The notes under the pieces are model-generated. The model saw only the letters and a list, made by a program, of their open reading frames with translations. It made no database searches and was not told the DNA's origin. From Pelagibacterium luteolum (GTDB lineage Bacteria; Pseudomonadota; Alphaproteobacteria; Rhizobiales; Devosiaceae), in contig NZ_FNCS01000010.1 of assembly GCF_900100665.1 (NCBI RefSeq), forward strand, positions 1 to 64,000: DNA of 64,000 bases. Reading direction: 5' to 3'. The first letter of the stretch is position 1. Each line of letters starts with the position of its first letter. Made by a program: the position numbers and the translations under genes. This document shows, in pieces, positions 1 through 64,000 of this stretch.

Positions 1-182
1 AGGCGCTTTCGGCGGTCAATTTGTCATTTTTTGTCGGAGCGGCAGTTATTCAGGCGGTGTCAGCTCCCGTGAACGCATCATTCGGTCTGGCGGGGGTTTT
101 TGTGTTTCTTGGCGTGCTCAGCATCTTAGGTGGATTGTGCTTATGGTTCCTGCGAGAATTTGGGGCCAAAAATATCCGATGA
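1..182 (+). CDS. C-terminal fragment of a major facilitator superfamily transporter
   Basis: The frame is open from base 3 to the TGA at 180-182 and enters from the left edge, so only about 59 residues are visible. They form two hydrophobic stretches separated by a short Pro/Asn loop, then a basic tail (FLREFGAKNIR). This fits the last two helices of an MFS-type permease. The substrate cannot be told. It lies on the island side of tRNA-Gly and may be accessory. Confidence 0.6.
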   Translation, partial: ALSAVNLSFFVGAAVIQAVSAPVNASFGLAGVFVFLGVLSILGGLCLWFLREFGAKNIR

Positions 183-535
183 CTTGGGGCAGCAACAAAT
201 CATCTTGCTGCGATGACCGGCCGCCGAGCCTGCCGCATGATTTAATTGGGCCGGATCCTCGGGATGGTTGCATATAACAAGCTGACGGTGGAAATCGAGC
301 CAATTCCGGGCTTGCAGAGGCCGGGGCCGCGTCACCCCGCGGCCCGCGCATGGCAAGCCCGAGGCTGTTGGCTCACATTCCGGTCAGCAAGTACAATGTC
401 CATCTTCCCCTCCATCGCTGAGGTGAGATCATCACCCGCATGGGAGCCGATATTCAGCGCTCGATACTGATCGACCTGTGCCAAGCGGTTGGCGTACTTG
501 ATAAAGAGCAATCTGCGTTCGAACCTACAAGCAAA
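183..535. other. intergenic stretch, no gene seen
   Basis: Short open frames exist on both strands but none has a convincing ribosome binding site, biased codon use or recognisable protein sequence. No tRNA, strong terminator or repeat was seen. Confidence 0.5.
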
Positions 536-916
536 CTATCCGATCCGCTGGTCCGCCCGGATTTCTTCGGCCTTGCTGCGATACTGCAGCGCGACGAGCC
601 AGCCCTTGATGGGACGGAGCGGAGGAATACATGTCAGCAACAACAGAGGCAGTGTCGTCACCAAATGCACCCAGACGGGCGTCCGGAAGGACACCTCGAG
701 CCAGAGACCGAAGACGACGACCGGCACGCATCCGATCATCATGACAAAAAAAGCAGGTCCGTCAGCGGGATCGGCAAAGCCGTAATCGAGCCCACAGACC
801 TCACAGTGTTTACGCAAAGTGAGGAAGCCATTAAACAGATGGCCCTCTCCACAATGGGGACACTTCCCCAAAAGGCCAGTTTTCCAGATAGGCATGTCGT
901 TGTTCATAGCGTTCAC
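536..916 (-). CDS. DUF983 family membrane protein with two CxxC pairs
   Basis: The 126-residue protein has an N-terminal zinc-ribbon-like part with CPHC (C19, C22) and CEVC (C38, C41), then two hydrophobic segments at about 55-73 and 81-97. The pattern of CPHCGEG-LF-GFL and CEVCGLDYGFADPADGPAFF is typical of the DUF983 family, common in Alphaproteobacteria. Family function is not established; a role near respiratory-chain assembly has been suggested from context elsewhere. The ATG at 916 has an AGAAG purine stretch upstream. It reads in the same direction as the DUF305 and globin genes, about 115 bp downstream of them. Confidence 0.8.
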   Translation of the reverse strand: MNAMNNDMPIWKTGLLGKCPHCGEGHLFNGFLTLRKHCEVCGLDYGFADPADGPAFFVMMIGCVPVVVFGLWLEVSFRTPVWVHLVTTLPLLLLTCIPPLRPIKGWLVALQYRSKAEEIRADQRIG

Positions 917-1032
917 TTCTCTATGCTGATCTCGCTTGAGCCGACCGAAGCGCTCGGCCCGATAACGATCTCTCTAATCACCAAGCGGCTTGCGTGAGGG
1001 CAGTTCGTTCACTCGATCGGGAGTTGGCGCCA

Positions 1033-2472
1033 TCACAATTGCCCGCCCGCACGGATCGCCAACCATCGGCGCATCTGTTCGATTTCGATCTGCTGTTCAT
1101 CAATGACATGCTGGGCCAGCGCACGCACCTCGCGATCACTGCCGTATTCAAGCACCACCTCGGCCATGTCGATGGCACCCTGATGGTGTGGGATCATGCC
1201 CTGCATAAACGCGATATCGGGATCGGGATGCTGCATGCCCTCCATCATTGGCCCATGCATGGTGTCCATCGTTGCCATGAATGCTGCCATAGCCTCGGGA
1301 CTGTTCACGAACGGCTCTGCCGTCTGCCCATGGGGATTTTCTGCATTTGGGGTGTGCGTGGTCATGTCTGTAATTTGACTCCTCGGCCCGCTGTCCGCGC
1401 CGTAAAGTGTCAGGTGCAGACCCCAATAGCCCGTGACGAAAATGAAGATGACGGCACCGAGAGCCACAGGAACACCGGCGACGGCACGTCGTATGGCAGG
1501 CAGGAAATGAAGCTCGCGTGTGTGATCGGCAGCAATTGCGACGATGATCGCCATGATCAGGGCGTGTCCTACAAGATCGATCCGCCCAAAGGGATACACG
1601 GCGGCATTGAAAATAATGAATAACGCAACCGCCGAAAGACGACGCACCAGAGGCGTCCACAGCAAGCCAAAGCCCATGGTAAACTCTGCAACACCCGCCA
1701 TCGGAATAAACACGTCTCGCGGCATGCCGAACGTGAGGAACGGTTTTTCGGCCACAAGCGGATAGAACCATTCAGGATAGGCGAACTTTTCAAGGCTCGA
1801 CCACATCAATGCGATGGCTACACCCCAACGCAAGACCTCGAAGCGGTGCTTGCGCCACTCTTCATTGCTCGATGCTGCCAGGACAAGATACGCCGCGACC
1901 GCAACGCCAAGCGCAAGATAGTCCAGCAAATGGAACAGATCGTAATCGCGCAGCGCCAACACCCAGAGTATGATGATGCCCGCTGCTGAGAACGGCATTG
2001 TGCGCTTTGAGAAGACCCCGAAAGCAATCAACAATTGCAGCCAGGACACCCATTCCGCTGGTGTTTGAAGATCGGGCGTCAGATAGACGCCGCCAACGGC
2101 GAAGATCGCGACAAAAAAAGCCCCAATGACGGCGCGAATAAAGTCATCAAGTCGAAACCATAGCGGATCAGAGGCACGGTCCATCGCCGATAGCGTTGCT
2201 TCGCCTGCCGGGCGGGTTTCAAAGACCCTGGTGGCGACAAAAAATACAAGCACCAGTCCAATCGCGAGCCAGAACCATCCATTGGTGATGGTGTCCATGA
2301 GAGGCGCCGGAGATGCTTCGACGATATAGGGCGCGAACCATTTTACATGCGCCTGGGCAGTCGTGGACCACGCTCCCACGGTAAGTGCACCGCCCACAGC
2401 CATAGGCAAACGCCAGTAGGTATCATGACGGTGACGGAAGTTTTGATCGGCGTGGCCAGATTGGGCAGTCAT
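1033..2472 (-). CDS. polytopic membrane protein (DoxX-like) fused to a C-terminal DUF305 domain
   Basis: I place the start at the ATG at 2472 because AGAGG sits just before it; the frame is open further upstream without a good start. About 479 residues. The first ~350 form many membrane helices, with a DoxX-like stretch around [14 protein letters not shown] and [17 protein letters not shown]. The last ~85 are a DUF305 domain ([19 protein letters not shown], then [14 protein letters not shown]), preceded by a Met/His-rich linker. DUF305 includes periplasmic copper-binding proteins of the CopM type. The gene starts 8 bp after the truncated globin stop, so the two should be cotranscribed. Role is inferred: metal or redox handling at the membrane during nitrosative stress. 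Confidence 0.75.
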
Positions 2473-2480
2473 AATCGCCT

Positions 2481-2897
2481 CTAGTGTTGTCCAGGGTGAA
2501 CAGGCAAAGACGCGCCGAGCGGCGCGCCAGGGGCGGGCTGAGATAGCAGTCCCGCCATCAAGCTCCGGGCAATCCGTTGAGCCTTGAATTCCAGTTGAGC
2601 GGCAATGTCCTCGGAAAAATTGTCTCTGGCCGTCTGGCTCCAAAGGTCAAGCCAGCGCGCAAAGAGATCGGGCGTAAGCTGATGAGCGAACGGCAAATGC
2701 GCGCGATAGGGATTCCCCTTGTATCGGCCAGAGGTCAACACGATCGAGGACCAGAAATCGCTTAGCCGATCCACATGGGTGTCCCAATCCCTGACATGCT
2801 CAGCGAAAATGGGTGCCAGCAGCTCGTCAGCCCGTATGCGGTCGTAGAACTGCTCCACTTGAGTGCGCAATGTCAGTTCACTCAGCGGCATCGGCAC
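2481..2897 (-). CDS. group III truncated hemoglobin
   Basis: 138 residues. The N-terminal [15 protein letters not shown] block, the [13 protein letters not shown] segment carrying the likely proximal histidine, and [14 protein letters not shown] are typical of group III truncated globins. Such globins bind O2 and NO and are often found with NO-responsive regulators. It is the first gene of a leftward unit with the DUF305 fusion 8 bp downstream. A 21-bp dyad begins 14 bp upstream of its start codon, placing it under likely control of the divergent NsrR-like regulator. The last 20 residues are Pro/Gly-rich and probably disordered. Confidence 0.88.
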
Positions 2898-2910
2898 ACT
2901 CCAGACATAA

Positions 2911-2931
2911 ACATGCTAAAATGATACATGT
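2911..2931. promoter_or_regulatory. candidate NsrR operator 1 (21-bp dyad)
   Basis: ACATG and CATGT arms bracket an AT-rich 11-bp centre. A 12-bp perfect palindrome, GATACATGTATC, overlaps its right arm (2923-2934). It lies between the divergent globin and nsrR starts and resembles the second dyad at 2946-2966 in length and outer arms. Binding by the adjacent regulator is inferred. Confidence 0.55.
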
Positions 2932-2945
2932 ATCAGGATTGCAAA

Positions 2946-2966
2946 ACATGCAAGTGATATGCATGT
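2946..2966. promoter_or_regulatory. candidate NsrR operator 2 (21-bp dyad)
   Basis: Perfect 7-bp arms ACATGCA and TGCATGT are separated by 7 bp. The size and AT-rich centre match Rrf2-family operators, and the ATGCAT core recalls the known NsrR half-site. It starts 35 bp after the first dyad and lies 28 bp upstream of the nsrR start, suggesting autoregulation. Confidence 0.6.
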
Positions 2967-2994
2967 ATAAGCCTGCGACATTTTGGAGAGCGTT

Positions 2995-3468
2995 ATGCGC
3001 CTGACTCTGCACACCGACTATGCCCTCAGGGTTATGATCTTTCTGACCGAGCACCCCGATCGGCTCTGTTCAATATCGGAGATTGCGCGGGCCTATGGCA
3101 TTTCGCAAAACCACCTCATGAAAGTGGCCCATGCCTTGGTAAAGGCTGAGTTCGTTGCGAGCGTGCGGGGAAGAAACGGTGGTCTGCGCTTGGCGCGTCC
3201 AGCCCAACAGATCTCTGTCGGTGCTGTCGTTCGTCAGATGGAAGATGGCTTTGACCTCGTCGATTGCAGCGTGTGTGTGGTGACACAGGGGTGTGGCCTC
3301 AGGGGTCTTTTGGGTGAAGCAACCGGAGCGTTCCTGGCTGTGCTCGATAACTGCACGCTTGCCGATCTCGACCACGGCCCCGGCCTGTTTGACTTCGTGT
3401 TCCCTGGCCAACAAACCCGGGCGCAGCGGCTGCAACCGGGAGATAGCAGCCATCGGGGTGTTTCATGA
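2995..3468 (+). CDS. nsrR: Rrf2-family NO-responsive repressor, NsrR-like
   Basis: 157 residues from the ATG at 2995, which follows GGAGAG; a TTG four codons upstream is less likely. The N-terminus (MRLTLHTDYALRVMIFL) and the winged helix with RGRNGGLRLARP are characteristic of NsrR. Three cysteines sit at C91, C94 and C100, where Rrf2 proteins bind an Fe-S cluster. The spacing C-x2-C-x5-C is tighter than E. coli NsrR (91, 96, 102), so cluster properties may differ. Further cysteines are C25 and C120. It is divergent from the globin gene and followed by CBS and DUF1971 genes, which occur in nitrosative-stress clusters elsewhere. Confidence 0.82.
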   Translation: MRLTLHTDYALRVMIFLTEHPDRLCSISEIARAYGISQNHLMKVAHALVKAEFVASVRGRNGGLRLARPAQQISVGAVVRQMEDGFDLVDCSVCVVTQGCGLRGLLGEATGAFLAVLDNCTLADLDHGPGLFDFVFPGQQTRAQRLQPGDSSHRGVS

Positions 3469-3527
3469 TATACATGGACGAGAAGTCGTCCTGATCCGAT
3501 GGTGGAGAATTGTCCAGGAGAAACGGG

Positions 3528-3968
3528 ATGCGTGTTGAAAATCTGTTATCTGCGGCGTGTGAGAGGCTTACAACAATTGATGAGGACGCCCCGCTGATCA
3601 ACGCAGCGCGTCTCCTTCAATCTGGCACTGATATTCTCGTCGTTTGTGACCCAGAAGGGAAGTTGCGCGGTGTCATAACCAAGACCGACATCGTCGCCCA
3701 GATCAGTCAATGTCAAGGATCTGGTTGCCTTGCGCTAGCCTCCTCAACGATGATTCAGGACGTTATGGTCTGCGGTTCTGATGACATCTTGGAAGACCTG
3801 TGGATCGGCATGAGGGAGCGGGGCCTGAAAAATATTCCGGTCGTCGATCTCAACGCGCACCCAATTGGAGTGCTTAACGCGCGAGACATGCTTCAGGCAC
3901 TCCTCAAGGAATCCCACAGTGAGGAAGCGATGATGCGCGATTATGTGATGGGCGTCGGATATCGCTAA
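3528..3968 (+). CDS. tandem CBS-domain protein
   Basis: 146 residues from the ATG at 3528, chosen because CAGGAG lies just upstream. Two CBS repeats fill the protein: roughly 8-65 (TDILVVCDPEGKLRGVITKTDIV) and 80-135 (LKNIPVVDLNAHPIGVLNARDML). Such stand-alone pairs usually bind adenine nucleotides and sense energy state. It sits 59 bp after nsrR and 32 bp before the DUF1971 gene, so one rightward unit is likely. No catalytic domain is present. Confidence 0.8.
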   Translation: MRVENLLSAACERLTTIDEDAPLINAARLLQSGTDILVVCDPEGKLRGVITKTDIVAQISQCQGSGCLALASSTMIQDVMVCGSDDILEDLWIGMRERGLKNIPVVDLNAHPIGVLNARDMLQALLKESHSEEAMMRDYVMGVGYR

Positions 3969-4000
3969 CCGGAACACCAAGAACGCTTAGGAGAAGACGT

Positions 4001-4633
4001 ATGGGCGATGGCAATACCGAAACAAGGCAATTGCTCGAACGCTCAATTGCCATGTGGGATAGTGAGGGCGGTGCGTCCTCAAATGAGCCCCCTGCCCCCA
4101 TGGAGCCCGGAAGAGACCGTGAGCAGGATCCGCAGCTATCGAATGCGGAACTGGTGAACCTGCGCGTACGGGTGATTGCGCTGGAGAATCTCGTCATTGC
4201 GTTGATGTCGCAAGCATCGAACCAGGAAGTCGACATCGCCAAAGAAATGGCTGCGCTGATCTTGCCGCGTCCTGGCTACAAACAGCACCCGCTTACCATC
4301 AAGGCCGCGGAGCATATGTCCGACCTTCTGGACCGGGCAGCGCGATTCAAGTCGATGCCCCCATCTGCGGTCCCTTACAAAAGCACAAGAGTCTTCGATG
4401 AGAACACGCTTCCGGCGGGTTTTCGCAAGGAGCACATGACGAAAGCCGGTGTCTGGGGAGTGATCAGGGTGCTAGAGGGGCAGTTGCGTTATGAGGTACT
4501 TGATCCTGTCTCAGATACCGTGATCGAACCCGGCGTTCCTGGACTCATCCTGCCTGAACAGCCGCATCGGGTAGAACCGATCGGACAAATGCGCATGCTG
4601 GTCGAGTTCTACAATCAACTGCCCTCACTTTAG
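4001..4633 (+). CDS. DUF1971 (TehB-like cupin) protein
   Basis: 210 residues; ATG preceded by GGAG. The first ~120 residues are an uncharacterised charged, partly helical region. The C-terminal ~85 residues (YKSTRVFDENTLPAGFRKEH, KAGVWGVIRVLEGQLRYEV, LILPEQPHRVEP) are a DUF1971 domain, the small beta-barrel also found attached to some TehB proteins. In Proteobacteria this domain recurs in NO- and low-oxygen-responsive gene sets. The fusion to a longer N-terminus is less usual. It follows nsrR and the CBS gene on the same strand. Confidence 0.75.
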   Translation: MGDGNTETRQLLERSIAMWDSEGGASSNEPPAPMEPGRDREQDPQLSNAELVNLRVRVIALENLVIALMSQASNQEVDIAKEMAALILPRPGYKQHPLTIKAAEHMSDLLDRAARFKSMPPSAVPYKSTRVFDENTLPAGFRKEHMTKAGVWGVIRVLEGQLRYEVLDPVSDTVIEPGVPGLILPEQPHRVEPIGQMRMLVEFYNQLPSL

Positions 4634-5179
4634 CATCGTAAATCGAACCATAGGTGAGGCAACACGACCGAAACGACGCGCACGATCGACCTGTGGCGCC
4701 CGACGATTCAGGTGGACGCGCACAATGCGAGCTGCTCCTCGGCTGAAGACGGCCCGTACGACCGGGATCGAGCATCGGAAAGACGTCGATAGGCAACAAC
4801 CGTTTGGCACCGAAAACCGGATTTTCGCCCGCAACACCAACGGCAGCTTTCCGGAGAGCGGAAACTATCGCTGAATGACTGAAATGGCGCGCAAACCTGA
4901 CGCTCGCCATCTTGAAGACCGCTGCCGCCGAACAGGACGCGTCCGCGTCTTCTGACGCGCGAAATAGTACGTCCGCCTCCGGCGCAAAAACATCGCCGCG
5001 GAAAGCCGCGCCCCTTCTGCCTTGAGCCGTGGGCGCTCCTCCTCATAAATGCCGGCCCTAGATCCGTATAGGTGGCTAGGACCAGAATGAGCGCGGCTGT
5101 TGCGCAAGGACCACGGCCCTCAGCGGTGTATGGAGGCTTAGTGAGCAGCACCCCGTACTGACTGGCCCATGAGACGGCA
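4634..5179. other. noncoding stretch beside the integrase, no gene seen
   Basis: Several overlapping short frames are open, the longest about 147 codons on the minus strand (4708-5151). Their translations are rich in Cys, Ser and Arg without recognisable motifs, and none has a good ribosome binding site. It may be decayed sequence between island cargo and the integrase. Confidence 0.45.
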
Positions 5180-6538
5180 CTAAATCAGCCCTTGGTCGAA
5201 CGGCAAAACCATCCGCTCAAGAAGCGACCGCCGCCACTCCAGAGCGCCCCCTGATCCATATTCCTGGCGCGAACGACGATGGCCAAAAAAGATCTCGCGC
5301 ATCTCTCCGTCAATACCGGCTTCCTTCATCCGGTCCTCGAACGAATGGCGAATGCTGTAAAGCGTATGTCTTGACGTCGGAACGAGGCGGTTCTCGCGCA
5401 AATATTTATTGATCGCGGCGCAGGCAGCTTCTTCCTTCTCGCGGTAGCGCGGAAAACCCGTTGGGAACTTTTGAAACGCCAGCAGAGCCGCCCCAACTAA
5501 CGGGATCTCGCGGATGGAGGCCGCGGTCTTGAGTTCACGTGGCGCCTCCGGATCTTCACGCTCGACAAAGCTGATATAGGGCACCGGACTGTCGAGATGG
5601 ATGTTGCTGGCGTCGAGGTTGCACGTCTCGCTCGGCCGTGCCCCAGTTTCAATAGTGACCAAGAGGATGGCCCGCGCCTCTTCGTTCAACCCTTTGAGGG
5701 CATCGGCCTTGAGGATTTTGTCCCGGATCCACGATGTTGGGAATGGTGGCCGCTTGGCTTTCTTGCGTTCCTCAAAGCTCAGACCGGCAAATGGGTTGAG
5801 CTTATTCTCCTCACCCATAAACGCGTGATACTCGCGATAGATCTTCCGCAGCTCACCAATCTGCCGATTGCCCGATGATGCGGTATGGGTTGGCTTCTTG
5901 CCTTTGTCGGCTGGAGCGATGCGGGCTAGCCAATAGCGATAGAATTTGTGCGCATCGTCGCGGGTGATGTGCGAAATTGGCTTGTCCCCGACGATCTCGA
6001 CGAAGTTGCGGACGGCCCGTTCGGGAATGACCCGCCATTTCCGCCTTTGCTGCGGCGACTTGGTTACCAATTGAGATGCGGCGATGTCATCAATGTAAAC
6101 CTTGAGCGCCTGAGTAAGCGATACGCTAGGGATAGGTTCGCCCCCGAGCACCGCCGTTTCGACCGCATGGGATGTGCGGGTATCGAGGATAGCCTCCATC
6201 CGCTCGGCCAACTCGTGCCAGCTCGCCTTGGCTTCAAGTTCGGCCGCGGGACGATAAGCAAAGCCAAGAGCCGCTGCCCGACGCACGGCAGACTTGTGGC
6301 GCTTCAGAGCCGATGACGCTTCCTCGTCGCAGAGAAAGGATGCCCAGAGGTCATTGTCTGCTCTCTCCAGCGCATCTCGCATGACGCGAGCAACCGCCAG
6401 GTCATGCGTTTTTAGCGAAGAGCGAATGACCGGAGCCCGCATATCCTGATCAGCCACCAGGGCAGGAACGCGCCGAACATACTGCCAGCGGTCGCCGCGA
6501 CGCTGTAAAAAACGGTCGAGTTGAGACCCTCTGGGCAT
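5180..6538 (-). CDS. tyrosine recombinase (phage-type integrase)
   Basis: 452 residues. An N-terminal segment like that of DUF6538 integrases (LQRRGDRWQYVRRVPA) and a SAM-like core-binding domain (~170-270) precede the catalytic domain. Visible catalytic elements are the first Arg in TGARPSE, the second box YSIRHSF (Tyr where many relatives have His), GH in FFGHRRS, and a Tyr in RQEYGSG as likely nucleophile. The gene begins 136 bp past the 3' end of tRNA-Gly and reads away from it, the classic arrangement of an element integrated in a tRNA gene. Confidence 0.9.
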   Translation of the reverse strand: MPRGSQLDRFLQRRGDRWQYVRRVPALVADQDMRAPVIRSSLKTHDLAVARVMRDALERADNDLWASFLCDEEASSALKRHKSAVRRAAALGFAYRPAAELEAKASWHELAERMEAILDTRTSHAVETAVLGGEPIPSVSLTQALKVYIDDIAASQLVTKSPQQRRKWRVIPERAVRNFVEIVGDKPISHITRDDAHKFYRYWLARIAPADKGKKPTHTASSGNRQIGELRKIYREYHAFMGEENKLNPFAGLSFEERKKAKRPPFPTSWIRDKILKADALKGLNEEARAILLVTIETGARPSETCNLDASNIHLDSPVPYISFVEREDPEAPRELKTAASIREIPLVGAALLAFQKFPTGFPRYREKEEAACAAINKYLRENRLVPTSRHTLYSIRHSFEDRMKEAGIDGEMREIFFGHRRSRQEYGSGGALEWRRSLLERMVLPFDQGLI

Positions 6539-6674
6539 GCAATCCGCTCCGATGTATCACATTATGGGTCCAAATCGTATCACGAAATTCTGAGCACGAC
6601 AAGGCGCGGGAGCCCGTTCGCGCCGAACTCTTCAGCCATTACAGCGACATAGCAACTTTGCGAATATTGGAAAA

Positions 6675-6748
6675 TGGAGCGGGTGAAGGGAATCGAACCC
6701 TCGTCGTAAGCTTGGGAAGCTTCTGCTCTACCATTGAGCTACACCCGC
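6675..6748 (-). tRNA. tRNA-Gly (CCC anticodon), CCA encoded
   Basis: Read on the minus strand, the gene starts GCGGGTGTAGC and ends CACCCGCTCCA, giving a full 7-bp acceptor stem and encoded CCA. The D arm (GCTC/GAGC), T arm with GGTTCGATTCC, and anticodon loop TTCCCAA all fold; the loop places CCC at 34-36. The top anticodon-stem pair is a G-A mismatch. Its 3' end faces the integrase and probably served as attachment site. Confidence 0.95.
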
Positions 6749-7114
6749 AAGGGGGCCGTTTGGCACCCTGCGTCCCGACTGTTTGCGGCAAATCACGAAC
6801 GGCGTCAAGATATCGTCCGCTAGCTCAGCCAGCAGGTTCACGTTATCGTTCAGGCAGTAATTAACCCCCGATTTCCGGACGATAGCGCCTATATCTGTGC
6901 GACCGCTCGTGTCAATTGCGGCAAAAAATCGGCAACGGCTGTTGATCTCTCGGCATCGCCACCTTATTATCCTGGATTAACAGCGCATCATCATATTTTG
7001 TCTGGCCGGGCTCGCACGTGACCCTGGCTCGATATCTTTTTGTGCATTCGCACATCAGCGCAAATACAGCATCGATATTGCGCATTATTTAGCGCAATGG
7101 CGCAAAGGAAATAC
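6749..7114. other. upstream region of the betaine transporter operon
   Basis: No open frame here has both a good start and protein-like sequence. It must hold the promoter of proVWX. AAAGGA lies just before the proV ATG. No riboswitch or clear repressor dyad was recognised. Confidence 0.5.
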
Positions 7115-8362
7115 ATGGCCGTCAAGTTATCGGTACAAAACGTCTTCAAGATCTTTGGTGATCGAACAGACGAAGCGCTCAAGCTTCTGACCAGCGGCAA
7201 GAGCAAGGAAGACATTCTCAACACCACGGGCGCCACGGTCGGCGTGCAGGATGCGAGCTTCGATGTCGACGAAGGTGAAATCTTCGTCGTCATGGGACTC
7301 TCGGGCTCCGGCAAATCGACCCTTGTGCGCATGCTCAACGGCCTGATCCCGCCCACGTCGGGCAACATCATGATCGATGGGCTCGATGTGGCCAATTGCT
7401 CGCAAGAGCAGCTACGTGGCATCCGGCGCGAAAAGATCACCATGGTGTTCCAGCATTTCGCGCTGTTCCCCCATTGGACGGTCGCCGAAAACGCTGCCTA
7501 TGGCCTCAAGGTCAAGGGCGCAAAGCCTGCCGAGCGGCGCGAGAAGGCGCTCAAAGCGCTCGATCAGGTCGGCCTGACCCCTTGGGCCGACAGCCTGCCC
7601 GCCGAATTGTCCGGCGGCATGCAGCAGCGCGTGGGCCTCGCCCGTGGCCTCGCCAACGGACCTGAAGTCCTCCTGATGGACGAACCGTTCGGCGCGCTCG
7701 ATCCGCTGATCCGCCGAGAGATGCAGGACGAATTGATGGTTCTGCAAAAAACGCTCAAAAAGACGATCATCTTCATCACCCACGATCTCAACGAAGCGCT
7801 GCTTTTGGGCGACAAGATCGCCATCATGAAAGACGGCCGCTTCGTCCAGGTCGGCACCGCGCAGGAGATCGTCTCAAATCCCGCCGATGATTACGTCGCG
7901 GCGTTCGTCGCCGATATCGACCGTGGCCGTGTCTTTACCGCGGACGACGTCTCGCACGCGCCCGAAACGATGAAGCTGGGCACCGATACCGCCGAAGACG
8001 CGATGCGCTCAATGGAGGATCTCAACCGCAACGCCCTTTATGTCGTCGATGGCGACGACCAGATCGCCGGCGTCGTGACCTACCAGGACCTCGCAGCCGC
8101 TACCCTCGATAATGGCGCGCCCAATCCGGTGCTCGAGGACGTGATGTTGACCGAGTACCCATCGGTCGATGCGGACGTTCAACTCAACGACCTTTATGGC
8201 GCCGCCAGCGGTGGACTGCCGATTGCCGTCACCGACGACAAGGACCGGCTCGTCGGGGTTGTCGAGCCCGAGGCGGTCTTTGCCCAATTGTCGGGCAATG
8301 GCGATGACGCAGAAACCCCGACCGAAACCGACACATCCGGAAAGGAGCGCGCACATGTTTAG
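7115..8362 (+). CDS. proV: glycine betaine/proline ABC transporter, ATP-binding subunit
   Basis: 415 residues from the ATG at 7115, which follows AAAGGA. Walker A GLSGSGKST (61-69), Q-loop VFQHFALFPH, signature LSGGMQQR (~165-172) and Walker B LLMDE (186-190) are intact. The N-terminal ~45 residues (FGDRTDEALKLL and onward) are typical of ProV/OpuAA. A C-terminal tandem CBS region (~285-390) matches the ionic-strength sensor of OpuA-type importers. It overlaps proW by 8 bp and heads proV-proW-proX, a complete osmoprotectant importer. Confidence 0.93.
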   Translation: MAVKLSVQNVFKIFGDRTDEALKLLTSGKSKEDILNTTGATVGVQDASFDVDEGEIFVVMGLSGSGKSTLVRMLNGLIPPTSGNIMIDGLDVANCSQEQLRGIRREKITMVFQHFALFPHWTVAENAAYGLKVKGAKPAERREKALKALDQVGLTPWADSLPAELSGGMQQRVGLARGLANGPEVLLMDEPFGALDPLIRREMQDELMVLQKTLKKTIIFITHDLNEALLLGDKIAIMKDGRFVQVGTAQEIVSNPADDYVAAFVADIDRGRVFTADDVSHAPETMKLGTDTAEDAMRSMEDLNRNALYVVDGDDQIAGVVTYQDLAAATLDNGAPNPVLEDVMLTEYPSVDADVQLNDLYGAASGGLPIAVTDDKDRLVGVVEPEAVFAQLSGNGDDAETPTETDTSGKERAHV

Positions 8363-9287
8363 TCCAGGCGATCTCCTCATCATCCCGTTCGACGATTGGG
8401 TCAACGATTTCGTACGCGGGTGGCTGGTACCCAATTTCCGCCCCCTGTTCCGCGCGGCTCAGGTCCCGATCACGGTGGTTCTCAACGGGCTGGACAACTT
8501 TTTCAATGCTGTCCCCATGCTGATCACGACCGCCGCTTTTGCGCTGGCCGCGTGGAAATGGGCCGGTCGCGGCATAGCCATATTCACACTGCTCGGCTTT
8601 GCCTTCATCGACATGATCGGCCTCTGGCCGCAGACCATGACAACGCTCGCCATGATCATCACTTCGGTGCTGTTCTGCGCGGTCATTGGCATCCCTGTCG
8701 GCATTCTCTCGGCGCGAAGCAATTTGATGTGGAAGATCGTCAGGCCGGTGCTCGACATCATGCAGACGATTCCGTCCTTCGTTTATCTCGTGCCGATCGT
8801 CATGCTGTTCGGTGTCGGTATGGCGCCGGGCATCATCGCCACGATCATCTTCGCCCTGCCCCCGATCATCCGGTTGACCAATCTGGGCATCCGCAATGTA
8901 CGCGGCGATCTGATCGAAGCGGCGCAGGCCTTCGGCTCGACCGGCTGGCAAATGCTGATCGATCTGCAGATTCCGCTGGCGCTTCGCACCATCATGGCGG
9001 GGCTCAACCAGACCCTGATGCTGGCGCTGTCCATGGTCGTCATCACCGCGCTCATCGGCGCAGGGGGCCTGGGTCTCGTGGTGAACACCGGTCTGGGACG
9101 CCTCGATGTCGGTGGCGCAACCGCAGGTGGCATCGGGATCGTGATCCTCGCCATCGTGCTCGATCGCATCACGCAAGGGCTGGGCGAAAAGAATCCGGCC
9201 AACACCGTGTCCCTGCGCAGCACGCTCTTTAATATCTTCCGCTTCAAGGGCAGCAGCCCTGCAGCGGAGGTCAAAAAGGCGGCCTGA
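8355..9287 (+). CDS. proW: glycine betaine/proline ABC transporter permease
   Basis: 310 residues. The start at 8355 overlaps the end of proV and follows GGAG; the frame is open upstream but runs inside proV. About seven hydrophobic segments are present, with the permease coupling region (RNVRGDLIEAAQAFGSTGWQMLIDLQIPLALRTIMAGLNQ) containing the EAA-type motif. Length and sequence fit ProW/OpuAB. The product should pair with ProV at the inner membrane and receive betaine from ProX. Confidence 0.93.
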   Translation: MFSPGDLLIIPFDDWVNDFVRGWLVPNFRPLFRAAQVPITVVLNGLDNFFNAVPMLITTAAFALAAWKWAGRGIAIFTLLGFAFIDMIGLWPQTMTTLAMIITSVLFCAVIGIPVGILSARSNLMWKIVRPVLDIMQTIPSFVYLVPIVMLFGVGMAPGIIATIIFALPPIIRLTNLGIRNVRGDLIEAAQAFGSTGWQMLIDLQIPLALRTIMAGLNQTLMLALSMVVITALIGAGGLGLVVNTGLGRLDVGGATAGGIGIVILAIVLDRITQGLGEKNPANTVSLRSTLFNIFRFKGSSPAAEVKKAA

Positions 9288-9412
9288 GGCCGTCGTAACG
9301 CATGATGCGGCGCCCATCAGGCGTCGCTTCTATCGCCTGCCAACGTTCGCAGGCTCTCCGCATGGCGGGTTTTCCGTCCATTTGAACGAAAACAAAAGGA
9401 GACAAAGACATC

Positions 9413-10435
9413 ATGTTCAGTCTCAAAAAAACCATTGCAATTCTCGGCACCGCAGCCTTGGCCAGCACCGCTCCAGCGGCCCTGATGGCTCAGGACATGC
9501 CGGGCGAAGGCACCGAAATCATCATGGCGCAGCCCACTTGGGACACCGGCTGGTTTCATACCGAAATCTACAAGCAGCTCTTTGCCGAACTCGGCTATTC
9601 GATGGCCGACACGCTGACGCTCGACAACCCGGCCTTCTATCAGTCGGTTGCTTTCGGTGACGTGACGCTTTGGGTCGATGGCTGGTTTCCACTGCACAAC
9701 ACCTATGAGCCGACTTTCTCGGAAGGCGCTGAAGTCGTCGGTGCAGTCGCCGAAGGTGGCGCGCTCGAAGGCTATCTGGTTGACGCTGCATCGGCTGAAG
9801 AGTTTGGCATCACCTCGCTCGAAGACTTCAAGCGCGATGACGTAAAAGCTGCCTTCGACCGCGATGGCGATGGTCGTGCCGATCTTGTTGCCTGCCCTCC
9901 GGGCTGGGGCTGCGAGATCAACATCGAACATCACCTCGACGCCTATGATCTGCGCGATCACGTGAATCCCATCAAGGCCGGCTATGCCGCTTCGATGGCC
10001 GATGCTGTCGCGGCGTATGAAAGCGGCGAGTCGATCCTGTTCTACACATGGACGCCAAACTGGACCGTCAACGAACTCGTCCCCGGCGAAGACGTTGTCT
10101 GGATCGAAGTTCCGGAAGTCGATCTGCCTGAAGACCTGATGGATCTGGCCGACGCCGCCACCATGGAAGGCATCGAAGGCTGCGTTTCCGACCCGTGCAT
10201 GTTGGGCTTTCCGGCCAATGACATCGTTGCCGTGGCCAACAGCGAATTCCTCGAAGCCAATCCTTCGGCACGCGCCCTGCTTGAAGAAGTCAGCGTTCCG
10301 CTCGCCGACATCTTTGCCCAGAACGCAGCGATGAACGATGGCGACGACGACATCCAGGCCCAGGCCGCTCAGTGGATCGAAGACAATCGCGATGCGGTTG
10401 ACGGCTGGCTGGAAGCGGCTCGCGCCGCTTCGTAA
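9413..10435 (+). CDS. proX: glycine betaine-binding periplasmic protein
   Basis: 340 residues with an N-terminal signal peptide (KKTIAILGTAALAST, predicted cleavage after LMAQ or nearby). The mature protein has the ProX-type ligand residues in QPTWDTGWFHTEIYKQL, VTLWVDGWFPLHNTY and FYTWTPNW, whose tryptophans would form the aromatic cage for quaternary amines. AAAGGAGA precedes the ATG. A strong hairpin 24 bp after the stop ends the operon. Two cysteines in CVSDPC and two in CPPGWGC may form disulfides. Confidence 0.93.
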   Translation: MFSLKKTIAILGTAALASTAPAALMAQDMPGEGTEIIMAQPTWDTGWFHTEIYKQLFAELGYSMADTLTLDNPAFYQSVAFGDVTLWVDGWFPLHNTYEPTFSEGAEVVGAVAEGGALEGYLVDAASAEEFGITSLEDFKRDDVKAAFDRDGDGRADLVACPPGWGCEINIEHHLDAYDLRDHVNPIKAGYAASMADAVAAYESGESILFYTWTPNWTVNELVPGEDVVWIEVPEVDLPEDLMDLADAATMEGIEGCVSDPCMLGFPANDIVAVANSEFLEANPSARALLEEVSVPLADIFAQNAAMNDGDDDIQAQAAQWIEDNRDAVDGWLEAARAAS

Positions 10436-10458
10436 GCCAAACATATCCCAACAATGAT

Positions 10459-10485
10459 AAGGGCCGGTGTTTCGCACCGGCCCTT
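10459..10485. terminator. bidirectional terminator between proX and the dCTP deaminase-like gene
   Basis: Perfect 11-bp stem AAGGGCCGGTG / CACCGGCCCTT with a 5-nt loop, followed by ATTTC on the plus strand. It lies between two convergent genes and could serve both. Confidence 0.85.
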
Positions 10486-10492
10486 ATTTCGT

Positions 10493-11599
10493 TCAGGGAT
10501 AAGCTTTGAAGTGCTTTGATAACTTAAGGCTCTGGGCCTGATAGTTCGAACCCAGCGCCGTGCCATACAATTCGCGCGGACGCTCCGCCATTTTCTCGTA
10601 GATCAGCCGTCCAATCGTCTGCCCGTGCCCGAGCAGGAACGGCACTTCGCGGCTCCGCACTTCAAGCACAGCGCGCGACCCCGTTCCGCCCGCAGCGGAA
10701 TGGCCGAAGCCGGGATCGAAGAACCCGGCATAGTGCACCCGGAACTCACCGACCAACGGATCGAACGGCACCATTTCGGCCGCATAATCGGGCGGCACAT
10801 GGACGCTCTCGCGGCTGACAAGGATGTAGAATTCATCGGGATCAAGGATCAGTTCACCGGACCCGCGATTGACCAGCGGCTCCCAGAAGTCGAGCACGTC
10901 GAGCCCATCTTTCTTATCCACGTCGACGACCGCGGTGTGACGCTTAGAGCGAAAGCCGATCAATCCCGACCGTCCCTCACCGACCAGGTCGATCGACAGC
11001 GAAACGCCTTCGCCAACATCCATATTGGGATCGAAAACCAGCGTCTGTTCAGCGTGGAGCGCCTTGTGCGCCTCGGTATCGAGACGCGCGTCGCCGACGC
11101 GGAACCGCATCTGGGAAAGCCGCGATCCCGTGCGGACCAACACCGGGAAGGTGCGCGGTGAAATCTCAAGATAGAGCCTACCTTCGTAGCCTGCAGGAAC
11201 GATATCAAAGCTGCGCGCGCCGTCGGTGATGACGCGGGTAAAAATGTCGAGACGACCCGTCGAGGATTTGGGGTTGGCCGAAGCGCTCACGTCCTTGGGC
11301 AATTCCAGGCCCTCGAGCAGTGGCACGATATAGACGCAGCCACGCTCCAGCACGGCGCCATCGGTCAGATCGATCTCGTGAAGCATTAAGCTCTCTACCC
11401 GCTCGGCGACCGTCTTGCCGGGGCCGGGTAAAAAGCTCGAGCGCACGCGCAGCGCCTTGGCGCCCAGACGCAGGTCGAGACTGGCGGGCTGGATCTGGTC
11501 GGCATCGAATGCGCGCGGCGTTGAAATCGCACCGGCGTCGGACAAGGCTCTGATCAGTCGGGCCGAAAATATTCCCTTGGGCCAATCCTGGCTCATCAT
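10493..11599 (-). CDS. 2'-deoxycytidine 5'-triphosphate deaminase family protein (double-length)
   Basis: 368 residues from the ATG at 11599 (GGGCGAGGG upstream). The protein carries two dUTPase/DCD-fold halves: residues ~10-175 (QPASLDLRLG, SANPKSSTGRLDIFTRV) and ~190-368 (DPNMDVGEGVSLSIDL, FDPGFG, HGQTIGRLIYEKM). This two-domain form is found mainly in Alphaproteobacteria and is annotated as dCTP deaminase. The expected reaction is dCTP to dUTP plus ammonia, feeding dTMP synthesis. The gene stands alone, convergent with proX and divergent from metZ. Confidence 0.85.
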   Translation of the reverse strand: MMSQDWPKGIFSARLIRALSDAGAISTPRAFDADQIQPASLDLRLGAKALRVRSSFLPGPGKTVAERVESLMLHEIDLTDGAVLERGCVYIVPLLEGLELPKDVSASANPKSSTGRLDIFTRVITDGARSFDIVPAGYEGRLYLEISPRTFPVLVRTGSRLSQMRFRVGDARLDTEAHKALHAEQTLVFDPNMDVGEGVSLSIDLVGEGRSGLIGFRSKRHTAVVDVDKKDGLDVLDFWEPLVNRGSGELILDPDEFYILVSRESVHVPPDYAAEMVPFDPLVGEFRVHYAGFFDPGFGHSAAGGTGSRAVLEVRSREVPFLLGHGQTIGRLIYEKMAERPRELYGTALGSNYQAQSLKLSKHFKAYP

Positions 11600-11720
11600 C
11601 CCTCGCCCTTCCAAACCGGTGCGGTTTTACGCCGCGTTTCCGGTTTGGCTTAGCAATTGATGTCATTGACGCCAAGCGCCATTTGGCAGTAAGTCAGAGT
11701 TGACTACGGCTTATGTCGGA

Positions 11721-11780
11721 GTTGGTGGTGATTTGGCCGGTCCGATTGCAGGCCACCTTAAACTTGCTGCTAAAGAGACC
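11721..11780 (+). promoter_or_regulatory. SAM-II riboswitch upstream of metZ
   Basis: The stem GGTGG / CCACC encloses TGATTTGGCCG, then GATTGCAGG, and is followed by TTAAAC and TGCTAAAG. These are the conserved blocks and order of the SAM-II (metA) aptamer, an H-type pseudoknot common in Alphaproteobacteria before methionine genes. SAM binding should reduce metZ expression. Confidence 0.85.
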
Positions 11781-11787
11781 CGTTCGC

Positions 11788-11818
11788 ACCGGCCGCATAT
11801 CGCGCGCCGGTTTTTTTG
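11788..11818 (+). terminator. intrinsic terminator downstream of the SAM-II aptamer
   Basis: ACCGGC pairs with GCCGGT, extended by CGC/GCG, followed directly by seven T residues. It lies 8 nt after the aptamer and 17 bp before the metZ start, so control here is probably by premature termination. It could instead be an upstream unit's terminator, but no such gene is seen. Confidence 0.75.
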
Positions 11819-11834
11819 TTTTCGAGGTACCGTC

Positions 11835-13043
11835 ATGGCTGACAAGTCCAGCAATCCGCTCTCAGATCCCAAGCGCCGCAAGGCGCAGACGATGCTGGTG
11901 CATGGCGGCATGGAACGCAGCCAGCACGGGGAAACCTCCGAAGCGATCTTTTTCAATTCCGGCTTCGTCTATCCGACATCGGGCGCCGCAGAAGCGCGCT
12001 TCAAGGGCGAAGAGCCCGGCCACATCTATTCGCGCTTTTCCAACCCCACGGTCGAAATGTTCCAGCAGCGCGCTGCCCTGCTCGAAGGCGCCGAGGCGGC
12101 GCGCGGGACGGCAACCGGCATGGCCGCTGTCACCACCGCCATCATGAGCCAGGTCAAAGCCGGCGACCATATCGTTGCGGCCCGTGCTCTGTTTGGCGGC
12201 TGTCGTTTTGTGGTCGAGACCTATATGCCGCGCTGGGGCGTGGAGTCGACGCTGGTCGATGGCCGTGATCCCGAAAACTTCGCCCGTGCAATGAAGCCCA
12301 ACACCAAGGTCGTGTTCGTCGAGACCCCGACCAACCCGACGCTGGAGCTTGTCGACCTCAAGGCCGTCGCCGACATCGCGCATGCGCATGGCGCCGTCCT
12401 TATCGTGGACAACGTCTTCTCCACCCCTATCTGGCAAAAGCCCCTCGAACTCGGCGCCGATCTCGTCACCTATTCGGCGACCAAGCACATGGACGGCCAA
12501 GGCCGTGCACTGGGTGGTGTGATCCTTGGAAGCCAGGAGCTGATCGGTGGCGATGTCCACACCATAATCCGTCAGACCGGCCCCTCGATGAGCCCGTTCA
12601 ACGCCTGGGTGCTGCTTAAGGGCCTCGAAACCCTATCGATCCGCGTCAAGGCGATGACCGAGAGCGCCGGCAAGATCGCCGACTTTCTCGCCGATCATCC
12701 CAAGATCGAGATGCTGTCCTACCCCCATCACGCAAGCCATCCGCAATATGATCTGGCCAAGCGCCAGATGAGCGGCGGCTCGACACTGGTCGCCTTCACG
12801 CCCAAGGGCGGCAAGGCCGCAGCCTTCCGTCTGGCCGATGCGCTCGCGCTCATCGCGATCTCGAACAATCTGGGCGACGCCAAATCCATCATCTCGCACC
12901 CGGCGACGACGACGCATCAGCGTTTCACCGACGCCGAACGGGCAGAAATGGATATCACGGAGGGTCTCTTGCGTCTTTCGGTGGGCCTCGAAGACGCCGA
13001 CGATCTGCTCGCAGACCTTTCGTTCGCGCTCGATCAAGTCTAA
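11835..13043 (+). CDS. metZ: O-succinylhomoserine sulfhydrylase
   Basis: 402 residues from the ATG at 11835, with GAGG upstream; the frame is open farther left only through the riboswitch. It is a Cys/Met-metabolism PLP enzyme: YSRFSNPT at 65-72, the cofactor aspartate in DNVFSTP, and the PLP lysine K217 in YSATKHMDGQGR. KHMDGQGR and the alphaproteobacterial context favour O-succinylhomoserine sulfhydrylase over cystathionine gamma-synthase. It converts O-succinylhomoserine and sulfide to homocysteine. SAM-II control is consistent. Confidence 0.92.
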   Translation: MADKSSNPLSDPKRRKAQTMLVHGGMERSQHGETSEAIFFNSGFVYPTSGAAEARFKGEEPGHIYSRFSNPTVEMFQQRAALLEGAEAARGTATGMAAVTTAIMSQVKAGDHIVAARALFGGCRFVVETYMPRWGVESTLVDGRDPENFARAMKPNTKVVFVETPTNPTLELVDLKAVADIAHAHGAVLIVDNVFSTPIWQKPLELGADLVTYSATKHMDGQGRALGGVILGSQELIGGDVHTIIRQTGPSMSPFNAWVLLKGLETLSIRVKAMTESAGKIADFLADHPKIEMLSYPHHASHPQYDLAKRQMSGGSTLVAFTPKGGKAAAFRLADALALIAISNNLGDAKSIISHPATTTHQRFTDAERAEMDITEGLLRLSVGLEDADDLLADLSFALDQV

Positions 13044-13082
13044 CGTCGCGACACAGCAAAGGTCGGGGCCCGCTAGCCGAGC

Positions 13083-14528
13083 ATGGATTTTCGCACGATC
13101 TCTTCGGTCATCGGGGCCCTTGTCGGCGCTTTGGGGCTGGCCATGCTGTTGCCGGCTCTTGCCGATCTGGTGGCGGGACACGAGGACTGGCTGGTTTTTG
13201 TATCGGCCTCGTTGATCACCACGATTTTCGGCGCCGGACTTTGGGCCGCTTCGGCTGGCGGCAAGTCCGACCTCAATCTCCGCCAGGCCTTCCTGATGAC
13301 CGTGCTCATCTGGGTCGTCCTGACGATGTTTGGAGCCCTGCCGCTCTATATGTCGGGCCTCGGCCTGAGCGTCACCGACGCGATGTTCGAGGCGATGTCA
13401 GGCATTACCACCACCGGCGCTACGGTCATCACTACGCTCGATGAGTCACCCCCCGGCATCCTGCTCTGGCGCGGTCTGTTGCAATGGTTCGGGGGCCTTG
13501 GCGTCGTGGTCATGGCCATCGCTGTCCTGCCCATGTTGCGGATCGGCGGCATGCAGATGTTCAAGGCCGAAGCCTTCGAGACGCCCGACAAGATTTTTCC
13601 CGCCGCGGCCCAGATCGCTTCGGCAATGATCATTGTCTATTGCGTGCTGACCTTTGCCTGCGCGGTCGCCTATTGGGTCGCCGGCATGGGCGCCTTCGAT
13701 GCCATCGTCCACGCGCTTTCGACGGTTGCGACGGGGGGATTTTCTACGCGCGACGCCTCGCTTGGGGCCTTCGACCAACCGGCCATTCACTACATCGCCG
13801 TAGTCTTCATGATCCTGGGTGCCCTGCCCTTCGTTCTTTACGTCGGAGCCGTGCGTGGAAGCTTCAAACCTCTGTTCAGGGATTCCCAGGTGCGGGTGTA
13901 CCTGTTCATCATCGCCGCAGCCGCCCTCACCATGGCCCTCATCCAGATCGTTGGCGATGTCGCCCAAGGCGAGACGGCGTTCCGGCAGGGGCTTTTTACA
14001 GTCGTCTCGATCATCAGCGGCAGCGGGTTCGGCATTGCCGATTTCTCGAATTGGGGCCCACTCGCCGTCGCAATATTTTTCGTCCTGATGTTTATCGGCG
14101 GCTGCACGGGCTCGACCTCGTGCGGCATCAAGATCTTCCGCTTCCAGGTCCTTGCGCGCGACCTCTACCAACACATCAGGCAGATCGTTTTCCCGTCGAT
14201 GGTCTATGTGAAGCGCTATAACGGCCGTCCATTGCCCGACAGCGTTTCGACCTCGGTGCAAAGTTTCGTCTTTGTCTTTTTCTCAAGTTTTCTCATCCTC
14301 GCCGTACTGCTCTCGTTTTCCGGGCTCGAGCCGATCGATGCGCTCGGCGCAGCGGCGACCTCCATTTCCAATGTCGGACCGGGCCTCAGCCCCGAACTGG
14401 GACCTGCGGGCAGCTTTGCCAATCTCAACGATGCCTCGAAATGGCTGATGACCATCGGCATGCTAGTGGGAAGGCTCGAGGTTATGATGATCCTCGTCCT
14501 GCTGACCCCGCGCTTCTGGCGCGCCTGA
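13083..14528 (+). CDS. trkH: TrkH/KtrB-family potassium uptake protein
   Basis: 481 residues, strongly hydrophobic. Four pore-loop-like repeats are visible: SGITTTGATV, STVATGGFST, ISGSGFGIAD and SISNVGPG. GGCTGSTSCGIKIFRF matches the conserved block before the third repeat. This is the K+-translocating subunit and normally needs a TrkA/KtrA RCK partner, not present nearby. It begins 39 bp after metZ, but the functions are unrelated. The start has only a weak purine stretch upstream. Confidence 0.9.
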   Translation: MDFRTISSVIGALVGALGLAMLLPALADLVAGHEDWLVFVSASLITTIFGAGLWAASAGGKSDLNLRQAFLMTVLIWVVLTMFGALPLYMSGLGLSVTDAMFEAMSGITTTGATVITTLDESPPGILLWRGLLQWFGGLGVVVMAIAVLPMLRIGGMQMFKAEAFETPDKIFPAAAQIASAMIIVYCVLTFACAVAYWVAGMGAFDAIVHALSTVATGGFSTRDASLGAFDQPAIHYIAVVFMILGALPFVLYVGAVRGSFKPLFRDSQVRVYLFIIAAAALTMALIQIVGDVAQGETAFRQGLFTVVSIISGSGFGIADFSNWGPLAVAIFFVLMFIGGCTGSTSCGIKIFRFQVLARDLYQHIRQIVFPSMVYVKRYNGRPLPDSVSTSVQSFVFVFFSSFLILAVLLSFSGLEPIDALGAAATSISNVGPGLSPELGPAGSFANLNDASKWLMTIGMLVGRLEVMMILVLLTPRFWRA

Positions 14529-17500
14529 TCATTCCGCTGGAGCGGATGGCGGGCTTTCGTGATGCCGTCCGGCGATCATCTCTCGAAATGTCGGCGCGTT
14601 GGGCGTGAGGAACAGCCAACGCATCATTGCCCCGATATCGGCGCCGATACCCAAAATTGCGGGCACCAGAAACAGCACAAGCACCGTCGCAACCGCAAGG
14701 CCCGAAACAATCGTCAGCGCCATGGGTATGAGCATCTGGGCGACCATGCTTTGCTCGAAGACCAGCGGCAACAGCCCGCCGATGGTTGTGGCAGAGGTCA
14801 GGATCACCGCGCGCAGCCGATCCTTGGACGCACCGATTGCCGCCGCACGCAAGCCTTCCCCATCGTCGCGCCGCTCGTTCATGCGCGAAATCAAGACGAT
14901 CGATGCGTTGACCAGAATACCCGCCAGCCCAAGCATCCCCATCAGCGATATGATCGTGAGATTATGGCCGAACAGATAATGCCCCCAAATGGCCCCGGCC
15001 AGGCCGAACGGGATGATCGCCATCACCGCGAGCGGCGTGAAATAGGCGGCAAATATCCACGCAATGATGATGTACATCACGGCCAGCGCCAGGATCATTC
15101 CGAGCCCGAGATCGGCGAACGCCGCATTCTGTTCCGCCTCGCGCCCACCCAGTTCATAGGAAATGCCGTATCGGTTGACGATCTGGGGAAGATAGTCGGC
15201 CTCGAGGCGAGACAGGACTTCGGCATGGTCCACGTCCTCAGCCACATTGGCGCGCACCGACACCGCCGTGCGGCCCTCTTCGCGCGCGATGAACGCAAAA
15301 CCCTGACGTTCCGAGAAAGTGACGATCGAGGATAGCGGCACATACTGCCCGTCGGGCGCGCGCACCCACATGTCGCGCAACGCAGAGGAACCTGTCGCCT
15401 CGGCATTGCGCCCGAGCCGCACGGTGATCTCGTCGTCCTGGGCTGCGATCGTTTGGACGTTGCGACCCTCGAACGCCGCCCGGATCTGTGTGCCCAATGC
15501 ATTGAGATCGAAGCCGAGCGCCGCGCCGCGGGCATTGATCTCCATGATCAGCTCCGGGCTGCCGTAAAACAGCGTATCCATGGCTGAATCGACCTCGTCG
15601 AACCCTTCAAGCACGTCCTGAAGATCCTCCGATGCCTGCTTGAGCGTGGCTGCGTCCGAGCCGACAAACCGGATGTCGAGTGCAGAACCCTGCGGCCCGC
15701 CGCGGAACTCGCGAATACCGATGCTTTCGACCCCCGCCACCGTTGGCAGATTGTCACGCAATGCCTGTGTGATGTCTGCCGTACGGACCGAGCGGGCTTC
15801 GGCAGGCGTAAGATAGACGTTGAAGTTCGCGCGCCCCTCTTCGAGATCGAGATTGGCATAGGTCGTAACGATCAGCAGTTCACCATTTGGGGTAAGGCTG
15901 GTTTCGAGCTCGGACACGGCGCGCTCTATGTCCTGGATGATGGCAGCCATTTCCGATTGCGGCGTACCGGCCTGGAACTGGGCGGATACGTTGAAACTTT
16001 CGGCTTCAGAAGTGGGAAAGAACTCGAACCGCAATTGGCCCGACGCATAGAGCCCCACTCCGCCGATGGTGATCGCCAGCGCGATCGCAGCCGTCACACA
16101 GCGCCAGGAATAGGACAGCTCCGCAAGCGCGCCGAACATCTTGTCGCGGAAGAAATCGAAGCCACCGTCAAATGTACGGCGGAACCAACCTGGTCGCCTG
16201 CGCTGGCGCGGCAGGGCGTGAGACAAATGGCCCGGCAGGATAAAAAAGCACTCGATAAGACTCGCGATCAGCACTGCCACGACAACGACCGGCAATGGGG
16301 ACATGATCTGCCCCACGACGTCTCCCACCAGCCAGATCGGCGCAAACGCGGCAATCGTGGTCAACGCCGAGGCAATGACCGGCGCGCCCATGCGCCCTGC
16401 GGCCTGGATCGCCGCCTCGGATCGCGAGAGCCCCTGCTGATAAAGCGTCGCTGTGTGTTCGCCCACCACGATGGCATCGTCGACGATGATGCCGAGCACC
16501 ATCATCAGCGCAAACATCGATATCATGTCGAGCGTGAGGCCCATCAGATACATGGCACCCAATGTGCCCATGATCGCGATCGGAATGCCCGCCGCAACCC
16601 AAATGGCAATCCGGCCATCGAGAAACAGAAACAGCACGCCGAGCACCAGAAGGAAGCCGGCAACCCCATTGGCGATCAGAAGGCCCAATCGCTGATTGAC
16701 CTGTTCGGCGGCGGCATCGAAAACCACGGCGTTGAGCGATGGTGGCAGGGTCGGCTGCAGCGCCGCGACGTAATCCTGTACGGCCTGATACGTAGTCACC
16801 GTATCGGCGCTCGCAGCGCGCGACACCTGCAGCTTGATGGCGGGTTCGCCGCGCATATAGCCCAGCGGAGTATCGGGATCGAACGTATCGGTGACGGTCG
16901 CGACATCGCCAAACGTCAGCCGCTGGCCGGTTGCCGATGAAATGATCTCGGTTTCCGATATCTGCCTCGCCGACAATTGCTGAGCTGAAGCACGAATTTG
17001 CGCATCGAAATCCCCGCTCAGCGATCCCGAGGGCTGGTCGGAGAAATTGGGCGTCAGCGCTGCCGAAAGATCGTCTAGGGTCAGGCCGAGCTGGCGCAAT
17101 TTGGCGTCGTCGACTTCGATCAGCAACTGGCGATCGCGGTAGCCGGTAAATTCGACACGATCGACGCCGGCGGAAAGCAAGCCGTCGCGAATTTCACGCG
17201 CGTATCGGCGCAGAGCCTCTTCAGGGAATGGACCGGAGATCGCGATCGCCGCCACCGGATCGAAGAACCGCTGCGCCGAAACAGTCGGTGTTCCCGCCGC
17301 TTCCGGCAAACCGCTCACCGACGATACTGCCGTCTGCACTTGCCGCTCGGCGGTCTGAAGATCGACCGTCCGTTCGAACCCCAGCGTCACGGTCGCCCGC
17401 CCCTCCCGGGCAAACGACCCCATGGAGTTGACCCCTTCAAGGGTCTGCACCGCAGGCTCTATAATCTGTAAGATATTACGCTCGACGTCCTCGGCGGACG

Positions 17501-17684
17501 CCCCACTCCAGGTGACATTCACCTGGACGGTGCGCGTCTCCGTGTTGGGCATGAGCTGGCGGTTGAGATTTTCCAGACCCCACCACCCGAACAGGACGAA
17601 CAGGATCATAAAGAGGTTCGCGGCGTTGCGGTGCCGCACGAACGCGGCGATAACGCCCGAGGAAGCCCTAACGGAGGGACGCAT
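14529..17684 (-). CDS. RND efflux permease (HAE1/AcrB-like)
   Basis: 1051 residues, normal length. An N-terminal helix (MILFVLFGWW) is followed by a large periplasmic domain, a helix bundle with D402/D403 in LGIIVDDAIVVGEH for proton relay, a second periplasmic domain, and a C-terminal bundle. The TM10 region reads GLAGILVNASIVLISRMNE, without the lysine AcrB has there; this suits the more divergent pumps of this type. It starts 3 bp after the adaptor stop with GGGGGG before the ATG. Substrate unknown. Confidence 0.92.
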   Translation of the reverse strand: MRPSVRASSGVIAAFVRHRNAANLFMILFVLFGWWGLENLNRQLMPNTETRTVQVNVTWSGASAEDVERNILQIIEPAVQTLEGVNSMGSFAREGRATVTLGFERTVDLQTAERQVQTAVSSVSGLPEAAGTPTVSAQRFFDPVAAIAISGPFPEEALRRYAREIRDGLLSAGVDRVEFTGYRDRQLLIEVDDAKLRQLGLTLDDLSAALTPNFSDQPSGSLSGDFDAQIRASAQQLSARQISETEIISSATGQRLTFGDVATVTDTFDPDTPLGYMRGEPAIKLQVSRAASADTVTTYQAVQDYVAALQPTLPPSLNAVVFDAAAEQVNQRLGLLIANGVAGFLLVLGVLFLFLDGRIAIWVAAGIPIAIMGTLGAMYLMGLTLDMISMFALMMVLGIIVDDAIVVGEHTATLYQQGLSRSEAAIQAAGRMGAPVIASALTTIAAFAPIWLVGDVVGQIMSPLPVVVVAVLIASLIECFFILPGHLSHALPRQRRRPGWFRRTFDGGFDFFRDKMFGALAELSYSWRCVTAAIALAITIGGVGLYASGQLRFEFFPTSEAESFNVSAQFQAGTPQSEMAAIIQDIERAVSELETSLTPNGELLIVTTYANLDLEEGRANFNVYLTPAEARSVRTADITQALRDNLPTVAGVESIGIREFRGGPQGSALDIRFVGSDAATLKQASEDLQDVLEGFDEVDSAMDTLFYGSPELIMEINARGAALGFDLNALGTQIRAAFEGRNVQTIAAQDDEITVRLGRNAEATGSSALRDMWVRAPDGQYVPLSSIVTFSERQGFAFIAREEGRTAVSVRANVAEDVDHAEVLSRLEADYLPQIVNRYGISYELGGREAEQNAAFADLGLGMILALAVMYIIIAWIFAAYFTPLAVMAIIPFGLAGAIWGHYLFGHNLTIISLMGMLGLAGILVNASIVLISRMNERRDDGEGLRAAAIGASKDRLRAVILTSATTIGGLLPLVFEQSMVAQMLIPMALTIVSGLAVATVLVLFLVPAILGIGADIGAMMRWLFLTPNAPTFREMIAGRHHESPPSAPAE

Positions 17685-17687
17685 CGA

Positions 17688-19112
17688 TCAACCCCCCGGT
17701 CCGCGCATACCGCCACCCATTGGCGGTCCGCCCGCCTCTTGCTCTGCGCCCTCGACGACGACCGCGACGCCCGCGCCTGCCTGCGATATCCGCGAGGTGA
17801 TAATCGGCTCGCCCTCGGGCACTTCGGCGGCGACGATCACCCGGTCGCCTTCACGGTCCAGGATTTCGATCTGAACCGCGGCCATCCGGCCCTCGCGAAT
17901 GACGTAGATGTGGTCACCATCGTAGATCGCCGTTTCGGGTACCAGCAGAGTGTTGTCGTGTGCCACGCCCTCGATTGCGACAGATACGAAGGTGCCCGGA
18001 CGCAACTGGTCCACTGCGCTCTCATCGAGATTTCCATAGAGCGTCACGCCGCCCGTCGTGGCATCAACTTCAGGCGCCGTGCGCGCCACGGTGCCCGGAA
18101 CCATGGCCGCTGCGCCGGTCGTCCGGCTCACCTCGAGGCCTCGTCCGATCAGCCCCTCGCGCCTTAGAATGGCGTAGTCGCGATCCGATACGTTAAAGCT
18201 TACCTCGAGTGCCGCGCTGTCATAGAGCGACAACGCCACCTCATTGGCACTCATATAAGTGCCCTCGATGAGGTTGCGCGTCGTAACGACGCCTGTGAAC
18301 GGCGCAGTAATTTCGGTGTTCCCCAAATCGCGCTGCGCTGTCTCCAGCGCGTATCGCGCCTGCTCGATCGCGGCGCGCTGGCGCAAAATCTGGGCATTGA
18401 GCGTCACGAGACTGGATTGGCTCTGCAGCAGCGCCTGCTCACGCTCGGACACGGTGAGCGCCCGTGTATCGACTGTCTGTTGCGTCGCGGCGCCGCTCGA
18501 GAGCAGCGACTGGGCACGCTCGAAGTCCGTACGAGCACTGGCGAGCGCCGATTCCGAAGCGGCAATACTGCGCTCCTCGAGGGCATAGGCTTCCTGCGCT
18601 TCAGACAGCGAAAGTTCCGCATCGGCAATGGCCGCGCGCGCCTCGAGCACTGCCGCGTCGTAAACGAACGGATCGAGCCGCACGAGGACTTCGCCCTGCT
18701 CCACGGTATTGCCCACAGCTAGATTGGGAGAGACCTCCATCACCCGTCCCGCCACAAGGGCTCGGATGTCGATGGTTCTGGCGGCAGCGACCTGGCCATA
18801 GGCGCTGATCGGGGATGTGTAGGTCCCGTAATTTGGCTCCATCACCTCGACGGTGAAGGTGCGCTCGCGGTTCATGCGCTGCGGCGCTTCGGGCCGCTCG
18901 GCGATCCAGCCGGAAACCAGGTAGACGGTGCCCGCAAGAATAGCGATGGCCAACGCGAGTCGGACGACAGCCGACATGAGACCGAACCGGCGGGGCGGTT
19001 GATCGGGCCGGGTCGGTGTTTGCAAAGACGTAGAGGTGCCCGAATACTCGGAGCCGCCGGTATTTTCCAAAAATCTTGCCCTTGCCGAAACCAAATCGCA
19101 GCGATTGGACAA
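17688..19112 (-). CDS. RND efflux periplasmic adaptor (HlyD/MFP family)
   Basis: 474 residues if the TTG at 19112 is used; an ATG at 18977, just before the hydrophobic anchor (AVVRLALAIAILAG), would give 429. Neither has a strong ribosome binding site. After the anchor come a lipoyl half, a long helical hairpin (residues ~165-275, rich in Ala/Glu/Leu), the second lipoyl half (GNTEITAPFTGVVTTRNLIEGTYM) and beta-barrel domains. The tail is Gly/Pro/Met-rich (GGPPMGGGMRGPGG). It precedes the permease by 3 bp; no outer-membrane channel gene is adjacent. Confidence 0.88.
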   Translation of the reverse strand: MSNRCDLVSARARFLENTGGSEYSGTSTSLQTPTRPDQPPRRFGLMSAVVRLALAIAILAGTVYLVSGWIAERPEAPQRMNRERTFTVEVMEPNYGTYTSPISAYGQVAAARTIDIRALVAGRVMEVSPNLAVGNTVEQGEVLVRLDPFVYDAAVLEARAAIADAELSLSEAQEAYALEERSIAASESALASARTDFERAQSLLSSGAATQQTVDTRALTVSEREQALLQSQSSLVTLNAQILRQRAAIEQARYALETAQRDLGNTEITAPFTGVVTTRNLIEGTYMSANEVALSLYDSAALEVSFNVSDRDYAILRREGLIGRGLEVSRTTGAAAMVPGTVARTAPEVDATTGGVTLYGNLDESAVDQLRPGTFVSVAIEGVAHDNTLLVPETAIYDGDHIYVIREGRMAAVQIEILDREGDRVIVAAEVPEGEPIITSRISQAGAGVAVVVEGAEQEAGGPPMGGGMRGPGG

Positions 19113-19171
19113 ATTTGTACCCGCACGCTCCTACGGCCACAAATGAACTTTTGGAAAGGACTGAAAGGTAG

Positions 19172-19192
19172 GGGCCACATTTGAAGTGGCCC
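19172..19192 (-). terminator. terminator-like hairpin after hslO
   Basis: GGGCCAC and GTGGCCC pair around a 7-nt loop, 9 bp past the hslO stop. The following U-tract on the minus strand is poor, so termination may be weak or factor-assisted. Confidence 0.6.
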
Positions 19193-19201
19193 TTGCCTCA
19201 A

Positions 19202-20191
19202 TCAGAACTGGTTGGGATTAAAGTGATAGTGGGTCGAACAGAACTCGCACACCACTTCGATCTGCCCATCGACAACCATGTCGTCACGATCTTCGGGTGT
19301 GAAGTCGTTGATCATCTGCTCCACCCGCTCGGCCGAGCACGTGCAGCGCTCGACCAGTAATTGCGGCTCAAACAATCGCACTCCGGTCTCGTGATAAAGA
19401 CGGAACAACAGCCGTTCGGGCGAGATATCCGGATCGACGATCTCGGCATCGGTCAGCGTCTCGAGTAGGGCTTTCGCCTCTGTCCAATGATCATCCTCGG
19501 CAAAGTCCGGATCAGCGGTTTCGGGGTTTTCGAAATCGCCGTCGCCCGGCAAATCGGGCATGGTCTGCATGCCATGGTCTGGCAGATGCTGCAGCAATAC
19601 GCCGCCGGCCCGCCACGAGGGGCGGGACTGGCCCTTGACCGAGAGTTCTGCAACCGCCAGCCGCACTTGGGTCGGGATCTGTTCGGACTGCTGGAAGTAG
19701 GTGTGCGCGACCTCTTCCAGGCTCTCGCCTTCCAGCGCCACGATGCCCTGGTAGCGATCCATATGCGCGCCCTGATCGACCGTCAGCGCCAGAACACCCT
19801 TGCCGAGCAGATCCTGCGGCTTGGTATTGCCCGACTTGATCGCCTCTTCGAGCGCGTCCTTATCGTAACGCGCATAGGCACGCAGCCCGTCCGGCGTGTC
19901 GAAATCAACAACCAGAAGACTGACCGGACCATCGGTCCGCGCCTGCAGGATGAACCGACCCTCGAACTTGAGCGAGGAACCGATCAATGCGGCGAGCGTG
20001 ATCGCTTCGCCCAAAAGACGCGCCACCGGCTCGGGATATCCGTGCCGGTTGATGATTACATCGAGAGCATCGCCCAGCTGCACGACCCGCCCACGGCTGT
20101 CGAGCATGTCGAGGGTGAAGGGAACGGCGACGTCGTCACCGCTTTCGGGTCGGTCGAGACCGAATGGTTCGAGAGAGCTTGCGCTCATCAT
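19202..20191 (-). CDS. hslO: Hsp33 redox-regulated chaperone
   Basis: 329 residues. The Hsp33 core (LGEAITLAALIGSSLKFEGRFILQ, GPVSLLVVDFDTPDGLRAYARY) is followed by the zinc redox switch CTC (~285) and CEFC (~316), the four cysteines that release zinc on oxidation to activate the chaperone. The start overlaps the argF stop by one base (TAATG), so translation is probably coupled. An acidic insert lies near 225-245. Confidence 0.94.
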   Translation of the reverse strand: MMSASSLEPFGLDRPESGDDVAVPFTLDMLDSRGRVVQLGDALDVIINRHGYPEPVARLLGEAITLAALIGSSLKFEGRFILQARTDGPVSLLVVDFDTPDGLRAYARYDKDALEEAIKSGNTKPQDLLGKGVLALTVDQGAHMDRYQGIVALEGESLEEVAHTYFQQSEQIPTQVRLAVAELSVKGQSRPSWRAGGVLLQHLPDHGMQTMPDLPGDGDFENPETADPDFAEDDHWTEAKALLETLTDAEIVDPDISPERLLFRLYHETGVRLFEPQLLVERCTCSAERVEQMINDFTPEDRDDMVVDGQIEVVCEFCSTHYHFNPNQF

Positions 20192-21126
20192 TATTCCTTA
20201 ATCGCCTCAAGGTTTTCGATCCCGAAGGCCCAGCACAATATGGCCTTCTGGATATGCAGGCGGTTTTCAGCTTCATCGAAGACAACCGATTGCGGCCCGT
20301 CGATCACCTCATCGGTGACCTCATCGCCCCTATGGGCAGGCAGACAATGCATAAAGAGCGCGTCGGTCGCGGCGTGGGAGAACAATCTGGTATCGACGCG
20401 ATAGGGTTTCAAGATGCGCCGGCGCTCACCCTCGTCGGTGTCGCCCATCGAGACCCAGGTGTCGGTAATCACCAGATCGGCGTCCGAAATCGCCTCGACC
20501 GGATCGGAGCCCAGCGTAACCCGGTCACCCACATCGGCAATGTCGGACAGCAAGCCCTGATCGGGCCAATATTCCTTCGGGCACGCAATCGCCAACCTGT
20601 TGCCGAACAGCGCCGTCGCGTGAACCCATGAAGCCAGCACATTGTTCGAATCCCCGATCCAGGCAACCTTCTTGCCCTCGAGAGACCCGGAATGTTCCTC
20701 GAACGTCATGATGTCGGCCATCACCTGGCAAGGGTGGCTCCGCCGCGTCAGCCCGTTAATCACCGGAACGCTTGACGCGCCGGCCAGATCGAGCAGATCG
20801 TCATGGCTCAGAATGCGGATCATGATCGCATCGACATAGCGGCTCATCACCCGGGCCGTGTCTTCGATCGTCTCTTCGCGCGCCAACTGCATTTCCTGGC
20901 CCGTCAGCATCAGCGTTTCGCCGCCGAGCTGGCGCATCCCGACATCGAATGACACGCGCGTACGCGTGGACTGGCGCTCGAAGATCATCGCCAGCACCTT
21001 GTCCTGCAACAGCCGTGGACGTTCGCCAGCCTTCAGGCGCGTCTTCAGCGCGTGGGCCAAATCGAGAATGGTCCGAAGCTCGGAAAGGGAAAAATCTTTA
21101 AGGTCGAGAAAATGTCTCGCGGTCAT
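20191..21126 (-). CDS. argF: ornithine carbamoyltransferase
   Basis: 311 residues. The carbamoyl-phosphate site STRTR is at 53-57, the HPCQ motif at 131-134, and HCLPAHRG near 268 marks the ornithine-type catalytic cysteine loop. It catalyses carbamoyl phosphate plus ornithine to citrulline in arginine synthesis. It follows argD by 39 bp and overlaps hslO by 1 bp, giving an argD-argF-hslO operon. Confidence 0.96.
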
Positions 21127-21165
21127 TGAACTGATCCTGAAAATAGTCCGGCGCGGAAAGCGGCG

Positions 21166-22353
21166 TTATTGCGCCGCGTCGCTGGCCTCGGCTTCAAACT
21201 CGGCAAAAGCCTCTGCAATAATGCCAATAGCCTCGTTGATCTCGGCTTCATTGACAATAAGCGGCGGCAGCAGGCGCAGGACATTGTCGCTGGCGGCCAC
21301 GGCCAGAAGCTTGTGGTCGCGCAATCGGGCCACGAAATCACGCACCGGCGGCGTGATCTTGATGCCGGCGATCAAGCCCTTGCCGCGCACTTCGGTCACA
21401 TATTGCGGAAATTTCTGCATCAATTGCTGCAGCTGATGGGCGAGAACAGTGCCCATAGCTTCGACATGCTCGAAAAACCCAGGCTCCAGGACGCGATCGA
21501 GCACGGCGTTGCCGACCGCACACGCCATCGGGTTGCCGCCATAGGTCGAGCCATGCGTGCCCGGCCCCATGGCCTTGGCGACCTCTTCGGTCGCAAGGCA
21601 GGCGCCGAGCGGGAAGCCGTTCCCGATCGCCTTGGCGACGGTCATGATATCGGGCGTGATCCCGGCCCATTCATGGGCGAAGAACTTCCCCGTCCGGCCA
21701 TAACCGCACTGCACTTCATCGAAAATCAGCAGAACGCCATTGGCGTCTGCGAGCTTGCGCAACCCTTGGAGATAGGCGTCCGAAAACGCCGTCACACCGC
21801 CCTCGCCCTGTACGGGCTCGATCAGGATTGCGGCCGTTTTCTCGTCGATGGCCGCTTCCACCAGCGCGAGATCGCCGGGCTTTACGTGCTTGTAGCCCGG
21901 CATCGGGCCAAAACCCTCGATATAGGCCGGGTTACCCGCTGCAGCGATGGTGGCCGTCGTCCGCCCATGGAACGAGCCGGAAAAGCCGATGATGTCGACC
22001 CTATCCTTTTGCCCTTTGTCCCAGAAATAACGCCGCGCTGTCTTGATCGCGCATTCGAGCGCTTCAGCACCCGAATTGGTGAAAAACACCTTGTCGGCAA
22101 AGGTCGCATCGACCAGCCGCTGGGCCAGTTTTTCCTGCTCGGGGATCGTATAGATATTGGAGACGTGCCAAACCTTGTCGGCCTGTTCCTTGAGCGCTGC
22201 GACGATGTGCGGATCGCCATGCCCGAGAGCATTGACGGCGATGCCGGCGTTGAAATCGAGATATCGGGTCCCGTCCGCGGTCAGCAATCGCACGCCCTCG
22301 CCCCGCACAAAGGCGAGTTCGGACCTTGCGTAAGTGCCATACAACGCGGACAT
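21166..22353 (-). CDS. argD: acetylornithine aminotransferase
   Basis: 395 residues, class III PLP aminotransferase. Cofactor residues are visible: [12 protein letters not shown] near 93-104, SFHGRTTAT near 127-135, [11 protein letters not shown] at 212-222 and PLP lysine K241 in [13 protein letters not shown]. Length and [14 protein letters not shown] support ArgD. It may also act as succinyldiaminopimelate aminotransferase, common in this family. First gene of the argD-argF-hslO unit. Confidence 0.94.
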
Positions 22354-22814
22354 TTTCTTTAGACCTTTCAGTGGCTCGACAACTAAATTCGCGCACTCGA
22401 AGCGATGGAAAACAAAGAGCGCGCTCGGACTGTTTCCAAGCCGCGCCCATCACCCGTGCTTATGCTGGCGACGCCGAAAAAAGTCAATCTGGGCCCGGAA
22501 ACCGGGGCGTGGACCCGACTCATCTTTGCCACATTGGGGATTCATACCCTCCTCGCCGACCCTCGACGTGCATATGGGCAACAGGCTGCACCATTCATGT
22601 GCGCTTGCTGATTTTGCGGGGGGATAAACCGGGGAAAGTCTTAAATCCCGCCTTGCTTCGGATTCGAGCGCCCGTGTAGTATCACGGCATTGGGAACACG
22701 ACATCTCGTGTGGCGGACCCCATCACCATACGACAGTTAGTATGCCGACGGTCAATGCTATCGTTTGACCGCGCGAAACCTGACTCCGAATACGATATGG
22801 CCTGGAGCTGAGCG
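22354..22814. other. divergent promoter region of argD and gcrA with four GANTC sites
   Basis: No protein-like frame is seen in these 461 bp. Four GANTC motifs occur, at 22517, 22539, 22661 and 22782; the last is 28 bp before the gcrA start. GANTC is the CcrM methylation site, and GcrA acts on methylated promoters in Caulobacter. Confidence 0.6.
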
Positions 22815-23381
22815 ATGACCTGGACAGACGAGCGCGTTGCACTCTTGAAGAAACTCTGGATGGAAGGTCATAGCGCAAGCCAGATCGCAGCCGAGTTGAG
22901 CGGTGGCGTGACCCGAAACGCAGTGATCGGCAAGGTGCACCGGCTTAAATTGTCGGCTCGCGCCAAGCCCACCAATGTTGCCCCGCGGGCCAAGGCACCC
23001 CGCCCCACGGCACCGCGGCGACCCAGTTCACCATCGAGCAGTCCCGGCCACGCCCGCGGCACGGCCTCGGCCGCTGCAAGCGCGGTCAGCCAGCGCCGCA
23101 CGACCATCGCCCCCACCATGGGCGCGACCGCTCTCAAGATGGATACCGAGCTCGACACCGAGATGGCTGTCGAGACCACTACCAAGGTCGCCGAGATCTT
23201 CATCCCGGTCGAAGAGCGCATTTCGCTGCTGCAGCTGTCCGAAAAGACCTGCAAATGGCCGATCGGCGACCCGATGAACAGCGAGTTCCACTTCTGTGGT
23301 CGCGAGTCCGAAGAGGGCAAGCCCTATTGCGAGTTCCACTCGCGGCGCGCCTATCACCAGGTCGATCGCCGGAAGCGCTAA
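22815..23381 (+). CDS. gcrA: GcrA cell-cycle regulator
   Basis: 188 residues. The N-terminal DNA-binding helix-turn-helix reads WTDERVALLKKLW, SASQIAAEL, TRNAVIGKVHRL, the GcrA signature. A Pro/Ala/Ser-rich linker (~50-115) follows. The C-terminal part (ISLLQLSEKTCKWPIGDP, FHFCGRESEEGKPYCEFHS) matches the region that binds sigma-70 domain 2 in Caulobacter GcrA. GGAG precedes the ATG. Family knowledge: it recruits sigma-70 holoenzyme at CcrM-methylated promoters of cell-cycle genes. Confidence 0.95.
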   Translation: MTWTDERVALLKKLWMEGHSASQIAAELSGGVTRNAVIGKVHRLKLSARAKPTNVAPRAKAPRPTAPRRPSSPSSSPGHARGTASAAASAVSQRRTTIAPTMGATALKMDTELDTEMAVETTTKVAEIFIPVEERISLLQLSEKTCKWPIGDPMNSEFHFCGRESEEGKPYCEFHSRRAYHQVDRRKR

Positions 23382-23402
23382 GTCGCTGTCTTAAGTTTTT
23401 TG

Positions 23403-23430
23403 AAAAGCCCCGGCATTGCACGGGGCTTTT
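23403..23430. terminator. bidirectional terminator after gcrA
   Basis: AAAAGCCCCG and CGGGGCTTTT form a perfect 10-bp stem around an 8-nt loop. It is symmetric with U-tracts on both strands and ends 1 bp before the convergent small gene. Confidence 0.9.
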
Positions 23431-23431
23431 G

Positions 23432-23641
23432 TCATGGCTTTGCGATCTCGCAATCGTTCAGCTCCGCTGACAGCCCATAGACGGCGCTGCGCGCAGCGCT
23501 TTCGATCTGATCGAGCGGCAATCCATATGGCACTTCAAGCGCGAGGCGCTTGGTCGGATCGTCCGCCCAGACGAAATTGACGTAGGATTTCTGCGCAGCG
23601 ATATCATGCGCCAGGCTGACGATATTGAGTGTGGATGCCAT
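23432..23641 (-). CDS. small conserved-looking hypothetical protein (69 aa)
   Basis: The ATG at 23641 follows AAGGAAAGGCGG, a strong ribosome binding site. The 69-residue product starts MASTLNIVSLAHDIAAQ and has no signal peptide or membrane helix. Codon choice looks like its neighbours. It shares the bidirectional terminator with gcrA. No family recognised. Confidence 0.6.
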   Translation of the reverse strand: MASTLNIVSLAHDIAAQKSYVNFVWADDPTKRLALEVPYGLPLDQIESAARSAVYGLSAELNDCEIAKP

Positions 23642-23806
23642 AGTTTCCGCCTTTCCTTCTCCGTTGCGACGGCCAGCATCGCATGGATCTGCGTGAGCGC
23701 AAGCTTGGGCTGATATCCCATCCTTCTTGACGGAGCCACATTGGCGTCGTTTATTAACATTTCCGGGGGTAAGACCAATCTGCTGGAGGCGCAGGGAGTA
23801 TGCGCT

Positions 23807-24013
23807 ATGAAACTTATGCTTGCCGTGGACATTGCCGACCGCCTGCGTGACGCTGGCGATTTCAGGTCGTTCGACTTTGAAAATGAGGCGCGCGCACTTT
23901 TGGCGCGCCACCCCGAAGCCCATGCGAGTGTCGACGAGGTGATCGCCGCGATGCGGCAGGACGCTTTTACCCTGCCCCGCCGCGCTCCAGGGGAACTTGC
24001 TCCGGCCCGATAG
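23807..24013 (+). CDS. small hypothetical protein (68 aa)
   Basis: The ATG at 23807 follows a GGAGGCGCAGGGAG purine stretch. The 68-residue, soluble product (MKLMLAVDIADRLRDAG) contains helical, charged sequence around FENEARALLARHPEAHASVDEVIAAMRQD. It ends 4 bp before the convergent PACE gene. No family recognised; moderately confident it is a gene from the start signal and amphipathic sequence. Confidence 0.5.
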   Translation: MKLMLAVDIADRLRDAGDFRSFDFENEARALLARHPEAHASVDEVIAAMRQDAFTLPRRAPGELAPAR

Positions 24014-24017
24014 CTGC

Positions 24018-24455
24018 CTAAGGCGTCGCCGTCTGCTGTTCCCACTCCTTGAGCGGGAACACCTTGTCATAGGCAAGGTTGAAGACAAACGCGTAGCCCA
24101 TGTAAAACAGGGCGAAGGCGATATCCATGATCAGGGCGTGCAGCAATGTAATGCCCAGATACCATGCGATAAACGGCATCAGAACGATCAATAGCCCGAG
24201 TTCGAACAGTACCGCATGGAGCACGCGCAGACGCAGCGACTTCAGCGTGGTGCCTGTCGTGCGTTTAAGCACTGTATCGAACATCAGATTGTAGACGTAG
24301 TTCCACGCCATCGCGATGGTGGCACTCACCACCCCCACCACACCGATATCGTGCAGCGGCATGGCAAACACCACCGCGCCGAGCGGCACGACCAGTATCA
24401 GGCCGAAAATTTCAAAGAAAAGTGCGTGACGAACGCGATCCCAGGCTGTGCGCAT
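24018..24455 (-). CDS. PACE-family efflux transporter (AceI-like)
   Basis: 145 residues with four membrane helices in two repeats. The first begins WDRVRHALFFEIFGL, which puts a glutamate at position 15, the proton-coupling residue of AceI; the second repeat contains RVLHAVLFELGLLI with a matching Glu. This is the bacterial transmembrane pair (BTP) fold of chlorhexidine and diamine efflux proteins. The natural substrate here is unknown. Confidence 0.85.
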   Translation of the reverse strand: MRTAWDRVRHALFFEIFGLILVVPLGAVVFAMPLHDIGVVGVVSATIAMAWNYVYNLMFDTVLKRTTGTTLKSLRLRVLHAVLFELGLLIVLMPFIAWYLGITLLHALIMDIAFALFYMGYAFVFNLAYDKVFPLKEWEQQTATP

Positions 24456-24616
24456 GGCTCAGAACTCCTTGCCAAAGCTCGGGCCGTCCCGAAACGATTC
24501 CCGCGATTGGGGGAGGTCGTCCTCACACGAGGCTATTTAGTACCTATGGCGGGCAAGTCAAGCTAGCTCAAATCCGGCACAATGTTCCTCTCTGCGCCCC
24601 CGATCACCCTCGCGCG

Positions 24617-24923
24617 AGAAATAACTTATCCCCGCCGTCTCAACCGCATCCATACTGCACTCACGAACCCGCGTTGATGGACGCAAGCGCAACGAACGTT
24701 TGGGCGGGTTTGGTTCGGGTTCCTTGCGGGTCGCCGCAGGGAAGGCCTAAACGTCACAAGTGCCGGTCGTCGTTCCCATACGGCGGCTTACCGGGGAAAC
24801 CCGGCGGGGATTGACCCCAGCCTTCTGAAGGGCGACTAAGCCCAAAACCCCGAGCGCCTGGGGCGATGATCGCTTCATACTAAAAAACAAACTGCGGAGC
24901 GCTCATCGCCCCATGCCGTCTTT
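24617..24923 (+). repeat. copy A of a 307-bp dispersed element with terminal hairpin
   Basis: Nearly identical, in inverted orientation, to 63204-63510. The best-conserved part runs from about 24666 to 24923 with few differences. It ends in a long hairpin (GGGGCGATGA ... TCATCGCCCC, 24860-24912). A frame across the core differs between copies because of a one-base indel near 24772, so protein coding is unlikely. It could be a structured RNA or a non-autonomous mobile repeat. 24456-24616 shows nothing else. Confidence 0.85.
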
Positions 24924-24984
24924 GAAAATTGCAGCGACCCGATGGTAGCGCCAGCGGGCACATCCGCACGCCCGAGGCCCGGTG

Positions 24985-26712
24985 CTACTCCGCCGCCCAG
25001 GCACCAAACTGCGCGTTGTGCAGCACCGCATAGGCACCATTCTTGCGCAGCAGTTCGTCGTGACCGCCCTGTTCGACGATCCTGCCGCCATCGACCACGA
25101 CGATACGGTCGGCGTTGCGGATCGTGGCCAGACGGTGGGCAATAACCAGCGTCGTGCGGCCCTGCGACAGCTTTGCCAAAGCCTGCTGGATCTGCACTTC
25201 GGTGGCCGTATCGAGCGCTGATGTCGCTTCGTCCAGAATGAGGATGGGCGGGTTCTTGAGGAAAATCCGCGCGATCGCGAGGCGCTGCTTTTGGCCGCCC
25301 GAAAGCTTCACACCACGCTCGCCCACCATTGTGTCGAGCCCTTCGGGCATCTGGGCGATGACCGTATCGAACTGCGCCTTCCGGGCCGCGTCCATCACGT
25401 CCTCATCGCTCGCGCCAAGACGGCCATAGGCGATGTTGTCGCGGATAGAGGTACCGAACATGAAGACGTCCTGCTGCACGATACCGATCTGGCTGCGGAG
25501 CGAATCCTGCGTCATCTCGCGGATATCGATCCCGTCGATGGTGATCGCCCCCGCGTCGATCTCATAAAAGCGCGGCAGCAACGAACAGATCGTCGTCTTG
25601 CCGGCACCAGAGGGCCCCACCAGCGCGACCGTCTCGCCGGCTTTGATGCCGAGCGTGATGTCGGACAGCGTGGGACGGTCCTCGCCATAGGCGAAATCGA
25701 CGTGATCGAAAGCGATATTGCCCTTGAGCCCCGATACGCGCCGAGCGTTTGGGCTGTCGGTAATATCGGGCTCTGTATCGACCAGTTCGGTGAACCGCTT
25801 GAACCCCGCAATGCCCTTCGGATAGCTCTCGAGCACGCCGATAATCTTGTCGATGGGCCGGAACAGCACGTTCACCAGCAACAGGAAACCGACAAAAGCG
25901 CCGTAGGTCATCTCGCCGTAAATCACCAACGCCGTACCGGCCAGCATCACCAGAAGCTGCACCAGGCTCTTGGCCAGATAGGAGATCGAGATCGAGGCCG
26001 TCATGATCTTGTAGGCGGCCAGTTTGGTGGTGCGATAATTCTGGTTGTCGCCCTCAAACATCGTGCGCTCATGGCGCTCATTGGCAAAGGCGCGCACCGC
26101 ACGCACGCCGCCGATCGACTCTTCGATCCGCACGTTGAAATCGCTCACCCGGCCATAGAGTTGCTTCCAGGTGTTGGTCATCGACGCCCCGTATTTCCAG
26201 ACGACGAAGGCGGCAACGGGCACGATCAACAGCGTGATCATGGCCAGCGTCAAATTCATATACGCCATGATGAAGAAGGCGCCGACAAACGTCATGATGG
26301 CGATGAAGATGTCTTCGGGGCCGTGATGGGCGATCTCACCGACCTCTTCGAGGTCCTTGGTCACACGCGTGATGATCGCACCGGTTTTCTTGTTGTCGAA
26401 ATACCGAAACGAGAGCTTGTGCAGATGGTCGAACGCCTGCCGGCGCATGTCGGTTTCGATCCCGACGCCAAGCGCGTGCCCCCAATAGTTGACGATCGAG
26501 AGCAACCCCGCATTGACGATATAGACAACCAGCAGCGCACCAGCCGCCAGCAAAATCCACGTCCAGTTCTGACTGGGCAGCAATTGATCCACATAAAGCT
26601 GAACGACCAGCGGAAAGCCGAGTTCAAGCAGGCCGGCCAGAACCGCACAGCCGAAGTCGAGGGCGAAGAGGCCCTTGTACGGCGTGTAGTAGGAAAAGAA
26701 GCGGCGCAACAT
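24985..26712 (-). CDS. ABC exporter, fused permease and ATPase (MsbA/MDR-like)
   Basis: 575 residues from the ATG at 26712; a TTG two codons upstream is possible. Residues ~1-320 are a six-helix exporter membrane domain (type-1 ABC exporter). The nucleotide-binding domain has Walker A GPSGAGKTT (~370), Q-loop QQDVFMFG, signature LSGGQKQR and Walker B ILILDEATSALD, then the H-loop IAHRLAT. It would act as a dimer. No neighbouring gene reveals the substrate. Confidence 0.9.
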   Translation of the reverse strand: MLRRFFSYYTPYKGLFALDFGCAVLAGLLELGFPLVVQLYVDQLLPSQNWTWILLAAGALLVVYIVNAGLLSIVNYWGHALGVGIETDMRRQAFDHLHKLSFRYFDNKKTGAIITRVTKDLEEVGEIAHHGPEDIFIAIMTFVGAFFIMAYMNLTLAMITLLIVPVAAFVVWKYGASMTNTWKQLYGRVSDFNVRIEESIGGVRAVRAFANERHERTMFEGDNQNYRTTKLAAYKIMTASISISYLAKSLVQLLVMLAGTALVIYGEMTYGAFVGFLLLVNVLFRPIDKIIGVLESYPKGIAGFKRFTELVDTEPDITDSPNARRVSGLKGNIAFDHVDFAYGEDRPTLSDITLGIKAGETVALVGPSGAGKTTICSLLPRFYEIDAGAITIDGIDIREMTQDSLRSQIGIVQQDVFMFGTSIRDNIAYGRLGASDEDVMDAARKAQFDTVIAQMPEGLDTMVGERGVKLSGGQKQRLAIARIFLKNPPILILDEATSALDTATEVQIQQALAKLSQGRTTLVIAHRLATIRNADRIVVVDGGRIVEQGGHDELLRKNGAYAVLHNAQFGAWAAE

Positions 26713-26785
26713 GGGCAAGCTCGACTGAGAATACCCGGGGGACTAACGCCGCATATCTGGATGAGTCAAGTTTGGCTGCCGCCAA

Positions 26786-27484
26786 TCAGCTCATCACGAA
26801 CTTTTCGTCGAACGCATATCCCGCGCCCCGCACTGTGCGGATGGGGTCCTTGACCCGCCCGCGATTGATCGCCTTGCGCAAGCGACCGACATGAACGTCG
26901 ACTGTGCGCTCGTCCACATAGACGTCGGTTCCCCAAACGCCATCAAGCAATTGCTCCCGCGAATAGACCCGGCCTGGATTGCCCATGAGGTATTCGAGCA
27001 GACGATATTCGGTCGGCCCGAGATGGACTTCCTTTCCCGAACGACGCACGCGATGGGTGGTTCTGTCGAGTTCGATATCACCGGCTTTCAGCGTCGCGGC
27101 AATCAGTTGCGGGTTCGACCGGCGCAGCAAGGCGTGGATGCGGGCCATCAACTCGGGCAAGGAAAAGGGTTTGACGACGTAATCGTCGGCCCCCGTCGCA
27201 AGCCCCCTCACCCGCTCTTCTTCCTCACCGCGCGCAGTGAGCATGATGATCGGGATACGCGCCGTATCCTGCCGCGCCCGGATGCGGCGGCAGATTTCGA
27301 TGCCCGATGTGCCCGGCAGCATCCAGTCGAGCAAGATGAGGTCCGGCGTTGCCTCGGCAATCCGGAGCATCGCCTCTTCGGCATCCTCTGCCGTAGCCAC
27401 CGAAAAATTCTCGGCCTCAAGATTGTAGCGCAGCAGTTCGATGAGATCGACTTCGTCTTCGACGACGAGAACCTTGGGCGTCAT
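26786..27484 (-). CDS. phoB: phosphate regulon response regulator
   Basis: 232 residues. Receiver domain with E9/D10, phospho-acceptor D53 (LLDWMLPG), T83 and K105 (VVKPF), then an OmpR-type winged helix (LGPTEYRLLEYLM, DERTVDVHVGRLRKAI). It closes the phoR-pstSCAB-phoU-phoB run, 3 bp after phoU, which settles it as PhoB. It should bind the Pho box upstream of pstS and autoactivate the operon. Confidence 0.95.
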   Translation of the reverse strand: MTPKVLVVEDEVDLIELLRYNLEAENFSVATAEDAEEAMLRIAEATPDLILLDWMLPGTSGIEICRRIRARQDTARIPIIMLTARGEEEERVRGLATGADDYVVKPFSLPELMARIHALLRRSNPQLIAATLKAGDIELDRTTHRVRRSGKEVHLGPTEYRLLEYLMGNPGRVYSREQLLDGVWGTDVYVDERTVDVHVGRLRKAINRGRVKDPIRTVRGAGYAFDEKFVMS

Positions 27485-27487
27485 GGA

Positions 27488-28195
27488 TCAGCTCTTGATC
27501 TGCTCGCGCTTCAAATCTTCGATGTCGGCGGTCAGGGTCTTGCCCGTCGACAGGAAATAGGCTTGCTCGGCGATGTTGGTCGAATGATCGCCCACGCGCT
27601 CGAGGTTCTTGCCGCAGAACAGAAGGTGGGTGCACATCGTAATGTTGCGCGGGTCTTCCATCATGTAGGTCAAAAGCTCGCGAAACAGCGAGACATAGAG
27701 CGCATCGACATCGGTATCGCGCTCGACAACATCGACGGCGATATTCTTGTCGCGACCGGCAAATGCGTCGAGCGCAAGCTTGACCTGCCGCTGAACGAGT
27801 TCGCCCATGTGCCGCAGCCCGTTCTTGAACTGGCTCGACATCGTGATGCCCTCGAACTGGGTCGAGCGGCGGGCCGTCGATTTGGCCATGTCGCCGATGC
27901 GTTCGAGATCGTTGGCCACATGGATCGAGGCGATGACCAGCCGCAGATCCTGCGCCATGGGCTGCCGCCGTGCGATGATCGAAACCGCCATCTCGTCGAT
28001 CTGGGTCTGCATGGCGTCGATACGCTTGTCCGCGGCAACGGTCGCCATGGCCAGTTCGGTGTCCGAACGGATCAGCGCTTCGGTGGCGTTGGCAATGGCT
28101 TTCTCGACGAGCCCACCCATCTCGGAAATTGTCCGGGCCAGTTCGGTCAATTCGTCTTCGTAGGACGAGACGATGTGTTCGTTGGAATTGGGCAT
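27488..28195 (-). CDS. phoU: phosphate signalling protein
   Basis: 235 residues, all-helical, two PhoU repeats each with an E/D-rich metal-binding motif (SYEDELTELARTISEMGGLVE; NDLERIGDMAKSTARRS; NLERVGDHSTNIAEQAYF). It relays Pst transporter state to PhoR. GGGGATAAAGT precedes the ATG. Lies between pstB and phoB. Confidence 0.95.
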   Translation of the reverse strand: MPNSNEHIVSSYEDELTELARTISEMGGLVEKAIANATEALIRSDTELAMATVAADKRIDAMQTQIDEMAVSIIARRQPMAQDLRLVIASIHVANDLERIGDMAKSTARRSTQFEGITMSSQFKNGLRHMGELVQRQVKLALDAFAGRDKNIAVDVVERDTDVDALYVSLFRELLTYMMEDPRNITMCTHLLFCGKNLERVGDHSTNIAEQAYFLSTGKTLTADIEDLKREQIKS

Positions 28196-28206
28196 ACTTT
28201 ATCCCC

Positions 28207-29070
28207 CTAACCGATACGGCCGGTAATGTAGTCCTGGGTGCGCTTTTCGCGCGGGTTGGTAAAGATCGCCTCGGTCGGCCCTTCCTCGATCAGTTTGCCC
28301 AGGTGGAAGAACGCAGTCTTTTGCGAAACACGGGCGGCCTGTTGCATCGAATGCGTGACGATAACGATGGTGTAGTTAGACCGCAGTTCGTCGATCAGTT
28401 CCTCGATGATCGCCGTGGCGATCGGATCGAGCGCGGAGCATGGCTCGTCCATGAGAATGACTTCGGGCCCCACCGCCATGGCACGCGCGATGCACAGCCG
28501 TTGCTGCTGGCCACCCGAGAGTCCGGTGCCGGGGGAATGCAGCCGATCCTTCACCTCCTCAAAGAGTCCTGCCTTTTGCAAGGAGGTGACGACAATCTCT
28601 TCAAGGTCGGTCTTGTTGCGCGCCAGACCATGGATCTTGGGGCCGTAGGCGACGTTCTCGAAAATCGATTTGGGGAAAGGGTTCGGTTTCTGGAATACCA
28701 TGCCGATCCGGGCGCGCAATTCGACGACGTCGAGATTGCCGTCGTAAAGGTTCTGGCCATCGAGTGTGATGTCGCCGGTAACCTTGCAGCCCTCGATCGT
28801 GTCGTTCATGCGGTTGATGCAGCGGAGAAACGTCGACTTACCGCAGCCCGATGGACCGATGAGTGCGCTAACCGATTTTTCCGGAATATCGATGGAAACG
28901 TCGAACAGGGCCTGTTTGTCGCCATAGAATACCGAGACGCCATCGGCCCTAAGGCGCGATGGATGCGCGTCGGGATCGGGCGTGCGAACGGTCTGGTGGC
29001 TGGCCAGGGCGTCTTTCGAATGGGTCGCGGACATTTCGAGCGCGCTCCTTGAGGTCAGAACTTGGTTCAT
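28207..29070 (-). CDS. pstB: phosphate ABC transporter ATP-binding protein
   Basis: 287 residues. Walker [10 protein letters not shown] at 72-80, Q-loop [12 protein letters not shown], signature LSGGQQQRL (~183) and Walker [14 protein letters not shown]. The start at 29070 overlaps the pstA stop by 4 bp (ATGA). The ~40-residue N-terminal extension before the ABC core is longer than in E. coli; an internal ATG (residue 13) is possible. Confidence 0.95.
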
Positions 29071-30431
29071 TTCTTACGCTCCAGATATGTGCGCAGGAAG
29101 ATGGCGATAGCATTGAGGGAAATCATCAGGCCCAAAAGAACCATGATGGCAGCCGAAGTGCGTGCTTCAAAGAAATTGCGGTTTTCATTGCCGTTCCAGA
29201 GGAAGATCTGCACGGGCAAGGCCGTTGCCTGATCCATCGGGCTCGTAGGGATCTGGGCGACAAACGCATTCATGCCGATCAGCAAAAGCGGTGCCGTTTC
29301 GCCAAGCGCCTGCGCGACACCGATGATGCTTGCCGTGAGGATCGAAGGGAAAGTGACCGGCAAGATGTGATGGAACACCATCTGGCTGCGGGATGCACCC
29401 AGGCCCAGCGCGGCCTGACGAAGAGATTGTGGGACGCCTTTAAGCGCGGCACGGGTGGCGATGATTATCGTAGGCAGCGTCATCAGCGTGAGCACCAGCC
29501 CCCCAGCCAATGGCGCCGAAAGAGGGAGACGGAAATAGTTGATGAATACAGCAGCGCCGAGCAGGCCGAATACGATCGACGGCACTGCTGCGAGGTTGTT
29601 GATGTTGACCTCGATGAAGTCGGTCAAGCGGGATTTTGGCGCAAACTCCTCGAGGTAGATGGCGCTGGCCACGCCAATCGGCACAGCCAGAACGATCACG
29701 ATCAGGAGCATGTAGAGCGAGCCCATGAACGCGCCCGCCAGACCCGCTGAGGCCGGTGCTGAGCGGCTGTCTACGTTGGTGAGCAAGGCCCAGGCAAAGC
29801 CCATGTGGATGACGCCATTTTCATAGAACTCGTCTGCCAACTGTCGGGCCGGCGCGGACAGCTGCTGCTGAGCATCGCCCAGCTCGCGATTAATGGTGCC
29901 CTTGAGCCAGTTATCGACATTGGCCGAGGCCAGCATTTCAACCGGCACGGTTTGGCCGAGAAGCGACGGATCGGCCACAAACATTTCGCGGAGGCGATGG
30001 CGTTCACTGGTCTCAACGATAGACAGCAATTGCCGCGAGTCGATCTCAAATCCAATGGGCAAGAGGTCGCGCAGCGACGCTTCGACCAGGGCGTTCCAGT
30101 TGAGCATTGCGAGTTCGCGCTGCCAGGCAAAAGATTGCGCCTGAAAATCAGCCTGCGATTGGCCCGCCTGTCGCTCCGGTGCCGGATCGAGATTCAGCAA
30201 CTCGGGGTCAAACTGCACGTTGGCCGAAATATAGGCCTGCTGAAATGCCGGGAGGCCCTTGCTGACGATCGTCGTGAACAGGATCGCGACGAAGCCAAGC
30301 GCCAGAATGACCGCCGTCAGACCGGCGGCGCGAAACAGCCATTCGGTCCGATGTCGGCGCGCCAGGCCTTTGCGAACGAGCGCGTGTCGGTCCTCTCCAG
30401 CAGCCTTGGTCTGATTTGAAAGATCGGACAT
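29067..30431 (-). CDS. pstA: phosphate ABC transporter permease, extended form
   Basis: 454 residues, far longer than E. coli PstA (about 296). One N-terminal helix (~33-55) is followed by a ~170-residue hydrophilic, probably periplasmic, insert before the permease core (~215-450) with EAA-type sequence [21 protein letters not shown]. The long form occurs in Alphaproteobacteria. Starts with 1-bp overlap of the pstC stop. Confidence 0.93.
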
Positions 30432-31804
30432 CAGTCGTACTGCTCCCGGAAGCGGCGGACGATATAGAGGGCGACCACGTTAAGGCACAGAGTGATCACG
30501 AAAAGGGTCAGCCCGAGGGCGAAAGCAACGAGCGACTGGGGACCGGTAAAATCGGTATCGCCGGTCAGCTGGTTGACGATCGAAACCGTGACGGTCGAGG
30601 TCGGTTCAAGCGGATTGGCGCGGAGCACCGGGCTGTTGCCGGCCGCGAGCACGACGATCATGGTTTCACCAATGGCGCGCGAGACGGCTAAAAGGAATGC
30701 GCCCACGATCCCCGGTAGGGCCGCCGGAAGCAGCACCCTGCGTATCGTCTCGGACTGCGTAGCGCCAAGGCCGTAGGAGCCGTCGCGCAGGCTGGTCGGC
30801 ACCTGGCTCAGTATGTCGTCCGAGAGCGAGGAAATAAACGGGATGATCATGATGCCCATGACCAGCCCCGCGGTCAGCGCACTGGTCCCGCGGATATCGA
30901 GACCGATCATGGCGCCGAAACCCGAAAGAAATGGGCCAACCGTGGTCAAAGCGAAAAAGCCATAAACGATGGTCGGGATGCCCGCGAGAATCTCGACGAT
31001 GGGCTTGACCACCGCACGCACGCCACGCGGGGCATATTGATTGAGGTAGATCGCGGTCATCAACCCGATCGGCAGAGCGACAAGCATGGCGATGATTGCG
31101 ATCATCGTCGTGCCCCAGAGGAGAGGCAGAAGGCCATAGCGCCCGCTCCCGCCGCCGGTCGAGGAGAAGACCGGGTTCCAGACTGTCCCGAAAAAGAAGT
31201 CGAGTGGATTGACGAAGGTAAAGAACCGGATCGCCTCAGAAACGAGCGAGGCAACGATCCCGACTGTCGTCAGAATGGCGATTGCCGAGCAGGCAACCAG
31301 CAGCAGGGTTATGGCGCGTTCGACTTGATTTCGGGCCCGCAGACGGGGAGTGATGCGGCGGCGCGCGAAGAGCAGCGCCAGGATACCGCACGCTGCAGCC
31401 GACCCAACCACGATCAGCGTGACGATCAACTGGAAACGCGCAAGAGCATCGGCCGCAGCGGCTTCGTAATCCGCCACTTCGCCGGCGACGCCATAGCCGG
31501 ACGCTAGCGCACGAACGCGGCTGATCGCCGTCGCGAGCGGGTTACCACCTGCGGAAACGAGTTCGACCGGGAGAAGCGATTGCACGTAGCTGGCAGAAAC
31601 CGTCTGCCCGAACAGCGCCCACAATCCAAGGATCAGGGCGGCGGGGGCGACGGCCCAGATGGCGACCAGCGCGCCGTGATAATGGAAACGGGAATGAAAG
31701 CGGCCGCCACCCGATGTCGCCAGCGCACGACTGCGCGACCAGCCGACCTGATAGGCAAGCCCAAGAAGCACAAGAAGGATCGCAGCGATCATGAGGGAAT
31801 TCAA
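30431..31804 (-). CDS. pstC: phosphate ABC transporter permease, extended form
   Basis: 457 residues from a TTG at 31804 with AAGGAA upstream; an ATG four codons in is an alternative. There is an extra N-terminal region with several helices and a hydrophilic loop, then the permease core with the coupling helix (TSLRDGSYGLGATQSETIRRVLLPAALPGIVGA). It pairs with PstA. A stem-loop lies between it and pstS. Confidence 0.93.
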   Translation of the reverse strand: MNSLMIAAILLVLLGLAYQVGWSRSRALATSGGGRFHSRFHYHGALVAIWAVAPAALILGLWALFGQTVSASYVQSLLPVELVSAGGNPLATAISRVRALASGYGVAGEVADYEAAAADALARFQLIVTLIVVGSAAACGILALLFARRRITPRLRARNQVERAITLLLVACSAIAILTTVGIVASLVSEAIRFFTFVNPLDFFFGTVWNPVFSSTGGGSGRYGLLPLLWGTTMIAIIAMLVALPIGLMTAIYLNQYAPRGVRAVVKPIVEILAGIPTIVYGFFALTTVGPFLSGFGAMIGLDIRGTSALTAGLVMGIMIIPFISSLSDDILSQVPTSLRDGSYGLGATQSETIRRVLLPAALPGIVGAFLLAVSRAIGETMIVVLAAGNSPVLRANPLEPTSTVTVSIVNQLTGDTDFTGPQSLVAFALGLTLFVITLCLNVVALYIVRRFREQYD

Positions 31805-31840
31805 AACACCATTCCTTCAGCGACTTGGACGGCGAGAAAC

Positions 31841-31864
31841 GGGCCGCGCCATAAGGCGCGACCC
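31841..31864 (-). terminator. intercistronic stem-loop between pstS and pstC
   Basis: A 10-bp stem (GGGCCGCGCC with GGCGCGACCC, one G-U pair) and 4-nt loop lie 15 bp after pstS. The weak U-tract suggests partial termination or 3'-end protection, which would keep pstS mRNA above the permease genes. Confidence 0.6.
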
Positions 31865-31879
31865 TTGCATTGAAACTAC

Positions 31880-32884
31880 TTACTGAGCAGCGAAAGCAGC
31901 GCGCACTTCTTCAGTGGTTTCAACGGGCTGCGGGATGAGACCAGCGCCTTCGAGGGTACCACCAGCGCCGATCATAGCATCTGAGAGGAAGAATTCAGTG
32001 TACTCCTGGAGACCAGGGATCACGCCGAGATGCTCGCCCTTGACGTAGAAATACAGCGGACGCGAGACGGGGTATTCGCCCGCAGCGATTGTCTCGAGGC
32101 TCGGTTCGACGCCGTTGACCGTCGCAACCTTCAGGCTATCGCGGTTCTGGTCGTAAAAGGACAAACCGAAGACACCCATGGTGTTGCCGTCCGACTGCAG
32201 ACGCGCGAGGGTCTCAGTATAGTCCCCGGCGATTTCCACAACGACGTCCTGGCGAAGCGTGGTGCAGGCGTCTTCCGAAGCGCCTTCAGGAAGACCGACT
32301 TCTTCACAACCAGCTTCCACAACGTTCACATCGAAAACTTCGCGCGTGCCATGATTGGTACCTGGGATCGCCAGCGCGATCGGCTGGTCGGGAAGCGCAG
32401 AGTCGATTTCCGACCAATTGGTATAGGGGTTGGCAACAAGTGCGCCATCGACCGGAACTTCGGCAGCGATTGCCTGGTAGATATGGGCCGGGGTCAGCGC
32501 AAAATCTTCCTTGTCGGCGGTGACTGCAAACACGATGCCGTCGAAGCCGAACTGGATTTCGCGGATATCGTTCACGCCGGCTGAATTGCAGACCTCACGC
32601 TCGCCTTCATTGATGGCGCGCGACGCATTGGCGATGTCGATGGTGTTTTCGCCCACGCCCTGGCAGAACTGGCTGAAGCCGCCGCCCGTGCCGCCCGAGC
32701 CGACAACCGGAGTGTTGAACTCGGGGAACACCGCGCCAAACTCTTCGGCAACGATCGATGCGAACGGCAGAACGGTCGAGGAACCGGCGATCTGGATGGT
32801 ATCACGGCTCTGGGCCTGCGCGGCAGTCGAGCCAAGTGCGGCCACGACGGCGAGCGCTGCGCCTGCGTAAAGTGCGGTTTTCAT
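31880..32884 (-). CDS. pstS: periplasmic phosphate-binding protein
   Basis: 334 residues with a signal peptide (MKTALYAGAALAVVAALGS, AQA-Q cleavage). Phosphate-site segments are IAGSSTVLPFASIVAEEF, GSGGTGGGFSQFC, and PGTNHGTREVF. Sequence resembles the alphaproteobacterial PstS type. AAGGAAG precedes the ATG, and the Pho box at about 33009 is upstream. It is the first gene of the uptake operon. Confidence 0.95.
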   Translation of the reverse strand: MKTALYAGAALAVVAALGSTAAQAQSRDTIQIAGSSTVLPFASIVAEEFGAVFPEFNTPVVGSGGTGGGFSQFCQGVGENTIDIANASRAINEGEREVCNSAGVNDIREIQFGFDGIVFAVTADKEDFALTPAHIYQAIAAEVPVDGALVANPYTNWSEIDSALPDQPIALAIPGTNHGTREVFDVNVVEAGCEEVGLPEGASEDACTTLRQDVVVEIAGDYTETLARLQSDGNTMGVFGLSFYDQNRDSLKVATVNGVEPSLETIAAGEYPVSRPLYFYVKGEHLGVIPGLQEYTEFFLSDAMIGAGGTLEGAGLIPQPVETTEEVRAAFAAQ

Positions 32885-33008
32885 GATTCTGATCTTCCTT
32901 GTGTCAGAAGCGTCCGGGCGTTGAGCCCCCTGAGTGACGAAGCTCTTTTGTCTTCATCGCGAACGGGGCGAACCTAGAACTCGCAGCTAAAGCTTCTATG
33001 TCACTTGC

Positions 33009-33025
33009 GTGACACTTCAGTGACA
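33009..33025 (-). promoter_or_regulatory. Pho box upstream of pstS
   Basis: On the minus strand two TGTCAC hexamers are spaced exactly 11 bp apart, the PhoB direct-repeat pattern, and a third, inverted TGTCAC lies at 32999-33004. The distance to the pstS start is about 125 bp. Confidence 0.8.
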
Positions 33026-33111
33026 TCGCAACAGCTTGGAATTCATGCACTTTCTCCTGCGCTCCCTGTGCAGAAGTCGAATGCGATGAGCAATGTGACG
33101 GTTTATGTCGC

Positions 33112-34401
33112 TCAGCGCGGCAGCAGAATTTCTACGCGGGTGCCTTCGCCGAGGCGCGAGCGGATGGACATCTGGCCGTGGTGACGTGCCACGATATGTT
33201 TGACGATCGCGAGGCCCAACCCAGTGCCTTTCTTTTTGCGGCTTGATTCCGCATCGACGCGGTAGAACCTTTCGGTCAGCCGGGGGACATGCTCTTCAGC
33301 TACGCCGGCTCCGTAGTCGGTGACGGTAATCGCGTGTTGGTCGCCGGCACGGCTGGCGCCGGCCACGAGCGCAATTTCGACCCGCCCGCCGTCGCCGCCA
33401 TACTTGATGGCGTTGTCGGCAAGGTTTTCGACAACCTCGAACAATTCCTGCCGGTCGCCTGTTACGCTGACCGGGTCGTCAGGCAGCAGCAGATCGAGCG
33501 TGATCCCGGTTTCACCAAGCCGGGGTTCGAGACTTTCGGCCACTTCGCGGATCAAAAGATTGAGATTGACCGGAGTGGTCGGCCTTACATGCTGGCGCAG
33601 CTCGATACGCGAGAGCGACAGCAAATCATCAATCAGCCCCGACATCCGCTCTGACTGCGAGCGCATAATGGCTAGGAAACGTTCGCGTGCCGCGGCATCC
33701 TTGGCAGCAGGTCCTTGCAGGGTATCGATAAACCCCATCAATGAAGTGAGGGGGGTGCGCAATTCATGGCTGGCATTGGCGATAAAGTCGGAGCGCATAC
33801 GATCGGCGCGTTTTTGCGCAGTAAAATCGTGAAGGGTTATCACCCCCAATACCCCGTCACGTCCATCAGGCGTATAGGGCGCGACGATCGCTCGAAACCA
33901 CGTATCGTTGGGTGTCGCAATATGAATCTCGCAGCGCTGGGGCCGCTTGCTTTCGAACGCGGCGTCGATCGCTGTGACCAGATCCGGGTCACGTAACGTG
34001 AAGGCCAGGGGATCGCCTGCCTGGGCCCTTGGAAAGCGCTGTAGCGCCGCGGTGTTGGCATGCACGAGCACCGCCCGGTCGTTGATGATGAGGCAGGGTT
34101 CGGTGAGGATCGAGGCAAATTTCGCGACGGATGCGTCGAGCGTGCTGGGGGGCTCCGACATGGTCTCATCCTCGCTGCGGCCACGGGCCGTGCGCAGCGC
34201 CAGAGCAGTGATCCCGGCGACGCCAAGTACCGCGGTGGTGCCGACCACGGGGGAGAGGTGCCCAAGCACCACCAGTGATAACAGAACCAATGCGGCACCC
34301 GACCCGACCATGACAGCGGGCGCGAAAAAGGGGCTACGGCCCGGCATCGTGCGCGCCTTGAGGCTTTGTCCGGAACTCATTGCAATCGGTTCGTCGCTCA
34401 T
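33112..34401 (-). CDS. phoR: phosphate regulon sensor histidine kinase
   Basis: 429 residues. Two helices (~26-46, 50-70), a PAS domain (~95-195), HisKA with H212 in NASHELRTPL, and HATPase_c with NAIKYGG and GTGLGLAIVKHI. Lack of a large periplasmic loop fits PhoR, which senses through PstSCAB-PhoU. The gene heads the phosphate cluster, about 230 bp upstream of pstS. Confidence 0.93.
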   Translation of the reverse strand: MSDEPIAMSSGQSLKARTMPGRSPFFAPAVMVGSGAALVLLSLVVLGHLSPVVGTTAVLGVAGITALALRTARGRSEDETMSEPPSTLDASVAKFASILTEPCLIINDRAVLVHANTAALQRFPRAQAGDPLAFTLRDPDLVTAIDAAFESKRPQRCEIHIATPNDTWFRAIVAPYTPDGRDGVLGVITLHDFTAQKRADRMRSDFIANASHELRTPLTSLMGFIDTLQGPAAKDAAARERFLAIMRSQSERMSGLIDDLLSLSRIELRQHVRPTTPVNLNLLIREVAESLEPRLGETGITLDLLLPDDPVSVTGDRQELFEVVENLADNAIKYGGDGGRVEIALVAGASRAGDQHAITVTDYGAGVAEEHVPRLTERFYRVDAESSRKKKGTGLGLAIVKHIVARHHGQMSIRSRLGEGTRVEILLPR

Positions 34402-34504
34402 GGTCCAAAGGCCATACCGAAGCGATATGACATTGACATGATGCCGTTTATCGGCCCGATTTCAAAGGATTATACGTTTTCAGCGTCAGTTGCAGAGGAA
34501 AACC

Positions 34505-35344
34505 ATGGCCAAGTTCGATCTCGAAGACCCCGAACTCGATCCTGCCATCAAGGACGCGGCGCTGACGAGCGGCGGCTTTCCCTATGACGAGAAGATGAAA
34601 TCGAAAGCTTATGACAAGCAGTTGCGCGCACTGCAGATCGAACTCGTCAAATTACAGAGCCATCTCCAGGCCAGCGGGGAGCGCGTACTGGCATTGTTCG
34701 AAGGCCGCGACAGCGCCGGCAAGGGTGGAACGATCAAGCGGTTCTTGGAAAATCTCAATCCGCGTAATGCGCGTACGGTTGCGCTGCCCAAACCCTCGGA
34801 CCGCGAGACCAGCCAATGGTATTTCCAGCGCTATGTCACGCAATTGCCCTCGGGAGGCGAAATCGCGCTCTTCGACCGTTCCTGGTACAATCGCGCGGTA
34901 GTGGAGCCGGTCATGGGCTTTTGCACGCCGCAGCAGACGGCAAGCTTTTTGCGCGAGGCGCCACCCTTCGAGAGAATGATCACTGAAGAGGGCATTCATG
35001 TCTTCAAGTTCTGGCTCGAGATCGGACGCGAAATGCAGTTGAAGCGATTTCACGACCGCAGGCACGATCCCGTGAAAGTCTGGAAACTTTCGCCAGTCGA
35101 TCTCGTCGCGCTCGACAAATGGGATGAATATACCCAGGCGCGCAACACGATGTTCATCGCCACAGACACGCCGGACACGCCCTGGATCGTCATACGCGCC
35201 AACGACAAGAAGCGAGCGCGTATCGCTGCGATACAGAGCGTTTTGTGGCCGATATCCTACAAAGACAAGGACTTCCAGGCGATCGGGGAGATCGACGATA
35301 AGATCGTCATGTCGCCTGAAGCCTTCCTCACGCGGGCCGAATAG
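34505..35344 (+). CDS. ppk2: polyphosphate kinase 2
   Basis: 279 residues from the ATG at 34505 (GAGGAAAACC before it). Walker A-like FEGRDSAGKGGT at 65-76, then DRSWYNRAVVEPVMGFC from D124 and a lid segment rich in Arg. This is a class I-type PPK2, which transfers phosphate between polyphosphate and nucleoside diphosphates. It is divergent from phoR, so it links polyphosphate use to the phosphate regulon. Confidence 0.92.
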   Translation: MAKFDLEDPELDPAIKDAALTSGGFPYDEKMKSKAYDKQLRALQIELVKLQSHLQASGERVLALFEGRDSAGKGGTIKRFLENLNPRNARTVALPKPSDRETSQWYFQRYVTQLPSGGEIALFDRSWYNRAVVEPVMGFCTPQQTASFLREAPPFERMITEEGIHVFKFWLEIGREMQLKRFHDRRHDPVKVWKLSPVDLVALDKWDEYTQARNTMFIATDTPDTPWIVIRANDKKRARIAAIQSVLWPISYKDKDFQAIGEIDDKIVMSPEAFLTRAE

Positions 35345-35380
35345 GGTAAGGCGTCGCAACGCAATGGGAGGGATAAAACG

Positions 35381-36295
35381 GTGACTAAACGCGCAGTCTC
35401 GATCGGCGAGGCGATGATCGAAATGAGCGGCGGCAACGAGCGCAACTACAGGCTCGGCTTTGCCGGTGATACGCTCAACACCGCCTACTATCTGCGCGCG
35501 CTGCTTGGCGCCGACTGGACCGTCGATTATATCACTGCGCTCGGCGACGACGATTATTCGCGCCAGATGTCCGCCTTCATCGCCGGGACGGGTATCGGGA
35601 CCAGTCACATCAGGACCATTCCGGGCAAGCGACCGGGGCTCTACATGATCCACCAGCATGATGGCGATCGACACTTCACCTATTGGCGCGACTCATCGGC
35701 CGCCAAGCTCCTCGCCGATGATGAAGATGCGCTGACCGCTGCCATCGCCGATGCCGACCTGATTTACTTTTCGGGCATCACGCTGGCTATTCTTGCACCT
35801 GCGGCGCGCGAAACGCTGCTCACGGTCATCGCGGCGCGCCGCGATGCGGGCGCTGCCGTCGCGTTCGATCCGAATATCCGGCCGGCACTTTGGCCCGGTC
35901 GCGAAACCGTGGCCGAGGCTCTCTCGGCGGCGGCAAGAGTCGCGACCTTCGTTTTACCGACCCACGGGGATGAAGTGCCTTATTTCGGCGATGCGGATGA
36001 TGGCGTCACCGCTCGACGGTATCGAGATGCTGGTGCGCGCGAGGCGATCGTCAAGAACGGTGCCGATCCGGCGCTGGTCGTGACCGCGGATGGCGAATGG
36101 CGCGTTAGCGCTCAAAAGGTCGCCAACGTCGTTGACGCGACGGGGGCCGGCGACAGCTTCAACGCCGGCTACCTTGCCGCGCGACTGGCGGGCCAGGCAC
36201 CGGAAGCGGCAGCCAAAGCCGGGCACGCCACAGCTTCGGTTGTCATCGGCCACCATGGCGCACTGGTCCCGAGGGAAAAACTCACTTCCCTTTAG
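35381..36295 (+). CDS. kdgK: 2-keto-3-deoxygluconate kinase-like PfkB sugar kinase
   Basis: 304 residues from a GTG at 35381 after GGGAGGG. It has the PfkB/ribokinase fold: GFAGDTLNTAYYL near the N-terminus and DATGAGDSFNAGYLAARL with the catalytic aspartate and anion hole near 250. GEAMIEM and the NTAYYLRAL sequence favour KDG kinase. It starts 36 bp after ppk2 and overlaps the convergent DUF3422 gene by 14 bp. Confidence 0.85.
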   Translation: MTKRAVSIGEAMIEMSGGNERNYRLGFAGDTLNTAYYLRALLGADWTVDYITALGDDDYSRQMSAFIAGTGIGTSHIRTIPGKRPGLYMIHQHDGDRHFTYWRDSSAAKLLADDEDALTAAIADADLIYFSGITLAILAPAARETLLTVIAARRDAGAAVAFDPNIRPALWPGRETVAEALSAAARVATFVLPTHGDEVPYFGDADDGVTARRYRDAGAREAIVKNGADPALVVTADGEWRVSAQKVANVVDATGAGDSFNAGYLAARLAGQAPEAAAKAGHATASVVIGHHGALVPREKLTSL

Positions 36296-37547
36296 ACATA
36301 CCCCGCCTCAGGGCGCGCAGGCCGAAAAATACCATCAGGAGCGCCAAGGGCGACAGGATGGAGATCACCAGCGTCTTGTTCCAGCCCGTCGCTTCCAGCG
36401 GCGCCGCCAACGCGTAACCGAGAATGCCGATCAGATAATAAGTGATGGCGATCGTCGAGAGGCCCTCGACCGCATGTTGCAGGCGGAATTGGCTCTTTGC
36501 CGTTTCGGCGATCGTATCGAGCACTGCCTTGTTCTGGATTTGCATGTCGAGGCTTATACGGACGTTGAGCAATTCGATGGCCCGCTCGAGCTTCTGGCTC
36601 AGGACCGACAGCCGCTTGTCCATCGCCTCGAACGTTGCCAGCGCTGGCTCTACGCGATTGCCGATAAAGCTCGAGAGGGACGAGCCCTGCCCCATCGTCG
36701 TCTCGCGCAGTTTTTCCAACCTGCGCTTGAGGATGGCGCCATAGGCATAGCTCGCGGCAAACCGGTAGTTGAGCTGCTCGGAAATCTGGCCCGAGCGCAC
36801 GGAGAGATCGTGGAGCTTCTTGAGCCGTTCCTGCACCGCATCGATGGTATCGAGGCCGGAGAGATCCTCGACAACATCTGTCAGTTCCATCTCGACGGCG
36901 CGCAGCGCTGGCGCGGTCTGACGTGCCAGGGGCAACGCCAGAAGAGCCATCGTGCGGTAGGTCTCGACTTCCAGAATGCGCCGCAACGTTATGGCGCGCC
37001 GTAGTGGCGAGAGCTTGGCCGCCGCAAACTCGAACCGGATAAATTTATCGTCATCGGGCACGAAATCGGCAGCGATCTGAGCATTGCCGAATTCAACCGC
37101 CACAAAGCACAAGCTCGTCGGGTTGAACGAGGGAAACACTCGCTCGGGTAATTCGGGCTCATCGATCATATCGACACGCATCGCGCCCAACAGTTCGGCC
37201 TCATCTAACGCATCTAGCCCGATATCTCCCGGCAGATTTTCAGCGTCGGTCAGAGGCGAATACCAGGTGAGCGTTATGAACTCAGTGTGGAATTCCCAAC
37301 TCACCAGGCGTTCAGCGGTCTGGAACTGAAATTGCCGTCCGCCTTCATTGCTGACGGCGTATCCATTTGCCGCAGCAAAGTCCTCGAAGCGGGCGATTGC
37401 AGCGCGCATGGCGCCCGAACGGGTCGGGACGGCCAAAACCAGCCGGCGGACACGCATATTGGTCTCGACAAGTTCGACCGGCCGGGCATGAAGCTCGGCA
37501 AGTACCGCATCTCGATAAGGATGTTCTGTCAAAGGAAACGCGCACAT
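36282..37547 (-). CDS. DUF3422 family membrane protein
   Basis: I choose the ATG at 37547 because GGAG lies 8 nt upstream and the family normally begins close to FPLTEHPYRDAVLAELHARP; the frame extends 23 codons further. 421 residues. A cytoplasmic region (~1-350) with long helices is followed by two C-terminal membrane helices (~360-380, 390-410) and a basic end. Family function is unknown, though the architecture recalls CorA-like membrane proteins. Confidence 0.85.
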   Translation of the reverse strand: MCAFPLTEHPYRDAVLAELHARPVELVETNMRVRRLVLAVPTRSGAMRAAIARFEDFAAANGYAVSNEGGRQFQFQTAERLVSWEFHTEFITLTWYSPLTDAENLPGDIGLDALDEAELLGAMRVDMIDEPELPERVFPSFNPTSLCFVAVEFGNAQIAADFVPDDDKFIRFEFAAAKLSPLRRAITLRRILEVETYRTMALLALPLARQTAPALRAVEMELTDVVEDLSGLDTIDAVQERLKKLHDLSVRSGQISEQLNYRFAASYAYGAILKRRLEKLRETTMGQGSSLSSFIGNRVEPALATFEAMDKRLSVLSQKLERAIELLNVRISLDMQIQNKAVLDTIAETAKSQFRLQHAVEGLSTIAITYYLIGILGYALAAPLEATGWNKTLVISILSPLALLMVFFGLRALRRGMSKGK

Positions 37548-37643
37548 CGACTGGCTCCGATCCGCAAGGTGCATTTCGGGTTCTACTGCGTCGCGCTCGT
37601 GCCGCCCATTAGTCATTGGAGTGGTGTGCGGATTTGACCCGGC

Positions 37644-38186
37644 CTAGTAGGCCTTGCCATCGCGCTCGGCCATATAGGCGACTTCCTCAGGAGTCGACGT
37701 CCGCCCCAACGCCGCGTTGCGGAACGGGAACCGTCCGAAACGTGCGATCGTCTCATGGTGTTCGATCGCATAGGGCAGATATTCGTCGCTCTTGAGCGTT
37801 TTGAAGAGCCGCACGGATTCGTCCTGCACGATGAGCGATTCCGAATGCTGATATGGCATGTAGACGAAGAGCTTTTCATCGTCCGACAAATGAGCGTCCA
37901 GCCCTTGCGCGACGACTTCCTGAGCCAGCGCAAGCGCCATTGTGTCGGAGGCGAAGGCCCGCGCTTCGCCCCGGAACAATTGGCGCGACAATTGATCGAG
38001 AAGAATAAGTTCTGCCAGTCGACCTTTCACCGTCTCGCGCCAGGCCCAAAGCTCGGACTTGATCGCCTTGGCATGAATATCGGACAGTCGCGCACTACAG
38101 CGCGCATCAAATTCCGGATCGCCGGAGTACCAATCCTCGGCACCATGTTCGACGAACCAAAAATCGAGCACTTCGGATGGCTGCAT
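37644..38186 (-). CDS. DUF924 family protein
   Basis: 180 residues. VLDFWFVEHGAEDW near the start, ELILLDQLSRQLFRG in the middle, and IARFGRFPFRNAALGR, TSTPEEVAYM near the end are the DUF924 hallmark blocks of an all-helical, TPR-like fold. AGAGG precedes the ATG. Molecular function is not known. Confidence 0.88.
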   Translation of the reverse strand: MQPSEVLDFWFVEHGAEDWYSGDPEFDARCSARLSDIHAKAIKSELWAWRETVKGRLAELILLDQLSRQLFRGEARAFASDTMALALAQEVVAQGLDAHLSDDEKLFVYMPYQHSESLIVQDESVRLFKTLKSDEYLPYAIEHHETIARFGRFPFRNAALGRTSTPEEVAYMAERDGKAY

Positions 38187-38297
38187 CTGCGACCTCTTTT
38201 TCCTGTTTTGTTCACATATTGGGTTTCAACCGCTGGGTAGGGCGGCAATACTGGCGGCGAATGATTCCCCTGGGTTGTTGCGGAGTGTGTCCCACAA

Positions 38298-39395
38298 ATG
38301 GTCGTTTGGTCCAGCCAGCAGGATGAGGCTCTCAAAGCCGTGGCCGATTGGCTCAAGGACGCAAACGGACCACAGGTGTTCCGCTTGTTCGGCTGGGCAG
38401 GCACTGGAAAATCCACTCTTGCGCGACATTTGGCCAAGGATGTGGAAACCGTCAAATACGCCGCCTTCACCGGCAAGGCTGCGCTGGTCATGCGCCGGCG
38501 CGGATGCAAGGGCGCTTCGACGATCCACTCGCTGATCTACACTCGCATTTCGGAAAAAGAGGGGGAGCCGCGCTTCGTCCTCGATCCAGAATCCGCCGCA
38601 GCGGATGCCGATCTGATCGTCATAGACGAAGTGTCGATGGTCGATGAAATCCTTGGCAGCGACCTGTTGAGTTTTGGCACAAAGGTCCTCGTCCTCGGCG
38701 ATCCCTTCCAGTTGCCGCCGGTGCAAGGTGAAGGCTTTTTCACCGCACGAGAGCCCGACGTGATGCTGACCGAAATCCATCGTCAGGCGCGGGACAACCC
38801 GATCGTGCAGTTGTCGCTCAACATAAGAGAAGGCCGAGGGCTTGATCTCGGGACCTATGGTGACAGTAAAGTGGTCTCGCGCCGCGAGGTGGACCAGTCC
38901 GAAGTCTTAAACGCCGATCAGGTTCTTGTGGGCCGAAACAAGACGCGGCTTCACTACAACAACCGCATTCGCGAACTCAAACTCTTGCCGGCCGATATCC
39001 CGGTCAAGGGTGACCGTCTGGTCTGCCTACGCAACAATCCACAAAAGCGCCTGCTGAACGGGCAGATATGGACGCTCAATTCCATCAAGAAGCGCGCAGC
39101 TGGCACACTCGAGATGGTTATCGATCCTGAGGATGCCGACCGGACAGCGGTGCAGACCAAGGTGCGTGCTCATGAGAGTTTCTTTACCGGCGCAGACGCC
39201 GATATGAGCTGGCAGTTGCGCCGGCAATACGACGAATTCACCTATGGCTACTGCCTGACCGTCCACAAATCGCAAGGTAGCCAGTGGGACAATGTCTATC
39301 TCTTTGACGAGAGCTTCGTGTTTCGCGAAGAGGCGCAGCGCTGGCTCTATACCGGCATCACGCGGGCAGCCGAACGCATAACCGTCGTGCGCTAG
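38298..39395 (+). CDS. RecD/Dda-like SF1B DNA helicase
   Basis: 365 residues. Motif I GWAGTGKST, motif II IDEVSMVDE, motif III LGDPFQLPPVQGEG, motif IV-like EIHRQARDNP, motif V-VI TVHKSQGSQWDNVYLFDE and YTGITRAAERI. This is a stand-alone UvrD_C_2 helicase close to RecD2 and phage Dda, without an N-terminal RecD domain. Likely 5'-3' helicase in DNA repair or replication restart. Confidence 0.88.
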   Translation: MVVWSSQQDEALKAVADWLKDANGPQVFRLFGWAGTGKSTLARHLAKDVETVKYAAFTGKAALVMRRRGCKGASTIHSLIYTRISEKEGEPRFVLDPESAAADADLIVIDEVSMVDEILGSDLLSFGTKVLVLGDPFQLPPVQGEGFFTAREPDVMLTEIHRQARDNPIVQLSLNIREGRGLDLGTYGDSKVVSRREVDQSEVLNADQVLVGRNKTRLHYNNRIRELKLLPADIPVKGDRLVCLRNNPQKRLLNGQIWTLNSIKKRAAGTLEMVIDPEDADRTAVQTKVRAHESFFTGADADMSWQLRRQYDEFTYGYCLTVHKSQGSQWDNVYLFDESFVFREEAQRWLYTGITRAAERITVVR

Positions 39396-39461
39396 GCGCA
39401 AGGAACGCCGCTCATTGCCCTGCCGTTTGGTCTCATACGATCGTGCGGAGAGGGAGCGACG

Positions 39462-40562
39462 ATGGCCAATGTTCTCGCGTCAATCGAGGGTAGCCTGCGC
39501 TGGATACCCTCCTGGTTCGTCTCCCTCATGGTGCTTTTCCTCGCCGGGCTCGTGGCCTTGGTGCTGCACCGCTACCTCTTCAGTTTTGCCCAGCGCGCAG
39601 TCGCAGAAAAAGGGCTCTTTTGGCGATCTCTCATCAGCAGAACCAAATGGCCGACGCGGATGGTGTTCATCATCATCGGGCTGACGCTTGGCACCCGTAT
39701 TGCGCCGTTGGGATTTGGACAGGCCGGGTTTGTCCGCCAATTGTTGCTGGTGTGCTTTATCGTGACCATTGCGTGGATCGCACAATCGGCGCTTCACATC
39801 TGGTCGATCATCTATATGCGCCGCTTCAAGCTCGAGGCGGAAGACAATCTTCTTGCACGAAAGCACGCAACGCAGTCCAAAATCCTTCTCCGGGTCGCCG
39901 ATATCCTCATCCTGATTATCGCCATCAGTGCGGTGTTGATGACCATCGAGGAGGTTCGTCAGTATGGCGTCAGCCTTCTTGCATCGGCAGGTGCGGCGGG
40001 CATCATTGTCGGTTTGGCGCTGCAGCCCGTGCTCAAGAACCTTCTGGCCGGGATCCAGCTTGCCATCACGCAGCCCATTCGGATCGATGACGCCCTGATT
40101 GTCGAGGGCGAATGGGGCAATGTGGAAGAGATCACCTCCACCTATGTGGTCCTGCGCATCTGGGACATGCGCCGCTTGATCGTTCCACTCTCCTATTTCA
40201 TCGAACAACCGTTCCAGAACTGGACGCGCGAAGGCTCGGCTCTTCTGGGCACGGTCATCATTTTTCTCGACTATCGCGCTCCGCTCGATGCCATTCGGGG
40301 GAAAGTCGAAGAGATCGCCAAGGCTTCGCCACTGTGGAACGGCGAGGTCGCGCATGTGCAGGTTACGGACCTCAAGGCCGACTCGATGGAAATCAGGATC
40401 CTTGTTAGTGCAAACAATTCAGGCAAGGCATTCGATTTGCGCTGCGAGGTTCGTGAAAAGCTGATCGACTTTCTACAGCGCGAGCATGCCTACGCACTCC
40501 CCGTAAGACGGCTTGAACAGTCAGGCACGCAAGGGCTTTCTCAATTGCCCTCGGCGGGCTGA
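39462..40562 (+). CDS. MscS-family mechanosensitive channel
   Basis: 366 residues, about five N-terminal helices. The Gly/Ala-rich pore helix is clear in LLASAGAAGIIVGLALQPVL, followed by the beta domain start RIDDALIVEGEWGNVEEI and STYVVLRIWDMRRLIVPLSYF. Releases solutes on hypo-osmotic shock, complementing ProVWX and TrkH. GGGAG precedes the ATG. It overlaps the convergent kefC-like gene by 22 bp. Confidence 0.92.
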   Translation: MANVLASIEGSLRWIPSWFVSLMVLFLAGLVALVLHRYLFSFAQRAVAEKGLFWRSLISRTKWPTRMVFIIIGLTLGTRIAPLGFGQAGFVRQLLLVCFIVTIAWIAQSALHIWSIIYMRRFKLEAEDNLLARKHATQSKILLRVADILILIIAISAVLMTIEEVRQYGVSLLASAGAAGIIVGLALQPVLKNLLAGIQLAITQPIRIDDALIVEGEWGNVEEITSTYVVLRIWDMRRLIVPLSYFIEQPFQNWTREGSALLGTVIIFLDYRAPLDAIRGKVEEIAKASPLWNGEVAHVQVTDLKADSMEIRILVSANNSGKAFDLRCEVREKLIDFLQREHAYALPVRRLEQSGTQGLSQLPSAG

Positions 40563-42385
40563 GCTTCAGCCAGAATGTCTGCGGCTTCAGGGTTGAGCGC
40601 TGTCGCCCGCTTTCTGGGAGTAAACGACGGTGTTGGGCGCGGCCGATCGATGTTGCCCAGCAAAAGTGCTGCCCCCTCGGACAAACCGCCAGCGATATCC
40701 AGCTCGAAACGGGCCGTATCGCGTTCGCGCACTTCGAAGAGAATTTCCGCGGCCTCGGCCTCGTCCACACCAAGCGCCAGAAGCGTTTCGTAGCCGAAGG
40801 TGAACGCAGATTCGAGCGTCTCGCGGATGTGGTAGTCCACATTGCGCCTTACGAGCTCGACGGCGTGCTCGCGGTCATAGGCGCGGACATAGAGCTTGGC
40901 CAGCGGATATTCCGACTTCACGTGCTCGACGATCAAGGTAGCGTCGGCGGGGCGGTCGATGCAGACAAGAATAGCGGTTGCACTGGCCGCGCCCGCAGCG
41001 TGAAGAATATCGGGACGCGTGCCGTCTCCATAATAGATCTTGAACCCGAAGCGGGCCGCTGCCTCGATCATTTCCACGTCATTGTCGATGATCGTTACAT
41101 CGACGCCTTTCGCGAGCAAGGGCTGGCTGACGATCTGGGCGAAGCGACCGAAGCCGATCATAAGGACCGTGCCGGCCAGCCCATCGGCAATTTCGACCCC
41201 ATCAAGGTTTTGGGTTTCGCGCGGCATGATGCGGTTCATCCCGATGATCGCTATGGGGGTCACGACCATGGACACAATCACCGTCGTCGTGAGGATGGCA
41301 TTCATCTCAGCATCGAGAATGCCCACGCCCAGCGCTGCCGAAAACAAGACAAAGGCAAACTCGCCGCCCTGCGCCATCAGCACAGAGCGCTCGAGCGCTT
41401 CGCCATGGCCCGCGCGTAACAGCCGCGCGACTGCGTAAATCCCCGCAAATTTCACGACCATGTAGACGGTTACGGCGAGGATGATGAAAGGGTAGTTCTG
41501 CGCGATCACACCCAGATCGAGCGACATGCCCACGGCTATGAAAAAGAGGCCCAGAAGAATACCGCGGAAGGGTTCGATATCTGCCTCGAGTTGATGCCGA
41601 AACGTCGATTCCGAGAGCAGCACGCCGGCTAGGAAGGCGCCCATGGCCATCGATAGTCCGCTCATGTTCATGGCGAGTGCCGCGCCGAGAACCACGAGGA
41701 GCGCCGCCGCGGTCATCACTTTTCGAGCATGCACGTTGGCGAGGATGCGAAACAGCGGATTGAGCAAAAACCGCCCCACGACGATCAGCGCGACGACGGC
41801 CCCGACCGCGATTGCGATATCGATCAAACGCTGGGACAATGTCACAGTCTCGCCTTGCGGCGCGATGAAGGCGACAAGCGCCAAGAGCGGAACGATGGCG
41901 AGGTCTTCGAGCAGCAGGATCGAGACCATCTTCTGGCCGGCGGGCGTAGATATCTCGCCGCGCTCTTCAAGCACCTGGAAAACTATAGCCGTCGAGGTGA
42001 GAACAAACCCCAGTCCCGCAATTAGCGCCACGGTGGGTGGCAGCCCCATCAGTATTCCTGCCCCTGTCATCAGGGCCGCACAGGTTCCCACCTGCAACAC
42101 GCCGAGGCCGAAGATTTGCTTTCGCAGGCTCCACAATCGCCGTGGCTGCATTTCGAGCCCGATGACGAACAGGAACATCACGACGCCAAGCTCTGCGGTG
42201 TGAAGGATAGTTTCGGGTTCGGAAATCACGGCGAGGCCGAATGGCCCTATAACGAGCCCCGCTGCGAGATATCCAAGCACCGATCCGAGCCCGATGCGCT
42301 TGAAAATCGGCACGGCAATAACGCCCGCTGCGAGAATTCCCACTATCGGGAAAAGATCGAAACCGTGTGCAGCTTCGCCTGCCAT
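40541..42385 (-). CDS. KefC-type monovalent cation:proton antiporter with RCK domain
   Basis: 614 residues from the ATG at 42385 (AGGGTG upstream). The CPA2 membrane domain (~1-385) includes GLEMQPRRLW, LTSTAIVFQVL and AMGAFLAGVLLSES. A TrkA-N/RCK NAD-binding domain follows: MIGFGRFAQIVSQPLL and TIIDND with KIYYGDGTRPDIL (~405-520). The C-terminal tail (~560-614) is low-complexity. Resembles KefB/KefC; whether glutathione gates it is unknown. Confidence 0.9.
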   Translation of the reverse strand: MAGEAAHGFDLFPIVGILAAGVIAVPIFKRIGLGSVLGYLAAGLVIGPFGLAVISEPETILHTAELGVVMFLFVIGLEMQPRRLWSLRKQIFGLGVLQVGTCAALMTGAGILMGLPPTVALIAGLGFVLTSTAIVFQVLEERGEISTPAGQKMVSILLLEDLAIVPLLALVAFIAPQGETVTLSQRLIDIAIAVGAVVALIVVGRFLLNPLFRILANVHARKVMTAAALLVVLGAALAMNMSGLSMAMGAFLAGVLLSESTFRHQLEADIEPFRGILLGLFFIAVGMSLDLGVIAQNYPFIILAVTVYMVVKFAGIYAVARLLRAGHGEALERSVLMAQGGEFAFVLFSAALGVGILDAEMNAILTTTVIVSMVVTPIAIIGMNRIMPRETQNLDGVEIADGLAGTVLMIGFGRFAQIVSQPLLAKGVDVTIIDNDVEMIEAAARFGFKIYYGDGTRPDILHAAGAASATAILVCIDRPADATLIVEHVKSEYPLAKLYVRAYDREHAVELVRRNVDYHIRETLESAFTFGYETLLALGVDEAEAAEILFEVRERDTARFELDIAGGLSEGAALLLGNIDRPRPTPSFTPRKRATALNPEAADILAEAQPAEGN

Positions 42386-42469
42386 GGCGCACCCTAGAAG
42401 ACGGACGCAAAGACCGAACGCTAGGCCGAGTTGCATCCCACCACAAGTGGGATTGACATCATGCGTGCT

Positions 42470-42493
42470 GGTGTATTACTTATATAGCACACC
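42470..42493. promoter_or_regulatory. candidate operator of the GntR regulator
   Basis: GGTGT and ACACC form the outer 5 bp of a 24-bp imperfect dyad with an AT-rich centre containing TATATA. It lies 14 bp before the GntR gene. YtrA-type regulators bind such dyads and autoregulate. A separate small hairpin (TCCCAC/GTGGGA, 42436-42452) lies toward kefC. Confidence 0.5.
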
Positions 42494-42507
42494 ATACGGA
42501 AGCACAT

Positions 42508-42864
42508 ATGACCCAGTGGCGCGAAGACCAACCCATATTTCTGCAAATCCGGCAAAGGATGATCGAGATGATCCTGAGTGGCGTCATCAAGGAAGGCGAT
42601 GCCCTTCCCTCCGTGCGTCAAGTTTCGACCGACCTTTCGGTCAACCCATTAACCGTCACCAAATCGTATCAGTCGCTCGTGGACATGGGCACTGTCGAAA
42701 AACGTCGCGGCATGGGTATGTATGTCACCGAAGGCGCACGCGCCGCGCTTCTGACCCATGAGCGCGACAAGTTTTTAACCGAAGATTGGCCCGGCATTGC
42801 TGCACGGATTTCCGCGCTGGGCCTGACCGCCGAAGACCTCCTCAAGGACGGGGACCAACAATGA
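42508..42864 (+). CDS. GntR-family regulator, YtrA subfamily
   Basis: 118 residues. A winged helix (QPIFLQIRQRMIEMIL, EGDALPSVRQVSTDL, VNPLTVTKSYQSL) with only a short C-terminal helix and no effector domain, the YtrA type. These regulators usually sit in front of ABC transporter genes they repress. Its stop overlaps the ATP-binding gene by 4 bp (ATGA). Confidence 0.9.
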   Translation: MTQWREDQPIFLQIRQRMIEMILSGVIKEGDALPSVRQVSTDLSVNPLTVTKSYQSLVDMGTVEKRRGMGMYVTEGARAALLTHERDKFLTEDWPGIAARISALGLTAEDLLKDGDQQ

Positions 42865-43748
42865 CCACCATCGAAACGCCGATCGTTTCCGCCCGTGGCC
42901 TGCGCAAGCGCTACGGCAAGTCCGAAATCCTGCACGGGCTAGATTTCGACATCCCGGCGGGCCGGATTTACGGTCTCGTCGGCCACAACGGCGCCGGCAA
43001 AACGACAACGCTCAACGCATTGCTCGGCCTGACGCAGTGCGAGGGGAAGATCGAAGTCCTCGGGCTCGATCCTTTCGCCAATCGCGCCAAGCTCATGGAA
43101 GACGTCGCTTTTATTTCCGACGTCGCATCTCTCCCGCGTTTCTTGCGGGTGCGCGAGTTGTTTGCACTGCTGAGCAACATCCATCCGAAGTTTTCGCAAG
43201 CCAAGGCGCACGACTTCCTGGCGGGCACTGATATCCGGCCCGAGGCGAAGATCAAGAACCTCTCCAAGGGGATGATCGCGCAATTGCACCTCGCCGTGGT
43301 AATGGCGATCGACGCCAAGCTGCTGGTTCTCGACGAGCCGACGCTCGGGCTCGATATCACCTACCGAAAGCGCTTCTACCGCCGTTTGCTTGAAGACTAC
43401 ATGACCGAAGAGCGCACGCTTTTGATCACCACCCACCAGGTGGACGAGATCGAATTCATGCTCAGCGACATCATGTTCATCCGGGACGGCGATCTCATCG
43501 TGCACATGCAGATGGAAACGGTGAATGCCAAATACGTCCAATTGGTCATTTCCGATCCAACCCAGATCGACGCGGCGCGGGCGCTCAATCCGGTTTTTGT
43601 GGAAAGCCGGTTCGGGCAGACCGTGATGATCTTTGACGGTGCCGACCGTCAGGCGCTGGTGCCGCTGGGCCAGGTTTCCACCCCGACCCTGTCGGACCTC
43701 TTCGTCGCCCTCATGCAGCGCGAAACCTATAATGCAGGAGCCGCCTAA
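42861..43748 (+). CDS. ABC transporter ATP-binding protein (YtrB-like)
   Basis: 295 residues from the ATG at 42861. Walker A GHNGAGKTT, signature LSKGM (Lys in place of the second Gly), Walker B LLVLDEPTLGLD and switch His TTHQ. The C-terminal ~75 residues are a small extra domain. The pairing with a GntR regulator and a permease resembles Bacillus YtrABC and related envelope-stress exporters. Its substrate is unknown. Confidence 0.9.
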   Translation: MTTIETPIVSARGLRKRYGKSEILHGLDFDIPAGRIYGLVGHNGAGKTTTLNALLGLTQCEGKIEVLGLDPFANRAKLMEDVAFISDVASLPRFLRVRELFALLSNIHPKFSQAKAHDFLAGTDIRPEAKIKNLSKGMIAQLHLAVVMAIDAKLLVLDEPTLGLDITYRKRFYRRLLEDYMTEERTLLITTHQVDEIEFMLSDIMFIRDGDLIVHMQMETVNAKYVQLVISDPTQIDAARALNPVFVESRFGQTVMIFDGADRQALVPLGQVSTPTLSDLFVALMQRETYNAGAA

Positions 43749-44630
43749 ATGCTGGCTATGACCGCTCTCATCAAACGCGAGTACATCGAACATCGCGGCG
43801 CCTTCGTTTTCGGCCCAGCCATCCTTCTCGCCCTGTTTCTGGCCGGCGCGATCTATTCGCTCGTCGGGGTCGATATCGGAGGCACGCTCGAACGCGAAAT
43901 CCCTTCAGCCTTGCGGTTTTATGAAACCGGCTTTGCTCTCGCCGCTGCCGGGTGGCTGGTCTATTTGCTGATTATGCTGTTCTTTTATTATGGCGATGCA
44001 TTCTCGGCCGACAGTCGCAACAATTCTATGCTGTTCTGGAAGTCCATGCCGCAGTCGGACCTCAAGATTTTTGTCTCGAAGGTCGCCACGTCTCTGACTG
44101 TCTTTCCTACCGCCATCCTGCTGGCCCTGGCCGTTACTGGGCTCATCGCCTACCTGCCGGCGATCTCAATCGGCAGCGTCATGCCAGCGTTCGCACCGCC
44201 CGACTTTGCAACAACGGCCGTTGCGTGGGGCAATATCATGCTTGCCGCTGTTGTCCTTTTTGGCATCGCGCTGCTGTGGTATTTGCAATTTCTCGCCTGG
44301 GTCGGCTTTCTGGGCACGATCTTTAAGCGCTGGGCAATTCCCCTGGCTTTCCTCATCCCGGCTATCATCGGCATTTTCGAGCGCGTCATCGCCGAAAATC
44401 TTCTGGTGGCCGGCTGGTTCTGGACATTCATTACGCAGAGGTTCGAACTGCATTTCGAAGGTCTGGAACTTGAAGGATACTGGCTCTCTGGCGAGCCCTG
44501 GAATGCAAGGGAATTGATCGCTCTCATGGTCACCGGAACCGACTGGATTTCACTTGCCGGAGGGCTGGTTGTGGCGGCGATCTTCGTCTATCTGGCGAGT
44601 GAATACCGCCGGAGGTTCATTCTGACCTGA
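43749..44630 (+). CDS. ABC-2-like permease
   Basis: 293 residues, six or so helices, beginning MTALIKREYIEHRGAFVFGP with the typical ABC-2 entry helix and an early hydrophilic loop around SADSRNNSMLFWKSMPQSDL. It follows the ATPase stop immediately. A strong terminator lies 7 bp after the stop. Third gene of the regulator-ATPase-permease operon. Confidence 0.85.
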   Translation: MLAMTALIKREYIEHRGAFVFGPAILLALFLAGAIYSLVGVDIGGTLEREIPSALRFYETGFALAAAGWLVYLLIMLFFYYGDAFSADSRNNSMLFWKSMPQSDLKIFVSKVATSLTVFPTAILLALAVTGLIAYLPAISIGSVMPAFAPPDFATTAVAWGNIMLAAVVLFGIALLWYLQFLAWVGFLGTIFKRWAIPLAFLIPAIIGIFERVIAENLLVAGWFWTFITQRFELHFEGLELEGYWLSGEPWNARELIALMVTGTDWISLAGGLVVAAIFVYLASEYRRRFILT

Positions 44631-44636
44631 CTATCT

Positions 44637-44659
44637 GGGGCGCTGATGCGCCCCTTTTT
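44637..44659 (+). terminator. terminator of the GntR-ABC operon
   Basis: GGGGCGC and GCGCCCC form a perfect 7-bp stem with a TGAT loop, followed by five T. Confidence 0.9.
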
Positions 44660-44867
44660 ACCGGGTCTTCGGCCAAACGCGGCGCACAAAATTTGGCCTC
44701 GAGCGAAGCGGCATCCGAATCGAGCACGCGAAGTATTGCGCAAAGCCAAGCCTTTGAGAATCCCTTGTTTTCTCATACTCACACACACCATCGTGCATGG
44801 ATGGCGAAAGATTTTCTCTTGTCAGAACTTTGAAATCGAGACACCATGATCTCGGTTTCAACCAAGC

Positions 44868-44883
44868 GAAAGGAGGTGATCCA
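44868..44883 (+). promoter_or_regulatory. extended Shine-Dalgarno, 16-nt complement of the 16S rRNA 3' end
   Basis: GAAAGGAGGTGATCCA is the exact reverse complement of the conserved 16S tail TGGATCACCTCCTTTC found in Alphaproteobacteria. It directly abuts the ATG at 44884, with 7 nt between GGAGG and the start. A 9-bp hairpin (GAAATCGAG/CTCGGTTTC, 44832-44859) lies just upstream. Confidence 0.75.
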
Positions 44884-44961
44884 ATGTCTAGTGAGATCCG
44901 CGCAGGCGGGAGTGACTTTGGGTATGAGGTGATTTTGACGGGGCAGCCCTCGCCAAGATGA
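44884..44961 (+). CDS. candidate 25-aa small protein or leader peptide
   Basis: The ORF begins MSSEIRAGGSDFG and ends QPSPR. It is too short for routine gene calling but has an exceptional ribosome binding site. The same frame is open upstream to an ATG at 44797 without a good start. Hairpins follow at 44972-44993 and 44995-45010, then a terminator at 45021, so the unit looks self-contained. No family recognised. It could instead be a ribosome-binding regulatory RNA. 44660-44796 shows no other gene. Confidence 0.5.
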   Translation: MSSEIRAGGSDFGYEVILTGQPSPR

Positions 44962-45020
44962 ACATCCCTCCGAACCGCTTGGATTAGCGGTTCAGTCACC
45001 ACCGAGTGACGGTATCATGG

Positions 45021-45056
45021 AAGGACTGCTCGCTTTGTCGGGCAGTCCTTTTTCTT
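45021..45056 (+). terminator. intrinsic terminator of the small-ORF unit
   Basis: AAGGACTGC and GCAGTCCTT pair as a 9-bp stem around 12 nt, followed by TTTCTTT. It lies between the small ORF and the FMN riboswitch, separating the two transcription units. Confidence 0.85.
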
Positions 45057-45132
45057 TGCAGCCATGCCCTTGCACAATGCTGCTCGCAACGCTATTTTTC
45101 CATCGTCATTTGACGATCAAGTGACGACATAT

Positions 45133-45276
45133 GTTCTCAGGGCGGGGTGAAAGTCCCCACCGGCGGTAATGAGCGCGATGCGCTTGAAGCCCGCGAGCGC
45201 CTCTCTTGAAAGAGAGAGGGTCAGCAGATTCGGTGCAACTCCGAAGCCGACGGTCATAGTCCGGATGAAAGAGAAC
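45133..45276 (+). promoter_or_regulatory. FMN riboswitch (RFN element)
   Basis: Conserved RFN blocks are present in order: TTCTCAGGGCGGGGTGAAAG, CCCACCGGCGGTAAT, AGCCCGCGAGCG, GGTCAGCAGATTCGGTG, CCGAAGCCGACGGT, TAGTCCGGATGAAAGAGAA. The outer ends TTCTC and GAGAA close the P1 stem. It controls the adjacent carrier gene. Confidence 0.95.
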
Positions 45277-45327
45277 GGGTTTACGTGTGCAGTGCGCACG
45301 CGCTCTTGCGCGTTGCGGCGCCCTCAC

Positions 45328-45372
45328 TTCGATCCCGAATCCCCTGAGGTCACTGGTGGAGAAAGGATCGAA
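45328..45372 (+). promoter_or_regulatory. possible start-site sequestering stem after the FMN aptamer
   Basis: TTCGATCC (45328-45335) is perfectly complementary to GGATCGAA (45365-45372), which ends 2 nt before the ribN ATG; GGAG of the ribosome binding site sits in the loop. This suggests translational control by the riboswitch. No U-tract terminator is seen here. Confidence 0.55.
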
Positions 45373-45374
45373 CC

Positions 45375-46280
45375 ATGAGCCAGACGACCTCTGCAATTTT
45401 GAAGTCCTCCAACCTCTCCGCTGCCGCGCTTATGGTGGTGGCTGGCCTAGCCTTTGCTGGCGTCAACGTCGCGCTACAATGGGCCGGGATGATCGGGGGA
45501 CTGTCTTCGACGTCCATTGCCTTCTGGCAGTATTTTTTGGCCCTCATATTTGCGCTGCCACTCATATGGCGTCACGGGCTGGGAGCGATGCGGACCGGTC
45601 GACCTGTCCTGCACATTGCACGCGTGGTCCTGTCGGCTGGTGGTGTGCAATTGTGGATCATGGCTCTGGCTCATGTCCCGTTGTGGCAGGCCATTGCGTT
45701 GTCGATGACCTCGCCGTTTTTCGTTCTTGCCGGTGCGTCTCTGTTTCTGAGGGAGCGCGTGAGCCTGACCCGGATTGGTGCAACGATATTTGGTTTCATC
45801 GGCGCGTTGATCATCATCGCGCCCTGGTCCGAGCAATTCACCCTGCACGCACTATTGCCCATCGCTGCAGCAGCGCTTTGGGCGGGTGCCTCATTGATCA
45901 CCAAAGAGCTGACCAAGAGCGAAAGACCGGAGTCAATCGCCCTCTACCTGCTGCTGCTGCTCACCCCGGTCAATCTCGCGCTCTATCTGGGATCTGGCTT
46001 TGCATGGCCACCGTCTGACGGGTGGATGATCCTTCTGGTGGCAGGCGTTTTGACGGCAGCAGCGCAATACGCACTGACGCGCGCCTACGCCGTTGCCGAT
46101 GCATCCTATCTCCAGCCCTTCGAGGACCTGAAGCTTCCGCTCAATATCATCCTGGGGTGGGTCGTGTTCGGATTTGCACCCGATGCCGGGTTCTGGCCCG
46201 GCGCGGCGATGATCGTCCTAGGATCGCTCTATGTGATGGGCCGAGAAGGCACCAGTGGCCGACGGACGGCCAAGGCATAA
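45375..46280 (+). CDS. ribN: EamA-family riboflavin transporter, RibN-like
   Basis: 301 residues, ten predicted helices in two EamA repeats (LAFAGVNVALQW, LYVMGREG at the end). The carrier family alone does not define the substrate, but a dedicated FMN riboswitch upstream points strongly to riboflavin uptake, as described for RibN of rhizobia. The start follows GGAGAAAGG. A GC-rich hairpin lies after the stop. Confidence 0.88.
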   Translation: MSQTTSAILKSSNLSAAALMVVAGLAFAGVNVALQWAGMIGGLSSTSIAFWQYFLALIFALPLIWRHGLGAMRTGRPVLHIARVVLSAGGVQLWIMALAHVPLWQAIALSMTSPFFVLAGASLFLRERVSLTRIGATIFGFIGALIIIAPWSEQFTLHALLPIAAAALWAGASLITKELTKSERPESIALYLLLLLTPVNLALYLGSGFAWPPSDGWMILLVAGVLTAAAQYALTRAYAVADASYLQPFEDLKLPLNIILGWVVFGFAPDAGFWPGAAMIVLGSLYVMGREGTSGRRTAKA

Positions 46281-46301
46281 AAGCCGACCTGCCAAAAAAG
46301 A

Positions 46302-46334
46302 CGGCGGAATATGGAGTGATCCATATTACCGCCG
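46302..46334 (+). terminator. hairpin after ribN
   Basis: CGGCGG/CCGCCG and AATATGG/CCATATT form a long near-continuous stem around a 6-nt loop. There is no U-tract on the plus strand, so efficient intrinsic termination is uncertain. Confidence 0.5.
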
Positions 46335-46497
46335 GAGGTTGCTCTTGCCCTTCGCGCTCTCGCGAAGATGGTCAGGATAACCGGGATAGGACGGAATTTA
46401 AAGATCATGGCAGTAAATAGGCAGAATTTTCGCGCTGCCGTTTCACTTGGGATACAGTGTAGGCGCATTCTTCGTCGCCCAATCGTGGAGGCCGACT

Positions 46498-46923
46498 ATG
46501 GATACGCTGTCGCCACGCCTGCTCGCCATCGTCGACGCGCTGCCATTGCGAGAGGGCATGAATGTTCTCGAAATCGGCTGCGGCCCCGGTGCCATGGCGC
46601 GAGAAATGGCTCGGCGGATAGGACCGCTGGGCCGTGTTCTCGGGATCGACCGCTCAGCAAAAGCGATCGCCCAAGCCGTCGCTGCGTCCAAAGAGATTGC
46701 AGTAGGTCAGCTCTCATTCCGGCAAATATCGGGCGAAGATTTCCGACTTGAAATTCTTGAAGAACCCTTCGATTTGGCTGTGGCCGTTCGCGTTGGCGCC
46801 CTTGATGGTCGTCATCCCGCAATAGGTGTTCGGATGCGTGCGGCCATTGCAAAGGCGCTCAAGCCCGGTGCCAAACTCTATATTGATGGCGGGAGCCCTC
46901 TCTGCGAGGTCACGCTTTTGTGA
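46498..46923 (+). CDS. short class I SAM-dependent methyltransferase
   Basis: 141 residues from the ATG at 46498 (GGAGG upstream). Motif I NVLEIGCGPGAMAREMA and motif II VLGIDRS bind SAM; motif IV region is PFDLAVAVRVGALDG. It is much shorter than typical methyltransferases (~200-250) and ends soon after strand 5. It may be a compact family or truncated; the frame closes without obvious frameshift. Target unknown. Confidence 0.75.
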   Translation: MDTLSPRLLAIVDALPLREGMNVLEIGCGPGAMAREMARRIGPLGRVLGIDRSAKAIAQAVAASKEIAVGQLSFRQISGEDFRLEILEEPFDLAVAVRVGALDGRHPAIGVRMRAAIAKALKPGAKLYIDGGSPLCEVTLL

Positions 46924-47067
46924 GTGAGAGAGGAACTAAGCGACTTGTCCTACGTTAGATGGCCGCGGGGGTAGCGCCCGGTTCACCGGACACACGGGAC
47001 GCCCTGCGGGCGAAGCGTATGCGAGTTTTCCGGGGCCACCAAACACCTCAAACGGAGGACTATAACA

Positions 47068-47724
47068 ATGAAAATGACTCTTGCGAAAACCCTTCTGGCG
47101 ACGACTGCCGGACTGCTTATGACCGGAACTGCTATGGCGCAGACCGCCAGTGCGACGGCCACCACCGATCTCAACATTCGCTCCGGCCCTGGCCCGCAGT
47201 TTGAAACCGTAGGCGTCATCGCCAACGGTGATGCAGCCACCGTCAATGGATGTTTGTCCGAGGGCATGTGGTGCGAGATCGATTATAACGGCACCGTCGG
47301 CTGGGCCTATTCCGACTATCTGACCGTCGAAGCTGAAGGCTCGACGATCGTTCTGACGGAGCGTCCGCCGGAACTGGTCGGCGTTGCCGAAGCCAGCACG
47401 ACTGGCAACTCTACGGTTACGGGCGCTGCTGGCGGCGCAATCGCCGGCGCACTGATCGCCGGCCCCATCGGTGCTGCAGTCGGCGGCGTCATCGGCGCAA
47501 CGACTGGCGTCGTTATCGATCCCCCGGAATCGGCACGCACCTATGTAACGGCGAACCCCATGGAGCCTGTCTATTTGGATGGCGAAGTGGTCGTTGGCGC
47601 ACAGATCCCTGATACCGTGGTCGTTAGCCAGGTTCCTGATTATGAATACGAGTATGTTTATATCAATGGCCAGCCGGTTCTCATCGATCCCGCGAGCCGT
47701 GAGATCGTCTACATCTTCCGCTAA
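47068..47724 (+). CDS. secreted SH3b / glycine-zipper / DUF1236-like protein
   Basis: 218 residues with a signal peptide (KTLLATTAGLLMTGTAMAQ). A bacterial SH3 domain follows (TTDLNIRSGPGPQFETVGVI, CLSEGMWCEIDYNGTVGWAYSDYL), then a Gly/Ala zipper (GGAIAGALIAGPIGAAVGGVIGATTG) and a C-terminal part like DUF1236. Such proteins sit at the envelope. GGAGG precedes the ATG. A strong terminator follows. Confidence 0.82.
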   Translation: MKMTLAKTLLATTAGLLMTGTAMAQTASATATTDLNIRSGPGPQFETVGVIANGDAATVNGCLSEGMWCEIDYNGTVGWAYSDYLTVEAEGSTIVLTERPPELVGVAEASTTGNSTVTGAAGGAIAGALIAGPIGAAVGGVIGATTGVVIDPPESARTYVTANPMEPVYLDGEVVVGAQIPDTVVVSQVPDYEYEYVYINGQPVLIDPASREIVYIFR

Positions 47725-47755
47725 ACGATGCGGCTAGAGACCTCGTGATTTATGG

Positions 47756-47783
47756 AAAGGGCGATCTATGGATCGCCCTTTTT
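47756..47783 (+). terminator. terminator of the SH3b gene
   Basis: AAAGGGCGATC and GATCGCCCTTT pair around a TATG loop, followed by a T-rich run. Confidence 0.92.
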
Positions 47784-47896
47784 GTTTACCCAGTTTTTGA
47801 CCACACGGGCACCCACTCGAACTTAAACAACGTGTTAAGCCCTTTTGTACTAACTGTTTTCATGAAACAGACGAGTGACGTACGGGGGCTAAGCAC

Positions 47897-50575
47897 TTGG
47901 CGCACACCGGACCGGTCAAGCTCAAACGGCTGACCAGGACCATCTTACGGGTGAGCAACATCCCGGCGGCAATCGCATTGATCGTCGTTGGCATCGCCGT
48001 CGTCTTTGCGGACTATCAAAACCGGGAAATCCACCAGCAGTCCCAAAGGGCCGAAATCATCGATAAGGTCGCCCTTGTCCGAGCCCAACTCGAAGGCAAG
48101 GTCAATTCCAATCTTCAGCTCGTCCATGGGCTGATATCCACCATCGCCAATGAGCCGGAGATGACTCAGGAGCGCTATTCGGCGTTGGTGTCCTATCTCT
48201 TCACCCAAGACAACCAGCTCATCAACGTCGCTGCCGCACCCGATCTTGTGGTCGAGCTTGTCTATCCCATCGAGGGCAATCAGGCGGCCATCGGACTTGA
48301 TTACCGCAACAATGCCGAGCAGCGCGACGCCGCCATTCGTGCCCGCGATACGCGCGAAATCGTTCTCGCCGGCCCGGTCTTGCTGGTGCAGGGTGGCCGC
48401 GGCTTTATCGGACGTTTCCCCGTCTACTACACTGACGCCACAGGTGCCGAGCAGTTCTGGGGCATCGTTTCGGCGGTAATCGATGCCGATCGGCTCTACG
48501 CGGAAAGCGGGATCGGTGAGGCGAGCCGGGGACTTGCGATCGCCATTTCCGGGCGCGACGGCCAAGGACATGACGGGACTGCGTTCTACGGCTCGCCCGC
48601 AATTCTTGATGCCGATCCCATCGAGGCTGATGTCCTCCTGCCATCAGGCACATGGACCATTTCAGCCATTCCCAGTGGCGGCTGGGTCAGTACGCCGCCC
48701 AACGCCACGCTGCTGCGAATCGGGCTTGGGCTCGCCGCTGCTCTCGTCATCGTCCCGATCGTGCTTTTGGGCCGACTCAATGAAGAACGGCGCCGGCGGA
48801 TTATCGAGCAGCGGCGGCGGGAAACGGAACTGGCACGGCTGTCGCGACGTCTCGAACTGGCGCTTGCAACCTCGCAGGTCGGCGTTTGGGAAATGAACAT
48901 CATCACGGGCGTGCTGTCTTGGGACGACCGGATGAACGAGATCTATGCGCAGCCGACTGACGGACAGCCGCGAGACTATTCCCACTGGCGCGATCGACTG
49001 CATCCCGACGATTTCGAACGCGCCGAGCGGGAATTCAACGACTCCATCCGCTCGGGACAAAGATACCAGTCCAATTTCCGCATCATCCTGCCCGAGGGTA
49101 TAATCCGGCACGTTCGTGCGATCGGGGCGGTCTATCAGGAGGCAGGCACCTCACCGCGCATCGTTGGCGTCACTTGGGACGCCACTCCGGATGCGCAATT
49201 GTCAGAAGCGCTCCTGCGCGCCAAGACCCAGGCCGAGGCGAAAAACTTCGAGCTTGAATCGGCCAAGGCACGCATCGAGCATAACGCGATGCACGATCCG
49301 CTTACCGGGTTGCCCAATCGAAGATATCTCGATGACATCCTCGAAAAGCATACCGCAACACATACGCGTTCCGATGGATTTGCTGCTATCCTCCATATCG
49401 ATCTTGATCGCTTCAAGCAGATCAACGACACGCTCGGCCACGCTGCCGGCGACGCGATGCTTATCCATGCGTCGGAAATTCTAAAGATGTCGGTCCGCCA
49501 GACCGACTTCGTGGCGCGCATCGGGGGAGACGAATTCGTCATCCTGTGCATCGGCCAAAAGTCCGACGAAGAGTTACGCGCACTTGCCGAGCGCATCATC
49601 GCCGCCATGCGCAAACCAGTGTCCTATCACGGCCACGAGTGTCGCTTTGGCGTCTCGATCGGCATTGCGGGTGGCAACGTTCAACAGACCCCGGCGCGTC
49701 AACTTCTCATCAACGCCGATATCGCACTCTACCGCGCCAAACGGCAGGGCCGCAGCCGAGCTGAGTTCTTTTCCGAAGAGCTGCAGTGCGAGATCATCAC
49801 AGCGAAGCGGGTGGCCGACGATATTCTTGCCGGCTTGGACAACAATGAGTTCATTGCGCACTATCAGCCGCAGATCGATGCAAGAACATTCGATATCGTC
49901 GGCGTCGAAGCGCTGGCGCGCTGGCAACACCCGGTTCGGGGCCTCCTCGCGCCCGATGCCTTCATGGCAATCGCGGACGATCTCAATGTCGTCGCCACGA
50001 TCGATCGCATCATTCTCGAGCAGGCCCTCGAGCAGATGCGCGTCTGGGCCGCCCATGGCCTTGCGGTGCCACGCGTCTCGGTCAACGTTTCCGCCCGCCG
50101 GCTTAATGACGACTCGCTGATCGATACGCTCAAGACCCTGGACATCGAGCCGGGAACCGTATCCTTCGAACTCATCGAGTCGATCTTTCTCGACGAGCGC
50201 GACACCATGGTGTCCTGGAACATCGATCAGCTCAAGGAACTGGGTATCGATATCGAAATCGACGATTTCGGAACCGGGTATGCGTCCATCGTCAGCCTGC
50301 TGCAGCTCCGTCCGACGCGATTGAAGATCGACAGGCAACTGGTCGCACCGATGACCAGTTCGTCGGCCCAAAAGGCGCTGGTCGCCTCGATCATCGAGAT
50401 CGGCACATCGCTTGGCATCGAGGCCATAGCAGAAGGTGTCGAGACCTGGGAGCACGCCGCGCTGCTGGCAGAGCTGGGTTGCTCATCGCTGCAAGGCTAT
50501 GTCATTGCCCGCCCTATGAGCGCGGAAGACCTCACCGGTTTTATCCGCTCCCAACGCTGGCGGCAGGCGGGTTAG
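47897..50575 (+). CDS. membrane GGDEF-EAL cyclic-di-GMP protein with CHASE-like and PAS domains
   Basis: 892 residues from a TTG at 47897 (GGGGG upstream). Order: helix ~22-40; periplasmic CHASE-like sensor ~45-265; helix ~272-292; PAS ~318-430; GGDEF with intact GGDEF at 543-547 and an inhibitory RxxD site at 534-537; EAL with E671-L673. Both enzyme motifs look active, so it could make and degrade c-di-GMP. It overlaps hrpB by 4 bp at the 3' end. Confidence 0.92.
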   Translation: MAHTGPVKLKRLTRTILRVSNIPAAIALIVVGIAVVFADYQNREIHQQSQRAEIIDKVALVRAQLEGKVNSNLQLVHGLISTIANEPEMTQERYSALVSYLFTQDNQLINVAAAPDLVVELVYPIEGNQAAIGLDYRNNAEQRDAAIRARDTREIVLAGPVLLVQGGRGFIGRFPVYYTDATGAEQFWGIVSAVIDADRLYAESGIGEASRGLAIAISGRDGQGHDGTAFYGSPAILDADPIEADVLLPSGTWTISAIPSGGWVSTPPNATLLRIGLGLAAALVIVPIVLLGRLNEERRRRIIEQRRRETELARLSRRLELALATSQVGVWEMNIITGVLSWDDRMNEIYAQPTDGQPRDYSHWRDRLHPDDFERAEREFNDSIRSGQRYQSNFRIILPEGIIRHVRAIGAVYQEAGTSPRIVGVTWDATPDAQLSEALLRAKTQAEAKNFELESAKARIEHNAMHDPLTGLPNRRYLDDILEKHTATHTRSDGFAAILHIDLDRFKQINDTLGHAAGDAMLIHASEILKMSVRQTDFVARIGGDEFVILCIGQKSDEELRALAERIIAAMRKPVSYHGHECRFGVSIGIAGGNVQQTPARQLLINADIALYRAKRQGRSRAEFFSEELQCEIITAKRVADDILAGLDNNEFIAHYQPQIDARTFDIVGVEALARWQHPVRGLLAPDAFMAIADDLNVVATIDRIILEQALEQMRVWAAHGLAVPRVSVNVSARRLNDDSLIDTLKTLDIEPGTVSFELIESIFLDERDTMVSWNIDQLKELGIDIEIDDFGTGYASIVSLLQLRPTRLKIDRQLVAPMTSSSAQKALVASIIEIGTSLGIEAIAEGVETWEHAALLAELGCSSLQGYVIARPMSAEDLTGFIRSQRWRQAG

Positions 50576-53019
50576 TTTCTTGGCTTGGCGCGATTGGTGG
50601 CTTGCGCTGCCAATGGATCATCGGGCCAGTAATGCTTGGGATAGCGTCCCTTGAGATCCTTGGCGACATCCTTCCAGCTACCGCGCCAGAAGCCGGGGAG
50701 ATCGCGTGTTGTCTGAATGGGGCGGTGCGCCGGTGACAAGAGGGACAAAAGCAGCGGAAGTTTTCCCTTGGCGATCGAGGGGTGAATATCGAGGCCGAAC
50801 AATTCCTGCACCCTGATGGCGAGAACCGGACCGTTCTCGGCGCCATAGTCGATCGGGACGCGCGAACCCGATGGTGCATCGAAATGGGATGGCAAGAGCG
50901 TATCGATCTCCACGCGAAGCCCCCAGGGTAGGAGATCGAACAGCGCCGCCGATAAATGATCGGGCGTTATCTGATCGAGTCGCCCCAGCCCCACGATGTG
51001 GGGGACCAACCATGCGGCCTCATCCCGAGCCAACGCCGCGTCCGACAAATCAGGCCAATCCTCGCCGATCGTTAAAGCAAGAAAGCTCGCGCGCTCGCGC
51101 AAAGTCCGCTGGTCGCGGGTCCAGGGCAGCTTCTGGATGCCTAGCCCGGCGATGCCCTCTGCCAGCATTTGAGCGGCAGCCAGAGGGTCATCGAGCGCTG
51201 TAGGAATATCGTCGAGCCGCACGGCGCCGAGGCGGCGTTGGCGGCGCGCACGCACGGCCTTGGCAGTGGCATCAAAGGCCATGTCAGTTGTGGTTTGGAT
51301 TTGTGCCGCCATCACCTCTTCGATGGTCGCCCTGTCTATGGCAATGGCCGCGCGGATAAAGCTGCTTGAAGCATTGCCGGTCATGTCCGCGACCACGAGA
51401 TGGGGCGCGCGGGACAACCCCTCGGTCTCATCGAGCTTGGCCTGCCGGCCGTTAGCGAGCCTGAATCGCCCACCCCCTGTGGATTGTGCGATACGATCAG
51501 GTAGCGCCCGCGCTAAATGGCGGGCCAGGCCGTTTGGGTCACCTGCCCTGCCACCGCCGACCGATCGCGCCCATCGCGCTGCAAGCGCCTTGGCTTCGCT
51601 CGCACGCTTTGAGCTGTCGCGCCTCAGCCGATCATAGCGTGCCGCGAGATCGACGCCATTCCCACCCAACCCAGGCTCGCCGATCAGGACCGCCAGCAGG
51701 GCCGCAGCGTCCGCTGCGTTCTCGTCTGCGGCACGCGCAATCATATGCCCGAGCCGGGGGTGGAGAGGCAATTTGGCCAAAAGCCGCCCGTGCGCGGTAA
51801 CGCGCCCCTCATCATCGAGAGCCTCAAGCGCCTGCAGTAGAGCCACCGCTTCGGACCATGCGGGCGCCGGGGGCGGATCACGAAATTGCAAGGCACTGGG
51901 ATCGGTTACGCCCCAACCGGCAAGATCGAGAACAAAGCCCGCGAGGTCGGTTTGGGTAATCTCAGGCGGATCAAATGGCGCGAGGCCCGCCGTCTGGCCC
52001 TCGTGCCAGAGCCGATAGCACACACCGGGTTCGGTGCGTCCAGCGCGGCCGCGACGCTGGTCGGCGCTAGCACGGGACACCCTTCGCGTTACGAGCCGCA
52101 TAAACCCGGTATCGGGCTCATAAACCGGCAATCGCGCCAGGCCTGCATCGATCACGATCCGCACGCCTTCAATCGTCAGCGAGGTCTGGGCAATTGCTGT
52201 CGCAAGAACAATCTTGCGCCGACCAATTGTCGCCGGCTGTATGGCTCGATCCTGCTCGGCGGGCGTCAACTGGCCATAAAGCGGCGCGACATCTATGTCG
52301 GGTCCGGCTCCCGCCAAGGCCTCGGCCACGCGCCGAATTTCCGCCTGACCCGGCAAAAACACGAGTATCGATCCGGTATCCTCACGCAGCGCACGTCGCG
52401 CGGTGGCAACGACACTCTGCTCAACTCGCTCATTGGCGTCGGGCACGACATGGCGGGTTTCAACCGGATAAGCCCGTCCCTGGCTTTCGATCACTGGCAC
52501 ATCGCCCAAGAGACCCGCAACGGCGGCGCCATCGAGGGTGGCGGACATGACGAGAATGCGCAGATCATCGCGCAATGCCGTCGCATCGAGGGTCAGCGCC
52601 AGCCCCAGATCGCCATCGAGACTGCGCTCGTGAAACTCATCGAACAGAACGGCAGCAATGCCGGACAGTTCGGGATCATCGATCACCATCCTGGTGAAAA
52701 CGCCCTCAGTTACGACCTCGATTTTAGTTTTTGCCGAGACCATGGTGTCGAGCCGAACGCGATAACCGACTGTCGCGCCCACGTCTTCCCCGAGCGTTTG
52801 CGCCATCCGCCGCGCGGCGGCTCTCGCCGCCAGCCTGCGCGGCTCAAGCATGACGATCTTGCCATCACCCCGCCATGGCGCATCGAGTAGCGCAAGCGGG
52901 ACAACTGTCGTCTTGCCGGCCCCTGGCGGCGCAACGAGAACGGCGCGCGTCCCAGCCGCCAGCGCACTGCGCAGGTCTGGCAAGGCTTCATCAATAGGCA
53001 GAACTTCGCGCGTGGTCAT
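50572..53019 (-). CDS. hrpB: HrpB-type ATP-dependent RNA helicase
   Basis: 815 residues. Motif I APPGAGKTT at 30-38, DEFHERS as motif II, SATLDG as motif III, and QRRGRAGRTEPGVCYRLW as motif VI; HA2/OB-like region and the HrpB C-terminal domain follow (ILVYLPLDRG-equivalent, KHYWPDDPLAAQATNRAK at the end). Length and ending match HrpB rather than HrpA. RNA substrate in these bacteria is not known. Confidence 0.93.
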   Translation of the reverse strand: MTTREVLPIDEALPDLRSALAAGTRAVLVAPPGAGKTTVVPLALLDAPWRGDGKIVMLEPRRLAARAAARRMAQTLGEDVGATVGYRVRLDTMVSAKTKIEVVTEGVFTRMVIDDPELSGIAAVLFDEFHERSLDGDLGLALTLDATALRDDLRILVMSATLDGAAVAGLLGDVPVIESQGRAYPVETRHVVPDANERVEQSVVATARRALREDTGSILVFLPGQAEIRRVAEALAGAGPDIDVAPLYGQLTPAEQDRAIQPATIGRRKIVLATAIAQTSLTIEGVRIVIDAGLARLPVYEPDTGFMRLVTRRVSRASADQRRGRAGRTEPGVCYRLWHEGQTAGLAPFDPPEITQTDLAGFVLDLAGWGVTDPSALQFRDPPPAPAWSEAVALLQALEALDDEGRVTAHGRLLAKLPLHPRLGHMIARAADENAADAAALLAVLIGEPGLGGNGVDLAARYDRLRRDSSKRASEAKALAARWARSVGGGRAGDPNGLARHLARALPDRIAQSTGGGRFRLANGRQAKLDETEGLSRAPHLVVADMTGNASSSFIRAAIAIDRATIEEVMAAQIQTTTDMAFDATAKAVRARRQRRLGAVRLDDIPTALDDPLAAAQMLAEGIAGLGIQKLPWTRDQRTLRERASFLALTIGEDWPDLSDAALARDEAAWLVPHIVGLGRLDQITPDHLSAALFDLLPWGLRVEIDTLLPSHFDAPSGSRVPIDYGAENGPVLAIRVQELFGLDIHPSIAKGKLPLLLSLLSPAHRPIQTTRDLPGFWRGSWKDVAKDLKGRYPKHYWPDDPLAAQATNRAKPRN

Positions 53020-53051
53020 CGTCGGCTATGTCGCCCGTTTAGGCGGCAAAT

Positions 53052-53777
53052 TCAACGCCTGCCTGCGATGGCCGCTTTGAGGCCAGCTACACGCGCGGCA
53101 TCCGTACGCTTCATGCCCGCAGTCACATAGCCCAATTCCGCCAACTTCTCCTCGCCCGGCACAATCTCGACGCTGGCTGAAGCATGGAGCTCTCTCGCGC
53201 CGATGGCGATGAACTGGTGGGCGTTTTCGGCAGTGACACCAGATCCCGGCATGACGGCAATACGCCCGTTGGCGTTTGCGATAACTTCGCCCAAAGCATC
53301 AAGTCCATCGACGGCACGCGGCGTCCCGCCCGAAGTCAATATGCGCTCGAAACCCAGGTCGATCGCGGTTTCGGTTGCCACTCGGAAATCGGGCACCAGA
53401 TCGAATGCCCTGTGTAACGTCAGTCCCAAGCCAGAGGCATGATCCACAAGACGCCTTAATATCTCGCGGTCGAGGCTGCCGTCGGAAAGGCTCGCGCCGA
53501 TCACAACGCCAGCCAGCCCGGCCTCTCGTGCCGCCTCGATATCGACGCACATGATGTCGACCTCTCGGCCCGAAAAGACAAAATCACCGGCGCGCGGCCG
53601 GATCATCGCATAGACGGGGACGGGAGATCCTGCCGCTAGCGCCATGAGCCCACGCGATGGCGTAAGGCCGCCAACCGACAGGGCCGCACACAGTTCGATG
53701 CGATCGGCGCCACCCTCGATAGCGGCCGCGAGGCCAGCGGCGTCGTCTACACAGATTTCCAGGATTGCGTCAGACAT
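53052..53777 (-). CDS. cutC: CutC family protein
   Basis: 241 residues from the ATG at 53777, chosen because the family begins just there and the ATG overlaps the kinase stop by 8 bp. TIM-barrel CutC signatures: EICVDDAAGLAAAIEGGADRIELCAAL, SRGLM, MIRPRAGDFVFS, FHRAFD-like LHRAFDL, LTSGG. Historically linked to copper homeostasis, but direct evidence is weak; the overlap with a ROK sugar kinase suggests a carbohydrate-linked role. Confidence 0.9.
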   Translation of the reverse strand: MSDAILEICVDDAAGLAAAIEGGADRIELCAALSVGGLTPSRGLMALAAGSPVPVYAMIRPRAGDFVFSGREVDIMCVDIEAAREAGLAGVVIGASLSDGSLDREILRRLVDHASGLGLTLHRAFDLVPDFRVATETAIDLGFERILTSGGTPRAVDGLDALGEVIANANGRIAVMPGSGVTAENAHQFIAIGARELHASASVEIVPGEEKLAELGYVTAGMKRTDAARVAGLKAAIAGRR

Positions 53778-54684
53778 AGACGAACCGATCGAATCCCAGG
53801 AGCGCTGCACCGACAATCCCAGGCTCCACTTCGCATAGCGCCGGAACGATCACTGGGCGATCGATCTTGCGCAGGATGCGGCAGCGCACTGCGCTGTCCA
53901 GCGCGGCAACCAGCCCCGGGGCGCCGGCGAGCCCACCGCCCACCGGAACGATCGAGGCACCTGTCAGATTGATCGCGAGCGCCAATGGATTGGCAACCAG
54001 ATCGATATAGACGTCCATGGTGCGCAGCGCTGAGGCATCGCCCCCGGCCCACCCAACGACAATCTCCCGACTGTCGCGGGTTTCGCCGCAAAGAGCCTGA
54101 TGCAATCGCTCCAGCCCGCGCGCCCCGCCGACCGTATCGACGCAGCCTTTTCGCCCGCAACCGCACGTAAAATGCGGAACGCTTAGAGGTGGATCACCCG
54201 CCTCGGTCGCAAGGATCGTGCCGTGACCCCATTCGCCGGCATATCCACCCCGCCCGTTGGCCAGTTTCCCGTCGACCACGAGACCTCCGCCGACGCCCGT
54301 GCCCAAGATGATGCCGAAGACGACATCATGGCCCTTGCCGGCGCCAATTCCGGCCTCGGCCAAGGCGAAACAATCGGCATCATTGGCAACGGATACAGGA
54401 AGTCCGAGTGCTTTGGACAGATCAGCATCGAGCGTCCGGCCATCGATACAGGGCACGTTGGCGCAGATCATCGTGCCGGTGTCGATATCGGTGACGCCGC
54501 AAATCGAGATCGAGAGCGCGTCAGGCGCCGTGGGGGCAGCGGCCACGATGCCGGCAAGCGTTTCGACGAACGCCGCAAAATCGGTGCGCGGTGTTTCCAC
54601 GCGGCCCATCTGGGTGATGCGGTCCGGGCTTTGCGCCCATGCTGCCTTTATGGCGCTGCCGCCGATGTCGAGTGCAATGATCAT
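53770..54684 (-). CDS. ROK-family sugar kinase (N-acetylglucosamine kinase-like)
   Basis: 304 residues. ATP site DIGGSAIKAAW at the start, NDADCFALAEA, GTGVGGGLV, and the ROK zinc motif H-x-CxCGxxGC (HFTCGCGRKGCVDT). These support a hexose or aminosugar kinase; the exact substrate is inferred. It is translationally coupled to cutC. Confidence 0.88.
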   Translation of the reverse strand: MIIALDIGGSAIKAAWAQSPDRITQMGRVETPRTDFAAFVETLAGIVAAAPTAPDALSISICGVTDIDTGTMICANVPCIDGRTLDADLSKALGLPVSVANDADCFALAEAGIGAGKGHDVVFGIILGTGVGGGLVVDGKLANGRGGYAGEWGHGTILATEAGDPPLSVPHFTCGCGRKGCVDTVGGARGLERLHQALCGETRDSREIVVGWAGGDASALRTMDVYIDLVANPLALAINLTGASIVPVGGGLAGAPGLVAALDSAVRCRILRKIDRPVIVPALCEVEPGIVGAALLGFDRFVYV

Positions 54685-54758
54685 GAGCGCGAACCTATCT
54701 TTCGGGCTGCATCTGACAAACTGGCATTTCCGTCAAAAGCGGAAAATCGCGCTCCCGC

Positions 54759-56270
54759 TTATTCTGCGGCCATTCGGCCGTCAGGGCTTTCCGCAGGACC
54801 ATTTGCATCTCCCGGCGCGGTCTCTGTGCCCAGATCCGGGAACGCGGCAGTACGGCGACCGCTGAAGTCCTCGCGCAACACGATCAATCCGCGATCCTCG
54901 AAATAGGTCAAAAGCCTGCGTGCCCGCGAGGCAGAATGGCTGCCATAGGCCCGTGCCAGGGTTGCATCGGAAGGACAGGAAAGTTTTTCGACGGCAGCGC
55001 GTGCAACCATCAGGAAAACGCCTTGCAAATCTTCTGGCAGGCTGGCGGCGAGATTGATTGCGGTTTGCCAACCGTCAGATTGTGCACCGGCTGTATCGAC
55101 GCCGGCCCGCGCGACCGCGAAACGGCGCTTGAATTCCGTCAGATCGGGCGGGGTCCCGGGAACGCGGCGAATACGGCAGCGCACGAGGAAGTCCTGATAG
55201 AGAACAGCCACAGAGCGGAAACTAGCGTCAGGGTCTTCGAGAATCTCACCCAGCACCGCATCGATCGCGGCGTCGCGTTCCACCGCATCGATCTCGGGAA
55301 ACAGAGACACCGGCTCCGGTTCGACACGCGGGAGCGGCTGGCTCAACTGCGCCAAAATATCGGCGGTAGGGCGTGGGGCCGGCTGAACGACGCGACGCGG
55401 GATGGAGCGTATTTCCTCGTCAGGCGATGGGGTAAAAATCAGGTCGGCAGCGTCGGCACCGGTTTCAGGCATTGGCATCAGCTTGGGCGATGTGGAGCGC
55501 GCGCTGGTCTCCACGTCACCAATGCGGATCGGCAAGGGCCGCCGCGACATTGCCGGTCCCAGCGCAACGAAATTGCCTTTTTCCAGATCGCGGAACATCT
55601 CGGTACCGCGCCGGTCCATGCCCAAAAGATCGCCGGCTCGCGCCATATCGATATCGAGAAAAGTCCGGCCCATCAGAAAGTTCGACGCTTCGGCGGCGAC
55701 GTTCTTGGCCAGCTTCGCGAGGCGCTGTGTGGCGATGACGCCGGCCAGCCCGCGCTTGCGCCCACGGCACATGAGATTGGTCATAGCACCGAGCGAGAGT
55801 TTTCTCGCATCGTCCGACACCTCTCCGCCAGAGGCGGGCGCAAAGAGCTGCGCTTCGTCGACTACCACCAGCATTGGGTACCAGAAGTCGCGATCTGCAT
55901 CAAAGAGGCCGCCGAGGAACGCCGCAGCAGCCCGCATCTGAGCTTCAGCCTCGAGCCCTTCAAGGCTCAGCACAACCGAAACGCGGTGCTGGCGGATGCG
56001 CCCGGCAATCCGCGTCAGTTCCTGTTCGGATCGGTTGGCTTCGACAACCACATGGCCGAACTTGTCGGCCAAGGTGACGAAATCGCCTTCCGGATCGATG
56101 ACACATTGCTGCACCCACTGCGCGCTCTGCTCGAGCAGTCGTCGCAGGAGGTGAGACTTGCCCGAGCCGGAATTGCCCTGCACCAAAAGACGGGTCGCCA
56201 ATAGCTCTTCGAGATCGAGCCGGGCCGGCGTGCCTTTGGTGGTCGTGCCCATGTCGATATCGACGGTCAT
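54759..56270 (-). CDS. HerA-like DUF87 ATPase
   Basis: 503 residues. Walker A GNSGSGKSH at 32-40, DPEGDFVTLADKFGHVV, Walker B LVVVDEAQLF, and an arginine-finger candidate in CRGRKRG with TQRLAKLAKN. This is the HerA/FtsK superfamily. The C-terminal ~250 residues are a Pro-rich linker and a helical domain of unknown role. Not paired with a NurA nuclease here, so an Sir2-HerA or NurA-HerA system is not supported. Confidence 0.85.
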   Translation of the reverse strand: MTVDIDMGTTTKGTPARLDLEELLATRLLVQGNSGSGKSHLLRRLLEQSAQWVQQCVIDPEGDFVTLADKFGHVVVEANRSEQELTRIAGRIRQHRVSVVLSLEGLEAEAQMRAAAAFLGGLFDADRDFWYPMLVVVDEAQLFAPASGGEVSDDARKLSLGAMTNLMCRGRKRGLAGVIATQRLAKLAKNVAAEASNFLMGRTFLDIDMARAGDLLGMDRRGTEMFRDLEKGNFVALGPAMSRRPLPIRIGDVETSARSTSPKLMPMPETGADAADLIFTPSPDEEIRSIPRRVVQPAPRPTADILAQLSQPLPRVEPEPVSLFPEIDAVERDAAIDAVLGEILEDPDASFRSVAVLYQDFLVRCRIRRVPGTPPDLTEFKRRFAVARAGVDTAGAQSDGWQTAINLAASLPEDLQGVFLMVARAAVEKLSCPSDATLARAYGSHSASRARRLLTYFEDRGLIVLREDFSGRRTAAFPDLGTETAPGDANGPAESPDGRMAAE

Positions 56271-56449
56271 CGTCTTGGGTCTGCTCCGCTCATGTGTGTG
56301 ATTCTATCGCTTTCGAGAGAAACGCTTGCGCCATCTTAGCATTTGCGGCGACCGCCTGTACAAGCCTTGAACTTTAGATTCACAGCCGGTGTTGAGCTTT
56401 GACCATGACGGCCAAATCAGCCTAGACTCTTTGAACACCCGGATGGGAG

Positions 56450-56959
56450 ATGATCCAGACAATGCCCATGCGCCTTTTTTCGCTATTTCGCCGCCCGCCA
56501 GTCGAGCCTGCTGGGCCGCAATACGGTGCCCTGCCTTACACCATCGTTGATGGCCAATTGGTCGTTCTACTGATCACGTCGCGCGGACGGGGCAAATGGA
56601 TCTTTCCAAAGGGCGGACTGATGGCGGGCAAGACCGCGTGGGAAAGTGCGGCGCACGAGGCCTATGAGGAAGCAGGCGTCGAAGGCGAAATCGAAGAGAC
56701 GCCCATCGGCTCTTATTTTCTGCCCGTTACGCCTGAGCGCCCACGGGTCGTAGAGGTCAAGTTGTTCCCGCTTCTGGTGACCAATCAGCGCGATGATTGG
56801 AAGGAAATGGGCCAGCGCTATCGCCATTGGGCCGTCATCACTGAGGCCAAGCGGCTGATCACCCATGACGGACTGGCCGATGTCGCCGTTACACTTGCGC
56901 AGCGCGAGACGAGCAAGTCGAGAGTTTCGGCCCCCATCAGAGCCGTTGCTCAGGGTTAG
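56450..56959 (+). CDS. NUDIX hydrolase
   Basis: 169 residues; ATGs at 56462 and 56468 are alternative starts. The NUDIX helix reads GGLMAGKTAWESAAHEAYEEAGV: the metal-binding EAYEE is intact, but the consensus first Glu is Lys and the Arg is His, as in some diphosphoinositol-polyphosphate-hydrolase-like relatives. Substrate unknown. Confidence 0.88.
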   Translation: MIQTMPMRLFSLFRRPPVEPAGPQYGALPYTIVDGQLVVLLITSRGRGKWIFPKGGLMAGKTAWESAAHEAYEEAGVEGEIEETPIGSYFLPVTPERPRVVEVKLFPLLVTNQRDDWKEMGQRYRHWAVITEAKRLITHDGLADVAVTLAQRETSKSRVSAPIRAVAQG

Positions 56960-56985
56960 AGCTTTTCGAGCGCTTCAATGCCGCT

Positions 56986-58488
56986 TTAGAGCCCGAACAA
57001 TAGGATCATCGCCCAGTATAATGCGGCAGACAGCATTGCGGCTGCTGGAACGGTAATCACCCAAGCCGCGCCAATCGACAGCGCGTGCTGGCGGCGTACC
57101 AGATAACGCTTCTGGCGCTTCTGAAAGTTGACGATGGCTTCCTCGGGCGTCGTGTTGAGATGGTCGGTGCGCAAGAAAACACCGTCCGGGCTTACCGCCT
57201 TGTTGCGGATGTTGCGGTTGGAAAACCCTTCGCGCAGGAACCCCACGCCGAACACGGCGCCGACAGCGATATGCGTCGATGACACAGGCAGCCCCAGCGC
57301 GGACGCGACCAAAACGGTTGTCGCTGCCGAAAGCGCGACGCAGAAACCGCGGATTTCGTTGAGCTTGGTGATCTTTTCACCGACAGTGCGGATCAGCCTC
57401 GGACCGAACAGCGCCAGTCCCAGCGCTATCCCCAATGCGCCGATGGCCAGAACCCAGATCGGCAACGCCACCTGATCGGAAGCTCCGCCCTCCTGTACCG
57501 CAGCCACGATCGCGGCAAGCGGGCCTACCGCGTTAGCGACGTCGTTGGCACCATGGGCAAAGGACAGAAGTGCAGTTGCAAAAATCAGCGGCAGGCGAAA
57601 CAGCGTTCCCACCTGCTTGTTGGAATTTTCCATATCCGAGGTTCGCGACTTGACCCATGGCTGCGCGAGCAGCCAGCCTAGCCCGGCTGCTACGAGACCG
57701 ATGAGCAGGACGATATGCCCGGCGGGCGACCAGACGCGAGAAAAACCCTTCATCGACATGTACATGGCGAAAACGCCAATCATGATCCCAACGAGGACCG
57801 GCACCCAGACCCGTGCAGCTATGGCCTTCTGGCTCTGACGCAGAATGGTGAAATTGATCACCGTCAGCAGCACCGCCGCCAGTGCGCCGCCCATCATTGG
57901 TGAAATGACCCAGCTCGCGGCGATCTTGGCGATTGTCGGCCAGATGATGGCCGAGACACCTGCTGCGGCAATTCCTGCGCCCACAACGCCGCCGACAACC
58001 GAATGGGTCGTCGACACCGGCGCACCGATAATGGTCGCCAGGTTTACCCATAGCGCTGAGGCAAGCAGTGCTGCCATCATCACCATGATAAAGGTCGTGG
58101 TGCCCAATTCCGTGCCAGGCGCGATGATATCGCGCGAAATCGTTGTCACGACGTCGCCGCCAGCTAGAAGCGCGCCTGCCGCCTCGCAGATTGCAGCAAT
58201 CAGCAGCGCCCCGCCCATGGTGAGCGCCTTGGCGCCGACAGCCGGACCCATATTGTTGGCAACGTCATTGGCGCCGATATTGAGCGCCATATAGGCGGCG
58301 ATAACCGTGGCGATGATCACCAGATAGCTCAGCGGACCGCTTGAGACCGCGAACGTAGCCCAGACCAGGGCCGCCAGAAGGAACACCAGCGCCAAGCCCG
58401 GCGCGGCGATCGCTCTGGCGCTTTCGTTGGTCGCAGCCTTGAGCTGGCCGACGCGCTTGAGATCCTTGTCGATGGCCGACTTCGCCAT
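56986..58488 (-). CDS. PiT-family low-affinity inorganic phosphate transporter
   Basis: 500 residues, ~10-12 helices. The two PiT signatures are GANDVANNMGPAVG (N-half) and GANDVANAVGPLAA (C-half), with PVSTTHSVVG and PVSSTHIAVG matching segments. A long soluble loop near 430-460 carries TTPEEAIVNFQKRQKRYL. GGGGAG precedes the ATG. No phoU-like partner is adjacent. Confidence 0.93.
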   Translation of the reverse strand: MAKSAIDKDLKRVGQLKAATNESARAIAAPGLALVFLLAALVWATFAVSSGPLSYLVIIATVIAAYMALNIGANDVANNMGPAVGAKALTMGGALLIAAICEAAGALLAGGDVVTTISRDIIAPGTELGTTTFIMVMMAALLASALWVNLATIIGAPVSTTHSVVGGVVGAGIAAAGVSAIIWPTIAKIAASWVISPMMGGALAAVLLTVINFTILRQSQKAIAARVWVPVLVGIMIGVFAMYMSMKGFSRVWSPAGHIVLLIGLVAAGLGWLLAQPWVKSRTSDMENSNKQVGTLFRLPLIFATALLSFAHGANDVANAVGPLAAIVAAVQEGGASDQVALPIWVLAIGALGIALGLALFGPRLIRTVGEKITKLNEIRGFCVALSAATTVLVASALGLPVSSTHIAVGAVFGVGFLREGFSNRNIRNKAVSPDGVFLRTDHLNTTPEEAIVNFQKRQKRYLVRRQHALSIGAAWVITVPAAAMLSAALYWAMILLFGL

Positions 58489-58560
58489 GGGTGACCAGCT
58501 CCCCAGAATGTGTGACGTTTTGGGCGCAATAGCCGAGTCAGAACGCCAAGGCCACAGCGA

Positions 58561-58580
58561 TTATGACATTTGCGTCATAA
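58561..58580. promoter_or_regulatory. perfect 7+6+7 dyad upstream of the PiT gene
   Basis: TTATGAC and GTCATAA arms with a 6-bp spacer lie about 75 bp before the PiT start. On the minus strand TGTCATAATCGCTGTGG continues from it, which partly resembles a Pho box. The binding factor is not known. Confidence 0.5.
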
Positions 58581-58704
58581 AGCTCTGGATTGACGCAGGT
58601 TTTACCCAATTTGCGCAATACTGCCACACCCATGCGGAAAACTCTGGCATGGGTCGCCAGAGCGCCGGTAAAAGGAATTGATCGAAGGAGAAACCGCCAG
58701 CACC

Positions 58705-59301
58705 ATGCAGCATAACGACCGGCACAAGAGAGATTGGCGCTCGCGACTACGGGATGTCGTCTGGCCACGCATGGGGATACGTCGGTATGTGACATATCTG
58801 CAAAAGCGGGTTCTGCGGCTGACCGCCAGCCCGCACGCGATCGGTGCGGGTGTTGCCTCGGGCGCGGCGGTGTCGGTCTTCCCGCTGATCGGGCTGCATT
58901 TTTTCCTGGGCTTCGTTCTCGCCTTTTTTACGCGTGGCAACATGCTTGCCGCGGCGATTGGCACCGCCTGGGGAAATCCACTCACCTTTCCGCTGTTCTT
59001 TTCGCTCAGCTACCAGTTTGGCGCCGCGATCCTGCGACGGCTGTTCCCAGATGACCCGACCGCCGTCCTGCGTGCGGCTGATACGGAGGCGCTGTCTGGG
59101 GGCCTCTTGTCGCTCGATCTTGGCGCAATCCTCCCGCTGTTCCAGACCATGATGATCGGCGCACTGCCGGTGGCGGTCTTCACCTGGCTGTTCTTCTATT
59201 TCATCGTCCGGGCTCTGGTGAGCGGTTTTCAAACGGCGCGCCGTATCCGCCTCGAGCGCCGGCGGGCACAGATGTCGCCCGCCCGCGCCAGCCAGCGCTA
59301 G
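58705..59301 (+). CDS. DUF2062 membrane protein
   Basis: 198 residues from the ATG at 58705; AAGGAG is 14 nt upstream, and a TTG at 58678 is an alternative. The DUF2062 block includes SPHAIGAGVASGAAVSVFPLIGLHFFLG and GTAWGNPLTFPLFF, with three or four helices and a basic C-terminus. Function is unknown. It overlaps the convergent LysR gene by 4 bp. Confidence 0.85.
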   Translation: MQHNDRHKRDWRSRLRDVVWPRMGIRRYVTYLQKRVLRLTASPHAIGAGVASGAAVSVFPLIGLHFFLGFVLAFFTRGNMLAAAIGTAWGNPLTFPLFFSLSYQFGAAILRRLFPDDPTAVLRAADTEALSGGLLSLDLGAILPLFQTMMIGALPVAVFTWLFFYFIVRALVSGFQTARRIRLERRRAQMSPARASQR

Positions 59302-60227
59302 GGCCCTGCCTCGCGCTTTCGGACGATGGCGCGTACGCTGGCAATCAGCGCATCGGTGTGAATAGCGCTTTCGCTACCGGCGCGGGTCGTGATGCCGATG
59401 GCGCCATGGCTGGCTGTCATGTCGAGGGGCAGCGCGGCAAGGTCACCCTTTTCGAGATCATTGGCGACCACCGAACGCGAAATGAACCAGACGGCATCGG
59501 TCAACAGCGTATAGGCCCGCCCGAATGAGTTGGAGACCGTCTCGATCTCACGAGGAAGGCTCGGCACACCGGCGGCCAGCAGCATCGTTTCCACCGTCCC
59601 CCTTATGATCGCCTCGCGCGGCGGCACGAGTGCCGGATATCCTTGCACCATGGCGAGCGTAAGGTCCGTTGCACTGAGCAAGGGGTGGTCCGGGCGCACG
59701 GCCAGCACCAATGGCTCGGAGTAGAGATGTTCGAACGTTAGCCCAACCATCACTTCGGGCGATGGTAGCCGGCCGACGACGAGGTCAATCGCGCCACCAC
59801 GCAGCAGCCCCAGCAGATGAGGGCTTGGCCCGCTTTCGACATGAACACGACAGGCAAGCGGGCCTGCCAGAAACCCCGCGACAGCCTGTGGCACCACATC
59901 TACCGCGACAGTGGGCAGCGCCCCGAGCCGCACTACGCGCGCGGCGCCTCCTGCCTCGACAAGCGACTCGACACCCTGCCGTAAGGCCGACATCGAGGCG
60001 TTGGCATGGCGCAGAAACAGCGCACCGTGGTCGGTCAATGCCAGTCGGCGCCGCGAACGATCAAACAGCGCCACGCCCAAAATCGCCTCGAGTTCGGCCA
60101 GCGATTTTGACACTGCGGGCTGGGTCAGACCCAGTGCCTCGGCAGCTTCCTGAACGCCCCCTCGCCCATCGGTTTCCAGAAAGCAGGCTAGATGACGAAG
60201 CTTGATGCGTGGATCGAGAAGCGCCAA
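59298..60227 (-). CDS. pcaQ: LysR-family regulator, PcaQ-like
   Basis: 309 residues from a TTG at 60227; no ATG exists in frame nearby. The N-terminal HTH (RIKLRHLACFLE, LGLTQPAVSKSLAELEAILGVALFDRS) and the RHANASMSALRQGVESL helix resemble PcaQ and GbpR. The effector domain is ~90-300. It is divergent from pcaIJF, which it probably controls with a beta-ketoadipate-type inducer; that assignment comes from context. Confidence 0.78.
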   Translation of the reverse strand: MALLDPRIKLRHLACFLETDGRGGVQEAAEALGLTQPAVSKSLAELEAILGVALFDRSRRRLALTDHGALFLRHANASMSALRQGVESLVEAGGAARVVRLGALPTVAVDVVPQAVAGFLAGPLACRVHVESGPSPHLLGLLRGGAIDLVVGRLPSPEVMVGLTFEHLYSEPLVLAVRPDHPLLSATDLTLAMVQGYPALVPPREAIIRGTVETMLLAAGVPSLPREIETVSNSFGRAYTLLTDAVWFISRSVVANDLEKGDLAALPLDMTASHGAIGITTRAGSESAIHTDALIASVRAIVRKREAGP

Positions 60228-60241
60228 TTCACATTTCCAAA

Positions 60242-60314
60242 AGTTATATAGATTGCGGGTTTTATCATTTTACCTCGACGTTCTGCCAGTATCTAATGTG
60301 TTTTGAGTTATATA
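60242..60314. promoter_or_regulatory. direct repeat AGTTATATA in the pcaQ-pcaI intergenic region
   Basis: Identical 9-mers at 60242-60250 and 60306-60314, 64 bp apart, flank the AT-rich divergent promoter region. LysR regulators often use two such sites. The known PcaQ motif of rhizobia (ATAACC-N4-GGTTAA) is not seen. Confidence 0.4.
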
Positions 60315-60335
60315 TCTGACAGGAAACGGACAGTC

Positions 60336-61181
60336 ATGGGCAAGGTGATACCGCTCGATCAAGCGGTGCGTGAAAATCTCAAGTCTGGCGATACGGTTGC
60401 TTTCGAGGGGTTTACCCATTTGATCCCCCACGCAGCGGGGCACGAGGTGATCCGGCAGGGCATTAGCGATCTTACGCTTGTGCGCATGACGCCCGACATC
60501 ATCTATGACCAGATGATCGGCATGGGGCTGGCGAAAAAGGTGATTTTCTCCTATGCCGGCAATCCCGGCGTTGGCCTCTTGCGCCGCATGCGCGACGCCA
60601 TCGAAAACGGCTATCCGCGTACGATCGAAACTATCGAGCATTCGCACGCCGCCATGGCCAACGCCTATGAGGCCGGCGCTGCGGGCCTGCCCTGCGCGAT
60701 CTTCCGTGGGTACAAGGGCGCTGACCTGCCAAAGGTCAACCCCGACATCAAATCGGTCATCTGCCCCTTTACGGGTGAAGAATTGGCTGCGATTCCAGCG
60801 CATCGTCCGGATGTGACGTTCATTCACGCTCAAAAAGCCAACGAAAAGGGCGACGTCCTGATCGAAGGCATTGTGGGCGTGCAAAAGGAAGCAGCGCTTG
60901 CCGCCAAGCGGGTCGTGGTGACGGTCGAAGAGATCGTGCCCGACTTCAAGGGCCTTCACCCCAACCTTACCGTTCTGCCCCATTGGACGGTCACGGCAAT
61001 TTCCGTCGTCAAGGGCGGGGCACACCCCTCCTATACCCATGGCTATTACGCACGCGACAACGCGGCCTATCTCGAATGGGACAAGGTCTCGGCGGATCGC
61101 GACCTGTTCGACCAGTGGATGAAAGACAACGTATTGAGCGCGACACCCGAAGTGTTCGCCGAACGGATCAAGGGGCTTTGA
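60336..61181 (+). CDS. pcaI: 3-oxoadipate CoA-transferase subunit A
   Basis: 281 residues from the ATG at 60336 (AGGAAACGGA upstream). SGDTVAFEGFTHLIPHAAGHEVIRQG and SYAGNPGVGLLRRMRDAIENG mark the alpha subunit of the PcaIJ-type CoA transferase, glutaconate-CoA-transferase fold. With PcaJ it converts beta-ketoadipate and succinyl-CoA to 3-oxoadipyl-CoA. One base separates it from pcaJ. Confidence 0.92.
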   Translation: MGKVIPLDQAVRENLKSGDTVAFEGFTHLIPHAAGHEVIRQGISDLTLVRMTPDIIYDQMIGMGLAKKVIFSYAGNPGVGLLRRMRDAIENGYPRTIETIEHSHAAMANAYEAGAAGLPCAIFRGYKGADLPKVNPDIKSVICPFTGEELAAIPAHRPDVTFIHAQKANEKGDVLIEGIVGVQKEAALAAKRVVVTVEEIVPDFKGLHPNLTVLPHWTVTAISVVKGGAHPSYTHGYYARDNAAYLEWDKVSADRDLFDQWMKDNVLSATPEVFAERIKGL

Positions 61182-61182
61182 C

Positions 61183-61962
61183 ATGACCGATTTCACCCCC
61201 ACCGAAATGATGACAATCGCCGCTTCGCGCGCCCTTACCAGCAAGGACGTTTGCTTTGTGGGCATCGGCGCGCCCTCGGCAGCCTGCAATGTCGCGCGGC
61301 TGACGCACGCGCCCGACATCACCCTGATCTATGAGTCGGGCACCATTGGCACGGCCCCCGACGTCCTGCCTCTCTCGATCGGCGATGGCGAATTGTGCGA
61401 AACGGCCGTCAGCACCGTCGCCGTGCCGGAGATGTTTCGCTACTGGCTGCAGGGCGGACGCATTTCCATCGGCTTTTTGGGCGCCGCGCAGATCGACAAG
61501 TTCGGCAATATCAATACGACCGTAATCGGCGATTACCACAAGCCCAAGGTCCGTCTGCCCGGCGGCGGCGGCGCGCCGGAGATCGCGTCGTCCTGTGGTG
61601 AGATTTACATCACGCTCAAACAGGCTACGCGCTCGATGGTGGAAAAGATCGACTTTTTCACCTCGTTCGGCCATGGCGAGGGCGGCGATCACCGCGAGCG
61701 CCTCGGCATTACGACCAAGGGCCCGACACTGCTCATCACCGATCTGGCTATCTGGAAGCCCGATCCGGTGACCAAGGAATTTACCGTCGTCTCGCTTCAT
61801 GCCGGCGTCACCCGCGAAATGGTGCAGGAGACGTGTGGCTGGACGGTGAAATTCGCCGACGATCTCGAGGAGACGCCCGTCCCCACGACAGAAGAACTCA
61901 CCACCCTGCGCGACCTTAACGAGCGCACGAAAATCGCCCATGCCGGCGGAAAGGCAGCGTGA
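61183..61962 (+). CDS. pcaJ: 3-oxoadipate CoA-transferase subunit B
   Basis: 259 residues. FVGIGAPSAACNVARLTHAPDITLIYESGTIG carries the likely catalytic glutamate in YESG. GGGGAPEIAS and the KIDFFTSFGHGEGG segment fit PcaJ of the longer glutaconate-transferase type. Overlaps pcaF by one base, so pcaIJF form one operon. Confidence 0.92.
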   Translation: MTDFTPTEMMTIAASRALTSKDVCFVGIGAPSAACNVARLTHAPDITLIYESGTIGTAPDVLPLSIGDGELCETAVSTVAVPEMFRYWLQGGRISIGFLGAAQIDKFGNINTTVIGDYHKPKVRLPGGGGAPEIASSCGEIYITLKQATRSMVEKIDFFTSFGHGEGGDHRERLGITTKGPTLLITDLAIWKPDPVTKEFTVVSLHAGVTREMVQETCGWTVKFADDLEETPVPTTEELTTLRDLNERTKIAHAGGKAA

Positions 61963-63167
61963 TGACCGAGGCCTATATCTGCGATTATATCCGCACCCCC
62001 ATTGGTCGCTTCGGCGGCTCCTTGAGCAAGGTGCGTCCCGACGATCTGGGCGCTATCGTTCTCAAAGCGCTTGTCGATCGCAACCCGAACATCGATTTCG
62101 AAACCGTCGATGACGTGATCTTTGGCAATGCCAATCAGGCCGGCGAAGACAACCGAAACGTCGCGCGGATGAGCCTGCTCCTGGCGGGGCTTCCCGAGAC
62201 GGTCACCGGCACGACGATCAACCGCCTCTGCGGTTCGGGCCTCGATGCGCTGCTCACTGCCGCCCGGGCCATCAAAGCCGGGGAAGCGGAGTTGATGATT
62301 GCCGGCGGCACTGAATCGATGAGCCGCGCGCCTTTCGTCATGCCCAAGGCTGAGACGGCCTTTTCCCGCAATGCCGAAATCTATGACACGACGATCGGCT
62401 GGCGCTTCGTCAATCCGGCGATGAAGTCGCGCTACGGCGTCGATTCCATGCCCGAGACTGGTGAAAACGTCGCCGAGGATTACAAGATTTCGCGGCAGGA
62501 TCAGGATGCCTTTGCGGTTGCGAGCCAGGCCAAGGCGGCCGCGGCGCAGGCCAATGGCCGTCTGGCCAAGGAAATCGTTCCCGTCAGCATCCCGCAACGC
62601 AAGGGCGACCCGGTTGTTGTCGATACCGACGAGCATCCGCGCGCGACCAGCCTCGAAACGCTGGCCAAATTGCCGACACCCTTCAAGAAAGAGGGTGGCA
62701 CGGTGACAGCGGGCAACGCCTCCGGCGTCAATGACGGTGCCGCTGCGCTGATCGTCGCTTCCGAGGCTGCGGTCAAGAAATATGGGCTCACCCCATTGGC
62801 ACGCGTCGTGGGCGGCGCAACGGCCGGCGTGCCGCCGCGCGTCATGGGCATCGGTCCGCTTCCCGCCAGCCAGAAGCTCATGGCGCGGCTTGGCCTCGCG
62901 GCATCTGATTTCGACCTCGTCGAGCTCAACGAAGCCTTTGCCAGTCAGGGCATCGCCGTATTGCGTGGACTGGGCATCGCTGAGGACGCCGATTTCGTGA
63001 ACCCCAATGGCGGCGCCATCGCTCTCGGCCACCCCCTCGGCATGAGTGGCGCTCGCATCTCAGGCACGGCAGCTCTCGAAATGAGCCTTGCGGGTAAGAA
63101 ACGGGCGCTGGTCACCATGTGCATAGGTGTCGGCCAAGGGATCGCCGCGGTGCTTGAAAAGGCATGA
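61962..63167 (+). CDS. pcaF: 3-oxoadipyl-CoA thiolase
   Basis: 401 residues from the ATG at 61962; a GTG one codon upstream lies in pcaJ. Nucleophile C90 in [10 protein letters not shown], His in [16 protein letters not shown] and the second Cys in [10 protein letters not shown] complete the thiolase site. Cleaves 3-oxoadipyl-CoA to succinyl-CoA and acetyl-CoA, ending aromatic degradation by the beta-ketoadipate route. The ring-cleavage genes are not in this window. Confidence 0.92.
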
Positions 63168-63203
63168 CAATGCGCCCGACGGCGATATCGCCTCGGATGA
63201 TGG

Positions 63204-63510
63204 AAAGACGGCATGGGGCGATGAGCGCTCCGCAATTTGTTTTTAGTATGAAGCGATCATCGCCCCAGGCGCTCGGGATTTTTGGCTTAGTCGCCCTTCA
63301 GAAGGCTGGGGTCAATCCCCGCCGGGTTTCCCCGGTAAGCCGTCGTATGGGTACCGACGACCGGCACTTGTGACGTTTAGGCCTTCCCTGCGGCGACCCG
63401 CAAGGAACCCGAACCAAACCCGCCCAAACGTTCGTTGCGCTTGCGTCCATCAACGCGGGTTCGTTCGGGGAGTATGGGTGAGCTTGAGAGGGCGGGGATA
63501 GGTTATTTCT
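63204..63510 (-). repeat. copy B of the 307-bp dispersed element
   Basis: Near-identical reverse complement of 24617-24923, including the terminal hairpin, which here lies at the left end and faces the pcaF 3' end 36 bp away. The one-base indel and scattered changes alter the reading frame relative to copy A. The two copies bracket about 38 kb. Confidence 0.85.
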
Positions 63511-63538
63511 TGGCCGAAGGTGGTTGAGGAAACTCAGA

Positions 63539-63677
63539 CCCCTCATCCGTCCCTTCGGGACACCTTCTCCCACCAGGGGAGAAGGGACGCGGGTGGTGGG
63601 CGGTGAAGCTCTTTCACAGACTCTGCCGTTTCCTTCTCCCCTTGAGGCAGAAGGTGGCCCGGAGGGAAGGATGAGGG
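63539..63677. repeat. pair of REP-like palindromic units, inverted
   Basis: One unit reads CCCTCATCCGTCCCTTCGGG with a CCTTCTCCC/GGGAGAAGG hairpin (63563-63585). The second, in reverse orientation, ends GGAAGGATGAGGG near 63677 and shares CCTTCTCCCC. Such GC-rich palindromes are frequent between genes in Hyphomicrobiales. Confidence 0.7.
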
Positions 63678-63934
63678 TGCGCTGAGACGCGGAGTTGGAA
63701 GGACTGGTTGGCCAACCGCGCTAACGATGATCCGGCCCCCGGTCGGAGATGACTGCCGAGATGCGGCGAGACGAAGGGATGAGGGCTGGGCGGCTCAAAC
63801 CTCTGCCGCCGTTACAGAGGGGCAAACCTGTACCGCGGCGGTACAGAGTGAGGGCCGGCAGGTAATGCTGATCAGGGGGTAGCAGGAACGCGCGACTACG
63901 CGGGCGTGCGACGCCGCAGGCGGTGTGAGAGCGT
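63678..63934. other. intergenic, several small hairpins, no gene seen
   Basis: Short inverted repeats occur (CTCTGCCGCC...ACAGAG, GTACCGC/GCGGTAC around 63830-63850), but there is no protein-like frame with a start signal. Confidence 0.45.
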
Positions 63935-64000
63935 TTATTTGGCGCGTTTCTTGGGGCGCTTGGCGGCGGCGGCCGACTCTTTTTCGACCTGGTCCTTGCG
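63935..64000 (-). CDS. C-terminal end of an unidentified protein with a Lys/Ala-rich tail
   Basis: The minus frame is open from the window edge to the TAA at 63935-63937. Only 21 residues are visible, ending AAAAKRPKKRAK. A basic tail like this occurs in nucleic-acid-binding proteins, but the identity cannot be told. Confidence 0.5.
   Translation of the reverse strand, partial: RKDQVEKESAAAAKRPKKRAK

Follow-up and report, generated by a model that had tools for sequence, protein, structure and literature searches.

The window, a 64,000-nucleotide stretch of Pelagibacterium luteolum DNA, contains an RNA unit in which GAAAGGAGGTGATCCA at 44868-44883, a 16-nt stretch perfectly complementary to the 3′ tail of 16S rRNA, adjoins the ATG of a 25-codon ORF. 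Judged by its sequence, this RNA is distantly related to CC2171, an sRNA of Caulobacter, and falls below Rfam's line, because it matches the CC2171 family over the full length at a score under the cut-off and because a model built from its own relatives makes the reverse finds described below. In alignments of relatives, the complement (hereafter the block) is conserved, the start and stop codons are kept, the helices covary, and most groups carry no peptide signal. Our leading, though tentative, reading is that the RNA is a structured, translated riboregulator that works by ribosome engagement and not by its peptide. We infer that it is transcribed in this strain, binds 30S subunits, is translated and serves a regulatory purpose. 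Coordinates are collected in Table 1.

Table 1. Elements of the RNA unit, in window positions, with the basis for each.
Feature	Position	Strand	Basis
Putative promoter TTGTCA, 17 nt, CACCAT; predicted transcript start near 44854	44819..44847	+	by eye
CAACAA-type leader, here CAACCAAGC	44859..44867	+	column information, 198 distinct relatives
Full-length sub-threshold match to Rfam RF01867 (CC2171)	44860..45049	+	45.1 bits, E 2.4e-8, cut-off 75
16-nt complement of the 16S rRNA 3′ tail	44868..44883	+	congener 16S ends; rule-free reading of 60 loci
25-codon ORF MSSEIRAGGSDFGYEVILTGQPSPR; start, Ser codon 2 and stop position kept, peptide mostly not	44884..44961	+	comparison of relatives
5′ strand of closing helix P1 (codons 3-5)	44891..44898	+	covariation in relatives
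CAGC-tetraloop hairpin up to the stop codon; core stem 44939-44952, loop 44944-44947	44932..44959	+	fold, covariation
Hairpin GAACCGCT/AGCGGTTC	44972..44993	+	predicted fold; variable in relatives
Possible hairpin GTCAC/GTGAC	44995..45010	+	by eye, window and most of ten genus rows
3′ strand of closing helix P1, directly before the terminator	45011..45018	+	covariation in relatives
Intrinsic terminator	45020..45057	+	fold, covariation; not listed by a simple scan

The length of the complement is given as 16 nt because the 16S genes of two congeners terminate in ...GCGGCTGGATCACCTCCTTTCT; one mismatch flanks it on each side. Since the 16S end of the draft genome itself was not found, the match of the block to the genome's own tail is presumed. 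The first-pass annotation of this DNA had described a perfect 16-nt anti-Shine-Dalgarno complement touching the ATG, and both the coordinates and the two congener 16S ends agree with that description. Long Shine-Dalgarno pairing is usually viewed as a matter of degree in mRNAs. The computed pairing between the block and the 16S tail is -30.6 kcal/mol; among the 86 open frames of at least 200 codons in the window, taking the best start of each, the best pairing is -19.3 and the median is -12.6. Of the 14-nt core AAAGGAGGTGATCC, the draft genome (4.3 Mb) holds one exact copy; the closest other site has 1 mismatch. The window itself holds 1 exact copy of the block and 1 copy with 3 mismatches, with 0.38 expected at ≤3 mismatches.

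Conservation of the block was read in two sets of loci. The rule-free set comprises 60 loci found by homology, using queries that contained ATG or GTG; the window is present twice and near-duplicates were kept. Here, the first 15 letters of the block match fully in 42 of the 60 loci, with one differing letter in 16, two in 1 and an insertion in 1. The rule-bound set required fixed letters within the block and ATG, GTG or TTG as the start codon; these rules were satisfied by 216 of 218 loci (L025 and L057 failed), and L219-L238 were deliberately excluded as genome background. As these rules fixed block letters and start, the block invariance and the absence of CTG in this set are partly by construction. 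After duplicate removal 198 loci remain, with 191 in the block-to-body energy test and 192 in the survey of P1 and terminator and in the predicted folds, where the block is partly unpaired (mean 0.40). Loci found by exact pattern, which were selected for RTGTC, were tabulated separately and left out of the claims on the start and codon 2. We reject a chance origin of the block, given the mismatch count in the window, the single core copy in the genome and the 60-locus reading. An rRNA artefact is also rejected, as the block lies within a conserved unit having its own terminator and the surrounding letters are not 16S. Five apparently unrelated places (L115, L132, L154, L188 and L200) have the block in common.

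The short ORF keeps its two ends. In the 60 homology-found loci, to which no start rule was applied, the start codon is ATG in 45, GTG in 13 and TTG in 2, and codon 2 is TCN in 58. The stop was compared within clade groups defined by sequence motif, with P values that ignore shared ancestry. Its position is fixed, although its letters vary, in 21/21 members of the Rhodobacterales type (TGA 10, TAG 8, TAA 3; no TGG, P 0.0008 given the margins). A stop also lies at the fixed codon in 20/20 members of the Bradyrhizobium type (P 0.07) and in 10/11 members of the window genus (P 0.08), where the exception, L009, is frameshifted. A viral-contig copy of the Bradyrhizobium type (L248) has its stop two codons later. 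From codon 2 to the stop, substitutions in the Rhodobacterales type are spread evenly over first, second and third codon positions (1071/1112/928), and third positions are not enriched in the window genus (177/171/115). For the peptide test, nine groups by ORF length were compared with 300 column-shuffled alignments. The synonymous share shows no excess in most groups, including the Rhodobacterales type and the window genus, and no amino-acid-level signal past codon 2 is found in six of the nine. Amino-acid similarity is above shuffles in VSHC-24, MS-24 and MS-26 (3, 4 and 6 of 300 shuffles as good), and VSHC-24 is also above them in synonymous share (14/300 as good). Little variation is seen in frame codons 5 to 14 of the Bradyrhizobium type, and the peptides differ strongly from clade to clade. 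In L009 and L021 the reading frame is changed and the CAGC hairpin is retained. No paper containing the peptide strings was found in the open-licence literature. Because the stop is fixed, the substitutions are even and the synonymous share is mostly not above shuffles, the start and stop appear to be constrained but the peptide mostly unconstrained. On whether the peptide or only the block and stems are conserved, as the first-pass annotation had framed it, the outcome is mixed: start, stop, block and folds are kept and most groups have no synonymous excess, with three exceptions.

Of 200 shuffles of the stretch 44797-45060, 199 fold less well than the native sequence. In the window, helix P1 forms 7 of 8 pairs, with one mismatch and a longest uninterrupted run of 4. 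Its letters change among relatives: the VSHC type has CAUUGUC/GACAAUG, many relatives of the MSSE type have GUGAG/CUCAY, and other forms, CATGGTT/GACCATG for example, also occur. Over 89 distinct 5′ segments, with the Bradyrhizobium type left out, cognate strands give a mean run of 5.30 versus 4.27 after strand exchange, and 0/5000 exchanges were as good; inside single clades the test is weaker (77/5000 as good in MSSE, 318/5000 in Rhodobacterales). P1 is absent in the Bradyrhizobium type. Segments +25 and +34 show no pairing above exchange. The segment +16 to +24, which was meant as a control, does pair above exchange (0/5000 as good), and this pairing is probably an extension of P1. On A1 (27 rows), P1, the CAGC hairpin and the terminator together have 90.1% paired cells, with 15/19 pairs changed on both sides, a level reached by 0/500 shuffles and by no slid version; the fifth P1 pair is unpaired in 12/27 rows. 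In or near the stop codon, 41/46 MSSE-type and 15/21 Rhodobacterales-type RNAs have a hairpin of ≥4 bp capped by a CANN tetraloop, which is mostly CAGC. The possible GTCAC/GTGAC hairpin is not in the predicted minimum-energy fold.

A terminator-like hairpin follows in 192/192 sequences under a lenient rule, and a stricter rule missed 3/21 and 9/61. In the window, fold and covariation support the terminator proposed earlier, though a simple scan did not list it. Upstream, inspection by eye of 13 genus copies found TTGYCA in 11, CACCAT in 8 and both in 6; a promoter scan with an E. coli-type consensus returned no site. The unit can be called self-contained, as the first-pass annotation did, in that it has its own terminator and the whole stretch is conserved in the genus; the promoter is a guess. 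Two other elements of that annotation do not hold up. The upstream hairpin thought to bracket the ORF runs into the likely -10 and start site; by eye, L009-L013 do not keep its arms. The ATG at 44846, proposed to open a second frame, sits in the likely -10, is absent in L009-L013 and is not conserved in the genus.

The relation to CC2171 was found by cmscan at a permissive threshold, with the match covering model positions 1-159 of 159 in RF01867. At 45.1 bits the window copy is below the gathering cut-off (75 bits), and the full-length homology is beyond chance (E 2.4e-8). Among 19 of 30 relatives' loci, 16 reach E<0.01 against RF01867 (the best at 57.9 bits), and L020, L024 and L025 give no match at this level. 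The cut-off is exceeded in 6/192 class genomes, and among 14 named control genomes RF01867 occurs in Caulobacter vibrioides only. In the reverse test (25 loci), model R1, which was built from 27 relatives of the window, scores named Brevundimonas, Methylobacterium, Microvirga, Belnapia and Rhodobacteraceae copies at 39-70 bits and five loci judged block-only at 17-30 bits. The lowest-scoring relatives under R1 come near the block-only range (L037 33.6, L129 36.2) or fall within it (L072 29.0); for the Bradyrhizobium type, RF01867 provides the better link (L072 41.7, L129 63.2 bits). The RF01867 consensus opens with the identical block GAAAGGAGGUGAUCCA, followed by GUG-UCU-CAU. The two RNAs have in common the 5′ block, a start codon in the corresponding position (GUG in CC2171), UCU as codon 2, a similar length and a closing helix whose 3′ strand directly precedes the terminator; of these RF01867 traits, the window RNA has the block with start codon and the closing helix, the latter with one mismatch. 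They differ in the AUG start, the body and the CAGC hairpin of the window RNA. CC2171 is listed by Rfam as an sRNA, with Landt 2008 as the primary paper on it. No function for RF01867 was found in the open-licence papers searched. In the available part of the Rfam 15 paper, CC2171/RF01867 is one row of the structure-update table. The Mesorhizobium huakuii sRNA MH_s33 is annotated as RF01867 (PMC5596092), the same family call in a rhizobium and one known from annotation, not from sequence comparison; in the excerpt of that paper, annotated sRNAs were detected by RNA-seq and the MH_s33 row has a second length of 215.

The RNA is found in many genomes of the class (all genome counts include the own genome). 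The 421-base stretch matches 30/61 genomes, including 12/12 congeners, RF01867 matches 40/192 genomes of the class and R1 matches 41/143. Conservation in the congeners and in the R1-positive genomes refutes a species-only feature, the case that the first-pass annotation had set against its own proposal. The block plus start codon at ≤1 mismatch is present in 67/289 class genomes, a few of the matches looking unrelated (L188, L200). Of 299 genomes drawn from across the phylum, 67 have block and start at ≤1 mismatch; all of these are within the 113 that belong to the window's class, against 0/186 genomes of other classes of the phylum. Among the matches listed, 114 of 119 stretches carry names that we take to be alphaproteobacterial; the remaining five are three records named Proteobacteria or Pseudomonadota, one uncultured bacterium and one Acidobacteriaceae MAG (L115). 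In L115 the match lies in an apparently unrelated long frame. The Sinorhizobium and Shinella version has one extra A in the block and still pairs at -26.8 kcal/mol. Five plasmid records matched, all of them Sinorhizobium or Shinella replicons of 3.5-4.6 Mb. One copy (L253, CP090106.1 1061114-1061154) is on a 3.7-Mb Sinorhizobium meliloti record labelled pSymB, a label unlikely for its size. The PLSDB table, itself incomplete, lists no gene at the S. meliloti locus. A phage origin is rejected, as no phage record matched. Of six viral contigs, L247, L248, L250 and L252 are Bradyrhizobium- or VSHC-type copies, L249 resembles the Methylobacterium jeotgali copy, and L251 is an apparently unrelated frame. 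One genome (G070) has two block-plus-start copies, which are differing variants (C1:805113 and C1:2922051).

Since selection appears to keep ribosome entry, ribosome exit and the fold, and mostly not the peptide, we regard ribosome engagement as the most likely mode of action. The unit would yield a stand-alone RNA of ~200 nt, whose 5′ end would present a 30S subunit with the full 16S-tail complement beside the start codon. The remaining RNA would be a folded body closed by P1, between codons 3-5 and the segment before the terminator. An initiating ribosome would melt P1, then cross the short frame and leave at the stop codon in or beside the CAGC-loop hairpin. Translation might thereby remodel the body, expose part of it (for example, a target-pairing region) or destroy it, or the RNA might occupy 30S subunits. 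An RNA that holds or titrates 30S subunits would fit the constraint on start, stop and fold. A point against ribosome engagement comes from ribosome profiling (Schrader 2014), in which intergenic ncRNA regions of Caulobacter were not translated; CC2171 is unnamed in the excerpt of that paper.

In a further reading, which we consider rather doubtful, the RNA would be a 30S sensor, an alphaproteobacterial riboregulator whose ligand is the free 16S tail, with a peptide without fixed sequence and a fold that flips upon translation. The block would have two alternative partners, the ribosome and an internal mimic of the 16S tail. Block-pairing sequences recur at clade-specific places, with CTGGA..GCCTC at ~+42 in many VSHC members, TGTCACCTCG in Bradyrhizobium and CACCTCC downstream in Rhodobacterales. 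Compared with dinucleotide shuffles, the block-to-body duplex energy shows a modest excess (clade mean z -0.68 to -1.50), and 44/191 sequences have ≤5/100 shuffles as good, with ~6% expected. In the window genus, 0/11 sequences are within the best 5 of 100 shuffles. The internal mimic is a suggestive lead, and it stays so because a near-invariant block gives no covariation. Internal pairing no better than shuffles in the window genus makes the sensor less probable, and a sensor in this genus would need another closed state.

Several other explanations bear on the same evidence. The unit might be a small-protein gene, that is, an mRNA whose ribosome binding site is very strong and whose peptide has mostly 14-35 residues, which we think unlikely though worth serious consideration. 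The kept start, Ser codon 2 and stop would be expected of such a gene, the CAGC loop and the stop share a frame in 37 of the 41 MSSE-type members whose stem is at least 4 long, and three of the nine groups exceed shuffled alignments in amino-acid similarity. The strong differences between clade peptides and the lack of synonymous excess in most groups speak against it, however, and the frame changes in L009 (window genus) and L021 keep the RNA hairpin, not the peptide. Codon-position counts and column shuffles mostly reject a peptide gene, and the small protein suggested by the first-pass annotation lacks support as such, with a signal beyond codon 2 in three groups and none in six. We place less confidence still in a sponge for sRNAs with anti-Shine-Dalgarno seeds, which strikes us as improbable. 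The class has a precedent in CrfA, which acts on SisA-D in Caulobacter (PMC12559287); there too the RNA offers a target to anti-SD-type seeds, but the partners are sRNAs, and the excerpt of that paper describes no ORF or start placement. A CCUCC-type seed would need neither the conserved GATCC part nor the exactly placed start codon, and a sponge leaves the stop-codon constraint unexplained. The least credible proposal, which we regard as highly improbable, is an antisense guide or chaperone for 16S 3′-end maturation that would, for example, shield the tail. The complement does span the mature single-stranded tail, but it stops short of the trailer (the congener trailer begins AAGG), and constraint on start and stop codons would be idle.

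A leader peptide or attenuator of a downstream gene would account for a short ORF with hairpins and a terminator, and it was among the earlier suggestions. In four Rhodobacteraceae-type loci (L064, L102, L148 and L172), a gene with an RF-1 domain, which we take to be of the ribosome-rescue ArfB type, lies directly downstream and opens 172-211 nt from the RNA's start codon. Downstream of the unit in the window, an FMN riboswitch (45129-45280, 115.4 bits) precedes an EamA-family transporter gene (45375-46280), possibly a riboflavin transporter of the RibN kind. Over the 119 loci listed, however, there is no class-wide shared neighbour and no consistent downstream gene: the largest cluster has 12 loci (minus-strand frames, Rhodobacteraceae-type) and the next ones 8, among them an acetyl-CoA-synthetase-like cluster that spans orders and is upstream in 7. 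The near-universal terminator-like hairpin, allowing for the sequences missed by the strict rule, also counts against a leader, and we hold this explanation to be very unlikely. Elsewhere, a gene that we take to be release factor 3-like is divergent from the RNA in Microvirga (L084, L092, L098, L103, L113, L131, L140, L155), and what is presumably a YhhQ-family-like membrane protein gene ends just upstream of the RNA in L101, L102, L135, L143, L162 and L172.

The proposed ribosome-engaging RNA has partial counterparts among known systems. rnTrpL/peTrpL of Sinorhizobium meliloti (PMC10117765) is likewise a small RNA, of dual function, with a translated ORF of 14 aa, but it is a leaderless trp attenuator with a functional peptide, and a 16S-tail complement is unmentioned in the excerpt of the paper. 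Extended Shine-Dalgarno helices in Staphylococcus aureus, as described in the excerpt of PMC13009471, also pair beyond the usual core near the start codon; they involve two extra pairs in mRNAs, whereas here one conserved RNA has a 16-nt complement. A Ribo-seq paper on S. meliloti reports translated ORFs on annotated sRNAs, and in its available part an ORF of the window type was not identifiable among them. PMC6943124 contains the complement string, in the excerpt at hand within synthetic RNA oligos, and was rejected as a counterpart.

What sets this case apart is that one alphaproteobacterial RNA type appears to keep the whole 16S-tail complement near-unchanged, in exact register with a start codon, as its peptide drifts. 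It may offer a case, open to testing, in which translation serves as a signal and not as a route to a product, and if the RNA binds free 30S subunits, it would report directly on ribosome supply.

At Rfam gathering thresholds, the only matches in the window are the FMN riboswitch, tRNA, SAM_alpha and Guanidine-II. The SAM_alpha riboswitch match is at 11715-11794 (55.3 bits). The Guanidine-II (mini-ykkC) riboswitch match lies on the minus strand at 24479-24528, with 33.5 bits versus a cut-off of 32.
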